From: an uncultured bacterium
GTDB lineage: Bacteria; Bacillota_I; Bacilli_A; RF39; UBA660
Reading direction: 5' to 3'
NCBI GenBank assembly: GCA_947646655.1
Contig: CANSHI010000002.1
Coordinates: forward strand, 62,001 to 126,000
DNA: 64,000 bases
In this document: positions 1 through 64,000 of the stretch, in pieces
Layout: each line of letters opens with the position of its first letter
How positions within the stretch are numbered: position 1 is the first letter of the stretch
Program-made: the position numbers and the translations under genes
The notes under the pieces: model-generated
Seen by the model: only the letters and a program-made list of their open reading frames with translations
The model's database searches: none
What the model was told of the DNA's origin: nothing

Positions 1-378
1 TATATTACCAAAGTTTCCATGTCCATCGACAAGCATATATCTAAGACTAAAATCTTGAGCCATCCTTACCATGGCATCATATATTGAAGTATCTCCATGC
101 GGATGATATTTACCAATAACATCACCGACTATACGAGCACATTTCTTATGTAATTTATCTGGCGTATAACCTGATTCATACATTGAATATAAAATTCTTC
201 TATGAACAGGTTTAAGACCATCTCGTAAGTCAGGTAGAGCTCTGGCAGTTATTACACTTAATGAATAATCAATAAAGGCTTCTTCAATTTCTTTAACTAT
301 ATCGTTATTAATAATCCTATCCTTTTCAGGAGTAACTATTTCCTTTTCAATTTCTTTTGAATTTTCTTTTTCTTCCAT
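1..378 (-). CDS. gyrA: DNA gyrase subunit A, N-terminal part (runs off the window)
   Basis: Only the first 126 codons are in the window; the gene continues past base 1. DNA gyrase A carries the DNA-cleaving tyrosine and forms the A2B2 complex that introduces negative supercoils. Visible are the family segments [20 protein letters not shown], then [18 protein letters not shown], which belong to the winged-helix breakage-reunion domain; the catalytic Tyr lies further on, outside the window. About 27 poorly conserved acidic and lysine-rich residues precede the conserved core. The start follows an AGGAGG ribosome binding site (385-390 on the minus strand) that overlaps the gyrB stop, with a 10-base gap, so gyrB and gyrA are clearly one operon. 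Confidence 0.97.
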
Positions 379-388
379 AATCTACCTC

Positions 389-3407
<3,019 letters not shown>

Positions 3408-3517
3408 AATTGCCACCTAAAAACCTTAAAAATAAATTTACTAGGTATGGATATACTCCTGTACCTAGTAATAATTATACCATAAAATAGGCTTAAATTA
3501 AATGTTTTTTGATAAAA

Positions 3518-4033
3518 TCAGTCAAAATTTTGTGTTTTATTCGATCTTTCTGAATCTTTTATTTTTTTCCTTCTTTTTGTCAATAAAGATTCGAGTCTTG
3601 TAGCTCTTAAAATTTGGTTTTCTATTACTTTATTAGACACATTGACTTGTATTTTCATTTGATTAGTAAATTCTATTATACTATCGTCATCGTATGCTCT
3701 ATTACTCTCTAAATTATTTAATGAAATCCATCCACAATCGTTTAGTCTAGGACTTGATGTCGGAAAAAATATAATATTATTAGATTCTTCTATTAAAATT
3801 GGTGCTTTATGAGTAACGCCTAATAAATCCATCGTGCCTTTTTTTCGTCCTTCATAAGAACTACCAAAATATTCACAGTTTTCTTGAATAATTTTTCTAG
3901 TATTTTTATTTATTACCAAAATCATATCGTCTTCAAAAACTTTAGTTTGTTTTCTATTAATAGGTATTATAGCTAAAGTTTTCGAATTTATTTGATAACT
4001 GTCCATTTTGGGTCCTATTTTCATTGCTGACAT
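3518..4033 (-). CDS. comK: ComK-like competence transcription factor
   Basis: 171 residues, somewhat shorter than B. subtilis ComK (about 192), mainly through loss of the C-terminal tail. Recognised from family motifs in the right order: FGSSYEGRKKGT, then GVTHKAPI, FFPTSSPRLNDCGWIS, and an ENQILRATRLESLL segment. ComK is the master activator of DNA-uptake genes in Bacillus and binds AT-rich boxes in the minor groove. Here it lies inside the replication operon between dnaN and recF, where Bacilli usually have the small S4-domain gene yaaA/rlbA. A terminator-like hairpin follows dnaN, so comK may have its own promoter. The ribosome binding site GAGGGGGTGA fits the chosen ATG; a second ATG lies three codons in. 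No uptake genes are visible in the window, so its targets are unknown. Confidence 0.82.
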   Translation of the reverse strand: MSAMKIGPKMDSYQINSKTLAIIPINRKQTKVFEDDMILVINKNTRKIIQENCEYFGSSYEGRKKGTMDLLGVTHKAPILIEESNNIIFFPTSSPRLNDCGWISLNNLESNRAYDDDSIIEFTNQMKIQVNVSNKVIENQILRATRLESLLTKRRKKIKDSERSNKTQNFD

Positions 4034-4142
4034 AATACTTCACCCCCTCACTTCGCGTTCTCTTATACCATTTTTAAATGTCATAATATGTCGTTTTAAG
4101 TCGAGAAAGTAAAATTTTTGAAAAAAAATAAAATATTAAAAT

Positions 4143-4168
4143 AAAAAAACGACAAAATTGCCATTTTT
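4143..4168 (-). terminator. Likely terminator after dnaN
   Basis: Read on the minus strand, a 10-pair stem (with G-U pairs) and a 4-base loop starts at the dnaN stop codon and is followed by a run of T. It would separate dnaN from comK transcription, at least in part. Confidence 0.6.
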
Positions 4169-5285
4169 AATAAGTTTTAATCGGTAATATAAGTTGAACA
4201 AGTGTTTCATCCTTTGATGATTTTATTACTATAGGTTTAATCTCACTATTTAATAATACTACTAATTCTGTATCATCTATCGTTTTTAATGCATCCATCA
4301 TATATTTAGCACTGAACGATATACCAACGTTTTCTCCCTCATTTTTTTCAATGTTTATGGTTTCTTCAGTTCTTCCTATTTCTGATGCATATGATGAAAT
4401 TATAAGTTCATTATTTTTTGTTTCCATTTTAACAATATTTTTTTCTTTACTTTGAGTAAGTAGTGATGCACGATCAATTGCACTATAGAAATCATTATAA
4501 TTGGTATTAAATATAATTGAAAAATTATCTGGTATAAGATTATTAGTATTTGGATAAGTTCCACTTAAGAGATTTGATTGGAATGTAATATTTTTATAGA
4601 TAAATAATATTTTATTTGAAAAAATATGCATTTCTACTGGTTCATCGTCATTTATTATTTTGTCTAGTTCACTTATATTATTTCCAGGAATAGTAATATT
4701 GATCTCATCTTTGATAAATTCATTTAAATTAATTGTCTTTTTAGCTAATCTATATGAGTCAGTTGCTGTGATTTCCATTATATTTCCTTGTAATTTGAAA
4801 TTTATTCCGGTTAATAATGGTCGAGATTCTTGAGTACTTATTGCAAAAACTGTTTGTTTAATGATAGTTTTGAACAGGTTTCCTTTAATTATTATCGGAT
4901 CTTTTTGGTATTCTAAATTTATTTGTGGATAATCTTCGACTTTTAAACAGTTTAAACTAAATTCACTTGTTTTAGCTTTTATCATAACTTTAAGTCCATC
5001 TATAACCTCTATATCGATAGTATCGTCAGGTAGCTTTCTTATTATTTCATTTATATATTTACTTTGTATGACAATACTTCCATTTGCATATACTTGTTTT
5101 ATTTTATCTCTTGCTATAAAAGATTTTATAGTTAAGTCTGTATCACTTGCCGTTAAGTAAAGACCTTCGTCGTTTAATTCAAATTTGATACCATTTAAAA
5201 CTGGTATAACGTTTTTTATAGAAATGGCTTTTGTTACATTGTTCAAGTTTTCTAATATTAAATTTTTTTCTATTGTAAATTTCAT
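4167..5285 (-). CDS. dnaN: DNA polymerase III beta subunit (sliding clamp)
   Basis: The ring-shaped clamp that tethers the replicative polymerase to DNA. The 372-residue length is normal and the three-domain clamp pattern is visible: an N-terminal MKFTIEKNLILENLNNVTKA, the middle-domain segment FAISTQESRPLLTGINF, the TDSYRLA motif, and a C-terminal end with VQLILPIKTY, matching the conserved QLILPVRTY-type terminus. It lies directly after dnaA in the standard order dnaA-dnaN. The gap to dnaA holds DnaA boxes (see the oriC entry), so the pair is probably autoregulated by DnaA. Confidence 0.97.
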   Translation of the reverse strand: MKFTIEKNLILENLNNVTKAISIKNVIPVLNGIKFELNDEGLYLTASDTDLTIKSFIARDKIKQVYANGSIVIQSKYINEIIRKLPDDTIDIEVIDGLKVMIKAKTSEFSLNCLKVEDYPQINLEYQKDPIIIKGNLFKTIIKQTVFAISTQESRPLLTGINFKLQGNIMEITATDSYRLAKKTINLNEFIKDEINITIPGNNISELDKIINDDEPVEMHIFSNKILFIYKNITFQSNLLSGTYPNTNNLIPDNFSIIFNTNYNDFYSAIDRASLLTQSKEKNIVKMETKNNELIISSYASEIGRTEETINIEKNEGENVGISFSAKYMMDALKTIDDTELVVLLNSEIKPIVIKSSKDETLVQLILPIKTY

Positions 5286-5427
5286 TTTTTTCCTTCTTTC
5301 TTATTTAATATATTTATTGTTTTTATTATGTCTTGTTGAAACTGTTGATAAGTGTATTTTTTTCCACATTTTACTTTGTTTGAAGTATGTGGATATGTTG
5401 TGGATAAGTATATATTTTTCAACAGTT
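5286..5427. promoter_or_regulatory. DnaA-box cluster between dnaA and dnaN (second half of a bipartite oriC)
   Basis: Four box-like 9-mers are readable: TGTTGATAA at 5343-5351, TTTTCCACA at 5360-5368, TGTGGATAT at 5388-5396 and TGTGGATAA at 5399-5407. The last is an exact reverse complement of the consensus TTATCCACA. In B. subtilis the equivalent gap downstream of dnaA contains the unwinding region, and the AT-rich stretch here fits that role. The function is inferred from the arrangement. Confidence 0.75.
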
Positions 5428-6834
5428 TTAACCGATGTTATTTTTAATTTCTTTTATTATTTCCCGAAGTTGTGTATTAGTCTTCAGGTCTGCTTTTATT
5501 TTATCACATGCATGGATAATTGTCGAATGGTCTCTGTTACCAAATTCTAATCCTATTTTAGGAAACGATTCGTCTGTATAAGTTCTACACAGGTAAATAG
5601 CTACTTGTCTAGGATAATTAATATTAGAGGTTCTTTTTTTACTTTTTAGATCTTCTACAGTAATTTTATAGTAATCCGCTACTGCTTTTTGAATTTTTGC
5701 AATGTTACTGTCCATATATACAGAATTTTTTAAATAATCTCTTAAAGCTTCGTTAGCAAATTCTAAATCAATTTTGTGAGGTCCCATAATAGCTGCATAA
5801 GCATACAATCTAGTTATGGCACCTTCTATATGTCTTACATCATTTTCACTATTAGAGGCGATATATTCAGTAACATCATCTTCTACGAGAGCAGCTACGG
5901 CGTGTTCATTCATTTTATTACGAACGATTCTCTTTTTAAGTTCTATATCCGGTGGATAAATATTTACTGTTAATCCCCAGCTAAATCTTGTTCGAAGTCT
6001 TTCTTCTAATAATTTTAAATCATCAGGGCTACGGTCAGAACTAATGATGATTTGCTTATTCATGTCATATAAACTATTAAAAGTATGAAAAAATTCTTGT
6101 TGTGTTTTTTCTGCTCTTTGTAAAAATTGTATGTCATCGATCATTAAAACATCGATGCCTCTATATTTATCTTTAAAAGCTTGTATATAAGAGGAATCTT
6201 TATTAACATTAAGTGAAGTAAAATCAGATATAAATTTATCACTTGTAACATACAAGACTTTCAAATTAGTATTTTTAGTTATATAGTTTCCGATAGCATG
6301 CATTAAGTGCGTTTTTCCTAAACCACTTTTGCCATGAATGAAAAATGGATTGTATATTTTTCCTGGTCTTTCTGCTACTGATAGAGCAGCTGTGTTTGCT
6401 AGCAGGTTTGAATCACCTACAATAAAATTTTCAAAAGTATATTTATTTATTAAATTATTTTCGATGTGTGTTTCAGGTTGAATAACTTTTTCAGGTGGAG
6501 CTTTTGTTTGGAAGTGTGTATTATCTGTATTAGTTATTTCAGCTTGAACATTGTTAATTTCTTCTTCAAGTATAAATTCTATATTGCAATTTTTACCGAG
6601 AATAGATTCCATCAATTCTTCAATAGTTTCTAAGTATCTTTTTATAAGGGCATCTTTTATGTATTGAGAACTGGTTGCGATTGTCACAATTTTTATAGCT
6701 TTATTATTTTCAATGGCATCTTCTATTTTATAAATTTTACAGTACTTAAACCACGAGTTAATCGATACAGTAGAAATTTTATTTTTAAGAATATTTATAA
6801 AATTTTGCCAAACTATATTATTCTCATCATTCAT
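5428..6834 (-). CDS. dnaA: Chromosomal replication initiator protein DnaA
   Basis: AAA+ ATPase that binds DnaA boxes and opens oriC. Domain I is at the N-terminus (VWQNFINILKNKISTVSINSW), a short variable linker follows, then the AAA+ core with FFIHGKSGLGKTHLMHAIGN (Walker A) and VLMIDDIQFLQ (Walker B), and the C-terminal DNA-binding domain with the signature FGNRDHSTIIHACDKI. A GTG start four codons upstream (6846) is possible, but the only ribosome binding site (CGGGGTG, 6844-6850) overlaps that GTG and is spaced 9 bases from the ATG at 6834. Length is 468 residues with the ATG start, typical of the family. Confidence 0.97.
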   Translation of the reverse strand: MNDENNIVWQNFINILKNKISTVSINSWFKYCKIYKIEDAIENNKAIKIVTIATSSQYIKDALIKRYLETIEELMESILGKNCNIEFILEEEINNVQAEITNTDNTHFQTKAPPEKVIQPETHIENNLINKYTFENFIVGDSNLLANTAALSVAERPGKIYNPFFIHGKSGLGKTHLMHAIGNYITKNTNLKVLYVTSDKFISDFTSLNVNKDSSYIQAFKDKYRGIDVLMIDDIQFLQRAEKTQQEFFHTFNSLYDMNKQIIISSDRSPDDLKLLEERLRTRFSWGLTVNIYPPDIELKKRIVRNKMNEHAVAALVEDDVTEYIASNSENDVRHIEGAITRLYAYAAIMGPHKIDLEFANEALRDYLKNSVYMDSNIAKIQKAVADYYKITVEDLKSKKRTSNINYPRQVAIYLCRTYTDESFPKIGLEFGNRDHSTIIHACDKIKADLKTNTQLREIIKEIKNNIG

Positions 6835-6849
6835 AAACCATAACACCCC

Positions 6850-7110
6850 GGTTCTATAAATTCATTTTATCGTAAAATAAAAAAAAGATAAAGATAAAAT
6901 TTTGAAAAAAAACTTATCTACAAATTTTTACACAAAAATTGTTGAAAAGTTTATCTATTAAAGACTTTTATTTATTGATAAAATTATACTTTTCAACAGT
7001 TTCCACAATTTAGGTTAATCAACAATGTTTATAAGTTTTAAACATGCTGTGGAAAGTATGTGGAAAATTGTGTGGAAAAATGTCAGCTTGTGTCGAAAGT
7101 CTAATCTTAT
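6850..7110. promoter_or_regulatory. oriC: Origin of replication region (oriC) upstream of dnaA
   Basis: About 250 non-coding bases at the point where gene direction switches from minus to plus. DnaA-box-like 9-mers: TTATCTACA 6914-6922, TTTTACACA 6926-6934, GTTTCCACA 6999-7007, then a regularly spaced series TGTGGAAAG 7048-7056, TGTGGAAAA 7059-7067 and TGTGGAAAA 7071-7079. An A-rich stretch (about 6870-6912) could melt. A TGTCGAA at 7091-7097 matches the core of a Spo0A box, which in B. subtilis oriC lets Spo0A restrain initiation. With the dnaA-dnaN cluster this forms a bipartite origin. The dnaA promoter must also lie here but I could not place it. Confidence 0.85.
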
Positions 7111-7187
7111 ATATATAAGAATTATTGACAAAGAAATTTAATTGGAGTAGTATGAAGTTGATTTTTAAATGCTGTAGGAGGTGTAAA

Positions 7188-7895
7188 ATGAAAAGGAAGA
7201 TTATTTTGTCAGGAACTATCGCTATAATTTTTCTTATATTGTTAAGTATTTTTACATTGATAGAAAATAAGTCTCTGGATTATAAAACTGATTATAAATC
7301 TTTGGATTTAAAAAATATAAATAAGCTTATGATTGTAGCACATCCTGATGATGAGATATTGTGGGGAGGTAGCAAACTTATACAAGAAGATTTTTTAGTT
7401 GTTTGTATAACTTGTGGAAAAAGTAATCCCTCTAGAGTTAAGGAGTTTAAATCGGTAATGGATAAAACTGGCGATAAATATATAATGCTCGATTATCCAG
7501 ATAAAACTAATGGTAAAAGAAATGATTGGAGCAAAGTAAAGAAAGATATATTGAATGATCTTCAAAATATATATTTATTAAAAGAATGGAAAGAAGTTGT
7601 TACACATAACCCTTTAGGAGAGTATGGGCATATTCATCATAAGATGACTAGTGAATATGTGACTAGTATTGTAAGAAAAGAAAGATTAAAGTATTTTGGG
7701 AAATATTATTCAAAGAAAAAGTTGGAAGAAGAAAATATAGTTCTTTTAAAAATGGCTTCGGATTTAATCGAAAAGAAGAAAGAAGTATTAAGCATGTATT
7801 CTTCTCAGAAATCGACAATTGAATCTTTTGATCATATGATAGGTACCGAGAATATTCTTACTTATGAGGAATGGATGGGATTATATAATGAATAA
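7188..7895 (+). CDS. PIG-L/LmbE family deacetylase, membrane-anchored
   Basis: Family members are zinc-dependent N-acetylglucosaminyl deacetylases. Seen: an N-terminal hydrophobic helix (residues about 5-24) after MKRK, then the zinc/active-site motif AHPDDEILWGG, and further on NPLGEYGHIHHKM, which supplies the second metal-binding His cluster (HxxH). Length is 235 residues from the ATG at 7188, which has a strong AGGAGGTG site; a longer frame from TTG 7125 has no such site. The stop overlaps the start of the following YfhO-like gene by 8 bases, so the two are coupled. I infer action on an outer-leaflet glycolipid or glycopolymer. The substrate is unknown. Confidence 0.85.
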   Translation: MKRKIILSGTIAIIFLILLSIFTLIENKSLDYKTDYKSLDLKNINKLMIVAHPDDEILWGGSKLIQEDFLVVCITCGKSNPSRVKEFKSVMDKTGDKYIMLDYPDKTNGKRNDWSKVKKDILNDLQNIYLLKEWKEVVTHNPLGEYGHIHHKMTSEYVTSIVRKERLKYFGKYYSKKKLEEENIVLLKMASDLIEKKKEVLSMYSSQKSTIESFDHMIGTENILTYEEWMGLYNE

Positions 7896-10425
7896 ACTTA
7901 ATAAAAAAGATATAATATATTGTATTGTACTGGCATTTTTCTTTTTAATCTTCGTCTTTATTTTGACGGCGTTTAAGTATTATTATGGCTCGACTTTAGA
8001 TTGGGAAGCTCAACATATAACAATACCTGAATATTTTAGAATGTTGTTTTATAACACTGGTGATATTATTCCTGATTTTGCTTTTAACTTAGGCAATGGT
8101 CAAAATATTTTTAATTTATCGTATTACGGGTTATTAAGTCCAATTATTTTATTTTCATATTTGTTACCATTTGTTAGGATGGCTGATTATTTAGCAGTCT
8201 CTTCAATTATAAGCGTTATAGCATCAGGTATTTTGACTTATATATTTTTAAGGAAAGAACATAATGGCAAACCTTTAGTTTGTTTTTTAGCAAGTTTTGC
8301 ATTGTTATTTTCCGTTTCAATGTCATTTCATAGTCATCGACATATTATGTTTATTAATTATATGCCTTTTCTAATTTTAGGAATGTTTGGTGTAAATAAA
8401 AAGTTATTACAAGGGAAGAGTTGGCTTTTAATTTTAAGTGTTTTCCTTATGATTATGACTAGTTATTATTATAGTATAGCTGGTATTATATGTTTGATAT
8501 TATATGGAGTTTATATATATATAAGTAGAAATAAAAAAATAAGTATTAAAAACTTTTTTATAGATGGCTTTAAATTTGTTTTACCTATTATTGTTTCTGT
8601 TATTTGTGCGGTCATAATTATTATTCCAACTTTTTATGTTATATTAAATGGTAGAGGCGAGACATTTAATACTATTTCGTTAAAAGATCTTTTATTGCCA
8701 AATTTTAATATTAAATATGTTTTATATAATTCTTATGGAATGGGTTTTACAGCAATTTTAATTTTTGCCATGAGCCATCTGCTATTCAAAAAGAGAGAAA
8801 ATATATTTTTAAGTATTGTTCTATTATTAGTGACAGCTTTTCCTTTTGTAAATTATATTTTAAATGCTACGATGTATATAGATGCTAAAATTTTAATTCC
8901 TCTCTTGCCTTTAGGAGTTTTAGCGATTTTTAATTTTTTATCCGATTGTTTTGAGGGAATACATTTTAAAAAAGGCACATATTTGATATTAGGTATTTTC
9001 GTTTTAATAGCATTTTTATTTCAAGGCTATATTGGAAAAGTATTTTTTGGAGATTTAGTTTTATTAACAATTTTCCTTTTAGCATTTAAATACTTTAATA
9101 AAAAATTTTTGATAGTAATTCCTTGTGTTGTTATTCCTTTATTAGTATCTATATTTGTTTCTAAAAGAGATACTTTAGTAGATTATAAAAGTAGAGTTGA
9201 TTTGAACAGCAAATATGGTGATGTTGTGAAGTCTATATTAGATGACGATGATACTTTTTATAGGATAAATAATTTGAAAAAGTCAGTAAATAATATGAAT
9301 AATCTTTTCGGAAATATAGATTTTTATTCATCAACGATTTATTCTTCTACATACAATAGAGCATATAATAACTTTTATTATGACATCATCAATAATCCAA
9401 TTCAAAGTAGAAATCGAGTAATAACTTCGGCTACGAGTAATTTGATGTTTTTAATTTTTTCTGGTAATAAGTATATAATAAAGGATGACAATCCATACTT
9501 TGGATATGAATTTTTTAAAAAAGAGAATGGGCAGTCTATTTATAAAAGCGAAGATGTTTTTCCTGTAATTTATGCTAGAAGTGAGAGTATGAATCAAGAT
9601 GACTTTTTAAAGTTGCAGTATCCTATGCAAAGTGAAGCTTTATTAAAATATGTTATATCCTCTGATAAGACAAATAGTGATTATGAATCTAATATAGATA
9701 GAGTGGAAGTCGATTTATCGAAAATTAGGCTAGAAAATGTAGATCTTTTGAAGATGGAAGATCATTATATTATTACTGCTAAAAGGGATGCAAAGGGTAA
9801 TTTAACTTTGCCTGAAGAATTGAAAAATAAAATTATATTTGTTCGTTTCAAAATGCTCGAGAGTCAAAAATGTAGAGATGGTGATACTTTTATTACTATA
9901 AATGGTGTTAAAAATAAGTTAACATGCAAGGAGTGGAAGTATCATAATCAAAATTATGTTTTCGATTATACGTTAGCTATGAAAAATATGGAAAACTTAG
10001 CAATCGATTTTTCAGAAGGTACCCATAAAATAGAGGATATTGAAGTTTATGCTTTAGATTATGATAAGATTAAGAATATAAAGTCTAGTATAAATGAATT
10101 TATTTTTGATAAAGAAAAAACACGAGGCGATTTTATAGAAGGCTCGATTGATGTCGAACGTGATGGTTATTTTGTAACTTCTATACCTTTTGATAAGGGA
10201 TTTAATATAAAAATCGATGGACAAGAGGTAAGTTCTTTAAATTTGAATATGGGATTTGTAGGAAGTAAAATTTCTAAGGGTAAGCACCATGTTTCTATTG
10301 AGTATAAAGCTCCTTATAAAAATGTCTCTTTGTTAATAAGCTTTTTGGGATTATTGTTTGCCTTACTTTTAATATTAAAAGAAAATATTACAAGTAGAAA
10401 AGAAAATTTTAAGTCTAGATTTTAA
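7888..10425 (+). CDS. YfhO-family multispanning membrane protein (GT-C type glycosyltransferase-like)
   Basis: 845 residues with about a dozen hydrophobic helices in the first 420 residues and another at the C-terminus (about 815-835). Between them is a large extracytoplasmic domain ending in a beta-rich part. The pattern and length fit the YfhO family, whose characterised members add sugars to lipoteichoic or other wall polymers on the outer membrane face. Motifs include NLGNGQN, resembling the family GxDxxxQ region, and SYYGLLSPI. It overlaps the PIG-L gene, so a combined sugar transfer/deacetylation role is plausible (inference). It separates oriC from rpmH, which normally adjoins dnaA. 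Confidence 0.82.
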   Translation: MNKLNKKDIIYCIVLAFFFLIFVFILTAFKYYYGSTLDWEAQHITIPEYFRMLFYNTGDIIPDFAFNLGNGQNIFNLSYYGLLSPIILFSYLLPFVRMADYLAVSSIISVIASGILTYIFLRKEHNGKPLVCFLASFALLFSVSMSFHSHRHIMFINYMPFLILGMFGVNKKLLQGKSWLLILSVFLMIMTSYYYSIAGIICLILYGVYIYISRNKKISIKNFFIDGFKFVLPIIVSVICAVIIIIPTFYVILNGRGETFNTISLKDLLLPNFNIKYVLYNSYGMGFTAILIFAMSHLLFKKRENIFLSIVLLLVTAFPFVNYILNATMYIDAKILIPLLPLGVLAIFNFLSDCFEGIHFKKGTYLILGIFVLIAFLFQGYIGKVFFGDLVLLTIFLLAFKYFNKKFLIVIPCVVIPLLVSIFVSKRDTLVDYKSRVDLNSKYGDVVKSILDDDDTFYRINNLKKSVNNMNNLFGNIDFYSSTIYSSTYNRAYNNFYYDIINNPIQSRNRVITSATSNLMFLIFSGNKYIIKDDNPYFGYEFFKKENGQSIYKSEDVFPVIYARSESMNQDDFLKLQYPMQSEALLKYVISSDKTNSDYESNIDRVEVDLSKIRLENVDLLKMEDHYIITAKRDAKGNLTLPEELKNKIIFVRFKMLESQKCRDGDTFITINGVKNKLTCKEWKYHNQNYVFDYTLAMKNMENLAIDFSEGTHKIEDIEVYALDYDKIKNIKSSINEFIFDKEKTRGDFIEGSIDVERDGYFVTSIPFDKGFNIKIDGQEVSSLNLNMGFVGSKISKGKHHVSIEYKAPYKNVSLLISFLGLLFALLLILKENITSRKENFKSRF

Positions 10426-10444
10426 AAACTGGTTGACTCTGTAC

Positions 10445-10474
10445 TTGACTTTTAGGGCTTCCTTATAATATAAT
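10445..10474 (+). promoter_or_regulatory. Promoter of the rpmH-rnpA-yidC-jag genes
   Basis: TTGACT (10445-10450), an 18-base spacer, then TATAAT (10469-10474); a second overlapping TATAAT starts at 10464. Standard sigma-A form, about 30 bases before rpmH. Confidence 0.8.
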
Positions 10475-10505
10475 ACTGTTGATTTTTAAAGGAGGCGGGG
10501 ATTAT

Positions 10506-10628
10506 ATGAAAAGAACTTATCAACCTAACAATCGTAAAAAAGCGAAAAAACATGGTTTCTTTGCTAGAAAAGAAAGTAACATTTTAAAATCTAGAAGAAA
10601 AAAAGGTCGTAAAATACTTTGTAAGTAA
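10506..10628 (+). CDS. rpmH: 50S ribosomal protein L34
   Basis: A 40-residue basic protein of the large ribosomal subunit. It starts [18 protein letters not shown], the near-universal L34 signature, and ends with [11 protein letters not shown]. The middle segment (about [10 protein letters not shown]) is about 4 residues shorter than the usual RMSTKNGRKVLARR stretch, and the C-terminal CK is unusual. Ribosome binding site GGAGG at 10490-10494. First gene of the rpmH-rnpA-yidC-jag operon, in the usual order next to the origin. Too short to be found by length-based gene calling. Confidence 0.95.
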
Positions 10629-10666
10629 CCACAACTTTTGTGGTTTTTATTCTATGGTGGTGAGAT

Positions 10667-11011
10667 ATGAAAAGGTATGAAATGATTAAAGATAAAAATT
10701 ATTTCAGTTATATTATAAAAAATGGAAAATATAATAAGGATAAGAATTATGTAGTTTATTATGTGAAAAATGCTAATAATGAATATACACATTTTGGAAT
10801 TGCTATAAAAAACAAAATTGGTAAAGCAGTAGTCAGAAATAGATTAAAAAGACAAACTAGAAGTGTGATAGAAAATAATAAAAAGTTATTTCAAAAAAGC
10901 TATGATTATATTATAATGATAAGAGAAGGTTTAAAAGATGCTAGTTATGAAGCGATGAATATGTCGATTGAAACGATACTGAAAGGAATTGAATTGAATG
11001 AAAAAAAATAA
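10667..11011 (+). CDS. rnpA: Ribonuclease P protein component
   Basis: The protein subunit that helps RNase P RNA trim the 5' ends of tRNA precursors. 114 residues, a normal length. The diagnostic RNR motif is present as KIGKAVVRNRLKRQTR at about residues 52-67, preceded by HFGIAIKNK. The N-terminus MKRYEMIKDKNYFSYIIKNG matches the family. It follows rpmH by 38 bases and its last codons overlap the start of yidC by 14 bases, so translation is coupled. The RNA partner gene (rnpB) is not in the window. Confidence 0.96.
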   Translation: MKRYEMIKDKNYFSYIIKNGKYNKDKNYVVYYVKNANNEYTHFGIAIKNKIGKAVVRNRLKRQTRSVIENNKKLFQKSYDYIIMIREGLKDASYEAMNMSIETILKGIELNEKK

Positions 11012-12095
11012 AAAATTAGTAGTAGTATTACTTGTAATGTTAGCTGTAAGTTCAGGGTGTACTAAATATTTGTCAGATGGAGATAATAAAAAGATAGTAA
11101 ATGAAGTTACAGGTCAATCACTTACTTCTAATATTTTATGTCTACCTGAAGATGAAGATTTAAGAAAAATATATGAAGATAATAAGGACCGTATGGATGT
11201 CGAATATGATTCTTTGAAATCTTGTAATGATTTTAAACCGAACAATTTAAAGTATAATGGTCTTTGGGAAAGTATTTTTATTAAACCTTTAGCGTGGGTA
11301 ATTATTAAATTAGGGCAATTTGTAAACTCTTATGGATTAGCAGTAATTATACTAGGTATTTTAATCAGATTAATACTTTTGCCGTTTACTAGAAAAACTA
11401 TGATGCAGTCAGAAAATATGAAAAAAGCACAGCCTGAGTTACAAGCTATACAAAAAAAATATGGCAACAATCAAGATCAAGCTATGGCTATGCAGATGAG
11501 TCAAGAAATGATGATGGTTTATAAAAAGTATCATATAAATCCAGCAAGTGGATGTCTCGTTGGGTTTATACAATTACCTATATTACTTGCATTTTTAGAA
11601 GCTATAAACCGAGTACCAGCGATTTTTGAAGATAATTTCTTAACACTTCAACTAGGAACTAGTCCTTTCGTAGGAATTAAATCAGGTAATTATTTATATA
11701 TTTTAATCATTATTTTGATCGTGCTTACAACATATTTTTCTTATAAATATTCTATGAGATCGACGACAGGAAATTCTGAGCAAGATAAACAAATGGAATT
11801 AATGATGAAATTTATGATAGCATTTATTTCAATAGCTTCTCTAAGTTTGCCTACTGCACTTGCACTTTATTGGATAGTTTCTAATGGTTTTATGATTGCA
11901 CAAAATTTTATGCTAAAAAAGGTTTTATCAAAAGGTGGCAAACAAAAAGATAAAAGTCGCGATAAAATTAAAGATGCTAAAATTATAAGCGAAAAAGAAA
12001 ATAATAAAGTAGAAGTAGAGATAGAAAAAAATAATAGTACTAATCAGAACAGTAAGAAAAAAAATAATAAGGGCAAAAAGAAGAGAGGTAAGTAG
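10998..12095 (+). CDS. yidC: Membrane protein insertase YidC/OxaA (lipoprotein form)
   Basis: Inserts and folds membrane proteins, alone or with SecYEG. The N-terminus is a lipoprotein signal peptide with lipobox SSGC at about residues 18-21, as in Gram-positive SpoIIIJ/YidC1. The conserved 5-helix core follows: IKLGQFVNSYGLAVIILGILIR, the cytoplasmic hairpin rich in K/Q/M (MMQSENMKKAQPELQAIQKKY), the GCLVGFIQLPILLAF helix, and two closing helices. The C-terminal 50 residues are a highly basic lysine/asparagine tail that could touch the ribosome. 365 residues is long for SpoIIIJ-type proteins, partly because of an extra 40-residue segment after the lipobox and partly because of this tail. Confidence 0.95.
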   Translation: MKKNKKLVVVLLVMLAVSSGCTKYLSDGDNKKIVNEVTGQSLTSNILCLPEDEDLRKIYEDNKDRMDVEYDSLKSCNDFKPNNLKYNGLWESIFIKPLAWVIIKLGQFVNSYGLAVIILGILIRLILLPFTRKTMMQSENMKKAQPELQAIQKKYGNNQDQAMAMQMSQEMMMVYKKYHINPASGCLVGFIQLPILLAFLEAINRVPAIFEDNFLTLQLGTSPFVGIKSGNYLYILIIILIVLTTYFSYKYSMRSTTGNSEQDKQMELMMKFMIAFISIASLSLPTALALYWIVSNGFMIAQNFMLKKVLSKGGKQKDKSRDKIKDAKIISEKENNKVEVEIEKNNSTNQNSKKKNNKGKKKRGK

Positions 12096-12099
12096 TATC

Positions 12100-12711
12100 G
12101 TGGAAGTAAATAAATTTGTTGGTAAAGATTATGATGAAGTTTTAAAAGAAGCATTGGAATCTTTAAATATGACTATGGAAGATGTTATCGTATCTTCAAA
12201 GGAAATTAAAGCAGGATTGTTTAAAGGTACACAAATAGAGCTTGTCGTGACTCCTTTAGTCGATGTGGTCGAATATGTTAAATCGTACTTGTATGAATTG
12301 TTATCGATTATGGGTATGAAAGTAGATTTTGAGGCGAGCATTAGAGAAAGACAAATTAAAGTAAGAATATATTCAGATGATAATCCGCTGTTAATTGGGG
12401 CAGGTGGTAGAAATTTAGATGCATTACAAGTCATTGTAAGGACATCTGTTAAAAATATTTTTGGAAAATCACCATATATTTCATTAGATGTTGAAAACTA
12501 CAAGGATAAACAATTATTACATTTAGAAAAAACTGCTAAAAGAATTGCCAAAGAAGTAAGCCAAACTAAGATTGCTGTCGAACTAGATAATATGAATTCT
12601 TATGAAAGATTAATTGTTCATAATGCTGTAAAAGATTTTGAAGGAATTATTACAGAGAGTGTTGGCGAGGATCCTAATAGACATGTCGTCATTAAACCTA
12701 AAAATGACTGA
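12100..12711 (+). CDS. jag: RNA-binding protein Jag/KhpB
   Basis: 203 residues with the three expected parts: a Jag-N domain (FVGKDYDEVLKEALESLNM, with ELVV after the SSKEIKAGLFKGTQ region), a KH domain with the GxxG loop as LIGAGGRNLDAL at about residues 97-108, and an R3H domain ending with MNSYERLIVHNAV. In other Bacillota KhpB partners KhpA and affects cell length and division. Starts with GTG, 5 bases after yidC, under a GAGAGG-type site. It lies in the usual rpmH-rnpA-yidC-jag operon. Confidence 0.93.
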   Translation: MEVNKFVGKDYDEVLKEALESLNMTMEDVIVSSKEIKAGLFKGTQIELVVTPLVDVVEYVKSYLYELLSIMGMKVDFEASIRERQIKVRIYSDDNPLLIGAGGRNLDALQVIVRTSVKNIFGKSPYISLDVENYKDKQLLHLEKTAKRIAKEVSQTKIAVELDNMNSYERLIVHNAVKDFEGIITESVGEDPNRHVVIKPKND

Positions 12712-12791
12712 TGTGTCTTTTTTCTTTTACTCAATTAATCGTTTGTTGAAAAGTTTTAAGTTTTCCACTATAGTTTTATTAGGTGATAGAA

Positions 12792-13586
12792 ATGGATTAT
12801 GAAAAAATAGGAGCTTTTATAGCGAGCAGACGTAAAAACATAAATTTGACACAAAAAGATTTAGGAGATAAGTTAGGGATAACAGATCGAGCAGTAAGTA
12901 GATGGGAAAGAGGAATCGGGTGCCCTGATATAAGTATGTTAGAACCTTTATCAAAAATTTTAAAAGTTTCAGTTTTAGAGATTTTACACGGAGAGATTAT
13001 AGAAAGTAATGAAAATGAAGTTATTGTGGATATACTAAAATCCAAAAATAAAACTATAAAATTTTGGAAAGTTTTGTCTTTAGTATTTATAAATGTTATA
13101 CTGGGATTTTTACTTTTTCTGATTTTTACTTTATTCTTGTTGCCTATAAGTGTAAGAATCAAAGGAAACACTATATATTCTGTTACTAGTCATTCAATGG
13201 AACCAACTCTTAATATTTATGATAATGTATACTTTGAAACAATTGCGATCGAGGATGTAAAAGAAAATGATATTATACTTTTTCGTTCTTTAGAAAATGA
13301 GTTTTTAGTTGCACACAGGGTAAACAAAATTGTAGATACTAATAAAGGGGTAAGTCTCATAACAAAAGGCGATAATAATAACAGTAATGATAAAGAATAT
13401 GTTACTAGTAGTAATTTTATCGGTAGAATGTATTTTAAAATACCGCGATTAGGTAAATATGCATTAAATAAGGATACAGGAAAACTTGTGAATTTAATGT
13501 TTTTGATGTTTTTAATATTGGGAATTATAAGCATTGCATTTTTAGATTATTTACAATTTAGAAAAATGATCTTAAAAAAATATTAG
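12792..13586 (+). CDS. XRE helix-turn-helix domain fused to a SipW-type (S26B) signal peptidase
   Basis: 264 residues with an unusual two-part build. Residues 1-68 are an XRE helix-turn-helix (LTQKDLGDKLGITDRAVSRWERG). A membrane helix follows at about 94-117. Residues 118-230 form a type I signal peptidase of the ER/SipW class: catalytic Ser135 in SHSMEPTL, His175 in VAHRV in place of the bacterial Lys, and Asp194 in TKGDNN. A second membrane helix lies at about 232-252. The topology would put the HTH in the cytoplasm and the protease outside. The ATG at 12792 has AGGTGA five bases upstream; an upstream in-frame GTG lies within that site. It is an extra gene between jag and mnmE, with terminator and promoter after it. 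Substrates and DNA targets are unknown. Confidence 0.85.
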   Translation: MDYEKIGAFIASRRKNINLTQKDLGDKLGITDRAVSRWERGIGCPDISMLEPLSKILKVSVLEILHGEIIESNENEVIVDILKSKNKTIKFWKVLSLVFINVILGFLLFLIFTLFLLPISVRIKGNTIYSVTSHSMEPTLNIYDNVYFETIAIEDVKENDIILFRSLENEFLVAHRVNKIVDTNKGVSLITKGDNNNSNDKEYVTSSNFIGRMYFKIPRLGKYALNKDTGKLVNLMFLMFLILGIISIAFLDYLQFRKMILKKY

Positions 13587-13594
13587 TGAAGTTT

Positions 13595-13620
13595 TTTGCA
13601 TTTATGCAAACTCTTTTTAT
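13595..13620 (+). terminator. Terminator after the HTH/signal peptidase gene
   Basis: Stem TTTGCA (13595-13600) with TGCAAA (13605-13610), a 4-base loop, then a T-rich run. Confidence 0.65.
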
Positions 13621-13633
13621 TTTAGAAAAAAAA

Positions 13634-13642
13634 TGCTATAAT
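13634..13642 (+). promoter_or_regulatory. Extended -10 promoter of mnmE
   Basis: TGCTATAAT, an extended -10 element, 23 bases before the mnmE start. No good -35 element is visible. Confidence 0.65.
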
Positions 13643-13664
13643 ATGAACGCAAGAGGGGATTTTT

Positions 13665-15011
13665 ATGGATGATATAATCGCTGCAATTAGCACTGCATTA
13701 GGAGCAGGTGGAATTTCTATAATTAGAGTTAGTGGCAAAGGTTCAATAAGTTTAGTGAACAGTTTATTTAGTGGCAAAAATTTAGAAGAAGTAGAGAGTC
13801 ATACAATAAATTATGGTCATATTGTTTATGATGGCGAAATAATAGACGAGGTTTTAGTTTCTATTATGAAAGCACCGAAAACTTATACAGTTGAAGATGT
13901 TGTGGAAATCAATTTACACGGAGGTATCGCGACCACTAATAAAGTTTTAGAAATTTTATTGAGAAGTGGATGTAGGCAGGCTGAACCTGGTGAGTTTACA
14001 AAAAGAGCATTTTTAAATGGAAGAATAGACTTAGTAGAAGCGGAAGCTGTCGGAGATATTATTGAGGCAGAAAGTGAAGAAGCACGAAAGATGTCAGTGC
14101 AAGGTTTAACAGGTAAATTATCACAAATTATATCATCTATCCGCGAACGTTTGTTGAATTTAGAATCTCGAATTGAAGTAAATATCGATTATCCTGAGTA
14201 TGAAGATTTGGAAGATATGACAACAGAAAAGATTGGCAAAGAGCTAGAAGAAATAGGCCAGGAAATTGAAACTATGCTTGAGGAAAGTAAAAATGGTAAA
14301 ATAATAAAATCTGGTATAGATGTGGCACTTGTAGGTCGCCCCAATGTAGGAAAAAGTAGTATATTAAATGCATTTTTGGAGGAAGAAAAAGCCATAGTTA
14401 CTAATATTGCTGGTACTACTAGAGATATTGTTGAGGGTAGAATGATTTTAAATGGCATTATGATCAATTTTATTGACACAGCTGGTATAAGGGAAACGAA
14501 TGATGAAGTAGAGAAAATAGGTGTCGATAAAAGTATGCAAATTATTGAAAAAGCTGATTTAATTATTTTAGTTTTGAATAATAATGAAAAATTGAGCAAT
14601 GAAGAAAAAGAATTGTTAAAATATGTTTCTACGAAAAAAAATATAATATTTGTAAATAAAAATGACTTAGATAAAAAAATCGATATAGCAGACGAGAATG
14701 TTGTATACGGGAATACAGTCGATAAAAATGGATTGGATAGTTTAAAAAATGCGATAAAATCAATTTTTCAGCTAGACGATTTAGTGAAGAAAGATTTTAC
14801 ATATATTTCAAATGCTAGACAATTATCTTTAATCAATAGAGCGTATGAATATATAAAATCGGCAGAAGAAGCCGTATCGATGGAAATACCAGTAGATATA
14901 ATAGAAAATGATTTAGCAAATGCTAGAAAAACTTTGGGTGAAGTATTAGGTGAAGTGTATGATGAGGAATTAATCGATACTTTGTTTGCCAATTTTTGTT
15001 TAGGGAAGTGA
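13665..15011 (+). CDS. mnmE: tRNA modification GTPase MnmE
   Basis: With MnmG it installs the carboxymethylaminomethyl group on U34 of several tRNAs. 448 residues. N-terminal folate-binding domain starting DDIIAAISTALGAGGISIIRVSG, a central helical domain, and an inserted GTPase domain with G1 GRPNVGKSS, G2 TNIAGTTRDI, G3 DTAG and G4 NKND. The protein ends in FCLGK, the conserved C-terminal motif with the catalytic Cys. Followed after 4 bases by mnmG, its partner. Confidence 0.97.
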   Translation: MDDIIAAISTALGAGGISIIRVSGKGSISLVNSLFSGKNLEEVESHTINYGHIVYDGEIIDEVLVSIMKAPKTYTVEDVVEINLHGGIATTNKVLEILLRSGCRQAEPGEFTKRAFLNGRIDLVEAEAVGDIIEAESEEARKMSVQGLTGKLSQIISSIRERLLNLESRIEVNIDYPEYEDLEDMTTEKIGKELEEIGQEIETMLEESKNGKIIKSGIDVALVGRPNVGKSSILNAFLEEEKAIVTNIAGTTRDIVEGRMILNGIMINFIDTAGIRETNDEVEKIGVDKSMQIIEKADLIILVLNNNEKLSNEEKELLKYVSTKKNIIFVNKNDLDKKIDIADENVVYGNTVDKNGLDSLKNAIKSIFQLDDLVKKDFTYISNARQLSLINRAYEYIKSAEEAVSMEIPVDIIENDLANARKTLGEVLGEVYDEELIDTLFANFCLGK

Positions 15012-15015
15012 TTAC

Positions 15016-16881
15016 ATGAAATATGACGTTATTGTTGTTGGAGGAGGACATGCTGGAATTGAGGCAGCTTATGCAACTAGTAAAATTGGGCATAGTACTC
15101 TTCTTATTACGGGAAATATAAAAAACATTGGAGACATGCCTTGTAATCCGTCTATTGGAGGTAGTTCGAAGGGAGTCATAGTCAGAGAAGTAGATGCTTT
15201 AGGAGGCTTAATGGGAAAAGTTGCCGACAAGGCACTTTTACAAATGAAAATGTTAAACAGTAGCAAGGGTCCTGCTGTTCAGTGCTTAAGAGGGCAGGCT
15301 GATAAAGAATTGTATCCTAGTATAATGCAAAAAGCGCTTATGTCTCAAAAAAACCTCGAATTAAAAGAAGCTATTGTTGAAGATTTAATAGTAGAAAGTA
15401 ACAATGTAAAAGGTGTAATTTTAAGTGATGGCAGTAAAATATTTTGTGATATTTTAATTTTGACAACTGGCACATATTTGAAAAGTGAAATTTTAAGGGG
15501 AAGTGAAAAACTTGCCGAAGGTCCGCATGGCGAAGTCAGATCTAATTATTTGAGTGACCGATTAAAAGATTTAGGATTTAAAATAATTCGTTTAAAAACA
15601 GGTACACCACCACGTATCGATGTTAGAACAGCTGATTTAAATAAAATGCAAGAAGAATTAGGTGACGATACTCGATATTCTTTTAGTTTTGATGGAGAAA
15701 GTAGTTACGATGTTAACAATCAAGAAAAATGTTATTTAATTTATACTAATCATAAAACTCATGAAATTATTAAAGATAATCTAGATAAATCGAGTATGTA
15801 TGGGGGATATGTCACGGGTGTTGGACCTAGATATTGTCCTAGCATTGAGGATAAAATAGTTAGATTTTCCGATAAAGAGAGACATATTTTATTTTTAGAG
15901 CCCCAAAGCATGGTAGAAAATAGCAAATACTATAATTCTTATTATTTACAAGGTTTTTCTACATCGATGCCTCCTGATGTACAGGAAGAAATGGTACACA
16001 GTTTAGAAGGGCTAGAAAATGCTAGGATTTTAGAATATGCTTATGCTATAGAATACGATGCTATAGATCCGTTGCAGGTAAAACCTTCTCTAGAGTCTAA
16101 AATTTTAAACGGTTTGTTCACAGCTGGACAAATTAATGGAACTAGCGGATACGAAGAGGCTGCAGGTCAAGGTATTATAGCAGGTATAAATGCTTCTCGA
16201 AAAATAAAAGGATTAGAACCTTTGATATTGAAAAGAAATGAAGCATATATAGGGGTTTTAATTGATGATCTAGTTACTAAAGGTACGATAGAACCATATC
16301 GAATGTTGACTTCTAGAGCAGAATATAGACTACTCTTAAGACATGACAATGCTGATATTAGATTGAGAAATTATGGCTTTGAAGCAGGACTAATTAGTGA
16401 TTCTCAAAAAGAAAAATTAGATAGAAAAATATTACAATGTGAAGAGTGGAAAGAAAAGATAAAAAAAATTAAAATCGATAAATCTATTTTAAATAATTTT
16501 TTTGAAAATGCTAGAACTTCATCTTTAGAGGAAATTATAAAAAGGCCTGTTGTCAATTTAGAAATGTTAAAAGAAATTTATCCTGAATTTAAGCTTTGTG
16601 ATAAAGAAATTTTGGAAGAGCTAGTTATTGAGGTTAAATACGAAGGGTATATTGTAAAAGCTTATAATGATGCTCAGAAATTAACAAAATTAGAAGGTAA
16701 ACAAATACCTAGTGATATCGATTATAAAAAAATTAAAAATTTAGCCAGTGAGGCTCGAGAAAAATTAGAAAAGATAAGACCGATTTCGATCGCACAAGCT
16801 AGTAGAATTAGTGGAGTAAACCCAGCAGATATTTCGATTTTGGCAGTATATTTGAGAAAGGAATATGGAAAGAATGAGTGA
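15016..16881 (+). CDS. mnmG: tRNA uridine-5-carboxymethylaminomethyl modification enzyme MnmG (GidA)
   Basis: FAD-binding partner of MnmE. 621 residues, normal length. N-terminal dinucleotide fold VVGGGHAGIEAA, then GDMPCNPSIGG with a conserved Cys, the LRGQADKELY segment, the KTGTPPRID motif, and GLFTAGQINGTSGYEEAAGQG near the centre. The C-terminal helical domain that docks MnmE and tRNA ends with SGVNPADISILAVYL. The next gene, rsmG, overlaps by 17 bases. Confidence 0.97.
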   Translation: MKYDVIVVGGGHAGIEAAYATSKIGHSTLLITGNIKNIGDMPCNPSIGGSSKGVIVREVDALGGLMGKVADKALLQMKMLNSSKGPAVQCLRGQADKELYPSIMQKALMSQKNLELKEAIVEDLIVESNNVKGVILSDGSKIFCDILILTTGTYLKSEILRGSEKLAEGPHGEVRSNYLSDRLKDLGFKIIRLKTGTPPRIDVRTADLNKMQEELGDDTRYSFSFDGESSYDVNNQEKCYLIYTNHKTHEIIKDNLDKSSMYGGYVTGVGPRYCPSIEDKIVRFSDKERHILFLEPQSMVENSKYYNSYYLQGFSTSMPPDVQEEMVHSLEGLENARILEYAYAIEYDAIDPLQVKPSLESKILNGLFTAGQINGTSGYEEAAGQGIIAGINASRKIKGLEPLILKRNEAYIGVLIDDLVTKGTIEPYRMLTSRAEYRLLLRHDNADIRLRNYGFEAGLISDSQKEKLDRKILQCEEWKEKIKKIKIDKSILNNFFENARTSSLEEIIKRPVVNLEMLKEIYPEFKLCDKEILEELVIEVKYEGYIVKAYNDAQKLTKLEGKQIPSDIDYKKIKNLASEAREKLEKIRPISIAQASRISGVNPADISILAVYLRKEYGKNE

Positions 16882-17581
16882 AAAAGATTTTATAAATGAA
16901 CTATCTCAAAAAGGTATTTGTTTATCGGATAATCATGTAGAAAGCTTTAGAAAGTATGCTGAATTTTTATTGGAATATAATCAACATACTAATTTAACAG
17001 CAATTAGAAATATCGAAGATGTTTATTTGAAACATTTTTATGACTCAATTATTGGGTTAAATTATTTCGATGTGAAAGGTAAAACTTTACTCGATATAGG
17101 AAGCGGAGCAGGATTTCCAGGAGTAGTTTTAAAAATTGTTGAGCCAACGATAAATCTTACTGTACTCGACTCAAATGGTAAAAAGACTAAATTTTTAGAA
17201 CAACTTTCTGAGAAATTAAATATCGAATTTGAAGTCATAAATGATAGGGCAGAAAAATATGTTTCTTATAGAAGAGAGTCTTATGATATCGTAACAGGAA
17301 GAGCTGTTACAGCAATGCCTATTTTGGCGGAGTTGAGTTTGCCATTTGTTAAAGTAGGCGGTCTTTTCGTTGCGTATAAGGGCCAATTAGATGATACAGT
17401 TGAAAAAGGTCTTTATGCGATAGAGGTTTTAGGTGGAGAAATTTTAAACATTAGTAAAACATTATTGCCAAAGGAAGGATCTGTACGTACTTTTGTGGTA
17501 GTAAATAAAAAATGTAAAACTGATGATCAATTTCCGAGAAATTTTGATAAAATAAATAAAAAACCATTGCAAAAAAGTTAA
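16865..17581 (+). CDS. rsmG: 16S rRNA (guanine-527-N7) methyltransferase RsmG
   Basis: SAM-dependent methyltransferase acting on the 530 loop of 16S rRNA. 238 residues. The conserved segments are YNQHTNLTAIRN, YLKHFYDSI, then the SAM motif LDIGSGAGFPG and the downstream TGRAVTAMPILAELSLPF block. Two starts are possible, ATG 16865 and ATG 16874. The first has AAAGGA just upstream and gives the longer overlap with mnmG. The order mnmE-mnmG-rsmG-parB is standard near Bacillota origins. Confidence 0.95.
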   Translation: MERMSEKDFINELSQKGICLSDNHVESFRKYAEFLLEYNQHTNLTAIRNIEDVYLKHFYDSIIGLNYFDVKGKTLLDIGSGAGFPGVVLKIVEPTINLTVLDSNGKKTKFLEQLSEKLNIEFEVINDRAEKYVSYRRESYDIVTGRAVTAMPILAELSLPFVKVGGLFVAYKGQLDDTVEKGLYAIEVLGGEILNISKTLLPKEGSVRTFVVVNKKCKTDDQFPRNFDKINKKPLQKS

Positions 17582-17641
17582 TTTTAAAGTAAACTAGTGG
17601 TATATGTAAAAGAATAAAAAAAGAGTAAAGGGGCAATAGTT

Positions 17642-18817
17642 ATGAATGAGCAAGTTCAAGAAATATTTGTCGAAGATATAATTCCTAATAGGTTTCAACC
17701 TAGATTAACTTTTGATGAGAAAGCACTACAGGAGCTTTCTAGTTCTATAAAAGTACACGGTGTAATTCAACCATTAGTTTTAAGAAAAGTCGGTAATAAA
17801 TATGAAATTATAGCAGGAGAGCGAAGATATAAAGCTTCATGTATGGCAGGACTTAAAAAAGTACCTGCTGTTGTACGTGATATGAATGATAATGAAAGTG
17901 CGGAAGTTGCGCTTATTGAAAATGTTCAAAGAAAAAATTTATCTAGTATAGAAGAAGCTCAAAGTTATAGAAATCTTTTGGATAGGGATTATATGACTCA
18001 GGAGGAGTTAGCTCAAAAGTTAGGCGTTTCTCAATCAACTATTGCCAATAAGTTGCGTTTATTAAATTTGTGTGATGAGGTTCAAAATGCATTGTTAAAT
18101 GAACAAATAAGTGAAAGACACGCTAGAAGTTTATTGCAACTTAGTAATCCTGATGATCAAAAAAATATGTTAGATCGTATCATAAAAGAGAGATTGACCG
18201 TTAAGCAATTAGATAATGAAATTAAAAAGTTATTAAATAGTGGTAGTAACGAAGATGCTGGTAATAGTACTGTTTTAACTCCTATTGATGAGAATTTAGA
18301 AAAAGAGGTTGGAGGTAAATTTATGAATATCGATTTGAACAGTAGTAATAACTTAAATAATAATTCTACAACTAAGAATTTATTCGGTTTCAATGTACAA
18401 ACTCCTACTGACTTAGAGATAGGGGCGCCTAATTTAAGTACAGGTGTAGAAGATAATGTTCCGCCTATTTCATTTAATCCATTTTCAGGTGGCACTATGA
18501 GTTCATTAGGTGTTGATGAAAACGTAGATGAATCTAAAAATACAATTAGCAAAGATAATAGCGATGATCAAATTGAAACATTTGATATGTTTGGTGACAT
18601 TGTAACTCCTCCTACTTCAGAAGTTCCACAAGATATTAATCCATTTGGGGAAGTTAGTAATGATAATGCAGGGGAAGTAAAACCTGGCAAGATAAGTGAT
18701 CAAATAAATAATGTTAGAGGAGTCATAGAGGATATCGAAAAATCAGGATTTAGAGTTGAAAAAGAAGAGTATGATTTTGAAGATATGTATCAAATTACAA
18801 TAAAAATTAAAAAGTAA
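17642..18817 (+). CDS. ParB/Noc-family chromosome-partitioning protein with a long acidic linker
   Basis: CTP-binding DNA clamp family that recognises parS or Noc sites. 391 residues. N-terminal domain with box II GERRYKAS (residues 59-66), ENVQRKNL (93-100), and an HTH at about 118-142 (TQEELAQKLGVSQSTIANKL). After residue 200 comes an Asn/Ser/Asp/Pro-rich, apparently disordered stretch of about 140 residues, then a distinct C-terminal segment of about 40 residues starting KISDQINNVRGVIEDIEKSG. Family members are usually about 280 residues, so the linker is extra. The position after rsmG is that of noc in B. subtilis; no parA (soj) follows, which favours a Noc-like or stand-alone role. I cannot decide between ParB and Noc. 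Confidence 0.88.
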   Translation: MNEQVQEIFVEDIIPNRFQPRLTFDEKALQELSSSIKVHGVIQPLVLRKVGNKYEIIAGERRYKASCMAGLKKVPAVVRDMNDNESAEVALIENVQRKNLSSIEEAQSYRNLLDRDYMTQEELAQKLGVSQSTIANKLRLLNLCDEVQNALLNEQISERHARSLLQLSNPDDQKNMLDRIIKERLTVKQLDNEIKKLLNSGSNEDAGNSTVLTPIDENLEKEVGGKFMNIDLNSSNNLNNNSTTKNLFGFNVQTPTDLEIGAPNLSTGVEDNVPPISFNPFSGGTMSSLGVDENVDESKNTISKDNSDDQIETFDMFGDIVTPPTSEVPQDINPFGEVSNDNAGEVKPGKISDQINNVRGVIEDIEKSGFRVEKEEYDFEDMYQITIKIKK

Positions 18818-18846
18818 ATATTCTCATTTTCGAATATTTACTTTTT
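18813..18846. terminator. Bidirectional terminator between parB and the PBP gene
   Basis: Perfect 11-pair stem (AGTAAATATTC 18813-18823 with GAATATTTACT 18832-18842) and an 8-base loop. T runs on both strands serve the two converging genes. It contains the parB stop codon. Confidence 0.85.
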
Positions 18847-20782
18847 AATTGTTTACACTTGTATAAATTTGAGGTTCTGAGCCTTTGACAAAATAATACA
18901 TTGAATTTTTTTTATTAGTGACGTAGTCGCCTGTTATGGGGTTTAGAGGTAATCCCACGACATTGGAAGGTGGATCATACCAAGAAGCTTCAGTATCTTT
19001 TAAAGAAGTTTCTATAGCATCTGCCCATATATTTTTTGTTATTTTAGAGTAACCAGGTGATGAGTCATTGTTGTCTTTTCCAGTCCAAACAAGTAGAAGA
19101 GCATCAGGATTGTACCCAGCTATTAAATGGTCTTGATCAGTTGTACCCGTTTTTATAGCATAATCTCTAGATAATCTACCTTTTAAAGTTATAGCAGTAG
19201 GACTATTATAATCGATAAACTCTGTACTATAAGCTTTTGTCATCATTTCATTAAGAATATATACATAATTGTAATTAAGTAAGAGTTTATCTTTGTCTTT
19301 ATGTTCATATAGTAAATTTCCGTTCATGTCTTCTACACGTCTGATAAAATGGACGTCTCTTTCATATCCGCCACTTGCTAGAGTAGTATAAGCTCCTGCA
19401 AAATCTAGCAAGTTAATTTCAATGGATCCTAGAGCGAGAGAAGGAATAGGATCTAACTCTTCTTTGAGACCGACAGATTTCATTGTATCAACTAGTGTCT
19501 CTTCTCCTAAAAATATGTGTGTTTTAACTGCGTATACATTGTCTGAATAAGCAAGTGCTGCAGCCATGGTAATATCTTTATTTGCATAAATATTATTATA
19601 ATTGTTAGGAGAGTATGTTTTGTTGTCCGATAAGTTGAATGTAGTTGGTTCACTTTTAAAAGTAGAAGCCATAGTTAGTCCATTTGCCAATGCTGAGTAA
19701 TAGAGAAACGGTTTCATAGTAGAACCTACCTGTCTTTTTGCTTGAGTAGCTCTATTGAATTGTGATTCTGTATAATTTCGTCCTCCAATGAGGGCATTAA
19801 CTCCTCCATTTTTAGGATTAACATATACAGCAGCTATTTGTGTGTCGTCATCTTGCATATTTTGTTTCATCGAATTTTCGAGGTTAGTTTGTGTATCTAA
19901 ATTTAATTCTGTATATATTTTTAAACCACCTGAATCGATGATAGAATTAGGAATAGAAGAAATACTTTGCAGTTCTTGTAAAACGGCATCCTGATAATAC
20001 ATCAAAGTTTCTAAATTTTGTTTATCTCTTTTGCCATATATTGAAACTTCAGATTGGTACATATTGTTAAATTCGTCTTCAGTAATAATTTTATTATTCA
20101 GCATAGTCTTAGCAACTATTTTGGCTCGTTCGATCGATTTGTTGTAATTGGATACTGGATTATAGTTGCCCGGACTTTTTGGTATTCCAGCTAAAATACA
20201 TGATTCCTCTAGGCTTAAATCTTTGGCACTCTTATTAAAATAATAATTCGCAGCATCTTCAATTCCATAATTTCCTTGACCGAAATTTATTGTGTTTAAG
20301 TAGCCTTCTAATATTTCATCTTTAGAATAGTGGACTTCTAATTCTAAAGTTAAAAGTGCTTCTTCTATTTTTCGTGACCAAGTTTTATCAAAAGTGAGAT
20401 ACATATTTTTTACGTATTGTTGTGATATTGTAGAAGCTCCTTCTGATAAGCTTTTTCTTTTTATGTTATTCAGCATAGCTTTAGCTATTCGTAAGTAATC
20501 GAACCCTTGATGTTTATAAAAGTTTTTATCTTCTACACTTATTACTGCATTTTTAAGATTATCGCTGATGTCTTCTATGTTTACCCATTCTCTCGAACTA
20601 GATCCCTGATAGACTAATTCATTTTTATTGTCATAAATATAAAATTTTCCATTAGTCTTGATCGCTATTTTAGGAGAGGCGAGAGCATATAAGTAAAGTC
20701 CTCCTATAGAAAGTATACAAGTTATAAATAGTACTATAATAATTTTTAAGAAAGTACTTGTAAATTTTTTTATTTTAATCAC
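18845..20782 (-). CDS. Class A penicillin-binding protein (bifunctional transglycosylase/transpeptidase)
   Basis: Polymerises and cross-links peptidoglycan outside the membrane. 645 residues. One N-terminal membrane helix (about 10-33), then a glycosyltransferase-51 domain with catalytic Glu84 in EDKNFYKHQG, the ASTISQQ motif at about 116-122 and RKIEEALLTLELE at about 137-149. The transpeptidase domain has STMK (catalytic Ser354), SDN at 413-415 and KTGT at about 543-546. There is no PASTA or fibronectin tail. Resembles PbpF/PbpG-size enzymes of Bacilli. Starts with GTG at 20782 under an AAAGAGA site; converges with parB. Confidence 0.95.
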   Translation of the reverse strand: MIKIKKFTSTFLKIIIVLFITCILSIGGLYLYALASPKIAIKTNGKFYIYDNKNELVYQGSSSREWVNIEDISDNLKNAVISVEDKNFYKHQGFDYLRIAKAMLNNIKRKSLSEGASTISQQYVKNMYLTFDKTWSRKIEEALLTLELEVHYSKDEILEGYLNTINFGQGNYGIEDAANYYFNKSAKDLSLEESCILAGIPKSPGNYNPVSNYNKSIERAKIVAKTMLNNKIITEDEFNNMYQSEVSIYGKRDKQNLETLMYYQDAVLQELQSISSIPNSIIDSGGLKIYTELNLDTQTNLENSMKQNMQDDDTQIAAVYVNPKNGGVNALIGGRNYTESQFNRATQAKRQVGSTMKPFLYYSALANGLTMASTFKSEPTTFNLSDNKTYSPNNYNNIYANKDITMAAALAYSDNVYAVKTHIFLGEETLVDTMKSVGLKEELDPIPSLALGSIEINLLDFAGAYTTLASGGYERDVHFIRRVEDMNGNLLYEHKDKDKLLLNYNYVYILNEMMTKAYSTEFIDYNSPTAITLKGRLSRDYAIKTGTTDQDHLIAGYNPDALLLVWTGKDNNDSSPGYSKITKNIWADAIETSLKDTEASWYDPPSNVVGLPLNPITGDYVTNKKNSMYYFVKGSEPQIYTSVNN

Positions 20783-20800
20783 TCTCTTTCATGTTTAGTA

Positions 20801-20809
20801 TGATATAAT
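20801..20809 (+). promoter_or_regulatory. Extended -10 promoter
   Basis: TGATATAAT, 25 bases before the small gene at 20834, in the divergent gap with the PBP gene. Confidence 0.6.
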
Positions 20810-20833
20810 ATTCGCAGATTATGAGGTGATTTG

Positions 20834-21178
20834 GTGAAAGATTTACATTTTTTATTTAAAACTAATGACAATATAATTTATGATGAGAACGTTAAAGTTG
20901 CAGAAAATGATGATTACATTCTTTTTGATTTGGATAATCAAAAATTTAAAGTAAAACTATTCGACAAATTTCACTTTGTTAAAGAAACAGAAAGTGACAT
21001 ATTTGAAATTTATGAAACACCGTCTAGAGTATTAATAACATTAAAAGAGCAAGAGGCAAATTTTGGTGTTGAGTTAATTAAATTTGAACATAATATTGAG
21101 GGATGTAAACATACCATTAATTATGTAATTGAAAGTGACCCAGAAGATGTAAAATGTATAGTTTTTGAGTTACATTAA
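20834..21178 (+). CDS. Small beta-rich protein, possibly YwiB/DUF1934-like
   Basis: 114 residues, acidic, no signal or membrane segment. The alternating hydrophobic pattern predicts a small beta barrel. It ends with a NYVIESDPEDVKCIVFEL segment. I do not firmly recognise it. The size, the beta-rich pattern and the position just before rpoE suggest the YwiB (DUF1934) lipocalin-like family of Bacillota, whose function is unknown. GTG start with GAGGTGA upstream; a TTG one codon earlier is less well spaced. Expressed from the extended -10 at 20801. Confidence 0.7.
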   Translation: MKDLHFLFKTNDNIIYDENVKVAENDDYILFDLDNQKFKVKLFDKFHFVKETESDIFEIYETPSRVLITLKEQEANFGVELIKFEHNIEGCKHTINYVIESDPEDVKCIVFELH

Positions 21179-21186
21179 TTTGAATA

Positions 21187-21214
21187 TTGACATACATTAA
21201 ATTATGTGTAATAA
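21187..21214 (+). promoter_or_regulatory. Promoter of rpoE
   Basis: TTGACA (21187-21192), a 16-base spacer and TAATAA (21209-21214), leaving a leader of about 75 bases before rpoE. Confidence 0.65.
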
Positions 21215-21295
21215 TTTGTTACGAGTTATCGTATTTTAAATAACAGGTGCAATTTAAAGTACATATGATACTTTTGAAATTTTGGAGGGAATTTT

Positions 21296-21727
21296 ATGAA
21301 AAAAATAGAATTAAGTGCAGAAGAATTAGAAATGATGAATTATAATGATATTGCTCATGTAATTTTAGAAAATGTTTCTACAAAAATGAGGATTACCGAC
21401 CTTTTTAAAGAAGTTGGCAATATTTTGGGTATGGATGAAGGAACTTATGAAACTCATATTGCCGATTTTTTTGAACTATTGAGTACTGATAAAAGATTCA
21501 TAATGTTAGAAGATGGATTTTGGGATTTAAAAATTAAACATAACAAGGGAATGGAATCTTTTGACGAAGAAGACGATTCGGAAGAGGATATTATTATCGA
21601 AGAAGATGAAAGTGGTAGTGATGATGAGATATTTGATGATTCAATGAAAGCTAGCGATGATGATGTCGATGATGATGACTTATCCGATTTAGTAATTGTA
21701 GATGATATAGAAGACGATTCGAATTAA
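21296..21727 (+). CDS. rpoE: DNA-directed RNA polymerase delta subunit
   Basis: Accessory RNA polymerase subunit found in Bacilli and some Mollicutes; it speeds recycling and weakens unstable promoter complexes. 143 residues: a HARE-type winged-helix domain (residues 1-85, with MNYNDIAHVILENV and ending DGFWDLKIKH), then an almost purely Asp/Glu/Ser tail of about 55 residues. The acidic tail is the family hallmark. Ribosome binding site TTGGAGGG. It heads a group with prfA-prmC-spoIIR, 12 bases before prfA. Confidence 0.95.
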   Translation: MKKIELSAEELEMMNYNDIAHVILENVSTKMRITDLFKEVGNILGMDEGTYETHIADFFELLSTDKRFIMLEDGFWDLKIKHNKGMESFDEEDDSEEDIIIEEDESGSDDEIFDDSMKASDDDVDDDDLSDLVIVDDIEDDSN

Positions 21728-21739
21728 GGGTGATTTTGT

Positions 21740-22807
21740 ATGGATGAAAGACTTAAAATAATTAAAGATAAATTCGAAGAGTTGGATAGAGAACTTGCTA
21801 AACCTGAAGTTTTAAGTGATTTTCAAAAATTAAAAGATTTATCAAAGCAGAGAAGCGATCTTTCTTTGATTGTCGACAAATACGATGAATATAATAAGTG
21901 TTTAAATGACATATCTGAACTTAACTTGATGAAAAATGATCCTGAAATGGGTGAAATGATTAAAAGTGAACTTGAATCTTTAGAGTCTCAAAAAGAAGTG
22001 TTGTACCATGAGTTAGAAATATTGTTAATACCAAAGGATGAAAATGATGGTAAAAATATTATTATGGAAATAAGAGGTGCCGCTGGGGGAGACGAAGCAA
22101 ATATTTTTGCGGGAGATTTATTTAGAATGTATTCGTATTATGCCGATAAGCAAGGTTGGAAAATCGATGTAATACATGCGGTCGATGGTTCTAGTGGAGG
22201 TTACTCTCAAATAGAATGCATGATAAAGGGTGAGAGCGTTTATTCAAAATTGAAATATGAAAGTGGTTCTCATCGAGTTCAAAGAATACCAACTACAGAA
22301 ACACAAGGTAGAGTTCATACTTCTACAGCGACTGTTTTAGTCATGCCCGAAGTAGAAGATGTCAGTATTGAAATAAATGAAGCTGATATAAAAATGGATG
22401 TTTATCATTCCTCAGGTGCAGGTGGCCAATCCGTAAATACAGCAAATTCGGCGGTTAGACTTACGCATGTCCCTACAGGTGCGGTTGTTACTTGTCAAAC
22501 TGAGCGTAGCCAATTACAAAATAGAGAACAAGCAATGCGTTTATTGAAAATAAAGATAAACGATGAGCTAGCAAGAAAACACGAAGCTGAAATGGGTTCT
22601 ATGAGAAAATCTAAAATAGGTACTGGTGATCGTTCTGAGAAGATTAGAACTTATAATTATCCTCAAAACAGAGTAACAGACCATAGGATTAATTATTCTA
22701 TAATGGATTTAGAAAAAGTAATGGATGGGAATTTAGAACCAATAATTGAGGCTTTGGTTACAGAAGATCAAAGATTAAAATTAGAGGGATCTAATCTAGA
22801 TGCATAA
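21740..22807 (+). CDS. prfA: Peptide chain release factor 1
   Basis: Terminates translation at UAA and UAG. 355 residues. GGQ motif in SGAGGQSVNTANSAVRL (peptidyl-tRNA hydrolysis), and a stop-codon-reading segment HRVQRIPTTETQGR, where the tripeptide is PTT rather than the E. coli PAT. The N-terminal coiled domain is normal. The Gln of GGQ is the target of PrmC, encoded immediately downstream with an 8-base overlap. Confidence 0.97.
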   Translation: MDERLKIIKDKFEELDRELAKPEVLSDFQKLKDLSKQRSDLSLIVDKYDEYNKCLNDISELNLMKNDPEMGEMIKSELESLESQKEVLYHELEILLIPKDENDGKNIIMEIRGAAGGDEANIFAGDLFRMYSYYADKQGWKIDVIHAVDGSSGGYSQIECMIKGESVYSKLKYESGSHRVQRIPTTETQGRVHTSTATVLVMPEVEDVSIEINEADIKMDVYHSSGAGGQSVNTANSAVRLTHVPTGAVVTCQTERSQLQNREQAMRLLKIKINDELARKHEAEMGSMRKSKIGTGDRSEKIRTYNYPQNRVTDHRINYSIMDLEKVMDGNLEPIIEALVTEDQRLKLEGSNLDA

Positions 22808-23534
22808 TATTACTCATTCCGATTATAAATTGTTAGAAGAAAAATATAAAAATGAAGACGATTTGAAGGAAATAATTAAAAAAATTGAGGAGGAGGATTA
22901 TCCCGTTCAATATGCTATTGGCAATGTCGAATTTGTTAATGCTCAAATACTTGTCGATAAAAGGGTATTAATTCCGCGCTTTGCAACAGAGTTATTAGTA
23001 AGTAAAACTTTTGATTATATTTGTAAGCTGAGGTTAGAGAATGCTCAAATTTTAGATGTCTGCACTGGCAGTGGTGCGATTGCGATTGGTTTAAAGAAAA
23101 GATTTCAAGGGGCGACAGTTTATGCTTCCGATATATCACATGGGGCTTTAGAAGTAGCAGTTTTAAATGCTAAACTAAATGATGTTATTATCAATTTTTA
23201 TGAGGATGATGTTTTAAGTGATAAAAACAATTTAGTAGAAGCAGATATTTTAATTTCAAATCCTCCATATGTGTGTGAAGATGAATATGTAAGTCCTAAT
23301 ACAAAATATGAACCTCAAAAAGCTTTATTTCCTGGACGGGATGACATTATCTTTTATAAAACTATTTTAAATAAAAGCAAGCGTTGGAATTATAAAATTA
23401 TCGCTTTTGAAATAGGTTCTTTACAAGGAAAACGAGTTAGCAATCTAGCTAAAGAGTTTTATCCGAGTGCACAAATTAGTGTGCAAAAAGACTTTGAAGG
23501 TTTTGATCGTTTTGTCTTTATTATTAATGAATAA
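22800..23534 (+). CDS. prmC: Release factor glutamine methyltransferase PrmC
   Basis: Methylates the GGQ glutamine of release factors using SAM. 244 residues, about 40 shorter than B. subtilis PrmC because the N-terminal helical domain is reduced. Motifs: LIPRFATELLV (family LIPRPETELLV), SAM motif ILDVCTGSGAIAIGL, and the catalytic ISNPPYV at about residue 152. Start overlaps prfA. The partner arrangement prfA-prmC-spoIIR is conserved in B. subtilis. Confidence 0.95.
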   Translation: MHNITHSDYKLLEEKYKNEDDLKEIIKKIEEEDYPVQYAIGNVEFVNAQILVDKRVLIPRFATELLVSKTFDYICKLRLENAQILDVCTGSGAIAIGLKKRFQGATVYASDISHGALEVAVLNAKLNDVIINFYEDDVLSDKNNLVEADILISNPPYVCEDEYVSPNTKYEPQKALFPGRDDIIFYKTILNKSKRWNYKIIAFEIGSLQGKRVSNLAKEFYPSAQISVQKDFEGFDRFVFIINE

Positions 23535-23541
23535 ATATTAT

Positions 23542-23579
23542 AAAAAAGTACCATTACATTAGTGAAGGGGTGCTTTTTT
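23542..23579 (+). terminator. Hairpin between prmC and spoIIR that overlaps the spoIIR ribosome binding site
   Basis: An 11-pair stem (23542-23552 with 23569-23579, one G-U pair) and a 16-base loop, with a six-T 3' arm. It looks like a terminator for prmC, but its 3' arm includes the last GG of the spoIIR site GAAGGGG (23564-23570), and the ATG follows at 23581. It could therefore also shield spoIIR translation when read through from prmC. Confidence 0.65.
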
Positions 23580-23580
23580 A

Positions 23581-24096
23581 ATGAAGAAATTAATCTTTTT
23601 ATTAATAGCAGCAGTAGGTGTGAGTGTATTTATGTCCAATAATGAATATGTTGAAATTCCATCGACATCGATTCGAATGAGGGTGATAGCAAATAGTGAT
23701 AGCAGTGAAGACCAAAATAATAAAAAAATTGTTAAGTCTGCAGTTGAAGAAAAGCTTTATGAAATAACTGAAGGAGAAAAGGATTATAATAAAATTGATA
23801 ATATTATAGAATCCAACAAAGATATATTAGATAATGTAGTCGATGATGTAATAAAGAAGAACAATTTAGGTTTAGAGTTTAAATCTAATTATGGTATGAA
23901 TTATTTTCCCGAAAAAACTTTTAAAGGATTAACATATGAGGCAGGTAATTATAAATCTTATGTTGTAACTTTAGGAGAGGGAAGTGGTGAAAATTGGTGG
24001 TGTGTTTTATATCCGCCTTTATGTTTAGTAGATGAAGAAAAATCCGATTATGAATATCATTCTTTAATAAAAGATGCATTAAATAAATATAATTAA
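23581..24096 (+). CDS. spoIIR: Stage II sporulation protein R
   Basis: Forespore-made secreted signal that triggers the SpoIIGA protease to process pro-sigma-E in the mother cell. 171 residues. N-terminal membrane/signal helix (3-18), then the family signature RMRVIANSDSSEDQ, NYGMNYFPEKTF, and the C-terminal LGEGSGENWWCVLYPPLC. Shorter than B. subtilis SpoIIR (224), missing the C-terminal tail. Position directly after prmC is as in B. subtilis, which supports orthology. No sigma-F promoter could be recognised; see the hairpin upstream. Confidence 0.93.
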   Translation: MKKLIFLLIAAVGVSVFMSNNEYVEIPSTSIRMRVIANSDSSEDQNNKKIVKSAVEEKLYEITEGEKDYNKIDNIIESNKDILDNVVDDVIKKNNLGLEFKSNYGMNYFPEKTFKGLTYEAGNYKSYVVTLGEGSGENWWCVLYPPLCLVDEEKSDYEYHSLIKDALNKYN

Positions 24097-24108
24097 TTGG
24101 TGATTCTT

Positions 24109-24651
24109 TTGAACTTTTATTTCATCTTATTAATAGCGATATCTCTCAGTATGGATGCTTTTAGCCTGGCTTTATCATTTGGAACATTGTCTTTGTCACA
24201 GAAGATGAATTTTGCTTTATCATCGACTGTCGGAGTGTTCCACTTTTTTATGCCTATATTAGGGGCTTGTTTAGGTATAATATTCATTAAGGGTTTGCAC
24301 TTAGAAGCGCATTTTTTATCGACTATTATTTTTCTTTATATAGCAATTTTAATGTTCAAAGATTTTAAAGAAGATAAACAGGAGGAAGTAAAGTTATCTT
24401 TTGTGGGAATTTTAATATTTGCCTTAGGAGTTAGCTTAGATAGTTTTGGTGTAGGTTTTGCTCTGAATCTAGAATGGTATGACCTTGTAAAAGCTGCTTT
24501 TATATTTACGATTACTAGTTTTTCTTTTACTTTAGTAGGGCTTAGTCTAGGTAAGAGATTAAATAATCTTGTAGGATCTTATTCAGTTTTAGTTGGATCA
24601 ATTATTATGTTTATTTTAGCAGTAGTAAATTTTTGTCAATTTTTGTTTTAA
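24109..24651 (+). CDS. mntP: MntP/YtaF-family membrane protein, probable manganese exporter
   Basis: 180 residues with six predicted membrane helices in two homologous halves. Each half carries an acidic motif: SLSMDAFSLALSFG near the start and GVSLDSFGVGFAL in the second half, the conserved Asp pair of MntP-like exporters. B. subtilis has mntP (ywlD) a few genes after spoIIR, which fits. The family also contains the sporulation-linked YtaF, so the assignment to manganese is by context. Start is uncertain: TTG 24109 has GGTGAT upstream, while TTG 24097 and GTG 24100 are in frame. Confidence 0.8.
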   Translation: MNFYFILLIAISLSMDAFSLALSFGTLSLSQKMNFALSSTVGVFHFFMPILGACLGIIFIKGLHLEAHFLSTIIFLYIAILMFKDFKEDKQEEVKLSFVGILIFALGVSLDSFGVGFALNLEWYDLVKAAFIFTITSFSFTLVGLSLGKRLNNLVGSYSVLVGSIIMFILAVVNFCQFLF

Positions 24652-24654
24652 AAG

Positions 24655-24684
24655 TTGACTTTATACGTACAAATGGAATATAGT
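24655..24684 (+). promoter_or_regulatory. Promoter of murA
   Basis: TTGACT (24655-24660), an 18-base spacer and TATAGT (24679-24684), giving a very short leader before murA. Confidence 0.6.
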
Positions 24685-24700
24685 TAAAGTAGTGATATAT

Positions 24701-25954
24701 ATGAAAAAAATTGTTATTAATGGTGAAAAAGAATTAAATGGTGTTATCAATGTCAGTGGGGCAAAAAACAGTGTTGTTGCACTTATTCCTGCTGCTATTT
24801 TAACTGATGAAGTGGTAAAGATACTTAATACGCCAGTTTTATCAGATACTGAGAATTTAAAAAGAATTATAACTTTACTCGGTGGGGATATAACATTCGG
24901 TAATGGTGAAATGATAATCGATAGCAAAAATGTGGTCAACAATGCTATACCAAGCGATTTGTCAGAGAGATTAAGAGCTTCATATTATTTTATGGGGGCT
25001 CTATTGGCACGATTTAAAAAAGTTGAAATTCATTTTCCTGGTGGCTGTAAAATAGGTAAACGACCAATCGATTTGCATTTGATGGCTTTTCGTAAGATGG
25101 GAGCAGTGATAGATTATAACGATGATTTATATACAATTGTTGCTGATAATTTACATGGCGCTAATATTTATTTAGATTTTCCTAGTGTGGGAGCGACTGT
25201 GAATATTATGTTGGCGGCAAGTTTAGCAGACGGAATTACAGTCATCGAAAATGCTGCAAAGGAACCAGAGATTATCAATTTAGCTAGTTTAATTAATAAT
25301 ATGGGTGGTAACATTGTCGGGGCAGGAACTGATACTATTAGAATACAAGGTGTAGAGAAACTGCATGGAGCGATGATTGAGACTATTCCTGATCGTATCG
25401 AAGCTGGAACATATATTATGATCGGTGCTGTTGCGAGCAAAGATTTTAAAGTATGTAATATTATTCCTAAACATTTGGATACATTGCTTTCAAAGCTAAG
25501 AGATATGAAAGTGGATTTTTCTTTAGGAGAAGACTATATCATCTTGAATAAATCTAAAGATTTAACTTGTACCGATATTAAGACTTTAGTGTATCCAGGA
25601 TTTCCTACTGATTTAGGACAACCTATGAGTGTTCTTTTGACACAGGCAAAAGGAACATCACATTTTAAAGAAACTATTTATGAAAGTAGAACAGGACATT
25701 TTCCTGAATTAAAAAAAATGGGTGCAAATATCGAATTTGAAGGAATGGATGCTGAAATTACTGGACCATGCGGTCTTCAGGGATGCGAAGTAGAGGCAAG
25801 TGACTTAAGAGCAGGTGCTGCTTTGATTATTGCTGGTTTGATTGCCAAAGGAACGACTAAGATTTCTAATATCGATTATATTTTACGAGGTTATGAAGAT
25901 ATTGTAGTCAAACTTACCTCAGTCGGTGCTGATATAGCGATTATTGAAGAATAG
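24701..25954 (+). CDS. murA: UDP-N-acetylglucosamine 1-carboxyvinyltransferase
   Basis: First committed step of peptidoglycan synthesis: transfers enolpyruvate from PEP to UDP-GlcNAc; target of fosfomycin. 417 residues. N-terminal NGEKELNGVINVSGAKNS, active-site loop FPGGCKIGKRPIDLH with the catalytic Cys near residue 115, and the YPGFPTDLGQP segment. The ATG at 24701 gives the family start; an in-frame GTG three codons upstream lacks a better site. In B. subtilis murAA precedes spoIID, and here it lies 3 kb before spoIID. Confidence 0.95.
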   Translation: MKKIVINGEKELNGVINVSGAKNSVVALIPAAILTDEVVKILNTPVLSDTENLKRIITLLGGDITFGNGEMIIDSKNVVNNAIPSDLSERLRASYYFMGALLARFKKVEIHFPGGCKIGKRPIDLHLMAFRKMGAVIDYNDDLYTIVADNLHGANIYLDFPSVGATVNIMLAASLADGITVIENAAKEPEIINLASLINNMGGNIVGAGTDTIRIQGVEKLHGAMIETIPDRIEAGTYIMIGAVASKDFKVCNIIPKHLDTLLSKLRDMKVDFSLGEDYIILNKSKDLTCTDIKTLVYPGFPTDLGQPMSVLLTQAKGTSHFKETIYESRTGHFPELKKMGANIEFEGMDAEITGPCGLQGCEVEASDLRAGAALIIAGLIAKGTTKISNIDYILRGYEDIVVKLTSVGADIAIIEE

Positions 25955-26007
25955 AGTTGTTGCCACATAAATAAATTTATGATAAGATAAATTTAGGTGA
26001 AGTATTA

Positions 26008-26223
26008 ATGGGAAAAGAAATAGTTCCTCAGAGATTGGGAAGGAAGCTTCGGGATTTGAGAGAAGCAAAGAAATTGACACAGGAAGAGTTAAGCCAAAAA
26101 TTAAATATAAGTAGAAAAACCGTTTCAAAATGGGAAAATGGTGTTGGCTTGCCTTCGATTCAGTTTATTAAAGATGTTGCAGATTTTTATGGTGTAACAA
26201 TAGATGATATATTAAAAATGTGA
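26008..26223 (+). CDS. Small XRE-family transcriptional regulator
   Basis: 71 residues that are almost entirely one XRE helix-turn-helix: LTQEELSQKLNISRKTVSKWENG at about residues 23-45, with a five-helix fold ending DDILKM. There is no effector or membrane part. The HTH sequence is close to those of the membrane-anchored paralogues at 26308, 55367 and 60311, so it may be a truncated relative. RBS AGGTGA; ends in a terminator. It probably binds its own or a neighbouring promoter. Confidence 0.88.
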   Translation: MGKEIVPQRLGRKLRDLREAKKLTQEELSQKLNISRKTVSKWENGVGLPSIQFIKDVADFYGVTIDDILKM

Positions 26224-26246
26224 AAAGCTGTTTTAACAGTTTTTTT
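26223..26246 (+). terminator. Terminator after the small XRE gene
   Basis: Stem AAAAGCTGT with ACAGTTTTT (one G-U pair), loop TTTA, seven T. Confidence 0.75.
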
Positions 26247-26307
26247 GTTACATTTGAATATTTAAAGAAATTGTGTTATATTTTTATCATGGAGTGGAGT
26301 TGAGTAA

Positions 26308-27081
26308 ATGAAAGAATTTTTAGATTCAGTTAAAATTGGGGAAAATATAAGAGAACTGAGAGTTCAGAAGAATTGGAGTCAAGAGGAATTAGCTTCAAAA
26401 CTTTTTATAAGTAGAAAAGCTGTTTCGAAATGGGAAAACGGTCAAGGAGTACCTTCTATAGATCTTATACTAGCGATGTCAAATTTATTTGAAGTAAGTG
26501 TAGAAAAATTATTGGGAAAAACAGAAAATGATGAAAAAGCCAAAAATGAAACTCCTGTTATGGCTCCTTATAGACTTACAAGAATATTTATAACTTCTAT
26601 AATTATAGTAATATTATTTTTCTTATTTGTGTATTGGGCAACTACTTTTAATAAGTTTAGGGTATATAGTATTTATTCTACTAATGCTCAAATAACTGGT
26701 AATTATGTTGTTGCAAAACATAGAAGAATATTTAATATCAATAGTGTTAAAGTTAGTGATAACAATATAGCTAATAGAAAATATTATGATGCCGATTATC
26801 AAATAATGATGAATGATGAACTGATATTAGGATCGGGAGATATTTCTACATTTAAGCGAGAAGAAGTACAAGATTTGAAGATTTTGAGTAATTATATAAA
26901 CGATATTTCAGCTTATATAATCGATGATTTACCTAATTTAGCGAACCCTATAAAAAATGATTATTCTATTAAAATTAAATATATAGACGAAAATTATGAA
27001 GAACAATCATATGTTATAAAATTTAAGATGAACGAATTTTTTGCTAATAATCAAATATTTTACGAAAACTACGATATATAA
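26308..27081 (+). CDS. Membrane-anchored XRE helix-turn-helix regulator
   Basis: 257 residues. HTH at residues 11-70 (WSQEELASKLFISRKAVSKWENG), a short linker, one membrane helix at about 92-112 (rich in I, V and F), then an extracytoplasmic domain of about 140 residues without recognised motifs. The layout predicts a one-component membrane receptor: sensing outside, DNA binding inside. It has the same layout as the two identical proteins near 55.4 and 60.3 kb and the N-terminal half of the fusion at 12.8 kb, though the outer domains differ. Ribosome binding site GGAGTTGAG. Ligand and targets unknown. Confidence 0.8.
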   Translation: MKEFLDSVKIGENIRELRVQKNWSQEELASKLFISRKAVSKWENGQGVPSIDLILAMSNLFEVSVEKLLGKTENDEKAKNETPVMAPYRLTRIFITSIIIVILFFLFVYWATTFNKFRVYSIYSTNAQITGNYVVAKHRRIFNINSVKVSDNNIANRKYYDADYQIMMNDELILGSGDISTFKREEVQDLKILSNYINDISAYIIDDLPNLANPIKNDYSIKIKYIDENYEEQSYVIKFKMNEFFANNQIFYENYDI

Positions 27082-27092
27082 TTATAAATTTG

Positions 27093-27121
27093 TTTGCGTT
27101 TTTAAAAATATATGATATAAT
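27093..27121 (+). promoter_or_regulatory. Promoter of rpmE
   Basis: TTTGCG (27093-27098), a 17-base spacer and TATAAT (27116-27121). The leader of about 50 bases has self-complementary pieces (CCATG / CATGG) that might be an L31 autoregulatory leader; this is weak. Confidence 0.65.
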
Positions 27122-27176
27122 ACCCATGTATTGAATTTCTATGGCATACAAATGTCATGGCGGAAGGAGAGTAAAA

Positions 27177-27383
27177 ATGAAAAAGAATATACATCCTCAA
27201 TTTAAAGAATGTACTGTTACTTGTGACTGTGGTGCTACATTTACTACTAGATCAACTAAAGAGGAAATCCATGTTGAGTCTTGTAGTGAATGCCATTCAT
27301 TTTATACTGGGGCTCAAGGAAAACATAAGAAAACTGGTAATATTGAAAAGTTTAACAAGAAATATAATATTAAAGAAGACTAA
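27177..27383 (+). CDS. rpmE: 50S ribosomal protein L31, zinc-binding type
   Basis: 68 residues from the ATG at 27177, which has GGAAGGAG upstream; a longer frame from 27141 adds 12 non-family residues. Begins MKKNIHPQF, the L31 signature. Four zinc-type cysteines are present as TCDCG and SCSECHSFYTG, so this is the zinc-containing (C+) form rather than the zinc-independent YtiA form. The C-terminal HKKTGNIEKFNKKYN is typical. B. subtilis also has rpmE upstream of the prfA region. Confidence 0.96.
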   Translation: MKKNIHPQFKECTVTCDCGATFTTRSTKEEIHVESCSECHSFYTGAQGKHKKTGNIEKFNKKYNIKED

Positions 27384-27408
27384 AAGTGCATTTTTAGTTT
27401 TTTATTTT
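27379..27408 (+). terminator. Terminator after rpmE
   Basis: Seven-pair stem ACTAAAA with TTTTAGT around a 6-base loop, followed by a T-rich run. Includes the rpmE stop. Confidence 0.75.
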
Positions 27409-27505
27409 GTCTAAGTGTCTGTTTTACGACAAATCATATGGTTAAGTTAATAAATTGCTTGTTTTTTTAGAAATTGTTCAGTATGATTGAATTGGTGATG
27501 GACTT

Positions 27506-28504
27506 ATGGGAAAGCTAAAATATTTAGTGGCGAGAGTCAGAAAGATGAATTTTAAAAATTTTTTTAACACAATCGATGAAGTTCATAAGAAAAGTGGAAA
27601 ATCGAAGATATATGTATTTTTTGATGCCATTGTATGTGGTATAAAGTATCAGGCTGGATATGTCGATTATCAGCTTTTTGAAATGTATAAAATGAATAAG
27701 AGAGAAAGACAGACCGTTATAACAAGGGGAATCAATAATGAAATAAGAAAACAGTGTAACGATTTAAATTCATGTAAATATTTTATAGATAAGACTTTAT
27801 TTAATCAAAAGTTTAGCAAGTATCTTCATAGAGACTGGCTGTACTTAGATGGAAATAATATAAATGATTTTGAGAAGTTTTTAGAAGGTAAAAGAGAAAT
27901 TATCGTCAAGCCTACTAGTGGGACTTGTGGTAAAGGTGTGGATAAGTTAGAGGTTATCAACATAAACAAGAAAGAATTATATGAAAAATTATTAAAGGAA
28001 GAAACTAGACTTGTCGAGGAAGTTGCTACTCAGTGTAAAGAAATTAGTAAAATACATCCAAGCAGTATTAATACTGTAAGAGTTGTGACATTAAAGGGCA
28101 AAGTGGTGGTAGCTCTTCTCAGAATGGGAAATAAAGGGAATGTAGTCGACAATTTTAATCACGAGGGATTAGTTGCTCCGATCGATATAGAAGATGGTAT
28201 AATCAAGTTTGTTGCGATAGATAAGTTACATAACGAATACAGTGAACACCCTTTAACTCATGAAAAAATTGTTGGTTTAAAAATTCCTAAATGGAATGAG
28301 GTAAAAAAGCTTTGTGAAGAGGCCGCAGGTGTTATTTCAGAAGTCGGATATGTCGGATGGGATGTTTGTATAGGTGAAGAAAAAATACTTCTAATAGAAG
28401 GAAATGATTTTCCAGGTCACGATTTATATGGATTACCGCCTCATAGAAATGGGAATGTAGGATTGTTGCCTTTATTTAAGAAGGTTATGGAGGAAGAAAA
28501 ATGA
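27506..28504 (+). CDS. ATP-grasp protein of the sugar-transfer-associated type
   Basis: 332 residues. The N-terminal part is basic and helical; from about residue 130 an ATP-grasp fold is seen: REIIVKPTSGTCGKGV (ATP-binding lysine and glycine-rich loop), LVEEVATQ, SINTVRVVTL and WDVCIGEEKILLIEGNDFPG (metal-binding Glu/Asn). This matches the ATPgrasp_ST family, found near capsule and hexapeptide-transferase genes. It would ligate an acid to an amine or thiol using ATP; substrate unknown. The last codon overlaps rpiB, so the two are coupled, which may just reflect a shared transcript. GTG and ATG choices agree with the ATG at 27506 and GGTGATGG upstream. Confidence 0.78.
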   Translation: MGKLKYLVARVRKMNFKNFFNTIDEVHKKSGKSKIYVFFDAIVCGIKYQAGYVDYQLFEMYKMNKRERQTVITRGINNEIRKQCNDLNSCKYFIDKTLFNQKFSKYLHRDWLYLDGNNINDFEKFLEGKREIIVKPTSGTCGKGVDKLEVININKKELYEKLLKEETRLVEEVATQCKEISKIHPSSINTVRVVTLKGKVVVALLRMGNKGNVVDNFNHEGLVAPIDIEDGIIKFVAIDKLHNEYSEHPLTHEKIVGLKIPKWNEVKKLCEEAAGVISEVGYVGWDVCIGEEKILLIEGNDFPGHDLYGLPPHRNGNVGLLPLFKKVMEEEK

Positions 28505-28956
28505 TAAAATTATTTATTGGAACTGACCATAATGGTGTAGAGTATAAAAAAGAATTGATGAAAATATTAGATGGGGAATTTGAAATTGTAGATTGTAGCC
28601 CAATAAATACTCCGACTGATGATTATCCAGATTTTGCTTTTAGGACTGGAAAATTAGTAGTTGAAAATCCTGGATCTTTTGGAGTTTTAATTTGTGGTAC
28701 AGGTGTTGGCATAAGTATCGCTGCGAATAAAGTTGATGGTGTTAGATGTGCACTTGTTACTAGTGAGAGAGTAAGCAGATTGGCAAGAGCTGATGATGAT
28801 ACGAACATAATAGCTTTAGACAGCATTATTCCTGTACAAGAAGGGTCTGAAATGATAAAAATATTTGTTAGTACACCAGTGAAAACAGAAGAAAAATATC
28901 ATAGAAGAATAAAAAAAATTCTAGATTATGAACGTGGTGAATATAATGAATTATAA
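28501..28956 (+). CDS. rpiB: Ribose-5-phosphate isomerase B (or related RpiB/LacAB sugar-phosphate isomerase)
   Basis: Interconverts ribose 5-phosphate and ribulose 5-phosphate. 151 residues. Family motifs: GTDHNGVEYKKEL, DDYPDFAF, LICGTGVGISIAANKVDGVRCALV with the active-site Cys, and ADDDTNIIALDS. LacA/LacB galactose-6-phosphate isomerases share the fold, but no lac genes are present and B. subtilis ywlF (rpiB) lies in the same neighbourhood, so RpiB is preferred. It overlaps the ATP-grasp gene upstream by 4 bases and the next gene downstream. Confidence 0.92.
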   Translation: MIKLFIGTDHNGVEYKKELMKILDGEFEIVDCSPINTPTDDYPDFAFRTGKLVVENPGSFGVLICGTGVGISIAANKVDGVRCALVTSERVSRLARADDDTNIIALDSIIPVQEGSEMIKIFVSTPVKTEEKYHRRIKKILDYERGEYNEL

Positions 28957-29143
28957 GATGATTGTTTATATATTATCTGTTTTATTTACTTCGTTTGGCA
29001 TGGTGAGTGTCGATTTAAATAGATTTTTTAAACAAGGAAAAGTTGTAGAAGCTAATATTTTTGCTGTTTTGCTCATATTAGCTGTGTCTGAATTAGTTGC
29101 CAGTTTTATAATAAATTTTTTGGAGGTCAGCAGAATACTGTGA
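28946..29143 (+). CDS. ywzB: Small membrane protein YwzB (DUF1146 family)
   Basis: 65 residues, two membrane helices with a basic loop between them. The segment LNRFFKQGKVVEANIFAVLL, followed by a helix ending SFIINFLEV, matches the DUF1146 pattern (LNFEKFFKKNR...AR...LLSIALGYLVANF). B. subtilis ywzB precedes ywmB-murAA-spoIID, and here the gene overlaps spoIID by 4 bases (GTGA), supporting the identification. Function unknown. Start ATG 28946 has GGTGA upstream; a longer frame begins at 28928 inside rpiB. Confidence 0.82.
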   Translation: MNYKMIVYILSVLFTSFGMVSVDLNRFFKQGKVVEANIFAVLLILAVSELVASFIINFLEVSRIL

Positions 29144-30117
29144 ATAAGAATAAAATACTTTTAATGATTCTTGTAGGGATGTTGCCAATTGTAGTAATTA
29201 GTTTCGTATTTAAAAAAAGCGAAGCTAATTTTAATTTGGATCAAGAAAATAAGGAACAAGAAAGTAGTTTAAAAGAAGATTCTGATAATTTGGAATCAGA
29301 AGATAAGCAGTTAAGTATGATACGCGTTTTAGTAAAAGATGAAGCAATAAGTTTGCCACTTGAAGACTATATAGTCGGTGTGGTGGCTGGTGAGATGCCT
29401 GCTAGTTTTAATATCGAAGCTTTAAAAGCTCAGGCTGTTGCGAGTAGGACTTATGCACTTTATAAGAAAAAAACTAATGAAAATGGGGAATATGATCTTA
29501 CAGATAATGTGAATAATCAAGTTTATATTACTGATGCAGATATGCGGAAAAAATGGGGAGACGATTATCAAAAGTATTATGATAAAATTAGACAAGCGGT
29601 TTTAGAAACGACTGGGGAAGTTATAACTTATGAAGGATCGATAATTGAGGCATTTTATTTTGCAATGAGTGCTGGGAATACGCAAGATTCAGTAAGTGTT
29701 TTTAGTGAAAATAGGGACTATTTACAGGGAGTCGAATCTAAATACGATAATGATTCGCTTAGAGATTATGAAAAAGAGCAATCTTTTAGTAAAGAGGAAT
29801 TTAAAAGTAAACTCGGTTTGACTTGTAACGATATTGTAGTAGATAAAATAGATTATAATGAATTTTTATATGTCGATAATATAAGTATTTGTTCAAAAGA
29901 ATTTAAAGGTACTGATTTTAGGAAATTATTAGGTCTTAGAAGTGCTAATTTTAAGGTAGAAGTAGGAGAAGACGTAAGTGTTGTAACAAAGGGATATGGA
30001 CATGGAGTTGGTATGAGCCAATACGGAGCAAATGGTTATGCAAGAAATGGTTATACTTATGAAGATATTTTAAAACATTATTATACGGGAGTAGAAATTA
30101 CAAAGTTAGAAATTTAA
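29140..30117 (+). CDS. spoIID: Stage II sporulation protein D (lytic transglycosylase)
   Basis: Membrane-anchored murein lytic transglycosylase that, with SpoIIM and SpoIIP, drives engulfment of the forespore. 325 residues, GTG start overlapping the ywzB stop, GGAGG upstream. N-terminal membrane helix (about 4-22), an acidic linker, then the SpoIID core: PLEDYIVGVVAGEMPASF with the catalytic Glu, EALKAQAVASRTYAL, IIEAFYFAMSAGNTQ, and the C-terminal GYGHGVGMSQYGANGYA. Next gene is spoIIQ after 95 bases. Confidence 0.95.
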   Translation: MNKNKILLMILVGMLPIVVISFVFKKSEANFNLDQENKEQESSLKEDSDNLESEDKQLSMIRVLVKDEAISLPLEDYIVGVVAGEMPASFNIEALKAQAVASRTYALYKKKTNENGEYDLTDNVNNQVYITDADMRKKWGDDYQKYYDKIRQAVLETTGEVITYEGSIIEAFYFAMSAGNTQDSVSVFSENRDYLQGVESKYDNDSLRDYEKEQSFSKEEFKSKLGLTCNDIVVDKIDYNEFLYVDNISICSKEFKGTDFRKLLGLRSANFKVEVGEDVSVVTKGYGHGVGMSQYGANGYARNGYTYEDILKHYYTGVEITKLEI

Positions 30118-30212
30118 AAAATTTTTAACTTTTTTTTGGTTTACATTATTAAAACATGATATGTATAAATTGAAAATTATTACCCAAAATTGTAGTAGAA
30201 GGGGAAAACATT

Positions 30213-30857
30213 ATGAAAAAAAGAAAATTAAAAAATTGGGTAGTACCTGCATTATACGTTTTTAGTATTACAATAATATTTGTAAGTGTAGTTCTTATTG
30301 GTAGAGTTATGTCAGTTAATTATGAGAAAGCAGCCGATAATAATTATGTACCTGATAGCATTGTGCAAGACAATGAAGCTCCAGTTGTAGAAGTTACTAA
30401 TGATAAAATAGCATATCCATATACTATGGAAGGGGTAGAAGTTGCTAAGAATTTTTACGATAGTAAAGCTAGTGAAGAGGAACAAGTAAAATCTTTGATC
30501 TTTTACAAAAATACATACATGGAAAATACGGGCGTTCTTTATACTAAGGGAGATAGTTCTTTCGAAGTAGTAAGTGTTTTAGATGGAAACGTAACTAGTA
30601 TTACTAAAGATGAGATTTTAGGAAATGTGGTAGAGGTTACTCATTCTACAGAATTAATAACTATTTATCATTGTCTTGGAGAAGTCAATGTAAAAGTTGG
30701 TGACTCTATTAAACAAAATGATGTAATCGGCAAGAGTGGAAAAGTAAATGTCGATTCAGGATATGAAAATGCAATGTTATTTGAAGTAAATTATCAGGGA
30801 AAAATTTTAAATCCTAATGAGTTTTATAAAATGAATGTTAAAGATTTAATTAAGTAG
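30213..30857 (+). CDS. spoIIQ: Stage II sporulation protein Q, degenerate LytM/M23 domain
   Basis: Forespore membrane protein that docks with mother-cell SpoIIIAH to form the engulfment channel. 214 residues: N-terminal membrane helix (about 11-32), linker, then a LytM-like domain from about 120 with GNVVEVTHSTELITIYHCL and KVGDSIKQNDVIGKSGK. The zinc ligands of active M23 peptidases are missing: no HxxxD, and the terminal HxH is replaced in NAMLFEV. B. subtilis SpoIIQ is likewise inactive, whereas clostridial SpoIIQ keeps zinc ligands. The position after spoIID agrees. A clean sigma-F promoter was not found in the 95-base gap. Confidence 0.9.
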   Translation: MKKRKLKNWVVPALYVFSITIIFVSVVLIGRVMSVNYEKAADNNYVPDSIVQDNEAPVVEVTNDKIAYPYTMEGVEVAKNFYDSKASEEEQVKSLIFYKNTYMENTGVLYTKGDSSFEVVSVLDGNVTSITKDEILGNVVEVTHSTELITIYHCLGEVNVKVGDSIKQNDVIGKSGKVNVDSGYENAMLFEVNYQGKILNPNEFYKMNVKDLIK

Positions 30858-30863
30858 GCTTTT

Positions 30864-31415
30864 ATGAAAAGAGAAGAAATATTACTATATATTACAGTAA
30901 ATAAGATCCATATTTATTTAGTAAGCTCCGATTCTTTAAAGATCATCGAAAAAGATACTTCTCTTTTTTTAAAATTAGGAGAAATATCTGATGTCGTGAA
31001 GAGTGGGAAGGTTTTAACAGAAATTCTTTCTAAATTGAATTTTAGTCTCTTTTACTTAAAACCTAATATAACTATTTTGTATAATGATGTGTGTAATGCG
31101 GATGCGAAATATTTATATAGAAGTGCAATTAGGGAATTAAACTTTAATAATGTGTATTTTGTTGCCCTTACAAAATTAGTGAAGGATTACATAAAAAAAA
31201 GAAATGTTGTAATCTTCGATACTAATTATTATACCGATATAGATAGGGGTGAAAAATATATGGATGAGGCTTCTGTGGATAAGGATTCGATTTTAATTGG
31301 CAAAAAAGATGGTGTTCATACTCACTATGCTAATGAAAATATCATATGGACTACATTTAAATCTTATTTTACAAATTTGAGAACTTGTGATAAGATGGAT
31401 GTAGGAGATGATTAG
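30864..31415 (+). CDS. Unknown protein, possibly a degenerate MreB/Mbl-like actin fold
   Basis: 183 residues, no signal or membrane segment. Not recognised with confidence. Its order of segments parallels the first half of MreB/Mbl: two initial strands (ILLYITVNKIHIYLVSS), a helix after VVKSGKVLTEILSKL, then LKPNITILYN followed by a helix and FNNVYFVALTKLV (compare MreB LKPRVLIC...EVYLIEEP), and NVVIFDTNYYTDI where MreB has the phosphate-2 segment VVDIGGGTTE. All nucleotide-binding glycines are absent. In B. subtilis mbl follows spoIIQ-spoIIID, so the position fits. Six bases after spoIIQ and 2 before hpf, so it is co-transcribed. An alternative is an unrelated sporulation protein. Confidence 0.55.
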   Translation: MKREEILLYITVNKIHIYLVSSDSLKIIEKDTSLFLKLGEISDVVKSGKVLTEILSKLNFSLFYLKPNITILYNDVCNADAKYLYRSAIRELNFNNVYFVALTKLVKDYIKKRNVVIFDTNYYTDIDRGEKYMDEASVDKDSILIGKKDGVHTHYANENIIWTTFKSYFTNLRTCDKMDVGDD

Positions 31416-31417
31416 TA

Positions 31418-31948
31418 ATGAATATATCTATTCATGGAGACCACGTAAAGATTACGGAGTCTATTAAGGAGTATGTGGAGACTAAAATAAATAAGTTGTC
31501 TAAGTACTTCGATGCAAATTCGGTTCCAGATGTTATTGTAAAGGTTAGAGTAAGAGGAGTTAAGCAAATTATTGAAGTTACAGTGCCAACTAAACTCTTT
31601 ACGCTTAGAGCTGAGGAAGAACATGAAGATTTATATGCTGCAATCGATTTAGTACAAAAAAAATTGGAAGGACAAATCCGCAAAAACAAGACAAAGTTAG
31701 CAAAAAAATATAGAGATAAAAAGGGTTATGTCATGCTTAATGAGGAAGTGGACTTAGAGAGTGAAGAAAGTTCATCTATAGTTAGACGAAAAGAAGTAGA
31801 ATATAAACCTATGGATGAGGAAGAAGCTATACTTCAAATGGAACTTTCTGAACACGATTTCTTCGTTTTTAAAAATTCAAATGAAAAATGTGTAAGCGTT
31901 GTATATAAAAGAAAAGATGGAACTTTTGGTATAATTAACGCAAGATAA
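31418..31948 (+). CDS. hpf: Ribosome hibernation-promoting factor, long form
   Basis: Dimerises idle 70S ribosomes into 100S particles. 176 residues, the long form: N-terminal S30AE domain (MNISIHGDHVKITESIKEYVETKINKLSKYF, then VTVPTKLFTLRAEEEHEDLYAAIDLV) followed by a linker and the C-terminal dimerisation domain (KPMDEEEAILQMELSEHDFFVFKN...VVYKRKDGTFGII). In B. subtilis the gene (yvyD) precedes secA; here secA follows after the IS remnant, sigma gene and dehydrogenase, so these three look inserted. Confidence 0.96.
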   Translation: MNISIHGDHVKITESIKEYVETKINKLSKYFDANSVPDVIVKVRVRGVKQIIEVTVPTKLFTLRAEEEHEDLYAAIDLVQKKLEGQIRKNKTKLAKKYRDKKGYVMLNEEVDLESEESSSIVRRKEVEYKPMDEEEAILQMELSEHDFFVFKNSNEKCVSVVYKRKDGTFGIINAR

Positions 31949-31978
31949 AGATATGGATCTATTCTGTATCTTTTTCTT
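31947..31978 (+). terminator. Terminator after hpf
   Basis: Eleven-pair stem (31947-31957 with 31963-31973, two G-U pairs), 5-base loop, then a T run. Confidence 0.8.
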
Positions 31979-32101
31979 ATACATAAGTTCTTAAAAGATT
32001 TATAGAGGGTTAAAGTTTTTAATAATTTAAAAATTCCTCTCAAAGTTAAATATTTTAAGAATGTATATATTAAGCTAAATTTACTTTTTTACCAAAATAA
32101 T

Positions 32102-32854
32102 TTTAGATAATGTCTTAGAAAAAGTTAAACATAAGGGAGCAAGTTTATTCCAATTTGCCTGTTGACCAAACAATTTTCTCGGCATAAAGTTACTTTTAGA
32201 TTAGGCATACACGTGATTTGTGTGTGTGTTTTGTATTTGTTTTTTAAAGGAGTCAAGTTTCCAAGGATGAGTCATTGGTGATATATATTTTTTCTTTTCC
32301 TTATTCTCGACAACTTCATCAAAGTCTTTAGAAAATCTTTCGTTTCTAGACAGTTCTTTTAATTGTAATACCTGTTTATCAATTGTAACTAACGTATTTT
32401 ATAGAGTTTCTATTATCGATTTTTCTAGGAGTTAAAATTGTTAGAATATAATTGATTCTTTCATCATTAAGAGATAATATATCTTCTTTAGTTAGTATTT
32501 TGTAGATAAAATCATAAATACTTTAAAATGGCTAAAATTCCAGTCTTGATATTTATTATTATATATTAGTATAATATCTTCGGAGATTGACTTATCGAGT
32601 GTTTTTGAAGGTTTATGTCCACGGTTACCGTGAACAAAACTAGATTTGCTTTTTTTCCTTATATTTGATAATAAGACGATCTATTTGTCTTCTTGATATA
32701 CCGAGCTTTTTACTAGCTCGGTTTTTGTTTCCTTTGTGATCTACTAATTCTTTGATTATTTCATATTTTTCTTGTTCATTCCTTTTTAATTCTATCTTTC
32801 TCATTTTCGTCACCTCGGTGACTTATTTTGCTTCAACTTGAGACATTTTCTAAA
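32102..32854. mobile_element. Decayed, internally deleted insertion sequence (ISNCY/IS1202-like)
   Basis: Near-matching inverted ends TTTAGATAATGTCTTAG (32102-32118) and, on the opposite strand, TTTAGAAAATGTCTCAA (32838-32854) frame a 753-base stretch with a wrecked minus-strand transposase. A complete element of this family is about 1.4-1.7 kb, so about half is lost. No flanking target duplication could be confirmed. This occupies most of the gene-free gap 31949-33006; the remaining edges (31979-32101 and 32855-33006) show no gene. Confidence 0.75.
32200..32804 (-). pseudogene. Transposase remnant, ISNCY/IS1202-like
   Basis: On the minus strand an ATG at 32804 with AGGTGACG upstream opens an N-terminal HTH (EKYEIIKELVDHKGNKNRAS, then KLGISRRQIDRLI) and stops at 32640 after 54 codons. 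In shifted frames the family pieces continue: FVHGNRGHKPS, then DWNFSHFK, later NDERINYILTILTPRKIDN, and near the end YISPMTHPWKLDSFKKQ. These match the start and end of ISNCY-group transposases. The DDE catalytic core between them is deleted, so it cannot be active. Confidence 0.78.
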
Positions 32855-33006
32855 GTTAACACTTTAGTCATTATCATAAATTAATCAGATTTTCACCAAA
32901 ATCAAGATTAAAACAATTGTAAAATTTTTAGAATTATGATAGTATAACAGCCGTTTCAAGAAATTTCTCAAATTATTTAACTTTGAGAAAATATAGAGGG
33001 GAAAAT

Positions 33007-33729
33007 ATGAATACAGAAGAAATATTTATTAATGCTGATGAGTTACCACAACCATTGTCAGATGAGAAATTATACAAACTAGTTCAGGAAGCACATGAAG
33101 GTTCTAAAGAATCTATGAATAAATTGATTACTCACAATATTCTGCTAGTTTTATATGAGGTAAGAAATAAATTTAGGACTGTTAATTATGATAAAAAAGA
33201 ATTAGTTTCAATTGGAATTTTTGGCTTAATAAAAGCAGTTAATACTTTTGATTTATCAAGAAAATTTAAATTTTCAAGTTATGCTGTGAAACTTATAGAT
33301 AACGAAATATTGCAATTTTTAAAAAAGTTAAAAAGAAATCAAAGTATTGATAGTTTAGATGAGGCAATATATCGAAATGAAAATGATACAGAAAGAAAGT
33401 TAAAAGATAAACTAAGTGATAATAATGATTTAGTTGAAAATTATGAAAAAGAAGAAACTAACAGAATTATCAGAAAAGTTGTTGAAAAACTACCGGATTT
33501 GGAAAGAGAAATAATAATGCTTAGCTTTGGATTTTATGATTATAAAATTTATACACAGAGTGAAATAGCTCATAGGTTTAATATTTCTCAATCTAATGTT
33601 TCAAGATTAATAAAAAGAATAGTTAAGAAATTAGGCACAATTATAGAATCTAAAGGAGTAATCAGTCTATATTTTAAACAGGAAGAAGTTGATAGAGAGG
33701 AAGAACTAGAAGAAGTACGAAAATTATAA
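33007..33729 (+). CDS. Sporulation-type RNA polymerase sigma factor, sigma-K/sigma-E-like
   Basis: 240 residues from the ATG at 33007 (AGAGGGG upstream); a TTG 24 bases earlier is less likely. The protein opens ADELPQPLSDEK, like the FPQPLS segment just after the pro-sequence of pro-sigma-K. Region 2 is KELVSIGIFGLIKAVNTFDLSRKFKFSSYAVKLIDNEIL, with LKKLKRNQSIDSLDE following. Region 4 has YTQSEIAHRFNISQSNVSRLIKR. The hydrophobic pro-peptide is absent, as in Clostridioides difficile sigma-K. A charged C-terminal tail extends past region 4. By eye its CG dinucleotides are rarer than in neighbouring core genes. Lies directly after the IS remnant; could also be an accessory paralogue of sigma-E. 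Confidence 0.8.
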   Translation: MNTEEIFINADELPQPLSDEKLYKLVQEAHEGSKESMNKLITHNILLVLYEVRNKFRTVNYDKKELVSIGIFGLIKAVNTFDLSRKFKFSSYAVKLIDNEILQFLKKLKRNQSIDSLDEAIYRNENDTERKLKDKLSDNNDLVENYEKEETNRIIRKVVEKLPDLEREIIMLSFGFYDYKIYTQSEIAHRFNISQSNVSRLIKRIVKKLGTIIESKGVISLYFKQEEVDREEELEEVRKL

Positions 33730-33967
33730 ATAATTTACAATTATTGAAAAATTATGCAAGAGAGCAAACTAAAGAAATGTTAATAAAAATAATAGTAGAA
33801 GAGAGAGCATTTTGATAAAAATTATAAGATAAGCTATTTCATTAAAAAGTCAATAAATGTCATGTTTTGTAAAGTGCAAAAGTTTAATGTTAGAAATAAT
33901 AAAAAGTGTTGTATACTGTAATTATGTAGGAAGGGTCAGTGACTACTGTTTAGAAAGGAGTAATCAT

Positions 33968-34927
33968 TTGAATGATATAGAAACTGTTTCTTGTGTAGGT
34001 TCAGGCGTTATTGGTTATAGCTGGGCATTATATTTTTCATTAAAGGGCTTACATGTAACAGTATATGATATTAGTGAAGATGTTTTGGAGCTTGCAAAGA
34101 AACGAGTACATGAGAGTTTAAAAGCTTTAATTGTAAATGGCGTTGTAAGCGAAGAACAATCTTTTAATGTTGAGAGTGGGATAGTCTATACAACGAGTAT
34201 GGACGAAGCAGTTAAGGATGCTGATTTTATTGTCGAATCCGGACCAGAAAATTATGAAATTAAACATAGTATGGTCGAAGAAATGGAAAAGTATGCAAAA
34301 GATGAAGCAATAATAGCGAGCTCTACTTCTGGTTTGTTAATTACAGAAATAGCAAAGAAAGCTAAACATCCAGAACGTTTTATAGGAGCACATCCATATA
34401 ATCCGCCTCATTTGATACCTTTAGTAGAAATTACTAAGGGAGAAGCTACAAGTGAAGATGTTGTAAAAAGAGCTGTAGATTTTTATAAGTCTATTGGGAA
34501 AGAACCTGTTGTGCTTCAAAAAGAAGCTTTAGGGTTTATATGTAATCGCATACAAATGGCTCTTTATCGCGAAGTTGCCGATTTGGTAACTCGAGGAGTA
34601 TGTACAGTCGAAGATGCCGATAAGGCTGTAACTTATGGACCAGGATTGAGATGGGGTATCATGGGACCATCACTAGTTTTTGAACTCGGTGGTGGAGAAC
34701 ATGGTATAGCTGGGCTACTTCATCATTTGGGACCATCAATAAATTTGTGGCTAGAAGATATGGCTGATTTTAAAAGTTTTCCTGATAATTTTGGAGCAAT
34801 TGTCCAATCAGGCGTAAATGAAGAAATCAAAAATAGACCTAAAGAAATAGGTAACGATAGTAAATCTTTAGCGGAATATCGAGATAAGATGCTAATCGAG
34901 ATGTTGAAGCTTCATGGTAAACTATAG
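33968..34927 (+). CDS. 3-hydroxyacyl-CoA dehydrogenase-family protein (L-gulonate/L-carnitine dehydrogenase type)
   Basis: 319 residues. NAD-binding Rossmann fold at the N-terminus (CVGSGVIGYSWALYF, GxGxxG), then SSTSGLLITEIAK, the catalytic His region GAHPYNPPHLIPLVEI, and a C-terminal helical domain with ALGFICNRIQMALYREV. The HPxNPPHLxPLVE form and the length match the L-gulonate 3-dehydrogenase (lambda-crystallin)/carnitine dehydrogenase branch rather than fatty-acid oxidation enzymes. Start TTG 33968 has AAAGGAG six bases upstream; an extended frame back to 33857 has no family similarity. Monocistronic, with its own terminator. The true substrate is not decidable here. Confidence 0.85.
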   Translation: MNDIETVSCVGSGVIGYSWALYFSLKGLHVTVYDISEDVLELAKKRVHESLKALIVNGVVSEEQSFNVESGIVYTTSMDEAVKDADFIVESGPENYEIKHSMVEEMEKYAKDEAIIASSTSGLLITEIAKKAKHPERFIGAHPYNPPHLIPLVEITKGEATSEDVVKRAVDFYKSIGKEPVVLQKEALGFICNRIQMALYREVADLVTRGVCTVEDADKAVTYGPGLRWGIMGPSLVFELGGGEHGIAGLLHHLGPSINLWLEDMADFKSFPDNFGAIVQSGVNEEIKNRPKEIGNDSKSLAEYRDKMLIEMLKLHGKL

Positions 34928-34936
34928 GGTTAAAAT

Positions 34937-34975
34937 AAGTTCAGACGAGTGATGCACGGATGAACTTTTTTTGTT
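34937..34975 (+). terminator. Terminator after the dehydrogenase gene
   Basis: Stem AAGTTCA (34937-34943) with TGAACTT (34961-34967), loop of 17 bases, then seven T. Confidence 0.8.
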
Positions 34976-35053
34976 TTTAAATAATGTTGACTTTAAAACT
35001 TTAAATAAAGCATAAATTTTAGTGAAGTTTTTGGTAAAAAGGTGTGAGAAAAG

Positions 35054-35082
35054 TTTACATTTTCTTTTAATTTTGTTAAAAT
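35054..35082 (+). promoter_or_regulatory. Promoter of secA
   Basis: TTTACA (35054-35059), a 17-base spacer and TAAAAT (35077-35082), 22 bases before the secA start. Confidence 0.75.
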
Positions 35083-35103
35083 AATGCTATTGGAGGAAGA
35101 AAG

Positions 35104-37602
35104 ATGAACGTTTTAAAAAGTTTAATAGATTCTGAATATAAAGAATTACAAAAATTTAAGAAGATAGCTAATGCAATTGAAGCGATGGAGCCGGAGATTC
35201 AAAAGTTAAGCGATGAAGAATTGGCTAATAAGACTATCGAATTTAAAGAGCAATTAAAAAATGGAACTACTTTAGACAACTTAATAGTTCCAGCTTTTGC
35301 AGTAGCTCGTGAGGCTGCTTATAGAATTAGAGGAGAAAAACCTTACTATGTACAGATTTTAGGTGGTCTTGCAATTCATTTTGGTAATATAGCTGAGATG
35401 AAAACAGGTGAAGGTAAGACTTTAACTGCTATAATGCCTGCTTATTTGAATGCTTTAAGCGGTGAAGGAGTACATATCATAACAGTTAATGAGTACTTAG
35501 TACAAGTTGGTGTAGATTGGATTGGTCCGATATTTAATTTTTTAGGTTTAACTGTCGGTTCTAATTTGAGAGATCTATCACCTATGGAAAAGAGAGAAAT
35601 TTACAATGCCGATGTAACTTATTCTACAAATAATGAAATAGGTTTTGATTATTTGAGAGATAATATGGTCGTTAGTAAAGAAGATAGAGTTCAAAGACCT
35701 TTAAATTTTGTTATCATCGATGAAGTCGATTCGGTTCTTATAGATGAAGCTCGTACTCCACTTATTATTTCTGGTGGAAAGATGAACTCAAAAAATTTAT
35801 ATATGGATGCCGATGTTGCAGTTAAGAGATTAAAAGAGGAAACTGATTATACAGTTGATGAAAAGACAAAAAGTGTTTCTTTGACAGAGGCTGGAAGTGA
35901 AAAAGTACAAGCTAGTTTTGGAGTTAAAAATCTTTATGATGAAGCTAATACTGCATTAGTACATCACGTTATCCAAGCTTTAAAAGCTAATTTTGGTATG
36001 AAAAAAGATGTCGATTATATGGTAAACGAACAGGGTGAAGTTGTTATCATTGATCAGTTTACTGGAAGACTTATGCCAGGAAGACAATTTAGTGAAGGGT
36101 TACATCAGGCTATAGAAGCTAAAGAGGGCGTTCAAATTAATGAAGAGACTAAGACTATGGCAACTATTACATTCCAAAACTTGTTTAGAATGTATAAGAA
36201 AATTGCTGGTATGACTGGTACTGCTAAGACTGAGGAAGAAGAATTTAGAGATATTTATAACATGTATGTTATTAGAATCCCTACTAATAAACCTGTAATC
36301 AGAAAGGATTATACAGACTTGATATATTCAACAGAAGCTGGAAAATATCGTGCTATTGTTGAAAAAATTAAGGAAGTACATTCGAAGGGGCAACCAGTTC
36401 TTGTCGGTACTATTTCGGTTGAGAATAATGAAAGACTTTCAAAAATGCTTAAGCGCGATGGTATACCTCATGAAGTTTTGAATGCTAAAAACCATTCTAG
36501 AGAAGCGGAGATCATTGCAAAAGCTGGTGAGAAAGGCGCTGTTACGATTGCTACTAATATGGCAGGTCGTGGAACAGATATCAAACTAGGTGAAGGTGTA
36601 GTTGAGCTTGGTGGTTTATTCGTAATCGGTACTGAAAGACATGAATCTAGACGTATCGATAATCAGCTTCGTGGTCGTTCTGGTCGTCAAGGAGATCCAG
36701 GATGTAGTCAGTTCTTTGTATCATTTGAAGATGAATTGATGAGAAGATTTGGTACTGATAAGATTAAGATAATGGTACAAAATTTAGGGCTTCCTGATGG
36801 ACAAGCTATTCAAAACAAAATGTTATCTAGATCTATAGAAACAGCTCAGAAAAAAGTTGAAGGTAATAACTATGATATGCGTAAACATTTATTAGATTAT
36901 GATAATATAATAAGTGAACAAAGGGTTATTATTTATAGAAAGAGAAATGAGCTTTTGGATGCAGAAACTGAAAGAGAGTTAATTTTAGATACTTTTAAAA
37001 ATCATATCGATGATTTAGTAGAGAAGCACATAGCGCCTGAAGGTAAGCTTACTAAAGCAGATAATACAGATATAGTTGAATATGTAAATTTAAATCTTTT
37101 GAGAAGAAATAAACTTGCGCTTGATGATATCGATAAGAAAAAAGTTGATGAAGTCGAAAGCTTAATATTTAATCGTGTTTGTGAAGAATATGAAAATAAA
37201 GTAGAAGAATTTCCTAGTGAAGTTATCGATCAATTTGAGAGAATGATATCACTTCGTGTAATAGACTCTGCATGGGTAGAACATATTACATCTATGGAGC
37301 ACTTAAAAGAGGGTATTAATCTTCGAGGATATGCTCAAACTAACCCACTTCAAGCGTACGCAATGGAAGGCTACAACATTTTCCAGGATATGCTTGAGAA
37401 TATAGATCAAAATATTTCAAATTTCTTGTTGAAGGCTGAGATCAAACAAAATATTGTTGAGCCCCCTAAACATCAGAAATTACAAATGAATGATGGAAAA
37501 GAAAAAATGAGTAGCGGACCTAAAAAGGTAGAGAAGATTGGTCGCAATGAGAAGTGTCCTTGTGGTTCGGGAAAAAAGTACAAACAATGCTGCGGGAAGT
37601 GA
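35104..37602 (+). CDS. secA: Protein translocase subunit SecA
   Basis: ATPase motor that pushes preproteins through SecYEG. 832 residues, normal length. Walker A region AEMKTGEGKTLTA near residue 100, DEVDSVLIDEARTPLIISG, helicase-like motifs in the second nucleotide domain (ATNMAGRGTDIKLG, then QLRGRSGRQGDPG), and the C-terminal zinc site CPCGSGKKYKQCC that binds SecB or ribosomes. RBS GGAGG. The last 28 bases plus flank are repeated at 41567-41626, marking an integration site. In B. subtilis prfB follows secA; here it is replaced by the accessory island. Confidence 0.98.
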   Translation: MNVLKSLIDSEYKELQKFKKIANAIEAMEPEIQKLSDEELANKTIEFKEQLKNGTTLDNLIVPAFAVAREAAYRIRGEKPYYVQILGGLAIHFGNIAEMKTGEGKTLTAIMPAYLNALSGEGVHIITVNEYLVQVGVDWIGPIFNFLGLTVGSNLRDLSPMEKREIYNADVTYSTNNEIGFDYLRDNMVVSKEDRVQRPLNFVIIDEVDSVLIDEARTPLIISGGKMNSKNLYMDADVAVKRLKEETDYTVDEKTKSVSLTEAGSEKVQASFGVKNLYDEANTALVHHVIQALKANFGMKKDVDYMVNEQGEVVIIDQFTGRLMPGRQFSEGLHQAIEAKEGVQINEETKTMATITFQNLFRMYKKIAGMTGTAKTEEEEFRDIYNMYVIRIPTNKPVIRKDYTDLIYSTEAGKYRAIVEKIKEVHSKGQPVLVGTISVENNERLSKMLKRDGIPHEVLNAKNHSREAEIIAKAGEKGAVTIATNMAGRGTDIKLGEGVVELGGLFVIGTERHESRRIDNQLRGRSGRQGDPGCSQFFVSFEDELMRRFGTDKIKIMVQNLGLPDGQAIQNKMLSRSIETAQKKVEGNNYDMRKHLLDYDNIISEQRVIIYRKRNELLDAETERELILDTFKNHIDDLVEKHIAPEGKLTKADNTDIVEYVNLNLLRRNKLALDDIDKKKVDEVESLIFNRVCEEYENKVEEFPSEVIDQFERMISLRVIDSAWVEHITSMEHLKEGINLRGYAQTNPLQAYAMEGYNIFQDMLENIDQNISNFLLKAEIKQNIVEPPKHQKLQMNDGKEKMSSGPKKVEKIGRNEKCPCGSGKKYKQCCGK

Positions 37603-37618
37603 GATAAATAAAGGGTTT
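37559..37618 (+). repeat. Putative attachment site, left copy (3' end of secA)
   Basis: 60 bases covering the last codons, stop and flank of secA, matched by 41567-41626 with 5 differences. The final 28 bases (37591-37618) are identical and probably contain the crossover core. Confidence 0.75.
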
Positions 37619-37696
37619 TTAGTAATTTAGAGAATCCTAAAAAATGGATTTTGTCATCCAATAATTAAAAATATGGACAAAATAATACGAAAAACT

Positions 37697-37737
37697 AAGA
37701 GATGTTAACAAATTTTTAGTGTTGACATCTCTTTTTT
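37697..37737 (+). terminator. Terminator downstream of secA, inside the element edge
   Basis: Fourteen-pair stem (37697-37710 with 37720-37733, one G-U), 9-base loop, then six T. The inner part TTAACA/TGTTGA resembles hairpins at 41710-41746 and 42600-42630. Confidence 0.85.
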
Positions 37738-37754
37738 AGAAAGGATTGAATTTT

Positions 37755-38543
37755 ATGAAAGAGTTAGATAATCTTATTTCAGGAAATGAAATCGATGCTG
37801 AGTATCATGATAAAATTTTTAATAATGATCTTTTTGAAAAAATGTATACAAAGATTAATTTAGATGATTTTAAAGATATAAAAAATAAAATCTATTGGTT
37901 AAGTTTATTAATTTATAGAATCTCAATGGTTAATTATTTAGATTCTATAAATGAAGATGTAGATTTTGAAAAGGGCAGTATTACATTGAAAAAAGATAAC
38001 ATTATTGTTTTTCACCCAGCAATGAATATTAGTAGTGAATTTTGTAAAATGTTAAAAAGCGGATATATATATCCCTCTTATCCTTCATTGCTATGTAGAC
38101 AAATTATTGAGCAGATATGCTTTATTAGTGAAATTAAAAATGAAAATATAGATGAAAAATCAATAATTGAAGCATCAATTGAATCATATAATAAGCAATT
38201 GGGGGCAAAAAGTTTAAACATTGATGGATTAAATAACAATAATAAAGGATTATTGAAAGTATTCCAAAATAACATCACATATGGAAAATTAGTAAAAAAA
38301 TATAATTATTCATATATGTATAAATTTTTTTCGGGAGATATTCATTCTATATCCCAAATAAGCAAGCTTATTCCTTTTGCATCAAAAGGAGATGATGATT
38401 ACTATGATATATATTTTCAATGTATATTATCTTTATTACGAGATTTTTTAATTATAATTAGTGAATATAATATCAAAGTAAAATTAAATTTAGAAGAAAT
38501 TAATTCGATAGATTTTATTGAAATTAAGGATGAAAATAATTAA
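37755..38543 (+). CDS. Unknown cytoplasmic protein of the secA-site element
   Basis: 262 residues, acidic, apparently all-helical, no membrane segment or known motif. Patterns worth noting: SYPSLLCRQIIEQICFISEI in the middle and YMYKFFSGDIHSISQISKLI later; the spacing of His, Arg and aromatic residues recalls the helical 'DUF5677-like' proteins of defence islands, but I cannot support that. Start ATG 37755 has AAAGGA nine bases upstream. First gene of the element after the secA end, transcribed toward the integrase remnant. AT-rich, with few CG dinucleotides, like the rest of the island. Confidence 0.65.
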   Translation: MKELDNLISGNEIDAEYHDKIFNNDLFEKMYTKINLDDFKDIKNKIYWLSLLIYRISMVNYLDSINEDVDFEKGSITLKKDNIIVFHPAMNISSEFCKMLKSGYIYPSYPSLLCRQIIEQICFISEIKNENIDEKSIIEASIESYNKQLGAKSLNIDGLNNNNKGLLKVFQNNITYGKLVKKYNYSYMYKFFSGDIHSISQISKLIPFASKGDDDYYDIYFQCILSLLRDFLIIISEYNIKVKLNLEEINSIDFIEIKDENN

Positions 38544-38599
38544 CTTACTAGCAAAAAGTAAGTTTTTTTAATGTTAATAGTAAGAAAGGAATGGTAAAA

Positions 38600-39851
38600 A
38601 TGATTAATATTAGAAAAAGAGGAAGTAAATACCAATATGTATTTGAGGCAGGGAAGGTTAATGGTAAAAAAAAGCAAATTACGAAATGTGGCTTTAAAAC
38701 AAAAAGAGAGGCTTTAATTGCGGGAGAAAAGGCATATATGAAATTTATAAATGGAGGATTAAAGAAGAAACTAATGTGTCTTATGCAGATTATCTAGATT
38801 ATTGGATGAAAGAATATTATGAAATAAATTTTAAATATTCAACAGCTAAAAGATACAAAGAAACTTTTGGAGTAATAAAAAATGAATTAGGAAAATATAT
38901 GCTTTCATCTTTAACTCCATATATTTTAAATCAAGCGTTATTAAAATTAGCACAGAAAACAACCACTAAGGAATGATTAAGAAATTATCAAAAAGTAATT
39001 AGAAGTTCACTTAGAGATGCTACTTACTATTTTGGGTTTATTAATTATAATCCTGCTCAAGAATTACAAATTCCTAAGACTCATGATTTCGGAATAAAAA
39101 AAACGATATAGGTCATTTGTATTCTCAAGAGGAAGTGTCTAGAATTTTAAATAGATTTAAAAACAACACTACTTTTATTTCTGCATTTCTTACTGCATGT
39201 TATACGGGAATGAGAACTGGTGAAGTATTTGCTCTTACTTGGGAGGATATTGATTTAGATAATAGAATTATTCGAATAGGAAAAACTGTTTATTCAAAAA
39301 TTAAAAATAAGGATGGAAGATGGTATTTAGAAACTACTAAAACTGAAGAAAGTGATAGAATAGTTTATATTTGTGATACGCTATATAATGTACTTATTGA
39401 TTTTCAAAATTTTTAAAATAACAACAAAAGTATATGTGGCAAAAAGTATAAAAATTATTTTCTAAAAGAAGTTAAAAATAAATTTGGTAAAATTGTAGAA
39501 TATCAAATTATAACAAAGAAAAATAATAATGAGATAAATCTAGTGTTCACAAAGGAAGATGGCACTTATTCAGGAACTGATATTATAAAATATCCATTTA
39601 AAGTAATTCATAATGAATTAGGAATTGAAAATTGTAGATTTTATGATTTAAGAGGAAGTTTTGCAACACGATCTTTAAGGAGTGGAGTAGAAATAAAAGA
39701 TGTTGCTAATAACTTGGGGCATAAAAGAATAGAAACAACCGAAAATTATTACATTTTTAGTTCAATCGAAAATTTAAAGAATGTTACTGAAACTTTTGAA
39801 AAAAATTTTCGAATTTTAGATGATGACATTTACTTTCATAAGGAAAAATGA
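38600..39851 (+). pseudogene. Tyrosine integrase, broken (element 1)
   Basis: The pieces read in order: N-terminal arm-binding domain (INIRKRGSKYQYVFEAGKVNG), core-binding domain (YADYLDYWMKEYYEINFKYS), catalytic domain with TGMRTGEVFALTW (first Arg), FYDLRGSFATRS (second Arg, with Tyr instead of the usual His) and LGHKRIETTENYY (His and nucleophile Tyr). The frame is broken by a 1-base loss near 38764, a TGA at 38974-38976, a shift near 39100 and a TAA near 39414. An intact version would be about 415 residues of the Tn916-Int type. With four lesions it is inactive, so the element is stranded unless helped in trans. Confidence 0.88.
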
Positions 39852-39881
39852 TAAAATATCCTTGTGAAAGGAAAAATGAAA

Positions 39882-40475
39882 ATGGATTATAAAGCAAAAA
39901 TTTTAAAAATGGCAGCAGATAATAATGGATATATTACTGCAAAAGATGTCGTAAATAAAGGCATTCCTAAAATTTATTTAACTAATTTAGTTAAAGAAAG
40001 AAAACTTGTTAGGGTAAGTAGAGGATTTTATATGTTAGTGGATTGTTTCGAAGATGATTATTATAAAATTCAACTGTCTAATTCTGATGCTGTATTTTCT
40101 TTAGAAACAGCTTTATATTTATACAATTATTCTAATAGAGTTCCACCAAAATATTATGTATCTGTTCCATCAAATTATGGTGGAAATCTTTTGAAAAATA
40201 AAAATGTTCAGTTATTATATACAAAAAAAGAATGGCTTGTTTTAGGTGTTATTGAAATTACTTCTCCATTCGGACTTCCCATTAAAGTCTATGATAGAGA
40301 TAGAACGATTTGTGATATTATTAAAAATAAAGATAGAGTCGATCCTGAAATATTTAGTGAAGCTATGAAGGAATATATAAGATCAAAAGAAAAAAATATT
40401 ACTAATCTTTTTGTTTACGCCAAAAAATTAAATATTGAAGATATTGTAAGAAAGTATATTGAGGTAATGTTATGA
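39882..40475 (+). CDS. abiEi: AbiEi-type antitoxin (type IV toxin-antitoxin, transcriptional repressor)
   Basis: 197 residues. Winged-helix N-terminal domain (YKAKILKMAADNNGYITAKDVVNKGIPKIYL) followed by the AbiEi C-terminal domain with EITSPFGLPIKVYDRDRTICDIIK. Family antitoxins repress the operon and counter AbiEii without binding it. The start is set at ATG 39882, nine bases after AAAGGA; ATG 39876 and GTG 39864 are alternatives. Its stop overlaps the abiEii start (ATGA), so the pair is coupled. Intact, in contrast with the neighbouring integrase. The system aborts phage infection in other bacteria. Confidence 0.88.
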   Translation: MDYKAKILKMAADNNGYITAKDVVNKGIPKIYLTNLVKERKLVRVSRGFYMLVDCFEDDYYKIQLSNSDAVFSLETALYLYNYSNRVPPKYYVSVPSNYGGNLLKNKNVQLLYTKKEWLVLGVIEITSPFGLPIKVYDRDRTICDIIKNKDRVDPEIFSEAMKEYIRSKEKNITNLFVYAKKLNIEDIVRKYIEVML

Positions 40476-41326
40476 TAACTAGTGCAAAATTGAAAAATAT
40501 AGTATCTAAAAATTCTCTTGGCGATAACACAATATCAGCACAATTGTATCAAATGTTCTTTTTTGAACGTATCTTAGAAAGAATCTCTATTAGTAGATAT
40601 AAGGATAATATAATTTTAAAAGGAGGTTTGCTTTTATCTTCAATTATTGGAGAAGATATGAGAACAACAAAAGATATGGATGCAACCTTAAAAAGTGTTT
40701 TATTAGAAAGGTCAAACATTTTAAATATAATGAATGAAATACTAGCAATTCCTCTTAATGATAGTGTCAAATTTGAAATAGTAGACATTAAAGATATAAG
40801 AGAAGAAGCTGAATATGGTGGTTTTAAAATCAACATGGTTGGTATGTTAGAAAAATTAAGAGTTAATATGTTTGTTGAATTTACAACGGGAGATAAAATA
40901 ACTCCTAAAGAAATAGATTACAATTATAACTCTATATTTGAAAATAAAAAAATACCAATATTAGCATATACAATTGAGACAATTTTAGCAGAAAAATTTG
41001 AAACTATAATTAGTAGAAGTATTGCAAATACTAGATTAAAAGATTTTTACGATGTATATATTTTAATGTCAAATTATAAAGAAATAATTTCCAATGATGT
41101 GTTAGTAGAAGCTGTTAAAAACACATTTAGAAAAAGAGAAACTAATATTAATGTTGATAAAATTTCCGATGTTATTTCTCTATTAAAAAATGACAATGTT
41201 ATGAAACATTATTGGGAAAAATATCAGAGTAAATTTTCTTTTGCTCAAGGAATTAATTATAATGAGATTATGGGTAAATTAGATTATATTCTACTATTAT
41301 TAGAAAAAGAATTTGTTTCAGTATAG
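40472..41326 (+). CDS. abiEii: AbiEii-type toxin, nucleotidyltransferase
   Basis: 284 residues of the AbiEii/MenT nucleotidyltransferase family. Motifs: NIILKGGLLLSS (the GS/GG motif), then RTTKDMDATLK providing the paired Asp residues of the active site, and LAEKFETIISRSIANTRLKDFYDVYILM, diagnostic for the family. Related toxins transfer nucleotides to tRNA or use GTP and stop growth. Coupled to its antitoxin by a 4-base overlap. Followed at 41403-41427 by a hairpin. Forms the cargo of the secA-site element. Confidence 0.9.
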   Translation: MITSAKLKNIVSKNSLGDNTISAQLYQMFFFERILERISISRYKDNIILKGGLLLSSIIGEDMRTTKDMDATLKSVLLERSNILNIMNEILAIPLNDSVKFEIVDIKDIREEAEYGGFKINMVGMLEKLRVNMFVEFTTGDKITPKEIDYNYNSIFENKKIPILAYTIETILAEKFETIISRSIANTRLKDFYDVYILMSNYKEIISNDVLVEAVKNTFRKRETNINVDKISDVISLLKNDNVMKHYWEKYQSKFSFAQGINYNEIMGKLDYILLLLEKEFVSV

Positions 41327-41775
41327 TATATAATCTTTAAATATGATAAAATTGAAAAGAAAGGAGTTTTCTACAATAGTTGTTTGTAAAGAACGAATCA
41401 GGAAAATGAGGACATTTACCTCATTTTGTCCTCGTTTAACAAATATTTATAATATTCATAATATCATAAATACTATATATACAAAATGTGTATGGTACTG
41501 AAATTTAAGGAAATATCAATAATATTGTAAATACTATAAATATTATAAATACTTGATTGAAAGGAACTTGTGGATCGGGAAAAAAATATAAGCAATGTTG
41601 CGGGAAGTGAGATAAATAAAGGGTTTGCTAGACTCACGCAAAGTTTAAAAATGTTAACAAATTCATATTTGCAAATAATTTAAAAATATGGCTTAAATGA
41701 TTTAAAAATAAAGGATGTAAACAACAAAGATATGTGAACATCCTTTTAAAATTCAAGAAAGTGGGGTAATATCTA
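41327..41775. other. Non-coding stretch at the junction of the two elements
   Basis: Holds a 9-pair hairpin AAAATGAGG/CCTCATTTT (41403-41427), likely terminating abiEii; an AT-rich zone (41450-41560) with repeated TATAAATACT/AAATACTATA units that could be integrase arm sites; the right copy of the secA end (41567-41626); and a hairpin (41710-41746) like the one after secA. No gene seen. Confidence 0.7.
41567..41626 (+). repeat. Putative attachment site, right copy (second secA 3' end)
   Basis: Matches 37559-37618. It reads TCGSGKKYKQCCGK-stop in the secA frame. Four of the five mismatches fall in codons and are silent. It therefore looks like the end of another secA allele, displaced when element 1 integrated and supplied its own 3' end. 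Confidence 0.75.
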
Positions 41776-42594
41776 TTGGAAAAAGATGAAGTAACAGCAG
41801 AAATAATTGTAAAAGAAAATAAAGTAGGGATTTTAAGAGAAGGTAATGTTAATTATATTTCATTAACAGACTTGGCTAAGTATCAAAATTCTAGTGATCC
41901 ATCTTTTACAGTAAAGAATTGGGTAAGAAGGATTACAACTATTGATTACATTGGTTTATGGGAAGAAATCCACAATCCTGATTTTAATTTGGTCGAATTC
42001 GACCAAATTAAAACTGAGGATGGTAGAAATTCATTTGCAATGTCCCCATCTCAATGGATTAAAAGAACCAATGCAATGGGTATTATCTCTAAAGGCGGAA
42101 GGTATAGCATTGGAACTTTTGCTCATCCAGACATTGCCTTTGAATTTGCTAGTTGGTTATCTCCAGAATTTAAATTATATTTAATAACCGAATTTGAAAG
42201 ATTAAAAACTAGTGAAGCATATCAAAAAAAATAGATTGGCAAGCTAATAGAATACTTTCAAAGTTAAATTATGTAGATGCAGTAACTTATATAGTTCCAA
42301 CGCTTACTGAGGCTCAAAAAAAGTACGTATATGCTGAAGAAGCAGATGTTTTAAATGTTGCATTATTTGGTATGACAGCTAAAGAATGGAAAGATAATAA
42401 TCCAGAATTGGCAAAAGAAGGTAACATGAGAGATTAATGCTGAATTGATTGAAGACAAAGTACCTCAAAATGAAAGACTTGTTAGACTAAATAATTCAGC
42501 AAGAAGACAAATGAAAGTATTAAAAGATAATAAGAATATCAAAGAATTAGAATTATTACAAAAACAAGTTAAAAAAGAATTATTAATTGATTAA
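41776..42594 (+). pseudogene. KilA-N domain protein, broken
   Basis: KilA-N proteins are DNA-binding phage and mobile-element proteins. The first 152 codons are open from TTG 41776 (GGGG upstream) and include YISLTDLAKYQNSSDPSFTV, FAMSPSQWIKRTNAMGI, and SIGTFAHPDIAFEFASWLSP, the KilA-N hallmarks. A run of eight A before 42232 is one base off, then the family continues IDWQANRILSKLNYVDAV and later breaks again near 42435, resuming as AELIEDKVPQNERL to a stop at 42592-42594. The original product would be about 270 residues. The N-terminal domain could still be made. Confidence 0.82.
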
Positions 42595-42599
42595 AATAG

Positions 42600-42637
42600 A
42601 AGAGTGTTAACAGATAATGTTAATGCTCTTTTGTTTT
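42600..42637 (+). terminator. Terminator after the KilA-N remnant
   Basis: Thirteen-pair stem (42600-42612 with 42618-42630, two G-U), loop GATAA, then TTTTGTTTT. Confidence 0.8.
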
Positions 42638-42662
42638 ATATAAAAAAGGAAAGGATGATTAT

Positions 42663-43897
42663 ATGAGAAGAGTAAATATAAGAAAAAGAGGAAAGGTTTA
42701 TCAATATCAATTTGAAATTGGAACAATTAATGGTAAACGGAAGTTTATTAATAAGTCAGGCTTTAAAACTCAGAACGAAGCATATGCAGTTGGTCAAATT
42801 GCTTATGAAAAATATATTAATGGAGGTGTAGCATTTAAGCAATCACAAAATGCTATATTCTGATTATTTGGATTATTGGATGAAGAAGTATTTTGAAATT
42901 AATTATAAATATACAACAGCCAAAAGATATTCTGAAGCATTTGAAACTATAAAAAAAGAAATAGGTAAATATAAACTAGCATATCTAACTCCTTATGTTC
43001 TAAATCAGGCATTACTTAGAATTGCGCAAAGAGTAAATTCAAAAGATGCATTAAGAAATTGTCAAAAGGTTATTAAAAGTTCTTTAAGAGATGCAACATA
43101 TTATTTTGGGTTTATAAAAAATAATATAGCTTGTGATTTAGAAATACCCAGAGTATTATCATTTGAATCAAAAAAACGATATAAGACATATTTATTCTAA
43201 AGAAGAAATTGAAATAATTTTAGGTAGATTTAAAAATAATAAAGTATATTTATATGTGCGTTTCTTGCTTGTTATACAGGTATGAATTGGTGAGGTATTT
43301 GCGCTAACTTGGAATGATATAGATTTAGATAATAGAAATTATCAAAATAAATAAAACAGTATATGCAAAAGATAATGAAGAAAATGCTAGATGGTATTTA
43401 GGCACAACTAAAACATCAGGTAGTAAAAGAAAAGTATATATTTGTGATAGTTTATATACAGTACTAATTGATTATAAAAATATACAAAATAATTTAAAAA
43501 AGCAATGTGGAAAAAAGTATAAAAGATATATTCTAGAAGAAGTAAAAAATAAATTGGGAAAGTTAGTTGAATATAAAATTGTGAAAAGTTGTTCTAAAAA
43601 TAATAGAGTAGAAATGGTATTTACTAGAAAAGATGGAACATATTCTGGAACAGATATTATAAGCTATCCATTTAAAATTATTAACCACGAATTAAGAATC
43701 AACTGTAGATTAAGAGGTGGCTTTGCTACAAAAGCATTAAAAATGGAAATGAAATAAAAGACATTTCTAAAGTATTAGGTCATAGTAGAATTGAAACAAC
43801 AGAGAACTATTATATTACTAGTACTACTAATGATTTAATTAAAATTTGTGAATCAATAGAAAAAGAAGTAGATATAAATTTGAGAGATAAATTTTAG
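42663..43897 (+). pseudogene. Tyrosine integrase, broken (element 2)
   Basis: Homologous along its length to the remnant at 38600-39851. Pieces: VNIRKRGKVYQYQFEIGTING, YSDYLDYWMKKYFEINYKYT, SLRDATYYFGFIKNN, a damaged first-Arg box (CYTGMN, then a shifted GEVFALTW, the Arg lost), GTDIISYPFK, a truncated second-Arg box CRLRGGFATKAL, and LGHSRIETTENYY. At least four frameshifts. A strong AAGGA site precedes the ATG at 42663. Dead, and more decayed than copy 1 at the catalytic Arg. Confidence 0.87.
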
Positions 43898-43982
43898 TAG
43901 TATTATTGTTAAGTGATATAAAAAATAGTATAATATGATTGGTTGATTACTTAATGAATAATTGTTAAAGGAAGTGAAAATA

Positions 43983-45002
43983 ATGACTGATAAACTAATT
44001 GGAAATGAAAAAAATATTTTATTTTATAATGATGAAGAGGGGAATACTAAAGTAGAAGTATTACTTGAAAATGAAGATGTATGGTTAAATACAGAAGCTT
44101 TAGCTACGCTTTTTAGTGTTAAAAGGCCTGCTATAACTAAACATATAAATAATATTTATAGTGATTGTGAATTAGAAGAAAGTAGCACATGTTCCAAAAT
44201 GGAACATGTGGGTAATGATGGAAAACAAATTTATAATACAAAATATTACAATCTTGATATGATTATTTCTATTGGATTTAGAGTTAATTCTAAAAAAGGA
44301 ATTAAATTTAGAACTTGGGCAAATAAAATCATTAAAGATTATATGATACAAGGGTTTGCTTTAAATGATGAAAGATTTATGAAAGCAAGAAAGACTGATC
44401 AAGAATATTTTAAAAGATTGCTTGAAAGAATTAAGTTAATTCGTACAAGTGAAAGAATGTTTTATCAAAAAATTACTGATATATTTGCTGAATGCTCAAT
44501 TGATTACGATAAAGATAGTGATATGGCAATTACATTCTATAAAACAATTCAAAATAAATTCCACTTTGCTATCACTGGTCAGACTGCTACTGAAATTGTA
44601 TATAATAGAGTTGATGCAAAAAAGGATAATATGGGACTTACAACATGGGAGAATTCTCCTGATGGAAAAATACTGAAATCAGATGTTATAATTGCTAAAA
44701 ACTATTTAGATGAAAAAGAAATTAAGAACTTGAATAATTTAGTCAACTTATTTTTAGATATTGCTGAAAATAATGCCGAAAGAAATATTGCGATGTATAT
44801 GAATGACTGGAAGAACGAAGTGGGAAATGCATTAAGAGTATTTCATTATAATGTTTTAGAGGGAAAAGGTAAAATTTCGCATAAAAAGGCCAAAGAGAAA
44901 GCAGAAAGTGAATATGAAAAGTTTAAAGTCATTCAAGATAATAATTATGTATCTGATTTTGATAGATTGATAAGTGAAACAAAACATATAGAAAATAAGT
45001 AA
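43983..45002 (+). CDS. rhuM: RhuM-family protein
   Basis: 339 residues. An N-terminal DNA-binding-like domain (VWLNTEALATLFSVKRPAITKHINNIY, then NLDMIISIGFRVNSKKGIKFRTWANKII) is followed by the RhuM domain with FAECSIDYDKDSDMAITFYKTIQNKFHFAITGQTA. Named after a Salmonella pathogenicity island gene; widespread on mobile elements, often next to Fic proteins as here. Function not established. Start ATG 43983 with AAAGGAAG upstream. Intact, although the genes on both sides are broken. Confidence 0.85.
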   Translation: MTDKLIGNEKNILFYNDEEGNTKVEVLLENEDVWLNTEALATLFSVKRPAITKHINNIYSDCELEESSTCSKMEHVGNDGKQIYNTKYYNLDMIISIGFRVNSKKGIKFRTWANKIIKDYMIQGFALNDERFMKARKTDQEYFKRLLERIKLIRTSERMFYQKITDIFAECSIDYDKDSDMAITFYKTIQNKFHFAITGQTATEIVYNRVDAKKDNMGLTTWENSPDGKILKSDVIIAKNYLDEKEIKNLNNLVNLFLDIAENNAERNIAMYMNDWKNEVGNALRVFHYNVLEGKGKISHKKAKEKAESEYEKFKVIQDNNYVSDFDRLISETKHIENK

Positions 45003-45078
45003 ATTGAATATTTACAAATTACTGAAAATTATATAGTTTTCAAATTTTACCTAGGAATCGATTTTATTTTTACAATAA

Positions 45079-45830
45079 TGCAATAAAACCTGTCGATAAA
45101 CGAGTTATCAAAACAGATTCTAAAGAATTTATTATTGATTTAGAGGCTAATTATTTTAATGAGGTAGATGAATTAAAAAAAGCATTAGATGATAAAAGAC
45201 CGTTACCGAAAGAAACTTTAAGATCTTTGGAAGAATCAATTAATCTTGAATGGACATATAACAGTAATGGTATAGAAGGTAATACTTTATCGTTACGCTA
45301 GATACAAATAGTATTAGAGGGAATTACAGTGGGAGGAAAATCAATAAAAGAGCATTTAGAGGCTATCAATCACGAAAAGGCTATTTTATATTTAAATGAT
45401 TTGGTAAAAGAAAATAATCCTATTACAGAATGGAACATCAAAAGTATTCATCAATTAGTTTTAAAAGATATTGATGATGATAATTCAGGAAGATATAGAA
45501 GAGAAAATGTTACTATAAAAGGGGCTACTCATATTCCTCCTGATTATTTGAAAGTACCAGAGTGAGCGTTGGAATAAAACTGCTTTGCTACATGGTGAAT
45601 TAGTTAAAATTCACCTATTTATAGATGGCAATGGTAGGACATCAAGGTTACTTATGAATTTAGATTTAATGAATCACGGATATAATCCAGTGATAATTAA
45701 AAAAGCGGATAGATTAGAATATTTTGAAGCATTAGATAAAGCTCTTACAACTGGTGATTACACAGATTTTGTTAGATTACTAACAAGGCTGGAAATAGAA
45801 ATGTTAAAGAAATATTTAGAATTATTATAG
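45079..45830 (+). pseudogene. Fic-family AMP transferase, broken
   Basis: Fic enzymes modify proteins with AMP or similar groups. Reading pieces: INLEWTYNSNGIEGNTLSL (inhibitory-helix type motif), a stop at 45299-45301, the segment with AINHEKAILYLNDL and SGRYRRENVTIKGATHIPP, a TGA near 45564, then the active-site loop as HLFIDGNGRTSRLLMN (family HPFxDGNGRxxR). The end ITSKLEIEMLKKYLELL-like helix stops at 45830. With two nonsense changes the protein is inactive. The beginning (about 45079) is approximate and no start codon is clear. Partner of rhuM. Confidence 0.82.
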
Positions 45831-45839
45831 GAGGTAAAT

Positions 45840-46313
45840 ATGGTTAATGAAAAAAAAGATTTTAATGCAATGATGAATAATAATAAGGATATGCCTAAAA
45901 TACAAATTGTAAAAGATGAAAAAACAATAAAAAAATATGGTGGAACTAAAATGTTTTTTGCGCCACCAATTTATTACAATGAGTTAATGAAAAAAGTACC
46001 AAAAGGGAAACTAATGACGGTTAGTCAAATGAGAGAATACCTAGCAAAAGAAAATGATGCAGATTTTACTGATCCTATGACAGCTGGTATATTTGTAAAT
46101 ATAGTTGCTTGGGCTAGTTCTCAAAGAACTACTGATATAACACCATATTGGAGAACATTAAAATCGGATGGAGAATTGAACGCTAAGTATCCTGAAGGGA
46201 TAGAGTTGCAAAAAAGCTTATTGGAGAAAGAAGGACATACGATTATTTTAAAAGGAACAAAAAATAAAAAATACTATGTTAAGGATTTTAAAAATAGTTT
46301 GATAGAATTATAA
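45840..46313 (+). CDS. MGMT/alkyltransferase-like protein without the reactive cysteine
   Basis: 157 residues. The central part follows the DNA-binding domain of O6-alkylguanine DNA alkyltransferases: VPKGKLMTVSQMREYLAKE, then a helix, then ITPYWRTLKSDGELN where MGMT has IPCHRV..DG, and GIELQKSLLEKEGH (compare RKRALLEHEG). The PCHR cysteine is replaced by Tyr (PYWR). Alkyltransferase-like proteins (ATL, with Trp or Ala there) bind lesions and flag them for excision repair. An extra 40 residues lie at the N-terminus. AGGAGG precedes the ATG. Nine bases after the Fic stop. Confidence 0.7.
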   Translation: MVNEKKDFNAMMNNNKDMPKIQIVKDEKTIKKYGGTKMFFAPPIYYNELMKKVPKGKLMTVSQMREYLAKENDADFTDPMTAGIFVNIVAWASSQRTTDITPYWRTLKSDGELNAKYPEGIELQKSLLEKEGHTIILKGTKNKKYYVKDFKNSLIEL

Positions 46314-46331
46314 TTTTATTATAGGAGCAAT

Positions 46332-46425
46332 ATGGAAATATTAAAGTATATTGCTTGAAGCAAAAGCAAAGAATGATATAGAGGTAATATCAAAAAAATT
46401 AGAAGTTATAAATGAGCAATGTTAA
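46332..46425 (+). pseudogene. Remnant of a small gene
   Basis: ATG with AGGAG upstream opens MEILKYI, then a 1-base slip; the adjacent frame continues LLEAKAKNDIEVISKKLEVIN to a stop at 46423-46425. Probably the end of an island gene. Low confidence. Confidence 0.35.
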
Positions 46426-46491
46426 AAACGAAAAAGATAAAAGGATTTTAAATTATTAGGAAAAATAAGAAAACAGAGGGAGTGAAGAAAT

Positions 46492-47334
46492 TTGAAGAAA
46501 GAGACATTTATTGAATATGCTAATAACACTTTTAAAGATAAAGCATTAGAATTAGTATTAAAAAATATTGATCTATTTTTTGATGATATAGAAATAAAGC
46601 ATCAACAGAAGTACAAATTAAATGATGAAGTATCTTTAAAAAGAGGAACATTTTTACACGGTATTCCAGGATATATAGAAAATTTTGACTGGATCGTAGA
46701 AAATGGTTTTTTGGCAGTTGATTTTACAGGTAAAAGTGAAGGAAAAAATAAAATAAAAAATAGTATTGGAATGTGGAATATCCAAGAAGATATTTCTTTA
46801 AAAGATTATATAACTTCGTATAGTGGATTTACTATTACATATACGATTGGGAGAGGTCCAGGATCTAAAAAAATGTCTGAGTTAGTACCGTATCATATGT
46901 TTGATAACTTTACTGAGGAGTTAAATAATAGAGAAGATGTTTGGACATATTGGGGTGAAAAAACGAAAGAAGTGACGTTTTTGCCTAGTCTAGTTTCTGA
47001 TAAAAGACAAATTGCATTTATTTTAAATATGGAAAGTGAATATGCTCAAGAACTTAGTAAAGCAGATGTTTGGAACGTAGAATATGATGAAGAAACATTA
47101 AAAGAGTTTTTAGATTATCGATATCTTCCTCAATTTGTAGAATTAAGATTTAATAAAGATGCTACTTCTACAGATAGGGAAGCTGCTATAATGTTTGGAC
47201 TACCGATAAAGCTTGTTGAAGGAGTGTTTGTAGGTAGAAAACTTGAAAATGACCAAAATGCTCTTTTATATATTAAAAGCAAGTTGTCACACTGTTATAT
47301 TTGTAATTTAAATGGAAAAGTTATTGTAGAATAA
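46492..47334 (+). CDS. Unknown protein; weak resemblance to ADP-ribosyltransferase-like folds
   Basis: 280 residues, no signal or membrane segment, TTG start with GAGGGAGTGA upstream. Not recognised. The segment LKRGTFLHGIPGYIENFDWIVENGFLAVDF has the shape of the first strand-His-Gly motif of ART/PARP-like enzymes (LYHGT followed by helix and GL), and EAAIMFGLPIKLVEGVFVG near the end could be the closing strands. This is a pattern impression only. By eye, CG-containing codons return here, so the gene looks more like the chromosome than the island. Neighbour of the deoxyribosyltransferase-like gene, with 96 bases between them. Confidence 0.55.
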   Translation: MKKETFIEYANNTFKDKALELVLKNIDLFFDDIEIKHQQKYKLNDEVSLKRGTFLHGIPGYIENFDWIVENGFLAVDFTGKSEGKNKIKNSIGMWNIQEDISLKDYITSYSGFTITYTIGRGPGSKKMSELVPYHMFDNFTEELNNREDVWTYWGEKTKEVTFLPSLVSDKRQIAFILNMESEYAQELSKADVWNVEYDEETLKEFLDYRYLPQFVELRFNKDATSTDREAAIMFGLPIKLVEGVFVGRKLENDQNALLYIKSKLSHCYICNLNGKVIVE

Positions 47335-47430
47335 CTAGTTTGTCTTGCTTTTGAACAATAGTTTTGTTAGAATATTTTATAACACATAAAAGTTACAGAC
47401 TTTAGATGTATATGATAGGAGCAATTTTAA

Positions 47431-48258
47431 ATGAAAATATTTATAATATGTAGTAAGAAGTTTTATTCAAGAATTAGTGAATTAGAGAATAAATTAATAA
47501 AAATGGGACATACACCATTTATGCCTAATTGTTATGATGAACCTGATGTTGAAGAAAAGTTTAAGACGATGGGTGAAAATGAACATCAAAAATTTAAGGC
47601 TAGAATGTATAAACAGAGTAGAGAAATGCTAAAAAATGTGGATGCTGTTTTAGTTTTAAATTTTGATAAAGAGAAAGATGGTAAAGTAGAAAAAAATTAT
47701 ATAGGCGGTGCTACATTTTTAGAAATGTATGATGCATTTTGTATGGGCAAAGAAATCTTTATGATGAATCCCGCTCCTCAAAGTATTTTGTATGATGAAA
47801 TAGTCGGCTTTAGTCCTCGTGTTATAAATGGAGATTTAAGCTTGATACAGGATACTATTAATGTAGACTTTGATTTAGAAAATTACTTGATGTGGCTTGC
47901 AAGTTTTTCTGAGACATTTCCGAATTTTTATAGTGAAAGTAGGTTTGTTGGTGATCCCTGTGTTAGGGAAGAAGATAAAACTAATATAAAATGCTTATTT
48001 AGGTTATATGCATTGCTAAAAGAAAAATGCTCAGATTTTATTATTGATAATGTTTTTGATGAAACTATAAAATTTAAATTTGACTCTGTAGGTTATGAAA
48101 TTAACTCTCATGAAAATAATGGAAATTTATGTAGTCTTAAAAGAGTTTCTTTAGGAGTAGATAGTGCTGATTATTTTGATGTAGAAAATATTTTATATGA
48201 AGATACATCAAAAGCTTATATTAATAAACCAAACTCAAATAAAACTAGAGAAGTTTAA
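47431..48258 (+). CDS. Nucleoside 2-deoxyribosyltransferase-like domain protein
   Basis: 275 residues. The first 150 form a Rossmann-like domain: KIFIICSKKFYSRI, a GHTPFMPNC strand end, VDAVLVLNFDK, and the active-site stretch NYIGGATFLEMYDAFCMGKEIFMMNP, with the candidate nucleophile Glu in FLEM, then VINGDLS. This matches the deoxyribosyltransferase-like family that acts on nucleosides or nucleotides. Residues 160-275 are an unassigned helical domain. RBS AGGAG. Ends in a bidirectional terminator facing the helicase gene. Role unknown; nucleotide salvage or a nucleotide-based defence are both possible. Confidence 0.72.
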   Translation: MKIFIICSKKFYSRISELENKLIKMGHTPFMPNCYDEPDVEEKFKTMGENEHQKFKARMYKQSREMLKNVDAVLVLNFDKEKDGKVEKNYIGGATFLEMYDAFCMGKEIFMMNPAPQSILYDEIVGFSPRVINGDLSLIQDTINVDFDLENYLMWLASFSETFPNFYSESRFVGDPCVREEDKTNIKCLFRLYALLKEKCSDFIIDNVFDETIKFKFDSVGYEINSHENNGNLCSLKRVSLGVDSADYFDVENILYEDTSKAYINKPNSNKTREV

Positions 48259-48279
48259 AGATGTCTCTAGTTTTATTTT
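48241..48279. terminator. Bidirectional terminator
   Basis: Perfect 11-pair stem AAAACTAGAGA (48241-48251) with TCTCTAGTTTT (48264-48274), serving the converging genes at 47431 and 48273. Confidence 0.85.
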
Positions 48280-49796
48280 TCTATTACATTCTTGTAGTTT
48301 TCTTCGAGTTCTTTTATAAATATCGATTTATCCTTATGAGGCACTAAAAGAAAAACTTTATTTTTGGTACGAGTAAGCGCAACATAAAATAATCTTCTTT
48401 CTTCGTCAAATGGAAACTTAGATTTATGTGGAGAAACAAAGCGAAGAATTTCGTCATCTTTTTGTTGACTGGGAAATCCAAGAGTTGAATCGGTTAAGTT
48501 TATTATAATAACATTATCGCTTTCTAATCCTTTTGATTTGTGAGTCGTCATATAAGTAATTTTTAAACTAGGATGATCGTATGAAAATATTTGATTATTA
48601 TTCATTTTAAACTTAGTCGTATCTAAAAAGTAATTAATATCTTTATTATTTCGCCCTAAAATTAGTATATCACCTTTGCTAGTTTTTTGAATGTAGTCAA
48701 TTGTTTCGGTAAGTGCATTTTTGGCATAAGTATAATTTTTAATTATTATAGGTTTTCGAATGGATTTTTGAGACCGAAGTTTTTTTCGCATTTGATCTTT
48801 ATTTTTCATGACAAATGAACCAGCAACATCGATAAGTTCTTGACTATTGCGGTAAGTATTTTGAATTTTTAAGATTTTTCCATCTTTAAACATTTTTTTA
48901 AAATCTAAAAATAGTGAAAGATCACAGCCAGTAAACCTATATATAGATTGAAAATCATCTCCTACTGCCACTAGACGTGCATTAGTTTTTTCAAGTATGC
49001 TTTTAACTAAGTTGAAGCGCACAAGTGATGTATCTTGGTATTCGTCGATTAATATATATTTTAACTTGTGGAAAAAGCCATATTTGTCCACAGTTTTTTT
49101 AGCTTTGATTAACATATCATCAAAATCTATTTCTCGATTTTGCTCTAAATAATCTGTATACTTGTTATAAATTACTATTGCTAAGGTTAAAAGAAGTTTT
49201 TCTCTTTTATATTTTTTAAAATTGAAAGTCAGCTTAGCTCTATCTAAAAATTTTAAAAAGTCTTCAACCTGATGATTATTCGATTTGAATAAATGGATAA
49301 ATGTAGATAAAAGATTACTTAAAGAAACAATTTCTTCAGGATGATCGGCTAAAAATTTTTTATATTCGTCTGCTGATTTTAAGTTAAAATATTTTAGTAA
49401 AATTTTTAGATTTGCTAAATTTTTCTTGTAAAGAACTTCAGTATAGAAAAATTCTCTTATTATATCTTCTAAAAGATTTGTATCAGCTATATCGAAAGTC
49501 ATGTGTCGTTTTAAGATTTCAAGAGAAAGCTTATGAAAAGTATAAACGTCTATAGTAAGATTAAGATCTTCATAAATCTTTCTTTTTAGATCGGAGGATG
49601 CGGCTGTAGTAAAAGATATACATAAAATCTCTTTGGGGTTGATATTTTTTTCTTGAACTAAATATTTTATTTTACCTAATAAAGTTAATGATTTTCCAGA
49701 TCCGGCTCCTGCAACTACTAAAAGGTGCTTATGGTTATCTTTAACTATGGCAGTTTGTTCTTTATCTAACGTATATTTTCCAACAGTTATTTTCAT
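48273..49796 (-). CDS. UvrD/HelD-like superfamily 1 DNA helicase
   Basis: 507 residues, compact for this superfamily (PcrA is about 740). Motifs: VVAGAGSGKSLTLLGKI (Walker A), CISFTTAAS (Ia), YILIDEYQDTS (II), AVGDDFQSIYRFTG (III), NTYRNSQEL (IV), THKSKGLESDNVIIINL (V) and ERRLFYVALTRTK (VI). The long 1B/2B insertions of UvrD are reduced, closer to helicase IV. It would unwind DNA 3' to 5' during repair or remove bound proteins. Minus strand, own unit, ATG at 49796. Confidence 0.9.
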   Translation of the reverse strand: MKITVGKYTLDKEQTAIVKDNHKHLLVVAGAGSGKSLTLLGKIKYLVQEKNINPKEILCISFTTAASSDLKRKIYEDLNLTIDVYTFHKLSLEILKRHMTFDIADTNLLEDIIREFFYTEVLYKKNLANLKILLKYFNLKSADEYKKFLADHPEEIVSLSNLLSTFIHLFKSNNHQVEDFLKFLDRAKLTFNFKKYKREKLLLTLAIVIYNKYTDYLEQNREIDFDDMLIKAKKTVDKYGFFHKLKYILIDEYQDTSLVRFNLVKSILEKTNARLVAVGDDFQSIYRFTGCDLSLFLDFKKMFKDGKILKIQNTYRNSQELIDVAGSFVMKNKDQMRKKLRSQKSIRKPIIIKNYTYAKNALTETIDYIQKTSKGDILILGRNNKDINYFLDTTKFKMNNNQIFSYDHPSLKITYMTTHKSKGLESDNVIIINLTDSTLGFPSQQKDDEILRFVSPHKSKFPFDEERRLFYVALTRTKNKVFLLVPHKDKSIFIKELEENYKNVIEK

Positions 49797-49885
49797 AAAA
49801 TCATCTCTTATTAATTATATATTTTATAAATTTAAATTGCAAATTTTAAGTATAATTTTGAGAAATAAAAAAAGATAAAAATCTT

Positions 49886-50425
49886 TTAAATCTTGAAATC
49901 TAATATATCTTTGTCATTCATGTTTTTGTTGTCAAAATAAAATCTTTCGTCTATTCCATGTATTCTAGATATTATATTAGAAGGAAATTTCTTTATAAGT
50001 AAGTTTAGTGAAGTAGTATATTTATTATAATATGACTTTGCCGCATCACTTTTTTCAACGACTATTTTTAACTCTGTAGATAAGTTTCTATAATTGTCGT
50101 TGTCCAATTTATCGGGAAAATCTTCTCTTATTTTTTTAAATGTATCTGTAACTTTTGTCATTTTACGATCGGCATCAAAGTTACTCATTTTATCACTCTC
50201 AAAATCTTTAAAGTTATTTTGATCTAGTTCTGTTGAAGAATTAATTTCTTTTTCCATACTTACTAGTAGGTCAAACCTTTTTCTTAAAGTTTCATCTATT
50301 TCGCTTTCTGCTTCATTGATTCTTACTATACATTTTTGAAGTTTGTTATATATAAAAATGTAGCCGATTACTAAAAAAGCTGCTAGAGCAATTAATACAA
50401 AGATTATTACTGTTACTATTTCCAC
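49886..50425 (-). CDS. LemA-family membrane protein
   Basis: 179 residues: an N-terminal membrane helix (3-25) followed by the LemA helical bundle. The signature YNKLQKCIVRINEAESEIDETLRKRFDLL is clear (family YN.L......v..aws.idv.L.rR.dLi), and the end SNIISRIHGIDERFYF replaces the usual FP...A...GF. Function unknown in general; LemA proteins are antigens or stress proteins in some pathogens. GTG start with AGGATG upstream. Alone in the divergent gap with uvrA. Confidence 0.85.
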   Translation of the reverse strand: MEIVTVIIFVLIALAAFLVIGYIFIYNKLQKCIVRINEAESEIDETLRKRFDLLVSMEKEINSSTELDQNNFKDFESDKMSNFDADRKMTKVTDTFKKIREDFPDKLDNDNYRNLSTELKIVVEKSDAAKSYYNKYTTSLNLLIKKFPSNIISRIHGIDERFYFDNKNMNDKDILDFKI

Positions 50426-50578
50426 AATGAGTCACATCCTATAATTACATTATAACAAAATATGGGGATATTTTAAATAGAATTTCTGTAAAAACAACTT
50501 TTTTTACAAATTGGTAAGTTCACACTTTTAATTTATTTAAAATGTGTTAAAATAATAAGGAAATTTGGTGGTGGCTTT

Positions 50579-53383
50579 ATGGATAAAATTGTTATAAAGG
50601 GAGCAAGAGAAAATAATTTAAAAAATGTTGATATCGAAATTCCAAAAAATAAACTAGTAGTAATGACTGGAGTAAGTGGTTCTGGAAAAAGTAGTTTAGC
50701 GTTCGATACAATTTATGCAGAGGGACAGAGAAGATATGTCGAAAGTTTAAGTGCTTATGCTAGACAGTTTTTAGGAGGTACAGAAAAACCTGATGTCGAT
50801 TCAATAGAAGGTTTAAGTCCTAGTATTTCAATAGATCAAAAAACGACAAGTAAAAATCCTCGAAGTACAGTAGGAACTGTTACAGAAATTTATGATTATT
50901 TGAGACTTTTATTTGCTAGAGTAGGTACTCCTTATTGTCCAAATCATAATACTCCAATTAAAAGTCAAACTGTTGATGAGATTGTCGATAAGATTTTCTC
51001 TTACGGAGAGGGTACAAAAATTGAAGTCATGGCTCCAGTAGTCCGTGCTGAAAAAGGCATGCATATTCAAGTAATTGAAGACTTGAGAAAAAATGGATTT
51101 ACGAGAGCAAGAGTTAATGGGACTGTATACGATTTAAGCGAAGATATAAAATTAGAAAAAAATAAAAAAGATACTATAGAAGTTATCGTCGACAGAATTG
51201 TAGTCCGTGAAAAAGATAGAGCACGTCTTTCTGAATCTATCGAAACTTCTACTAAGATGGCTCATGGCAGAGTTTTAGTGAATATAGTTGGAGATAGAGA
51301 AGTACTATTTAGTGAAAATTTTGCATGTCCTATTTGTGATTTTTCACTACCTGAGTTAGAGCCAAATATGTTTTCTTTTAACAATCCTTTTGGGGCGTGT
51401 GAAGATTGTAAAGGTTTAGGCTTTAAACAGATGATAAATTTGAATCTTTTAATTCCGGATAGAAAGAAATCTATAATAAAAGGTGCTATAAAGGGGTTAA
51501 GTTTAGATTCTAGTATTATGATGACAGAACTTGAGACTGTTGCGAAACATTATGATATCGATTTAAATGCTCCTATAGAAAAACTAACTAAAGAAAAATT
51601 GGATATTATACTTTATGGAAGTCCTGATATTTTAACATTTGACTATGTTGCAAAAAATGGAAATACTAGACATACGAGCAGTTATTTTGAAGGGATCGTA
51701 AAAAATCTTGAAAGACGATACATTGAAACTAATAGTGCTTGGATTAGAGAGTGGCTAGATATGTATATGATGGATACTGAGTGTCCAACTTGTCATGGTG
51801 CTAGATTAAAAAGTGATACATTGGCAGTTAAAATCGGTGACAAAAGTATATATGAAGTAAGTTTAATGAGTATTGCTAAATTAATTCCTTTTTTCGAAAA
51901 ATTAAAATTGTCAAAAGAGGAAGCTAAGATTGCAGAATTATTGCTAAAAGAAATTTTGAATAGATTAAATTTTTTAAAGAATGTAGGTCTTGAATATTTG
52001 ACTTTGGCAAGAACGGCATCTACTTTGTCAGGTGGAGAGTTGCAAAGAATTAGGCTAGCTACTCAAATAGGAAGTAGATTAACTGGAGTTCTTTATGTAC
52101 TTGATGAACCTAGTATTGGACTACATCAAAGAGATAATGATAAACTTATAAATTCTCTTTTAGAAATGAGAGATTTAGGAAATACATTGATAGTAGTAGA
52201 ACACGATGAAGATACTATGAGAGCAGCCGATTACTTAATAGATGTCGGTCCTGAAGCGGGAGAAAATGGTGGAAGAATTGTTTCACAAGGAACTCCTACG
52301 GAGGTTATGAATGATAAGAATAGTTTAACAGGTAAATATTTAAGTGGTGAATTAAAAATTGAGGTTCCTAAAAAGCGAAGAAAAGGAAATGGAAATGTTT
52401 TAGAAATAAAAGGCGCTAAAGAACATAATTTAAAAAATATCAATGTTAAAATACCTCTTGGAAAGTTTGTGTGCGTTACTGGTGTAAGTGGCTCAGGTAA
52501 AAGTAGTCTAGTTGATGAAATTATTTATAAAGCTCTTATGAAGAATGTATATAATTCCAAAGTCGAACCTGGTCTTTGTAAGGCTATAAAAGGACTTGAA
52601 CATATAGATAAAGTTGTTCAGATTAGTCAGGATCCAATTGGTAGAACTCCTAGAAGTAATCCAGCAACATATATCGGTCTTTTCGACGACATAAGAGATT
52701 TATTTGCAGAACTTAAGGAATCCAAAATTAGAGGATTTGATAAAGGAAGATTTTCGTTTAATGTCAAAGGTGGAAGATGTGAAGCTTGTTGGGGAGACGG
52801 AGTAAAAAAAATCGAGATGCATTTCTTACCTGATGTTTATGTACCTTGTGATGTATGTGATGGCAAGAGATATAATAAAGAGACTTTAGAAGTCAAATTT
52901 AAAGGTAAAAATATTTATGAAGTTTTAGATATGCGTGTAAGTGAAGCGATAGACTTTTTTGATAGTGTACCAAAAATTAAAACAAAATTGCAAATGCTAA
53001 TCGATGTCGGCTTATCTTATATAAAACTTGGTCAGAGTGCTCCTACCTTATCTGGTGGAGAAGCTGGAAGAATAAAATTGGCTAAAGAACTTCAAAAGAA
53101 ACCTACAGGAAAAAGTATATTTATTTTGGATGAACCGACAACAGGTTTGCATTCTGAGGATATTAGAAAATTGCTTACTATTTTAAATCGAATTGTCGAT
53201 AATGGTGATACTGTTTTGGTAATCGAACACAATTTAGATGTCATAAAAGTCGCTGATCACATAATCGATTTAGGTCCTGAAGGTGGTGATGGAGGTGGCG
53301 AGATAGTCGCTGTTGGTACTCCTGAGCAAATAGTAAAAGTGAGTGAATCTTATACAGGTAAATATTTAAAGAAAATGTTATAA
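50579..53383 (+). CDS. uvrA: UvrABC system protein A
   Basis: DNA-damage recognition ATPase of nucleotide excision repair. 934 residues, normal. Two ABC ATPase halves: Walker A GVSGSGKSSLAFDT at the start and GVSGSGKSSLVDEI at about residue 640, with signatures TLSGGELQRIRLA and TLSGGEAGRIKLA. Zinc sites CPICDF...CEDCKG, CPTCHG and CEACWGDG...CDVCDG are all present. No uvrB or uvrC adjoins it, unlike the usual uvrB-uvrA order. ATG with GGTGGTGG upstream; followed by a strong terminator. Confidence 0.98.
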   Translation: MDKIVIKGARENNLKNVDIEIPKNKLVVMTGVSGSGKSSLAFDTIYAEGQRRYVESLSAYARQFLGGTEKPDVDSIEGLSPSISIDQKTTSKNPRSTVGTVTEIYDYLRLLFARVGTPYCPNHNTPIKSQTVDEIVDKIFSYGEGTKIEVMAPVVRAEKGMHIQVIEDLRKNGFTRARVNGTVYDLSEDIKLEKNKKDTIEVIVDRIVVREKDRARLSESIETSTKMAHGRVLVNIVGDREVLFSENFACPICDFSLPELEPNMFSFNNPFGACEDCKGLGFKQMINLNLLIPDRKKSIIKGAIKGLSLDSSIMMTELETVAKHYDIDLNAPIEKLTKEKLDIILYGSPDILTFDYVAKNGNTRHTSSYFEGIVKNLERRYIETNSAWIREWLDMYMMDTECPTCHGARLKSDTLAVKIGDKSIYEVSLMSIAKLIPFFEKLKLSKEEAKIAELLLKEILNRLNFLKNVGLEYLTLARTASTLSGGELQRIRLATQIGSRLTGVLYVLDEPSIGLHQRDNDKLINSLLEMRDLGNTLIVVEHDEDTMRAADYLIDVGPEAGENGGRIVSQGTPTEVMNDKNSLTGKYLSGELKIEVPKKRRKGNGNVLEIKGAKEHNLKNINVKIPLGKFVCVTGVSGSGKSSLVDEIIYKALMKNVYNSKVEPGLCKAIKGLEHIDKVVQISQDPIGRTPRSNPATYIGLFDDIRDLFAELKESKIRGFDKGRFSFNVKGGRCEACWGDGVKKIEMHFLPDVYVPCDVCDGKRYNKETLEVKFKGKNIYEVLDMRVSEAIDFFDSVPKIKTKLQMLIDVGLSYIKLGQSAPTLSGGEAGRIKLAKELQKKPTGKSIFILDEPTTGLHSEDIRKLLTILNRIVDNGDTVLVIEHNLDVIKVADHIIDLGPEGGDGGGEIVAVGTPEQIVKVSESYTGKYLKKML

Positions 53384-53387
53384 AAAT

Positions 53388-53418
53388 AAAAGTATGCAGA
53401 TTTAGTCTGTATACTTTT
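53388..53418. terminator. Bidirectional terminator after uvrA
   Basis: Thirteen-pair stem (53388-53400 with 53406-53418), loop TTTAG, T run on the plus strand. It also ends the minus-strand gene at 53419. Confidence 0.88.
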
Positions 53419-54096
53419 TTATAAACGTCTAGATTTTTGTTCTTTTGTTTTGTTTTCTAGTGGCGAATTTAAATTTTCTGATATTGGAAAATGATAATCA
53501 CCGTCGGTGCAGGTATAAAATGTAGGATCAGGTGTATGTTTTTCTTCAGTTTTGTGAAAGCCGCAAGTTAAACATATATTAGTTTCAGGATCAAAATCGT
53601 GTTCTTCTCTATGTGTAGGAATTACAGTTGGTCCTGGAGTAGGCTTTACAGATGGTGCTGGAGTTACAGTTGGTTCTGGCATCGGAGTTGGTTTAGGAAT
53701 AGGCTCTGATATTGGTAATGGAAATTCAGATGTATCCGTCTTTGTATGTTTTGTTGCTTCAACAGTTTTGTGATAACCACAAATTAAACATATGCCAGTT
53801 TCAGGATCAAAATCGTGCTTTTGTATAGTAAATTTAGTTGGTTCTGGGTTTACAGTTGGTTTTGGAGTCGGAGTTGGTGGTGTAATTTCAGGTTTAGAAA
53901 CAAGATCGGATTCCTGATATTTGTCGTTTTTAAGTTGATTCAATTTTCTTTTTATATCTTTAATATTAGAAATAATTTGGACCATTCCTGATGCCCATTC
54001 ATCTGATCCATAAGCATCTCCAGCGTTTTCTATATTTAATTTTTCTAATAAATCATTATATCTTTTTAATTCTTTTTTTAATTCTTCTATATTCAT
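53419..54096 (-). CDS. Pro/Thr-rich protein with two H-x8-C-x2-C-x2-H repeats
   Basis: 225 residues, not recognised. Residues 1-56 are helical or coiled (MNIEELKKELKRYNDLLEKL and KDIKRKLNQLKN). Two Pro/Thr/Glu/Lys linkers (about 70-89 and 130-161, PTPTPKPTVNPEP type) separate two copies of HDFDPETxICLxCGxHK (94-110 and 166-182). In each, His, two Cys and His form H-x8-C-x2-C-x2-H, a plausible zinc site. No signal peptide or membrane anchor is visible, although such linkers are usual in exported proteins. Minus strand, alone, facing uvrA. Confidence 0.75.
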   Translation of the reverse strand: MNIEELKKELKRYNDLLEKLNIENAGDAYGSDEWASGMVQIISNIKDIKRKLNQLKNDKYQESDLVSKPEITPPTPTPKPTVNPEPTKFTIQKHDFDPETGICLICGYHKTVEATKHTKTDTSEFPLPISEPIPKPTPMPEPTVTPAPSVKPTPGPTVIPTHREEHDFDPETNICLTCGFHKTEEKHTPDPTFYTCTDGDYHFPISENLNSPLENKTKEQKSRRL

Positions 54097-54212
54097 TTAA
54101 TTTTCCTTCTTTCAACAATATTATATCATTATATGTATGATTTTACTAGAAATTTTTAATTATTTATGTCAATAGATTTTTAGCTTTGATATATTTATTT
54201 CCTGCTTTAATA

Positions 54213-54241
54213 TTTACAACATAATTTTAATTTGATATAAT
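54213..54241 (+). promoter_or_regulatory. Promoter of ychF
   Basis: TTTACA (54213-54218), a 17-base spacer and TATAAT (54236-54241). Closely similar to the sequence at 60096-60124. Confidence 0.8.
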
Positions 54242-54262
54242 ATCGTTCGAAGGTGATTTTTT

Positions 54263-55363
54263 ATGTCTTTGAAAGCGGGAATAGTTGGTCTTCCAAATGT
54301 AGGTAAAAGTACACTTTTTAATGCCATTACAAAAAAACATATTTTAGCTGCAAACTATCCTTTTGCTACAATTGAGCCTAATGTTGGTGTTGTAATCGTG
54401 CCAGATGAAAGACTGGATAATTTGAATGTGTTATATCATCCAAAAAGTCTTGTTCCTACTTCTTTTGAATTTACGGATATAGCGGGTTTAGTAAAGGGAG
54501 CATCTAAAGGTGAAGGACTTGGTAACAAATTTTTATCACATATTAGAGAAGTGGATGCTATTGTAAACGTTGTAAGGTGTTTTGAGAATGCTGAAATTAC
54601 TCACGTTGAGGGAAAAATTGACCCAATTAGAGACATAGAAATTATTAAAACTGAACTTATTTTAGCTGATTTAGAAACAATTGATGGAAGAATCCAACGT
54701 ATTGGTAAAAAAATGGATATGGCTAAAGAAAAAAAAGAAAAGCTGGAAGCAGAAACTTTAAAAAAGACTAAAGAATTATTAGAAAACGGTATAGCGCTTC
54801 GGTTAGGAAATTTAAATGAGGATGAACTGGAAGTATTAAAACCTTTTAATTTATTAACAATTAAGCCTGTTATTTATGTTACGAATGTGAATGAAGACGA
54901 TGCAGTAGTTGGGGACAACGAATATACTAAAAAAGTAAAAGAACTTGCTGCTAATGAAAATGCTGGTGTTATTGTTATGAGTTGTCAAATTGAAAGTGAA
55001 TTATCAGATTTAGATCATGAAGAAAAAAAAGCTTTTTTACAAGAGCTTGGTATTACAAACAGTGGTTTGGATAGGCTTATATTTCAAACTTATAGTTTAT
55101 TAGGGCTTAGAACCTTTTTTACTGCGGGTGAAAAGGAAGTCAAAGCTTGGACTTTTAAAAAGGGAATGAAGGCTCCTCAGTGTGCTGGAATTATACACAG
55201 TGATATCGAAAGAGGTTTTATAAGAGCAGAAATTATTAGTTACGAAGACATAGAGAGATATAAAACAGAGATAAAAGTAAAAGAAGCGGGAAGATTAAGA
55301 GTAGAAGGGAAGGAGTATGAAATGGAAGATGGAGACATCTGCTATTTCAGGTTTAATGTGTAA
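54263..55363 (+). CDS. ychF: Obg-like ATPase YchF/OLA1
   Basis: Universally conserved P-loop ATPase linked to ribosomes and stress. 366 residues. G1 GLPNVGKSTLFNA, G3 DIAGLVKGAS, a coiled-coil insert around residues 130-180 (KKMDMAKEKKEKLEAE), and a C-terminal TGS domain (TFFTAGEKEVKAWTFKKGMKAPQCAGIIHSD). The nucleotide-specificity segment reads VTNVNEDD, in place of NKxD, as in ATP-preferring members. Its last 42 codons belong to the 1344-base repeat. Runs straight into the XRE receptor gene. Confidence 0.97.
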   Translation: MSLKAGIVGLPNVGKSTLFNAITKKHILAANYPFATIEPNVGVVIVPDERLDNLNVLYHPKSLVPTSFEFTDIAGLVKGASKGEGLGNKFLSHIREVDAIVNVVRCFENAEITHVEGKIDPIRDIEIIKTELILADLETIDGRIQRIGKKMDMAKEKKEKLEAETLKKTKELLENGIALRLGNLNEDELEVLKPFNLLTIKPVIYVTNVNEDDAVVGDNEYTKKVKELAANENAGVIVMSCQIESELSDLDHEEKKAFLQELGITNSGLDRLIFQTYSLLGLRTFFTAGEKEVKAWTFKKGMKAPQCAGIIHSDIERGFIRAEIISYEDIERYKTEIKVKEAGRLRVEGKEYEMEDGDICYFRFNV

Positions 55364-56581
55364 GTGATGAGTGACAAAAAGAAGAATGAAAAGGACACAA
55401 GTATAGTAAGAATAGCAAGACAGAAAAAAGATTTAGATCCAGTAGCGGTAGGAATGTTTATCGCGGAGAACAGAGGAAGGCACAATTTAACACAAGAAGA
55501 GTTAGCAAATAAAATATTCATATCAAGAAAGACAATATCTAAGTGGGAAACAGGAAAAGGGTTACCTTCAATAGAATTGTTAAGACCATTGTGTGATGAA
55601 TTAAATATAAGTTTATATGAACTATTAATGGGCGAGTTCATAAGAATGGCCTCCGAAACCGAAGGTGGAATAACCAAGAGGATATTAAATAGTCCAAAGT
55701 TCAAAATATCGGTTATATTAGGAACAATTTTACTATTATTTATGATATTGTGTTATTTGATAGTACATTTAAATGATATAAAAGTGTATACAATAAATTA
55801 TGAAGATAAGAATTTCACAATAGAGAATGGAATGATAGTATTTTCCAAGACAGATTGTTTTATAAACTTAGGTGATTTTCATACTGATTTACTAGAAAAT
55901 CACAATTATTTATATGAATTTTATAAAGGTACAGTAGACACAATGAAAGAAGAAGACTTACTATTAAAGTTTACTAATAGTAGTCTAGTATATTTTGAAA
56001 GTGAAAGTTGTAAGGAAATAGAGAAAAATCTAAAAGAACAAAGAAATGACTTTGCGATGAAAATAAGTTATGTAGATGAAAACGGAATGGATACATATTT
56101 TAAGATTGATTTATCGAAATCTATAAAAAGAAGTTTTAAACTGAAGAATTTATATGGAAATAATAATAGTACAGATATAAAAGAAGAGGAAAAGGAAGCT
56201 AAACTAGAGGCTTTACATGGCTATAAATATTTGACAGAATTAGAAGAAGAGGATAAAGCTTTAGATAGGATAAATGTTGCATTTTTATTTAATAAAACCC
56301 CTAGAGAATTAATAGAGGACTTTGATGGAAAAGTTGTAAGTTTTAATGAAGAAGATTATAAAATCATTTATGATACTAATTTAAATATATTGGAAATAAA
56401 AAATGAAATTACATCTTATAAAATTAATTTTCGTTATAGAAGGATAGCATATAATCAAGATAAGTTGGTTTTTTTAACACTTGATGAAGATTATAATATA
56501 AATTTTAATGGGTCTACTACCTTATGTTTTAGTAATATTAAGAGTTTGTTTTCTTCCTTATATGATATGCTATGATGGGTA
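55238..56581 (+). repeat. 1344-base direct repeat, copy A
   Basis: Identical to 60182-61525 except for one silent base seen by eye (G at 55288, A at 60232). Contains the last 126 bases of ychF and the whole XRE receptor gene. Offset is 4944 bases. Confidence 0.9.
55367..56575 (+). CDS. Membrane-anchored XRE regulator, copy A
   Basis: 402 residues (403 if GTG 55364 is used). A charged N-terminal extension (1-25), XRE HTH at about 27-88 (LTQEELANKIFISRKTISKWETG), a membrane helix at about 113-134, and a long outer domain (135-402). The outer domain has a Glu/Lys-rich patch in the middle (KEEEKEAKLEAL) and no known family. Predicted one-component receptor, like the protein at 26308. Begins right after the ychF stop with a poor ribosome binding site, so translation probably depends on ychF. 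Copy B at 60311 encodes an identical protein. Confidence 0.82.
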   Translation: MSDKKKNEKDTSIVRIARQKKDLDPVAVGMFIAENRGRHNLTQEELANKIFISRKTISKWETGKGLPSIELLRPLCDELNISLYELLMGEFIRMASETEGGITKRILNSPKFKISVILGTILLLFMILCYLIVHLNDIKVYTINYEDKNFTIENGMIVFSKTDCFINLGDFHTDLLENHNYLYEFYKGTVDTMKEEDLLLKFTNSSLVYFESESCKEIEKNLKEQRNDFAMKISYVDENGMDTYFKIDLSKSIKRSFKLKNLYGNNNSTDIKEEEKEAKLEALHGYKYLTELEEEDKALDRINVAFLFNKTPRELIEDFDGKVVSFNEEDYKIIYDTNLNILEIKNEITSYKINFRYRRIAYNQDKLVFLTLDEDYNINFNGSTTLCFSNIKSLFSSLYDML

Positions 56582-56614
56582 TTTTCATATTTTAGTGCAT
56601 ATTATTATTATGTA

Positions 56615-56643
56615 TTTACTTTTTTAATATTAGACTATATAAT
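56615..56643 (+). promoter_or_regulatory. Promoter of lgt-trxB
   Basis: TTTACT (56615-56620), a 17-base spacer and TATAAT (56638-56643), 18 bases before lgt. Confidence 0.75.
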
Positions 56644-56660
56644 GAGTGTGGTGATTAAAT

Positions 56661-57497
56661 ATGGAGTCGGTAGATTTTAGTAAATGTGGTAATACAATGA
56701 ATCCTGTAGCTTTTGAAGTGTTTGGATTTGAAATAAGATGGTATTCTTTACTTATTTTGATAGGAGTTTTATACTCATTTTTTGCTATTATGAGAGAAGC
56801 AAAAAAATTTAAAATTTCTACAGATTTTATTTTTAATATGTTTTTTTGGACGATCATTATTGGAATAATAGGTGCTAGGCTATACTTTGTCATTTTTAAT
56901 TGGAGTTGGTTTGGATCCCATTTAAATGAAATTTGGCAAATATGGAGAGGCGGTCTTGCAATTCATGGAGGAATAATTTTTGGCTTGATAACTATAAATA
57001 TTTATTGTAGAAAATATAATATGAAAACTCTTAAAATATTAGATATGATAGCAGTTCCACTTATTTTAGCTCAAGCTATAGGCCGTTGGGGCAATTTCTT
57101 TAATAGTGAGGCTTGTGGTCCAGCAACTACTTTAAATCATTTAAACAGTCTCCATATACCAACTTTTATAATTAATGGAATGCAAGGTAATGGGGTTTAT
57201 TATACACCAACATTTTATTATGAATCTTTATGGTGTTTATTAGGTTTTATTATTCTAATGATTGCAAAAAGGTTTAAATTTATTAAAGTGGGGCAACTTA
57301 CTAGTATATATTTAATTTGGTATAGTATGGGAAGATTTTTTATTGAGTCGGCTCGAACAGATTCATTAACTTTATTAGGATTTAAAGTGGCTCAACTTGT
57401 GTCTTTAATAATGATAGGTGTTGGAGTTGTAATATTTATTTTATGTTTGAGAAAAAGTAAGTTTGAAGATTTATATAATGATGATAAAGTTAAATAG
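56661..57497 (+). CDS. lgt: Prolipoprotein diacylglyceryl transferase
   Basis: First enzyme of lipoprotein maturation: transfers diacylglycerol from phosphatidylglycerol to the lipobox cysteine. 278 residues, seven membrane helices. Signature RGGLAIHGGIIFG (catalytic His), then QAIGRWGNFFNSEACG with the Lgt Arg/Asn box, and YSMGRFFIESARTDS near the end. YidC in this window is itself a predicted lipoprotein substrate. Followed by trxB after 11 bases, the same pairing as in many Bacilli. Confidence 0.96.
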   Translation: MESVDFSKCGNTMNPVAFEVFGFEIRWYSLLILIGVLYSFFAIMREAKKFKISTDFIFNMFFWTIIIGIIGARLYFVIFNWSWFGSHLNEIWQIWRGGLAIHGGIIFGLITINIYCRKYNMKTLKILDMIAVPLILAQAIGRWGNFFNSEACGPATTLNHLNSLHIPTFIINGMQGNGVYYTPTFYYESLWCLLGFIILMIAKRFKFIKVGQLTSIYLIWYSMGRFFIESARTDSLTLLGFKVAQLVSLIMIGVGVVIFILCLRKSKFEDLYNDDKVK

Positions 57498-57508
57498 GAG
57501 GAAATTAA

Positions 57509-58408
57509 ATGGTTAAAGATTTAGTTATAATTGGTTTAGGCCCAGCAGGTATAGCTGCTAGCATATATGCAAAAAGAAGCGGATTGGATATTTTAGTTTT
57601 TGAGAGCAAAATGCCAGGTGGACTTTTAAATTATACTAATGTCGTAAATAATTATCCAGGATTTATAAATATAACTGGTCCAGATTTAGCAACGAAAATG
57701 TTTGAACATTTTAGTACATTTAATATAGAATATAAAAGTGAAGATGTAACAAAAATAGAGGATGGTAAAATTAAAACTGTTTATACACAAAAGGGTGAAT
57801 ATAAGTGTAAAAATATAATAATTGCTACTGGGCGCAGTAGACGAAGTTTAAATCTCGAAGGTGAAAGTGATCTTGTAGGTAAAGGAATAAGCTATTGTGC
57901 TTTATGTGATGGACATTTTTACAAAGATAAGAATGTTGCAGTAGTAGGAGCCGGAGATTCGAGTTTAGAAGAATCTTTATATTTAGCGAAGATTGCTAAA
58001 AATGTTACAATTATTGTTAGAGGAAAATCTTTGGCTGGTAATAAATCTTTAGTAGATGAAGTCAACAAAACGGAAAATATAGAAGTGCTTTTTAATAAAA
58101 ATGTAAGAGAACTGATAACAGATAATGGAAAATTATCAGGATTAAAATTAGATGATGGAAATGATATTTCAGTAAACGGGCTTTTTGTTTATATCGGATT
58201 TGATCCTATCATTCCTTTTGCAGATAGGCTTGCATTTAATAATGATAAAGGTTATTTAATAGTCGATAAAAACTTTGAGACAAGTGTTGAAGGCATATAT
58301 GCTGTGGGGGATATTATTAAAAAGGACTTATATCAAATAGTGTCAGCTACTTTTGAAGGCGCTAGTGCTGCAAATGCGGTTGTTAGAAAATTGACAACTA
58401 AAGATTAG
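57509..58408 (+). CDS. trxB: Thioredoxin reductase-like flavoprotein with altered NADPH motif
   Basis: 299 residues, low-molecular-weight TrxR fold. FAD motif GLGPAGIAASIYA at the start, redox pair C130-A-L-C133 in SYCALCDG, second dinucleotide motif VVGAGDSSLEES (147-156), and closing FAD segment GIYAVGDI. The NADPH-specificity box HRRxxxR is absent: the equivalent stretch is VRGKSLAGN. CALC also differs from the usual CATC. This may indicate another electron donor (NADH, ferredoxin or reduced flavin) rather than NADPH. Partner thioredoxin not in window. AGGAGG upstream. Confidence 0.88.
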   Translation: MVKDLVIIGLGPAGIAASIYAKRSGLDILVFESKMPGGLLNYTNVVNNYPGFINITGPDLATKMFEHFSTFNIEYKSEDVTKIEDGKIKTVYTQKGEYKCKNIIIATGRSRRSLNLEGESDLVGKGISYCALCDGHFYKDKNVAVVGAGDSSLEESLYLAKIAKNVTIIVRGKSLAGNKSLVDEVNKTENIEVLFNKNVRELITDNGKLSGLKLDDGNDISVNGLFVYIGFDPIIPFADRLAFNNDKGYLIVDKNFETSVEGIYAVGDIIKKDLYQIVSATFEGASAANAVVRKLTTKD

Positions 58409-58441
58409 TCTGTTAGAATAGCTTTTGTGTTGGAGGTACTT

Positions 58442-58792
58442 ATGAACAATTTAGTAATGGCTTACCTTGGGGATGCAGTTTATGAATTATATGTCAGAAA
58501 TTATTTGATAAATAAAGGCATATGTAAGGTTAAAGATCTTCAAAAGGAAGCTGTTAAATATGTAAGTGCACAAGCTCAAGCTGATATACTAAACCGCTTA
58601 ATAGATATAAATTTTTTATCAGAATCTGAAATCGATGTTATTAAAAGGGGTAGAAATGCACATAGTCATCAGAACAAGAGCACTGATATAATTACTTATA
58701 AAAAGTCCACAGGTTTTGAATGTTTAATAGGTTATTTATATAAAGAAGATCGGTTCAGGCTTGAAGAAGTTATGGAAGAGGTGTTAAAGTGA
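58442..58792 (+). CDS. mrnC: Mini-ribonuclease III
   Basis: Trims the ends of 23S rRNA precursors in Bacillota. 116 residues: the RNase III catalytic domain only, without the double-stranded RNA-binding domain. AYLGDAVYELYVRNYL holds the catalytic Asp, RGRNAHSHQ is the family signature, and TGFECLIGYLY holds the catalytic Glu. The ATG at 58442 has TTGGAGG upstream. mrnC-rlmB-sigH is the B. subtilis order (yazC-yacO-yacP-sigH) minus yacP. Stop overlaps rlmB. Confidence 0.95.
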   Translation: MNNLVMAYLGDAVYELYVRNYLINKGICKVKDLQKEAVKYVSAQAQADILNRLIDINFLSESEIDVIKRGRNAHSHQNKSTDIITYKKSTGFECLIGYLYKEDRFRLEEVMEEVLK

Positions 58793-59472
58793 AAGTTTTT
58801 GGTAAAAATGTTTTTAATGAATTGAAAAGTAATTGTGGACAAATTAAAAAGGTGTATTTAAGCTCTTCTTTTAAAGATAAGGAAATTATTAGTTTTATTC
58901 AAAAAAATAAAATACCATATGTGACAGTTGAAAAAAAGAAGTTCGATCTAATGGTGGAGGGCAATACTCAGGGTATTATTTTAGATGTTAAGGATTTTGA
59001 ATGTAAGGATATTAAAGAACTTGATTTAAATCAAAAAAAAATTGTTATATTAGATCACTTAGAAGATCCACATAATTTTGGCGCTATAATTAGAACTTGT
59101 GAAGCAATAGGTGTCAAATCAATTATTATTCCTCGAGACAGAAGTGTTGGCGTTAGTCCTACAGTAGTTAAAACTAGTACTGGTGCTTTAGAATACGTCG
59201 ATATTTTTGAAGTAGCAAATTTAAAAAATACTATAGAATTTTTGAAAAAAAATAATTACTTTGTTTATGGGGCGGAAGCCGACGGAGTAGAATATGATAA
59301 GGTAGATTATAGTGACAAAATGGTGCTTGTAATCGGTAGTGAAGGTCATGGACTTACGAGAATAGTGAGAGATGCGTGTGATGAAATTATAAGTATACCT
59401 ATGATAGGTCATGTAAATAGTTTAAATGCTAGTGTTTCGTTTGGAGTGTTGATATATGGGATTAAAAACTAA
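58789..59472 (+). CDS. rlmB: 23S rRNA 2'-O-methyltransferase, TrmH/SpoU family (RlmB)
   Basis: 227 residues. Small N-terminal substrate-binding domain (VYLSSSFKDKEIISFIQ), then the knotted SPOUT domain: LDHLEDPHNFGAIIRTCEA (motif 1), VIGSEGHGL (motif 2), IPMIGHVNSLNASVSFGVLIY (motif 3, forming the knot). Corresponds to B. subtilis YacO/RlmB, which methylates G2251 in E. coli numbering. GTG start inside the mrnC stop region (4-base overlap); its own end overlaps sigH by 17 bases. Confidence 0.93.
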   Translation: MKVFGKNVFNELKSNCGQIKKVYLSSSFKDKEIISFIQKNKIPYVTVEKKKFDLMVEGNTQGIILDVKDFECKDIKELDLNQKKIVILDHLEDPHNFGAIIRTCEAIGVKSIIIPRDRSVGVSPTVVKTSTGALEYVDIFEVANLKNTIEFLKKNNYFVYGAEADGVEYDKVDYSDKMVLVIGSEGHGLTRIVRDACDEIISIPMIGHVNSLNASVSFGVLIYGIKN

Positions 59473-60073
59473 CTTCGAGACAAATGATTCAAAACTAGTT
59501 TTATATGTTAGAGATGGCAATGAGGATGCGAAGGATCATTTATTTCAAAAATATAGTCCTTTAATTCATAAAGAAATTAATAGATTGAAGAAAAAGGCTT
59601 TTATATATGGAATAGAGTTTTCAGACTTAACTCAAGAGGCTATGGTTGGATTTAGTTTTGCAATTAATAGCTATGATGAAGAAGGGGATGTTAAGTTTAT
59701 TACTTTTGCCACTACATGTATAAGAAGAAGATTAAAAAATTACATAGAAAAATTTGAAACAGTCAAAAATAAGAGTTATAGCAAGTCAATTTCACTAGAT
59801 ACAAATATTAATGAGAGGAATACTATATTAGACCAATTAGAGGAATTTATTAGTAGTGAACCTTTAAGGAAAATTATAAATGATGAGACATTAGTGGAAG
59901 TATCAGGAAGCATTATGAAGAAGCTTAGCGAGAATGAAAGGTTAGTTTTGCAATATACGGTAGATGGAAAGTCTGTTAAAGAAATTGCTGATATTATGTC
60001 TATGAGTAATAAACAAATTTATAATTTAATACACAGGGCGAGAAATAAAATTAAAGTGGGAGCTTGTGAGTAG
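59456..60073 (+). CDS. sigH: RNA polymerase sigma factor SigH (Spo0H type)
   Basis: 205 residues. Region 2: LVLYVRDGNEDAKDHLFQKYSPLI, then FSDLTQEAMVGFSFAINSYDEEGDVKFITFATTCIRRRLKNYI. Region 4: LSENERLVLQYTVDGKSVKEIADIMSMSNKQIYNLIHRARNKIK. Order and neighbours (mrnC-rlmB-sigH) are as in B. subtilis, where SigH drives early sporulation and competence genes such as spo0A and spo0F. Fits the spo genes and comK here. GGAG precedes the ATG inside rlmB. No clear terminator follows. Confidence 0.93.
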   Translation: MGLKTNFETNDSKLVLYVRDGNEDAKDHLFQKYSPLIHKEINRLKKKAFIYGIEFSDLTQEAMVGFSFAINSYDEEGDVKFITFATTCIRRRLKNYIEKFETVKNKSYSKSISLDTNINERNTILDQLEEFISSEPLRKIINDETLVEVSGSIMKKLSENERLVLQYTVDGKSVKEIADIMSMSNKQIYNLIHRARNKIKVGACE

Positions 60074-60095
60074 CCTCTCTTTTTTTATTCAATTA

Positions 60096-60124
60096 TTTAC
60101 AACTAAACTTTAATTTGATATAAT
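60096..60124 (+). promoter_or_regulatory. Promoter in front of repeat copy B
   Basis: TTTACA (60096-60101), 17 bases, TATAAT (60119-60124). Spacer and downstream bases (TTCGAGGG) are a diverged copy of the ychF promoter at 54213-54248. Two DnaA-box-like 9-mers follow (60157-60165 and 60174-60182). Confidence 0.72.
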
Positions 60125-60181
60125 GTCTTTCGAGGGCTTTTTTTAATGTAATTATCTGTTGATAATTTATAAGTTTTCCAC

Positions 60182-61525
60182 AGTTACGAAGACATAGAGA
60201 GATATAAAACAGAGATAAAAGTAAAAGAAGCAGGAAGATTAAGAGTAGAAGGGAAGGAGTATGAAATGGAAGATGGAGACATCTGCTATTTCAGGTTTAA
60301 TGTGTAAGTGATGAGTGACAAAAAGAAGAATGAAAAGGACACAAGTATAGTAAGAATAGCAAGACAGAAAAAAGATTTAGATCCAGTAGCGGTAGGAATG
60401 TTTATCGCGGAGAACAGAGGAAGGCACAATTTAACACAAGAAGAGTTAGCAAATAAAATATTCATATCAAGAAAGACAATATCTAAGTGGGAAACAGGAA
60501 AAGGGTTACCTTCAATAGAATTGTTAAGACCATTGTGTGATGAATTAAATATAAGTTTATATGAACTATTAATGGGCGAGTTCATAAGAATGGCCTCCGA
60601 AACCGAAGGTGGAATAACCAAGAGGATATTAAATAGTCCAAAGTTCAAAATATCGGTTATATTAGGAACAATTTTACTATTATTTATGATATTGTGTTAT
60701 TTGATAGTACATTTAAATGATATAAAAGTGTATACAATAAATTATGAAGATAAGAATTTCACAATAGAGAATGGAATGATAGTATTTTCCAAGACAGATT
60801 GTTTTATAAACTTAGGTGATTTTCATACTGATTTACTAGAAAATCACAATTATTTATATGAATTTTATAAAGGTACAGTAGACACAATGAAAGAAGAAGA
60901 CTTACTATTAAAGTTTACTAATAGTAGTCTAGTATATTTTGAAAGTGAAAGTTGTAAGGAAATAGAGAAAAATCTAAAAGAACAAAGAAATGACTTTGCG
61001 ATGAAAATAAGTTATGTAGATGAAAACGGAATGGATACATATTTTAAGATTGATTTATCGAAATCTATAAAAAGAAGTTTTAAACTGAAGAATTTATATG
61101 GAAATAATAATAGTACAGATATAAAAGAAGAGGAAAAGGAAGCTAAACTAGAGGCTTTACATGGCTATAAATATTTGACAGAATTAGAAGAAGAGGATAA
61201 AGCTTTAGATAGGATAAATGTTGCATTTTTATTTAATAAAACCCCTAGAGAATTAATAGAGGACTTTGATGGAAAAGTTGTAAGTTTTAATGAAGAAGAT
61301 TATAAAATCATTTATGATACTAATTTAAATATATTGGAAATAAAAAATGAAATTACATCTTATAAAATTAATTTTCGTTATAGAAGGATAGCATATAATC
61401 AAGATAAGTTGGTTTTTTTAACACTTGATGAAGATTATAATATAAATTTTAATGGGTCTACTACCTTATGTTTTAGTAATATTAAGAGTTTGTTTTCTTC
61501 CTTATATGATATGCTATGATGGGTA
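60182..61525 (+). repeat. 1344-base direct repeat, copy B
   Basis: Second copy of 55238-56581. The first 126 bases (60182-60307) are a detached 3' end of ychF without start or body; the rest is the XRE receptor gene. Confidence 0.9.
60311..61519 (+). CDS. Membrane-anchored XRE regulator, copy B
   Basis: Encodes exactly the same 402 residues as copy A: HTH at about 27-88, membrane helix at about 113-134, outer domain to the end. Here it is not coupled to a translated ychF: the ychF tail upstream has no start, so its weak ribosome binding site must work alone, and transcription would come from the promoter at 60096. Dose or timing may therefore differ from copy A. The next gene downstream encodes a secreted protein, a possible target or ligand (inference). 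Confidence 0.82.
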   Translation: MSDKKKNEKDTSIVRIARQKKDLDPVAVGMFIAENRGRHNLTQEELANKIFISRKTISKWETGKGLPSIELLRPLCDELNISLYELLMGEFIRMASETEGGITKRILNSPKFKISVILGTILLLFMILCYLIVHLNDIKVYTINYEDKNFTIENGMIVFSKTDCFINLGDFHTDLLENHNYLYEFYKGTVDTMKEEDLLLKFTNSSLVYFESESCKEIEKNLKEQRNDFAMKISYVDENGMDTYFKIDLSKSIKRSFKLKNLYGNNNSTDIKEEEKEAKLEALHGYKYLTELEEEDKALDRINVAFLFNKTPRELIEDFDGKVVSFNEEDYKIIYDTNLNILEIKNEITSYKINFRYRRIAYNQDKLVFLTLDEDYNINFNGSTTLCFSNIKSLFSSLYDML

Positions 61526-61581
61526 GCGTGAAAAATAACCAAGTAGTGATATCGTATTCCTAGAAAGGAGAAAAAATCATT

Positions 61582-62439
61582 ATGAAAATAATTAGTAAAA
61601 GTTTATTGTTGATTTCTATTTTAATGTTATTTAGCTTTTCGAATGTATTTGCTACTGAAGTTTTTTATACTAATGCTAACGGTGTAAAAATGAATGAGCT
61701 ACAATATAATAAAATGTTGAAAGTATTTTCTGAAACAAAAGTCGAAAGTATGTCACAAGAAGAATTTGATAGACTTAAAGATGCAAATATAGTTTCTAAT
61801 GAAGCTAAATATGAGAAGGAAACTTATATTAATAAAGAATTAGTATCTAGAGAAGAAATAACTGAAGAAGAATTTAACAATGCTCCAATGTCAGAAATAA
61901 CTCCTTATATAGGGGACGATGGAATGGTTGAAACTTCATATAAGCGTTTAGGAGCTTTCATTACTGATGGTGGTGGTTGGACATTAACGTGTGCTTTGAG
62001 TTGGAAGAAAAAACCGGCTTACCAATCGTATGATGTGTTCGCTTATAGATTTAATCATTTCAAATACAATGATTTTTATGGAGAACAACTTTATAGGGTT
62101 AATGGTAAAAGTTATATAATTAGTTATACAACTTCTTCTGAAGGTTATAAAGAGTTGAGTAATGGTGCAGGTGTATCTATGAACTTAAAAGATGGATCTG
62201 ATATTACTGGATACGAATTAACAGTAGGTACAAAGTTAGCATTTGATTCTTATAACTATTCACAGGCTCATGCTTATGTATCATATCAACATGCTCAAGC
62301 TAATCTGACTAGAGCTGAATCAATGGCTTATACGTTAGATATTACTGGTTTAGGAAATGTTGTTAAATTTACGAACTCAGCTACCGAAAGAAAATATGAT
62401 GGTATGTCTGGAGTACATTTAATTGTTCCAATAGCATAG
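61582..62439 (+). CDS. Secreted protein of unknown function
   Basis: 285 residues with a clear signal peptide (MKIISKSLLLISILMLFSFS, cleavage after NVFA near residue 25). The mature part begins with an acidic helical region (MSQEEFDRLKDAN and EEITEEEFNN), then from about 115 a beta-rich domain with aromatic and Gly-rich strands (GAFITDGGGWTLTCALSWKKKP; YDVFAYRFNHFKYNDFY). No catalytic motif or wall anchor was recognised. GAAAGGAG upstream of the ATG and a terminator after the stop. May be a surface or toxin-like factor; undetermined. Confidence 0.75.
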   Translation: MKIISKSLLLISILMLFSFSNVFATEVFYTNANGVKMNELQYNKMLKVFSETKVESMSQEEFDRLKDANIVSNEAKYEKETYINKELVSREEITEEEFNNAPMSEITPYIGDDGMVETSYKRLGAFITDGGGWTLTCALSWKKKPAYQSYDVFAYRFNHFKYNDFYGEQLYRVNGKSYIISYTTSSEGYKELSNGAGVSMNLKDGSDITGYELTVGTKLAFDSYNYSQAHAYVSYQHAQANLTRAESMAYTLDITGLGNVVKFTNSATERKYDGMSGVHLIVPIA

Positions 62440-62445
62440 CTTACA

Positions 62446-62471
62446 AGTGGTACTTAGGTACTGCTTTTTTT
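62446..62471 (+). terminator. Terminator after the secreted-protein gene
   Basis: Eight-pair stem AGTGGTAC with GTACTGCT (two G-U pairs), loop TTAG, seven T. Confidence 0.78.
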
Positions 62472-62563
62472 GTTAACATTTTTTATGTATAGACAGTTTG
62501 AAATTTATTTATCATCTTCATAAAATATGCTATACTTTTTTAGTAATAGGAAAGAGGATAAAA

Positions 62564-62974
62564 ATGTTAGAAGAAATATATAAAGTGACTTATTCGGCTG
62601 ATTCGACATGGATTGCTATCTCAGCTGTGCTAGCGTTAATTGGGGGAATAATTGTATATCTAGTGTTCATATCAGAAACTAGTGAAAAATTTAGTGGATT
62701 TAGTTCGTGGTTACATAAATTTCTGAATTTTAAAAAACTATTTATAGATGTTGTATTAAAAGTTATGTATGTAGTATCTGCTTTGTTTGTAACTCTAAGC
62801 TCTTTTAGTTTTATAAGAGTAAGTATCGCAACGGCATTTTTGTGGTTAATCTTTGGTAACATTATTGTAAGAATGGTTTTTGAGTTTATTTCAATGCTTA
62901 TGACATTGGTTACTAATACGACAGAAATTAATGAAAAACTTGACAAAAATATTAATAGGAAAAAAGAAAAATAA
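62564..62974 (+). CDS. Small membrane protein of unknown function
   Basis: 136 residues from the ATG at 62564, which has AAAGAGGA upstream; a longer frame from 62498 is unlikely. Three hydrophobic stretches: WIAISAVLALIGGIIVYLVF, VLKVMYVVSALFVTLSSF and the long run FLWLIFGNIIVRMVFEFISML, ending in a basic tail (KNINRKKEK). No family recognised. The pattern recalls small DUF4282-like membrane proteins, which I cannot confirm. Shares a terminator with cwlJ. Confidence 0.7.
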   Translation: MLEEIYKVTYSADSTWIAISAVLALIGGIIVYLVFISETSEKFSGFSSWLHKFLNFKKLFIDVVLKVMYVVSALFVTLSSFSFIRVSIATAFLWLIFGNIIVRMVFEFISMLMTLVTNTTEINEKLDKNINRKKEK

Positions 62975-62976
62975 TT

Positions 62977-63006
62977 AAAACACTTCGGATTTGAAAGTGT
63001 TTTTTC
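62977..63006. terminator. Bidirectional terminator
   Basis: Stem AAAACACTT (62977-62985) with AAGTGTTTT (62995-63003), loop of 9 bases, T runs on both strands; between converging genes. Confidence 0.82.
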
Positions 63007-63008
63007 GT

Positions 63009-63434
63009 TTAATAAAGTTGTTCACATTCACCAGGTTTTGGTTTATAAAAACAATGGTTTTTATATCTTCCTGAATATGGTTGGCTGAACCATGAAGATT
63101 TACAACTAGATCCTGTAGCTGGGGCATAAAACCAGAGGGCATGTGTTGCAGGATGATAGTATTCACCTCGTAGACATCTTTCTGCAAGCTGTTTTTCTTG
63201 AGTAGTCGAAGCACTATAAAATAAAGAACTCTTTGTTCCTGAAAATCCTCCTGGATTTTGATAAACTACATCATAAATGCTCCTAATGTCCTTGAAAACA
63301 TCGCAATCGGCAATATCCCTGTTTACAATGACATTTCCAACCATAAGCATACCTAGGTTCCCTTCCCCTAAAGCCTCAGCTCTCATTAACCGTGCCATTA
63401 AGTCTAATTCTTTAGTAGTATAATTTACTAACAT
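63009..63434 (-). CDS. cwlJ: Spore cortex-lytic hydrolase, CwlJ/SleB type
   Basis: 141 residues, close to the 142 of B. subtilis CwlJ, and like CwlJ without a signal peptide or peptidoglycan-binding domain. The Hydrolase_2 domain is clear: ELDLMARLMRAEALGEGNLGMLMVGNVIVNR (catalytic Glu), DVVYQNPGGFSGT, AERCLRGEYYHPATHALWFYAP, and GRYKNHCFYKP near the end. CwlJ degrades spore cortex at germination. Start ATG 63434 has AGGTGA upstream; an extension to 63506 has no family similarity. In Bacillus cwlJ is paired with gerQ, which I do not see here. Confidence 0.92.
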   Translation of the reverse strand: MLVNYTTKELDLMARLMRAEALGEGNLGMLMVGNVIVNRDIADCDVFKDIRSIYDVVYQNPGGFSGTKSSLFYSASTTQEKQLAERCLRGEYYHPATHALWFYAPATGSSCKSSWFSQPYSGRYKNHCFYKPKPGECEQLY

Positions 63435-63545
63435 ATAATCACCTACGTTATTATATGTTTTAGTTAGTTTTTTATGATGGTATGTCATGTGAATTATCGT
63501 AGACAAAATATATTTGAGAAAGTCTACTAAGTATAGACAAGAAAA

Positions 63546-63554
63546 TTGTCGAAA
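63546..63554. promoter_or_regulatory. Possible Spo0A box
   Basis: TTGTCGAAA matches the Spo0A-box core TGTCGAA in the intergenic region between cwlJ and the response-regulator gene. The same 7-mer is common inside coding sequence here, so this is weak. Confidence 0.25.
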
Positions 63555-63635
63555 AAAGTAGTATATTTTAAAACTTTTATGTTATTCTGTTTGTAATGCG
63601 GTAAACGACTGCAAAAAGAAAGAAGGAGTTTTTAA

Positions 63636-64000
63636 ATGATTACGTTTGTAGTTTATGCTAGTGAGAGAAAGGAGGGAGATATGCTTAACGAAGTAATAGC
63701 AAGATTTTTGTTCGCGAAGAAAGATCACTATGACATTTTGACATTTGATAAGTTTTCTTTGGATATCGATAAAAAGATTTCAAAGTTAGAAGGTGTAAAG
63801 ATATTTATACTAGATACAGATGTTCAAACATTAAGTGGAATTGAGGTTGCAAAACAAATTCGAAGAAATGGTGATTTTGTCAGTCCCATTATACTGCTCA
63901 CGGGTAATAGAAATTTAGATATTAATGATTTAAATAATGTTTTATACTTGAGTTTAATCTTGAAAAGTAGAACTATTGCAAAGGATATAATATTTAGTTT
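63636..64000 (+). CDS. Response-regulator receiver-like protein, N-terminal part (runs off the window)
   Basis: 121 codons are visible. The segment VKIFILDTDVQTLSGIEVAKQIRRNGDFVSPIILLTG corresponds to the phospho-acceptor strand (Asp in ILDTDV) and the SG-E-A-IR helix of receiver domains, with the T of LLTG as the switch residue. The N-terminus ITFVVYASERKEGDMLNEVI and the spacing resemble AgrA/LytTR-type regulators, so a LytTR DNA-binding domain could follow outside the window. The first acidic pair of receivers is missing, so phosphorylation is uncertain. AGAAGGAG precedes the ATG. Confidence 0.7.
   Translation, partial: MITFVVYASERKEGDMLNEVIARFLFAKKDHYDILTFDKFSLDIDKKISKLEGVKIFILDTDVQTLSGIEVAKQIRRNGDFVSPIILLTGNRNLDINDLNNVLYLSLILKSRTIAKDIIFS

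Follow-up and report, generated by a model that had tools for sequence, protein, structure and literature searches.

The window analysed here, a 64,000-nucleotide stretch of the genome of an uncultured bacterium, contains an open reading frame that encodes in a single chain of 264 amino acids an XRE-type helix-turn-helix (HTH) domain, a membrane helix, a signal peptidase domain of class S26B and a second membrane helix (Table 1). This arrangement, including the residues Ser135, His175 and Asp194, had been put forward in a preliminary description of the DNA and was confirmed by the reading frame itself, by profile matches and by hydropathy, which gave two membrane segments. As the DNA-binding domain, a membrane helix and the outer domain all lie in one polypeptide, the architecture is that of a transmembrane transcription regulator. 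An alternative in-frame GTG at position 12783 would lengthen the protein by three residues, but falls within the ribosome-binding site, the position of which supports the ATG as the start codon. A terminator-like hairpin was seen by eye at about 13591-13613, 3' of the stop codon, where a terminator scan gave no match, and no terminator is claimed.

Table 1. Features of the XRE-TM-S26B locus, in window positions (TM, membrane helix).
Feature	Position	Strand	Basis or remark
Probable operator, CTCAATTAATCGTTTGTTG	12730..12748	+	Left half differs from the family consensus CTCtACgattcGTTTGTTG
Promoter-like TTGAAA-17-TATAGT, -35 hexamer overlapping the operator	12746..12774	+	Consensus scan, 10/12 matches
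Ribosome-binding site AGGTGA	12782..12787	+	Read from the sequence; AGGTGA or GGTGA likewise in several homologues
XRE-TM-S26B fusion gene, 264 aa	12792..13586	+	Open reading frame (ATG 12792, stop 13584-13586), profile matches, homologues, alignment
XRE (HTH_3) DNA-binding domain, residues 1-67, cytoplasmic	12792..12992	+	Pfam HTH_3; P22 c2 repressor fold
TM1, residues ~94-118	13071..13145	+	Hydropathy; long helix in structure model
S26B signal peptidase domain, residues ~119-225, expected outside	13146..13466	+	TIGR02228; SEC11 by sequence and fold; invariant residues
Catalytic codons of Ser135, His175 and Asp194	13194-13196, 13314-13316, 13371-13373	+	
TM2, residues ~230-252, C-terminus inside	13479..13547	+	Hydropathy

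The N-terminal domain was assigned to the XRE (Cro/CI) HTH class on the basis of its profile score and its fold. The HTH_3 profile matched residues 10-63 (E = 9.8e-14, 51.6 bits against a cut-off of 23), and the fold resembles the DNA-binding domains of P22 c2, 434 and SinR, the DNA-bound P22 c2 repressor ranking first among the VIA-align rows covering residues 1-69 (Z 12.8, rmsd 1.8, 66 aligned). Matches to PADLOC and PHROG models were also obtained; as these stemmed from the HTH part, with the exception of phrog_4 (repressor, residues 5-171), membership in a defence system or a phage was not accepted.

The remainder of the protein was matched by TIGR02228, the model for archaeal/ER-type signal peptidase I, over residues 101-250 (E = 9e-27, 93.9 bits against a cut-off of 51.85). 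Ser135 lies in the motif SHSMEP, His175 in AHRV and Asp194 in KGDNN, and all three were invariant in an eight-member alignment and present also in two further intact homologues. Serine in SxSM, histidine replacing the lysine of S26A and aspartate in KGD are the marks of S26B, and profile and intact catalytic set together point to an ER-type S26B signal peptidase that is presumably active as an enzyme. When the PDB was searched with a profile of the peptidase part, human SEC11C and SEC11A were found by sequence (E = 5e-20 and 9e-20), and SHSM, HRV and KGDNN fell on the corresponding SEC11 motifs. An AlphaFold2 model built from 16 alignment rows had a mean pLDDT of 77 and a pTM of 0.44, the HTH lying mostly at 92-97 and the peptidase part, predicted with middling confidence, at about 54-88 by block; the best Foldseek hits of the model included two SEC11 structures as well as Cro/CI-type repressors. 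The earlier label "SipW-type" was appropriate in the sense of an ER-type S26B enzyme, but the SipW equivalog model NF046067 gave 62.5 bits, far under its cut-off of 190. A reading as a self-cleaving repressor of the S24/LexA type, with a Peptidase_S24 match and a Ser-Lys dyad, was rejected, since the S24 score was 12.6 bits against a cut-off of 23.3 and His175 stands at the place of the lysine. With Bacillus SipW, archaeal Sec11 and eukaryotic SEC11A/C, the protein shares Ser/His catalysis, the SxSM, HRV and KGD motifs and the TM-domain-TM layout common to S26B enzymes, and with SEC11 the same Ser-His spacing of 40 residues. It differs from these enzymes in its N-terminal XRE domain, in the lack of an adjoining tasA-like substrate gene and in scoring far under the SipW equivalog cut-off.

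Nine intact full-length homologues and one interrupted copy were found in other Bacilli, in unrelated neighbourhoods. Seven of 386 genomes of the same family contained full-length matches, at eight loci including that of the window, and these were separated from all others by a clear gap in score (at least 233 bits versus 133). Further fusions came from a contig search (L099, L101 and the interrupted copy in L102); L100 was not added, as its contig had been counted before. Samples of 395 genomes from the class and 392 from the phylum yielded no member outside the family at the thresholds used. In the interrupted homologue (L102:1343-2142) the frame changes between the two halves, through either assembly error or decay. 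With the same architecture in nine intact homologues from independent assemblies, a chance fusion or an assembly error was rejected, and the HTH and protease parts were taken to form one gene and not two. Named records of homologues come from metagenome assemblies (labels: uncultured Tenericutes, Bacilli or Clostridia), and these records suggest a gut habitat.

When compared with 33 stand-alone S26B domains, the ten fusion peptidase domains formed a single clade (support 100/99 for the whole domain, and 93/89 for the catalytic core with the membrane segments left out), which favours one old fusion event; the tree of the HTH, with 4 changes, is too short for one fusion to be told from several. 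The HTH was the most conserved part and had the lowest dN/dS (about 0.05-0.18, against about 0.12-0.36 for the S26 domain, by Nei-Gojobori counts), and these values show both halves to be maintained under purifying selection. An origin in a phage or plasmid was dismissed, as no full-length match to the fusion protein was found among phages, plasmids and IMG/VR contigs, and S26 queries gave no match in viral scans. Other elements may have moved the gene, as one homologue (G016) adjoins conjugation-type genes.

The preliminary description had attached meaning to the position of the gene in a supposedly highly conserved gap between jag and mnmE. This did not survive comparison: homologues of the XRE-S26B architecture lie elsewhere, and the gap itself is empty or otherwise filled in relatives. 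The genus was represented by eight other genomes; in at least four of these jag ended 12-54 bp before mnmE, other genes occupied the gap in two more, and mnmE was not found in two. As all six genus genomes having mnmE thus lack the fusion at this place, it is an accessory gene, and the jag-mnmE gap is not its conserved home. The neighbourhoods of the other fusions, in which genes were named from sequence by eye, comprise a conjugation-type region (G016), polA-mutM (G267 and G150), ribosomal protein genes with an ABC transporter (G190), secG and rnr (G286), secG (L101) and other genes (G410). Because the neighbourhoods are not conserved, they indicate no substrate or partner.

Other S26B enzymes are encoded in the same genome, several of them stand-alone and some adjoining secreted TasA/camelysin-like proteins. 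In two regions (L087 and L088, on G000:C1 and C7) stand-alone S26B genes are clustered with several TasA/camelysin-like or large surface proteins, which is the ordinary SipW-type setting. A further S26B relative (L089:6096-6749, G000:C9), in which SxSM reads SNDEM, is probably a dead peptidase. Another unusual signal peptidase architecture is that of a protein of 709 residues (L258:5817-7946, G000:C1), in which S26B stands at the N-terminus and is followed by a long C-terminal extension. S26B domains were also seen at the C-terminal end of two proteins of about 380 residues (L234:1474-2613 and L257:721-1881), the N-terminal part of the former looking like many membrane helices.

Residues 1 to about 118 of the fusion are similar to numerous XRE proteins whose membrane helix lies at about residues 95-125, an arrangement referred to here as the XRE-TM chassis. 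When 68 chassis proteins were scanned, an HTH was present in all, and signal peptidase models matched ten, equal to the number of fusions in the set; the outer parts of the others were Big_14, DUF4825, VanZ, ABC ATPase or unknown. The window itself contains two XRE-TM matches that score identically, at about 55442-55789 and 60386-60733, each within a 403-codon frame; placed 4944 bp apart, they look like a direct duplication.

Despite their unrelated surroundings, the fusion genes are preceded by a common motif, aCTC[at]AC-N5-GTTTGTTG, and the same dyad stands, mostly 50-65 bp before the start codon, upstream of the majority of chassis-family XRE genes, including those for peptidase-less XRE-TM proteins. 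A motif trained on 69 sites, with all fusion genes excluded, placed a site (scores 11.5-26.3) 50-56 bp ahead of the start codon in all 11 fusion genes, and gave a score of at least 10 in 88 of 145 other XRE genes versus 8 of 1371 control genes. The site at the locus described here (score 17.5) was the best hit of the whole window, and it overlaps the -35 hexamer of a promoter-like sequence of a type that is common by chance, the position of which fits both operator and start codon. The symmetry of the dyad appears to have been kept as its bases changed. With relatedness ignored, the inner pair was complementary in 61 of 86 distinct sites, as against 28.2 ± 4.2 after shuffling, and the next pair in 82 of 86 as against 76.4, neither value being reached in 5000 shuffles. 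The complementary inner pairs were of three types (G-C in 26, C-G in 18 and T-A in 17), and in the G286 clade C...G was changed to G...C with symmetry preserved. The left half-site at the locus itself is worn, however, with AAT instead of AAC and a non-complementary inner pair (T/C). As the shuffles ignored relatedness and this half-site is degenerate, the claim was tempered: the dyad is a probable operator, likely bound by the fusion's own regulator domain.

In its own genome, no second match to the operator occurred with up to 3 mismatches, and the family pattern with one mismatch occurred at two other places, both inside open reading frames. A search for a regulon by operator with up to 2 mismatches returned 46 matches versus 57 in a reversed control, and no regulon is therefore claimed. 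Among other Bacillota, XRE-TM genes such as those of L066, L128, L164, L136, L116 and L144 share the covarying dyad CTCWAC-N5-GTWKG upstream. In two further cases (L170 at about 3680 and L166 at about 4918) the operator precedes genes for proteins of more than 900 amino acids with signal-peptide-like starts, which are possible targets of clostridial XRE-TM regulators.

The DNA-binding domain of ToxR and CadC is a winged helix. The fusion resembles regulators of the ToxR, TcpP and CadC type (PMC10269533) in having a cytoplasmic DNA-binding domain, a membrane helix and an outer domain in one polypeptide, but binds DNA, as proposed, through an XRE domain and has an enzyme as the outer domain, and no co-encoded partner was seen. 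Transmembrane transcription regulators are widespread according to the same work, the main text of which does not contain the words XRE and peptidase (PMC10269533). In Staphylococcus aureus, a Cro/CI-type regulator is likewise connected with signal-peptidase function, the regulator being the repressor of a transporter by which signal peptidase is bypassed (PMC5013292); there, however, a soluble repressor and a transporter are encoded by separate genes and no peptidase is fused. A second role of a signal peptidase has been described for Bacillus subtilis SipW in surface-adhered biofilms (PMC4238804). No description of an XRE-S26B fusion was found in the openly licensed literature, and the conserved, covarying dyad before the fusion genes is new here.

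The fusion protein is proposed to be a membrane-tethered, self-regulated signal peptidase of the ER type, a reading to which we give an even chance and in which we infer DNA binding, repression, activity and coupling alike. The XRE domain would stay cytoplasmic and bind, in dimeric form, the imperfect dyad at its own -35 element, dimeric binding being suggested by the conservation and covariation of the operators; TM1 would cross the membrane, the S26B domain would lie on the outer face and TM2 would complete a hairpin. Bound in this way, the protein would most likely repress, rather than activate, its own transcription and so hold its own level in check. Were the outer domain occupied by uncleaved preproteins, or otherwise altered, dimerisation or placement might change, relieving repression and yielding more enzyme. 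This coupling of peptidase occupancy to DNA binding is the weakest and most speculative step.

That the peptidase reads its own workload in this manner, serving as both enzyme and sensor through the HTH in the same chain, is offered as a tentative reading. Similarly modest in probability is a looser linkage, in which the XRE-TM chassis regulates itself constitutively and the S26B domain is merely another secretion enzyme that sends no signal inward. The joining of the chassis to many unrelated outer domains, the same operator before other chassis genes and the several stand-alone S26B enzymes in the genome would all fit such an arrangement, and an operator common to peptidase-less XRE-TM proteins says nothing on coupling to the protease. 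Simple autoregulation does not need a physical link, however, and one old fusion has been preserved whole in different genera, selection acting on each of its halves.

Two other readings depart further from the proposed self-regulated peptidase. The preliminary description had suggested coupling to transcription, either as a sensor or by release of the HTH domain. Coupling to transcription has indirect support from the conserved, covarying dyad that the gene carries at its promoter; release found no support. Peptidases of the S24 (LexA/CI) and S26 families have related folds and self-cutting XRE-S24 repressors are known, so that a switch resembling LexA or regulated intramembrane proteolysis (RIP), in which the peptidase cuts its own chain or a partner and frees the HTH, might be imagined. 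Like the LexA/CI repressors, the fusion joins an HTH to a serine peptidase of this fold group, but it is an S26B enzyme with histidine rather than an S24 enzyme with lysine, has two membrane helices and is expected to carry its active site across the membrane from the HTH. As a cut on the outer face would leave the HTH attached to TM1, a second, intramembrane protease would be needed, and no such partner was seen; in the alignment, furthermore, the conserved residue after TM1 is proline and no conserved A-x-A motif occurs there. Release is therefore considered very improbable. It also seems improbable that the HTH has lost its role in regulation and acts instead as a module for structure or localisation, in the manner of RodZ or by holding the enzyme near the nucleoid. 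The partly degenerate operator and the absence of a regulon from the genome search would agree with this, but the HTH is the part under the strongest constraint, and the operator persists before every fusion gene in unrelated neighbourhoods.

Little is understood of how bacteria adjust signal-peptidase capacity to the load of export. As export enzyme and transcription regulator are here one protein with a defined candidate operator, the question is directly testable on a single gene, a 30-bp DNA site and an active-site mutation. If the workload reading is true, the fusion would feed protein export directly back to transcription, with no need of a second messenger or a sensor of its own kind. 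Beyond the peptidase, membrane-tethered XRE autoregulators with exchangeable outer domains, among which the fusion would belong, apparently form a larger, undescribed class, and the covarying operator offers a handle on this broad family in Bacillota.
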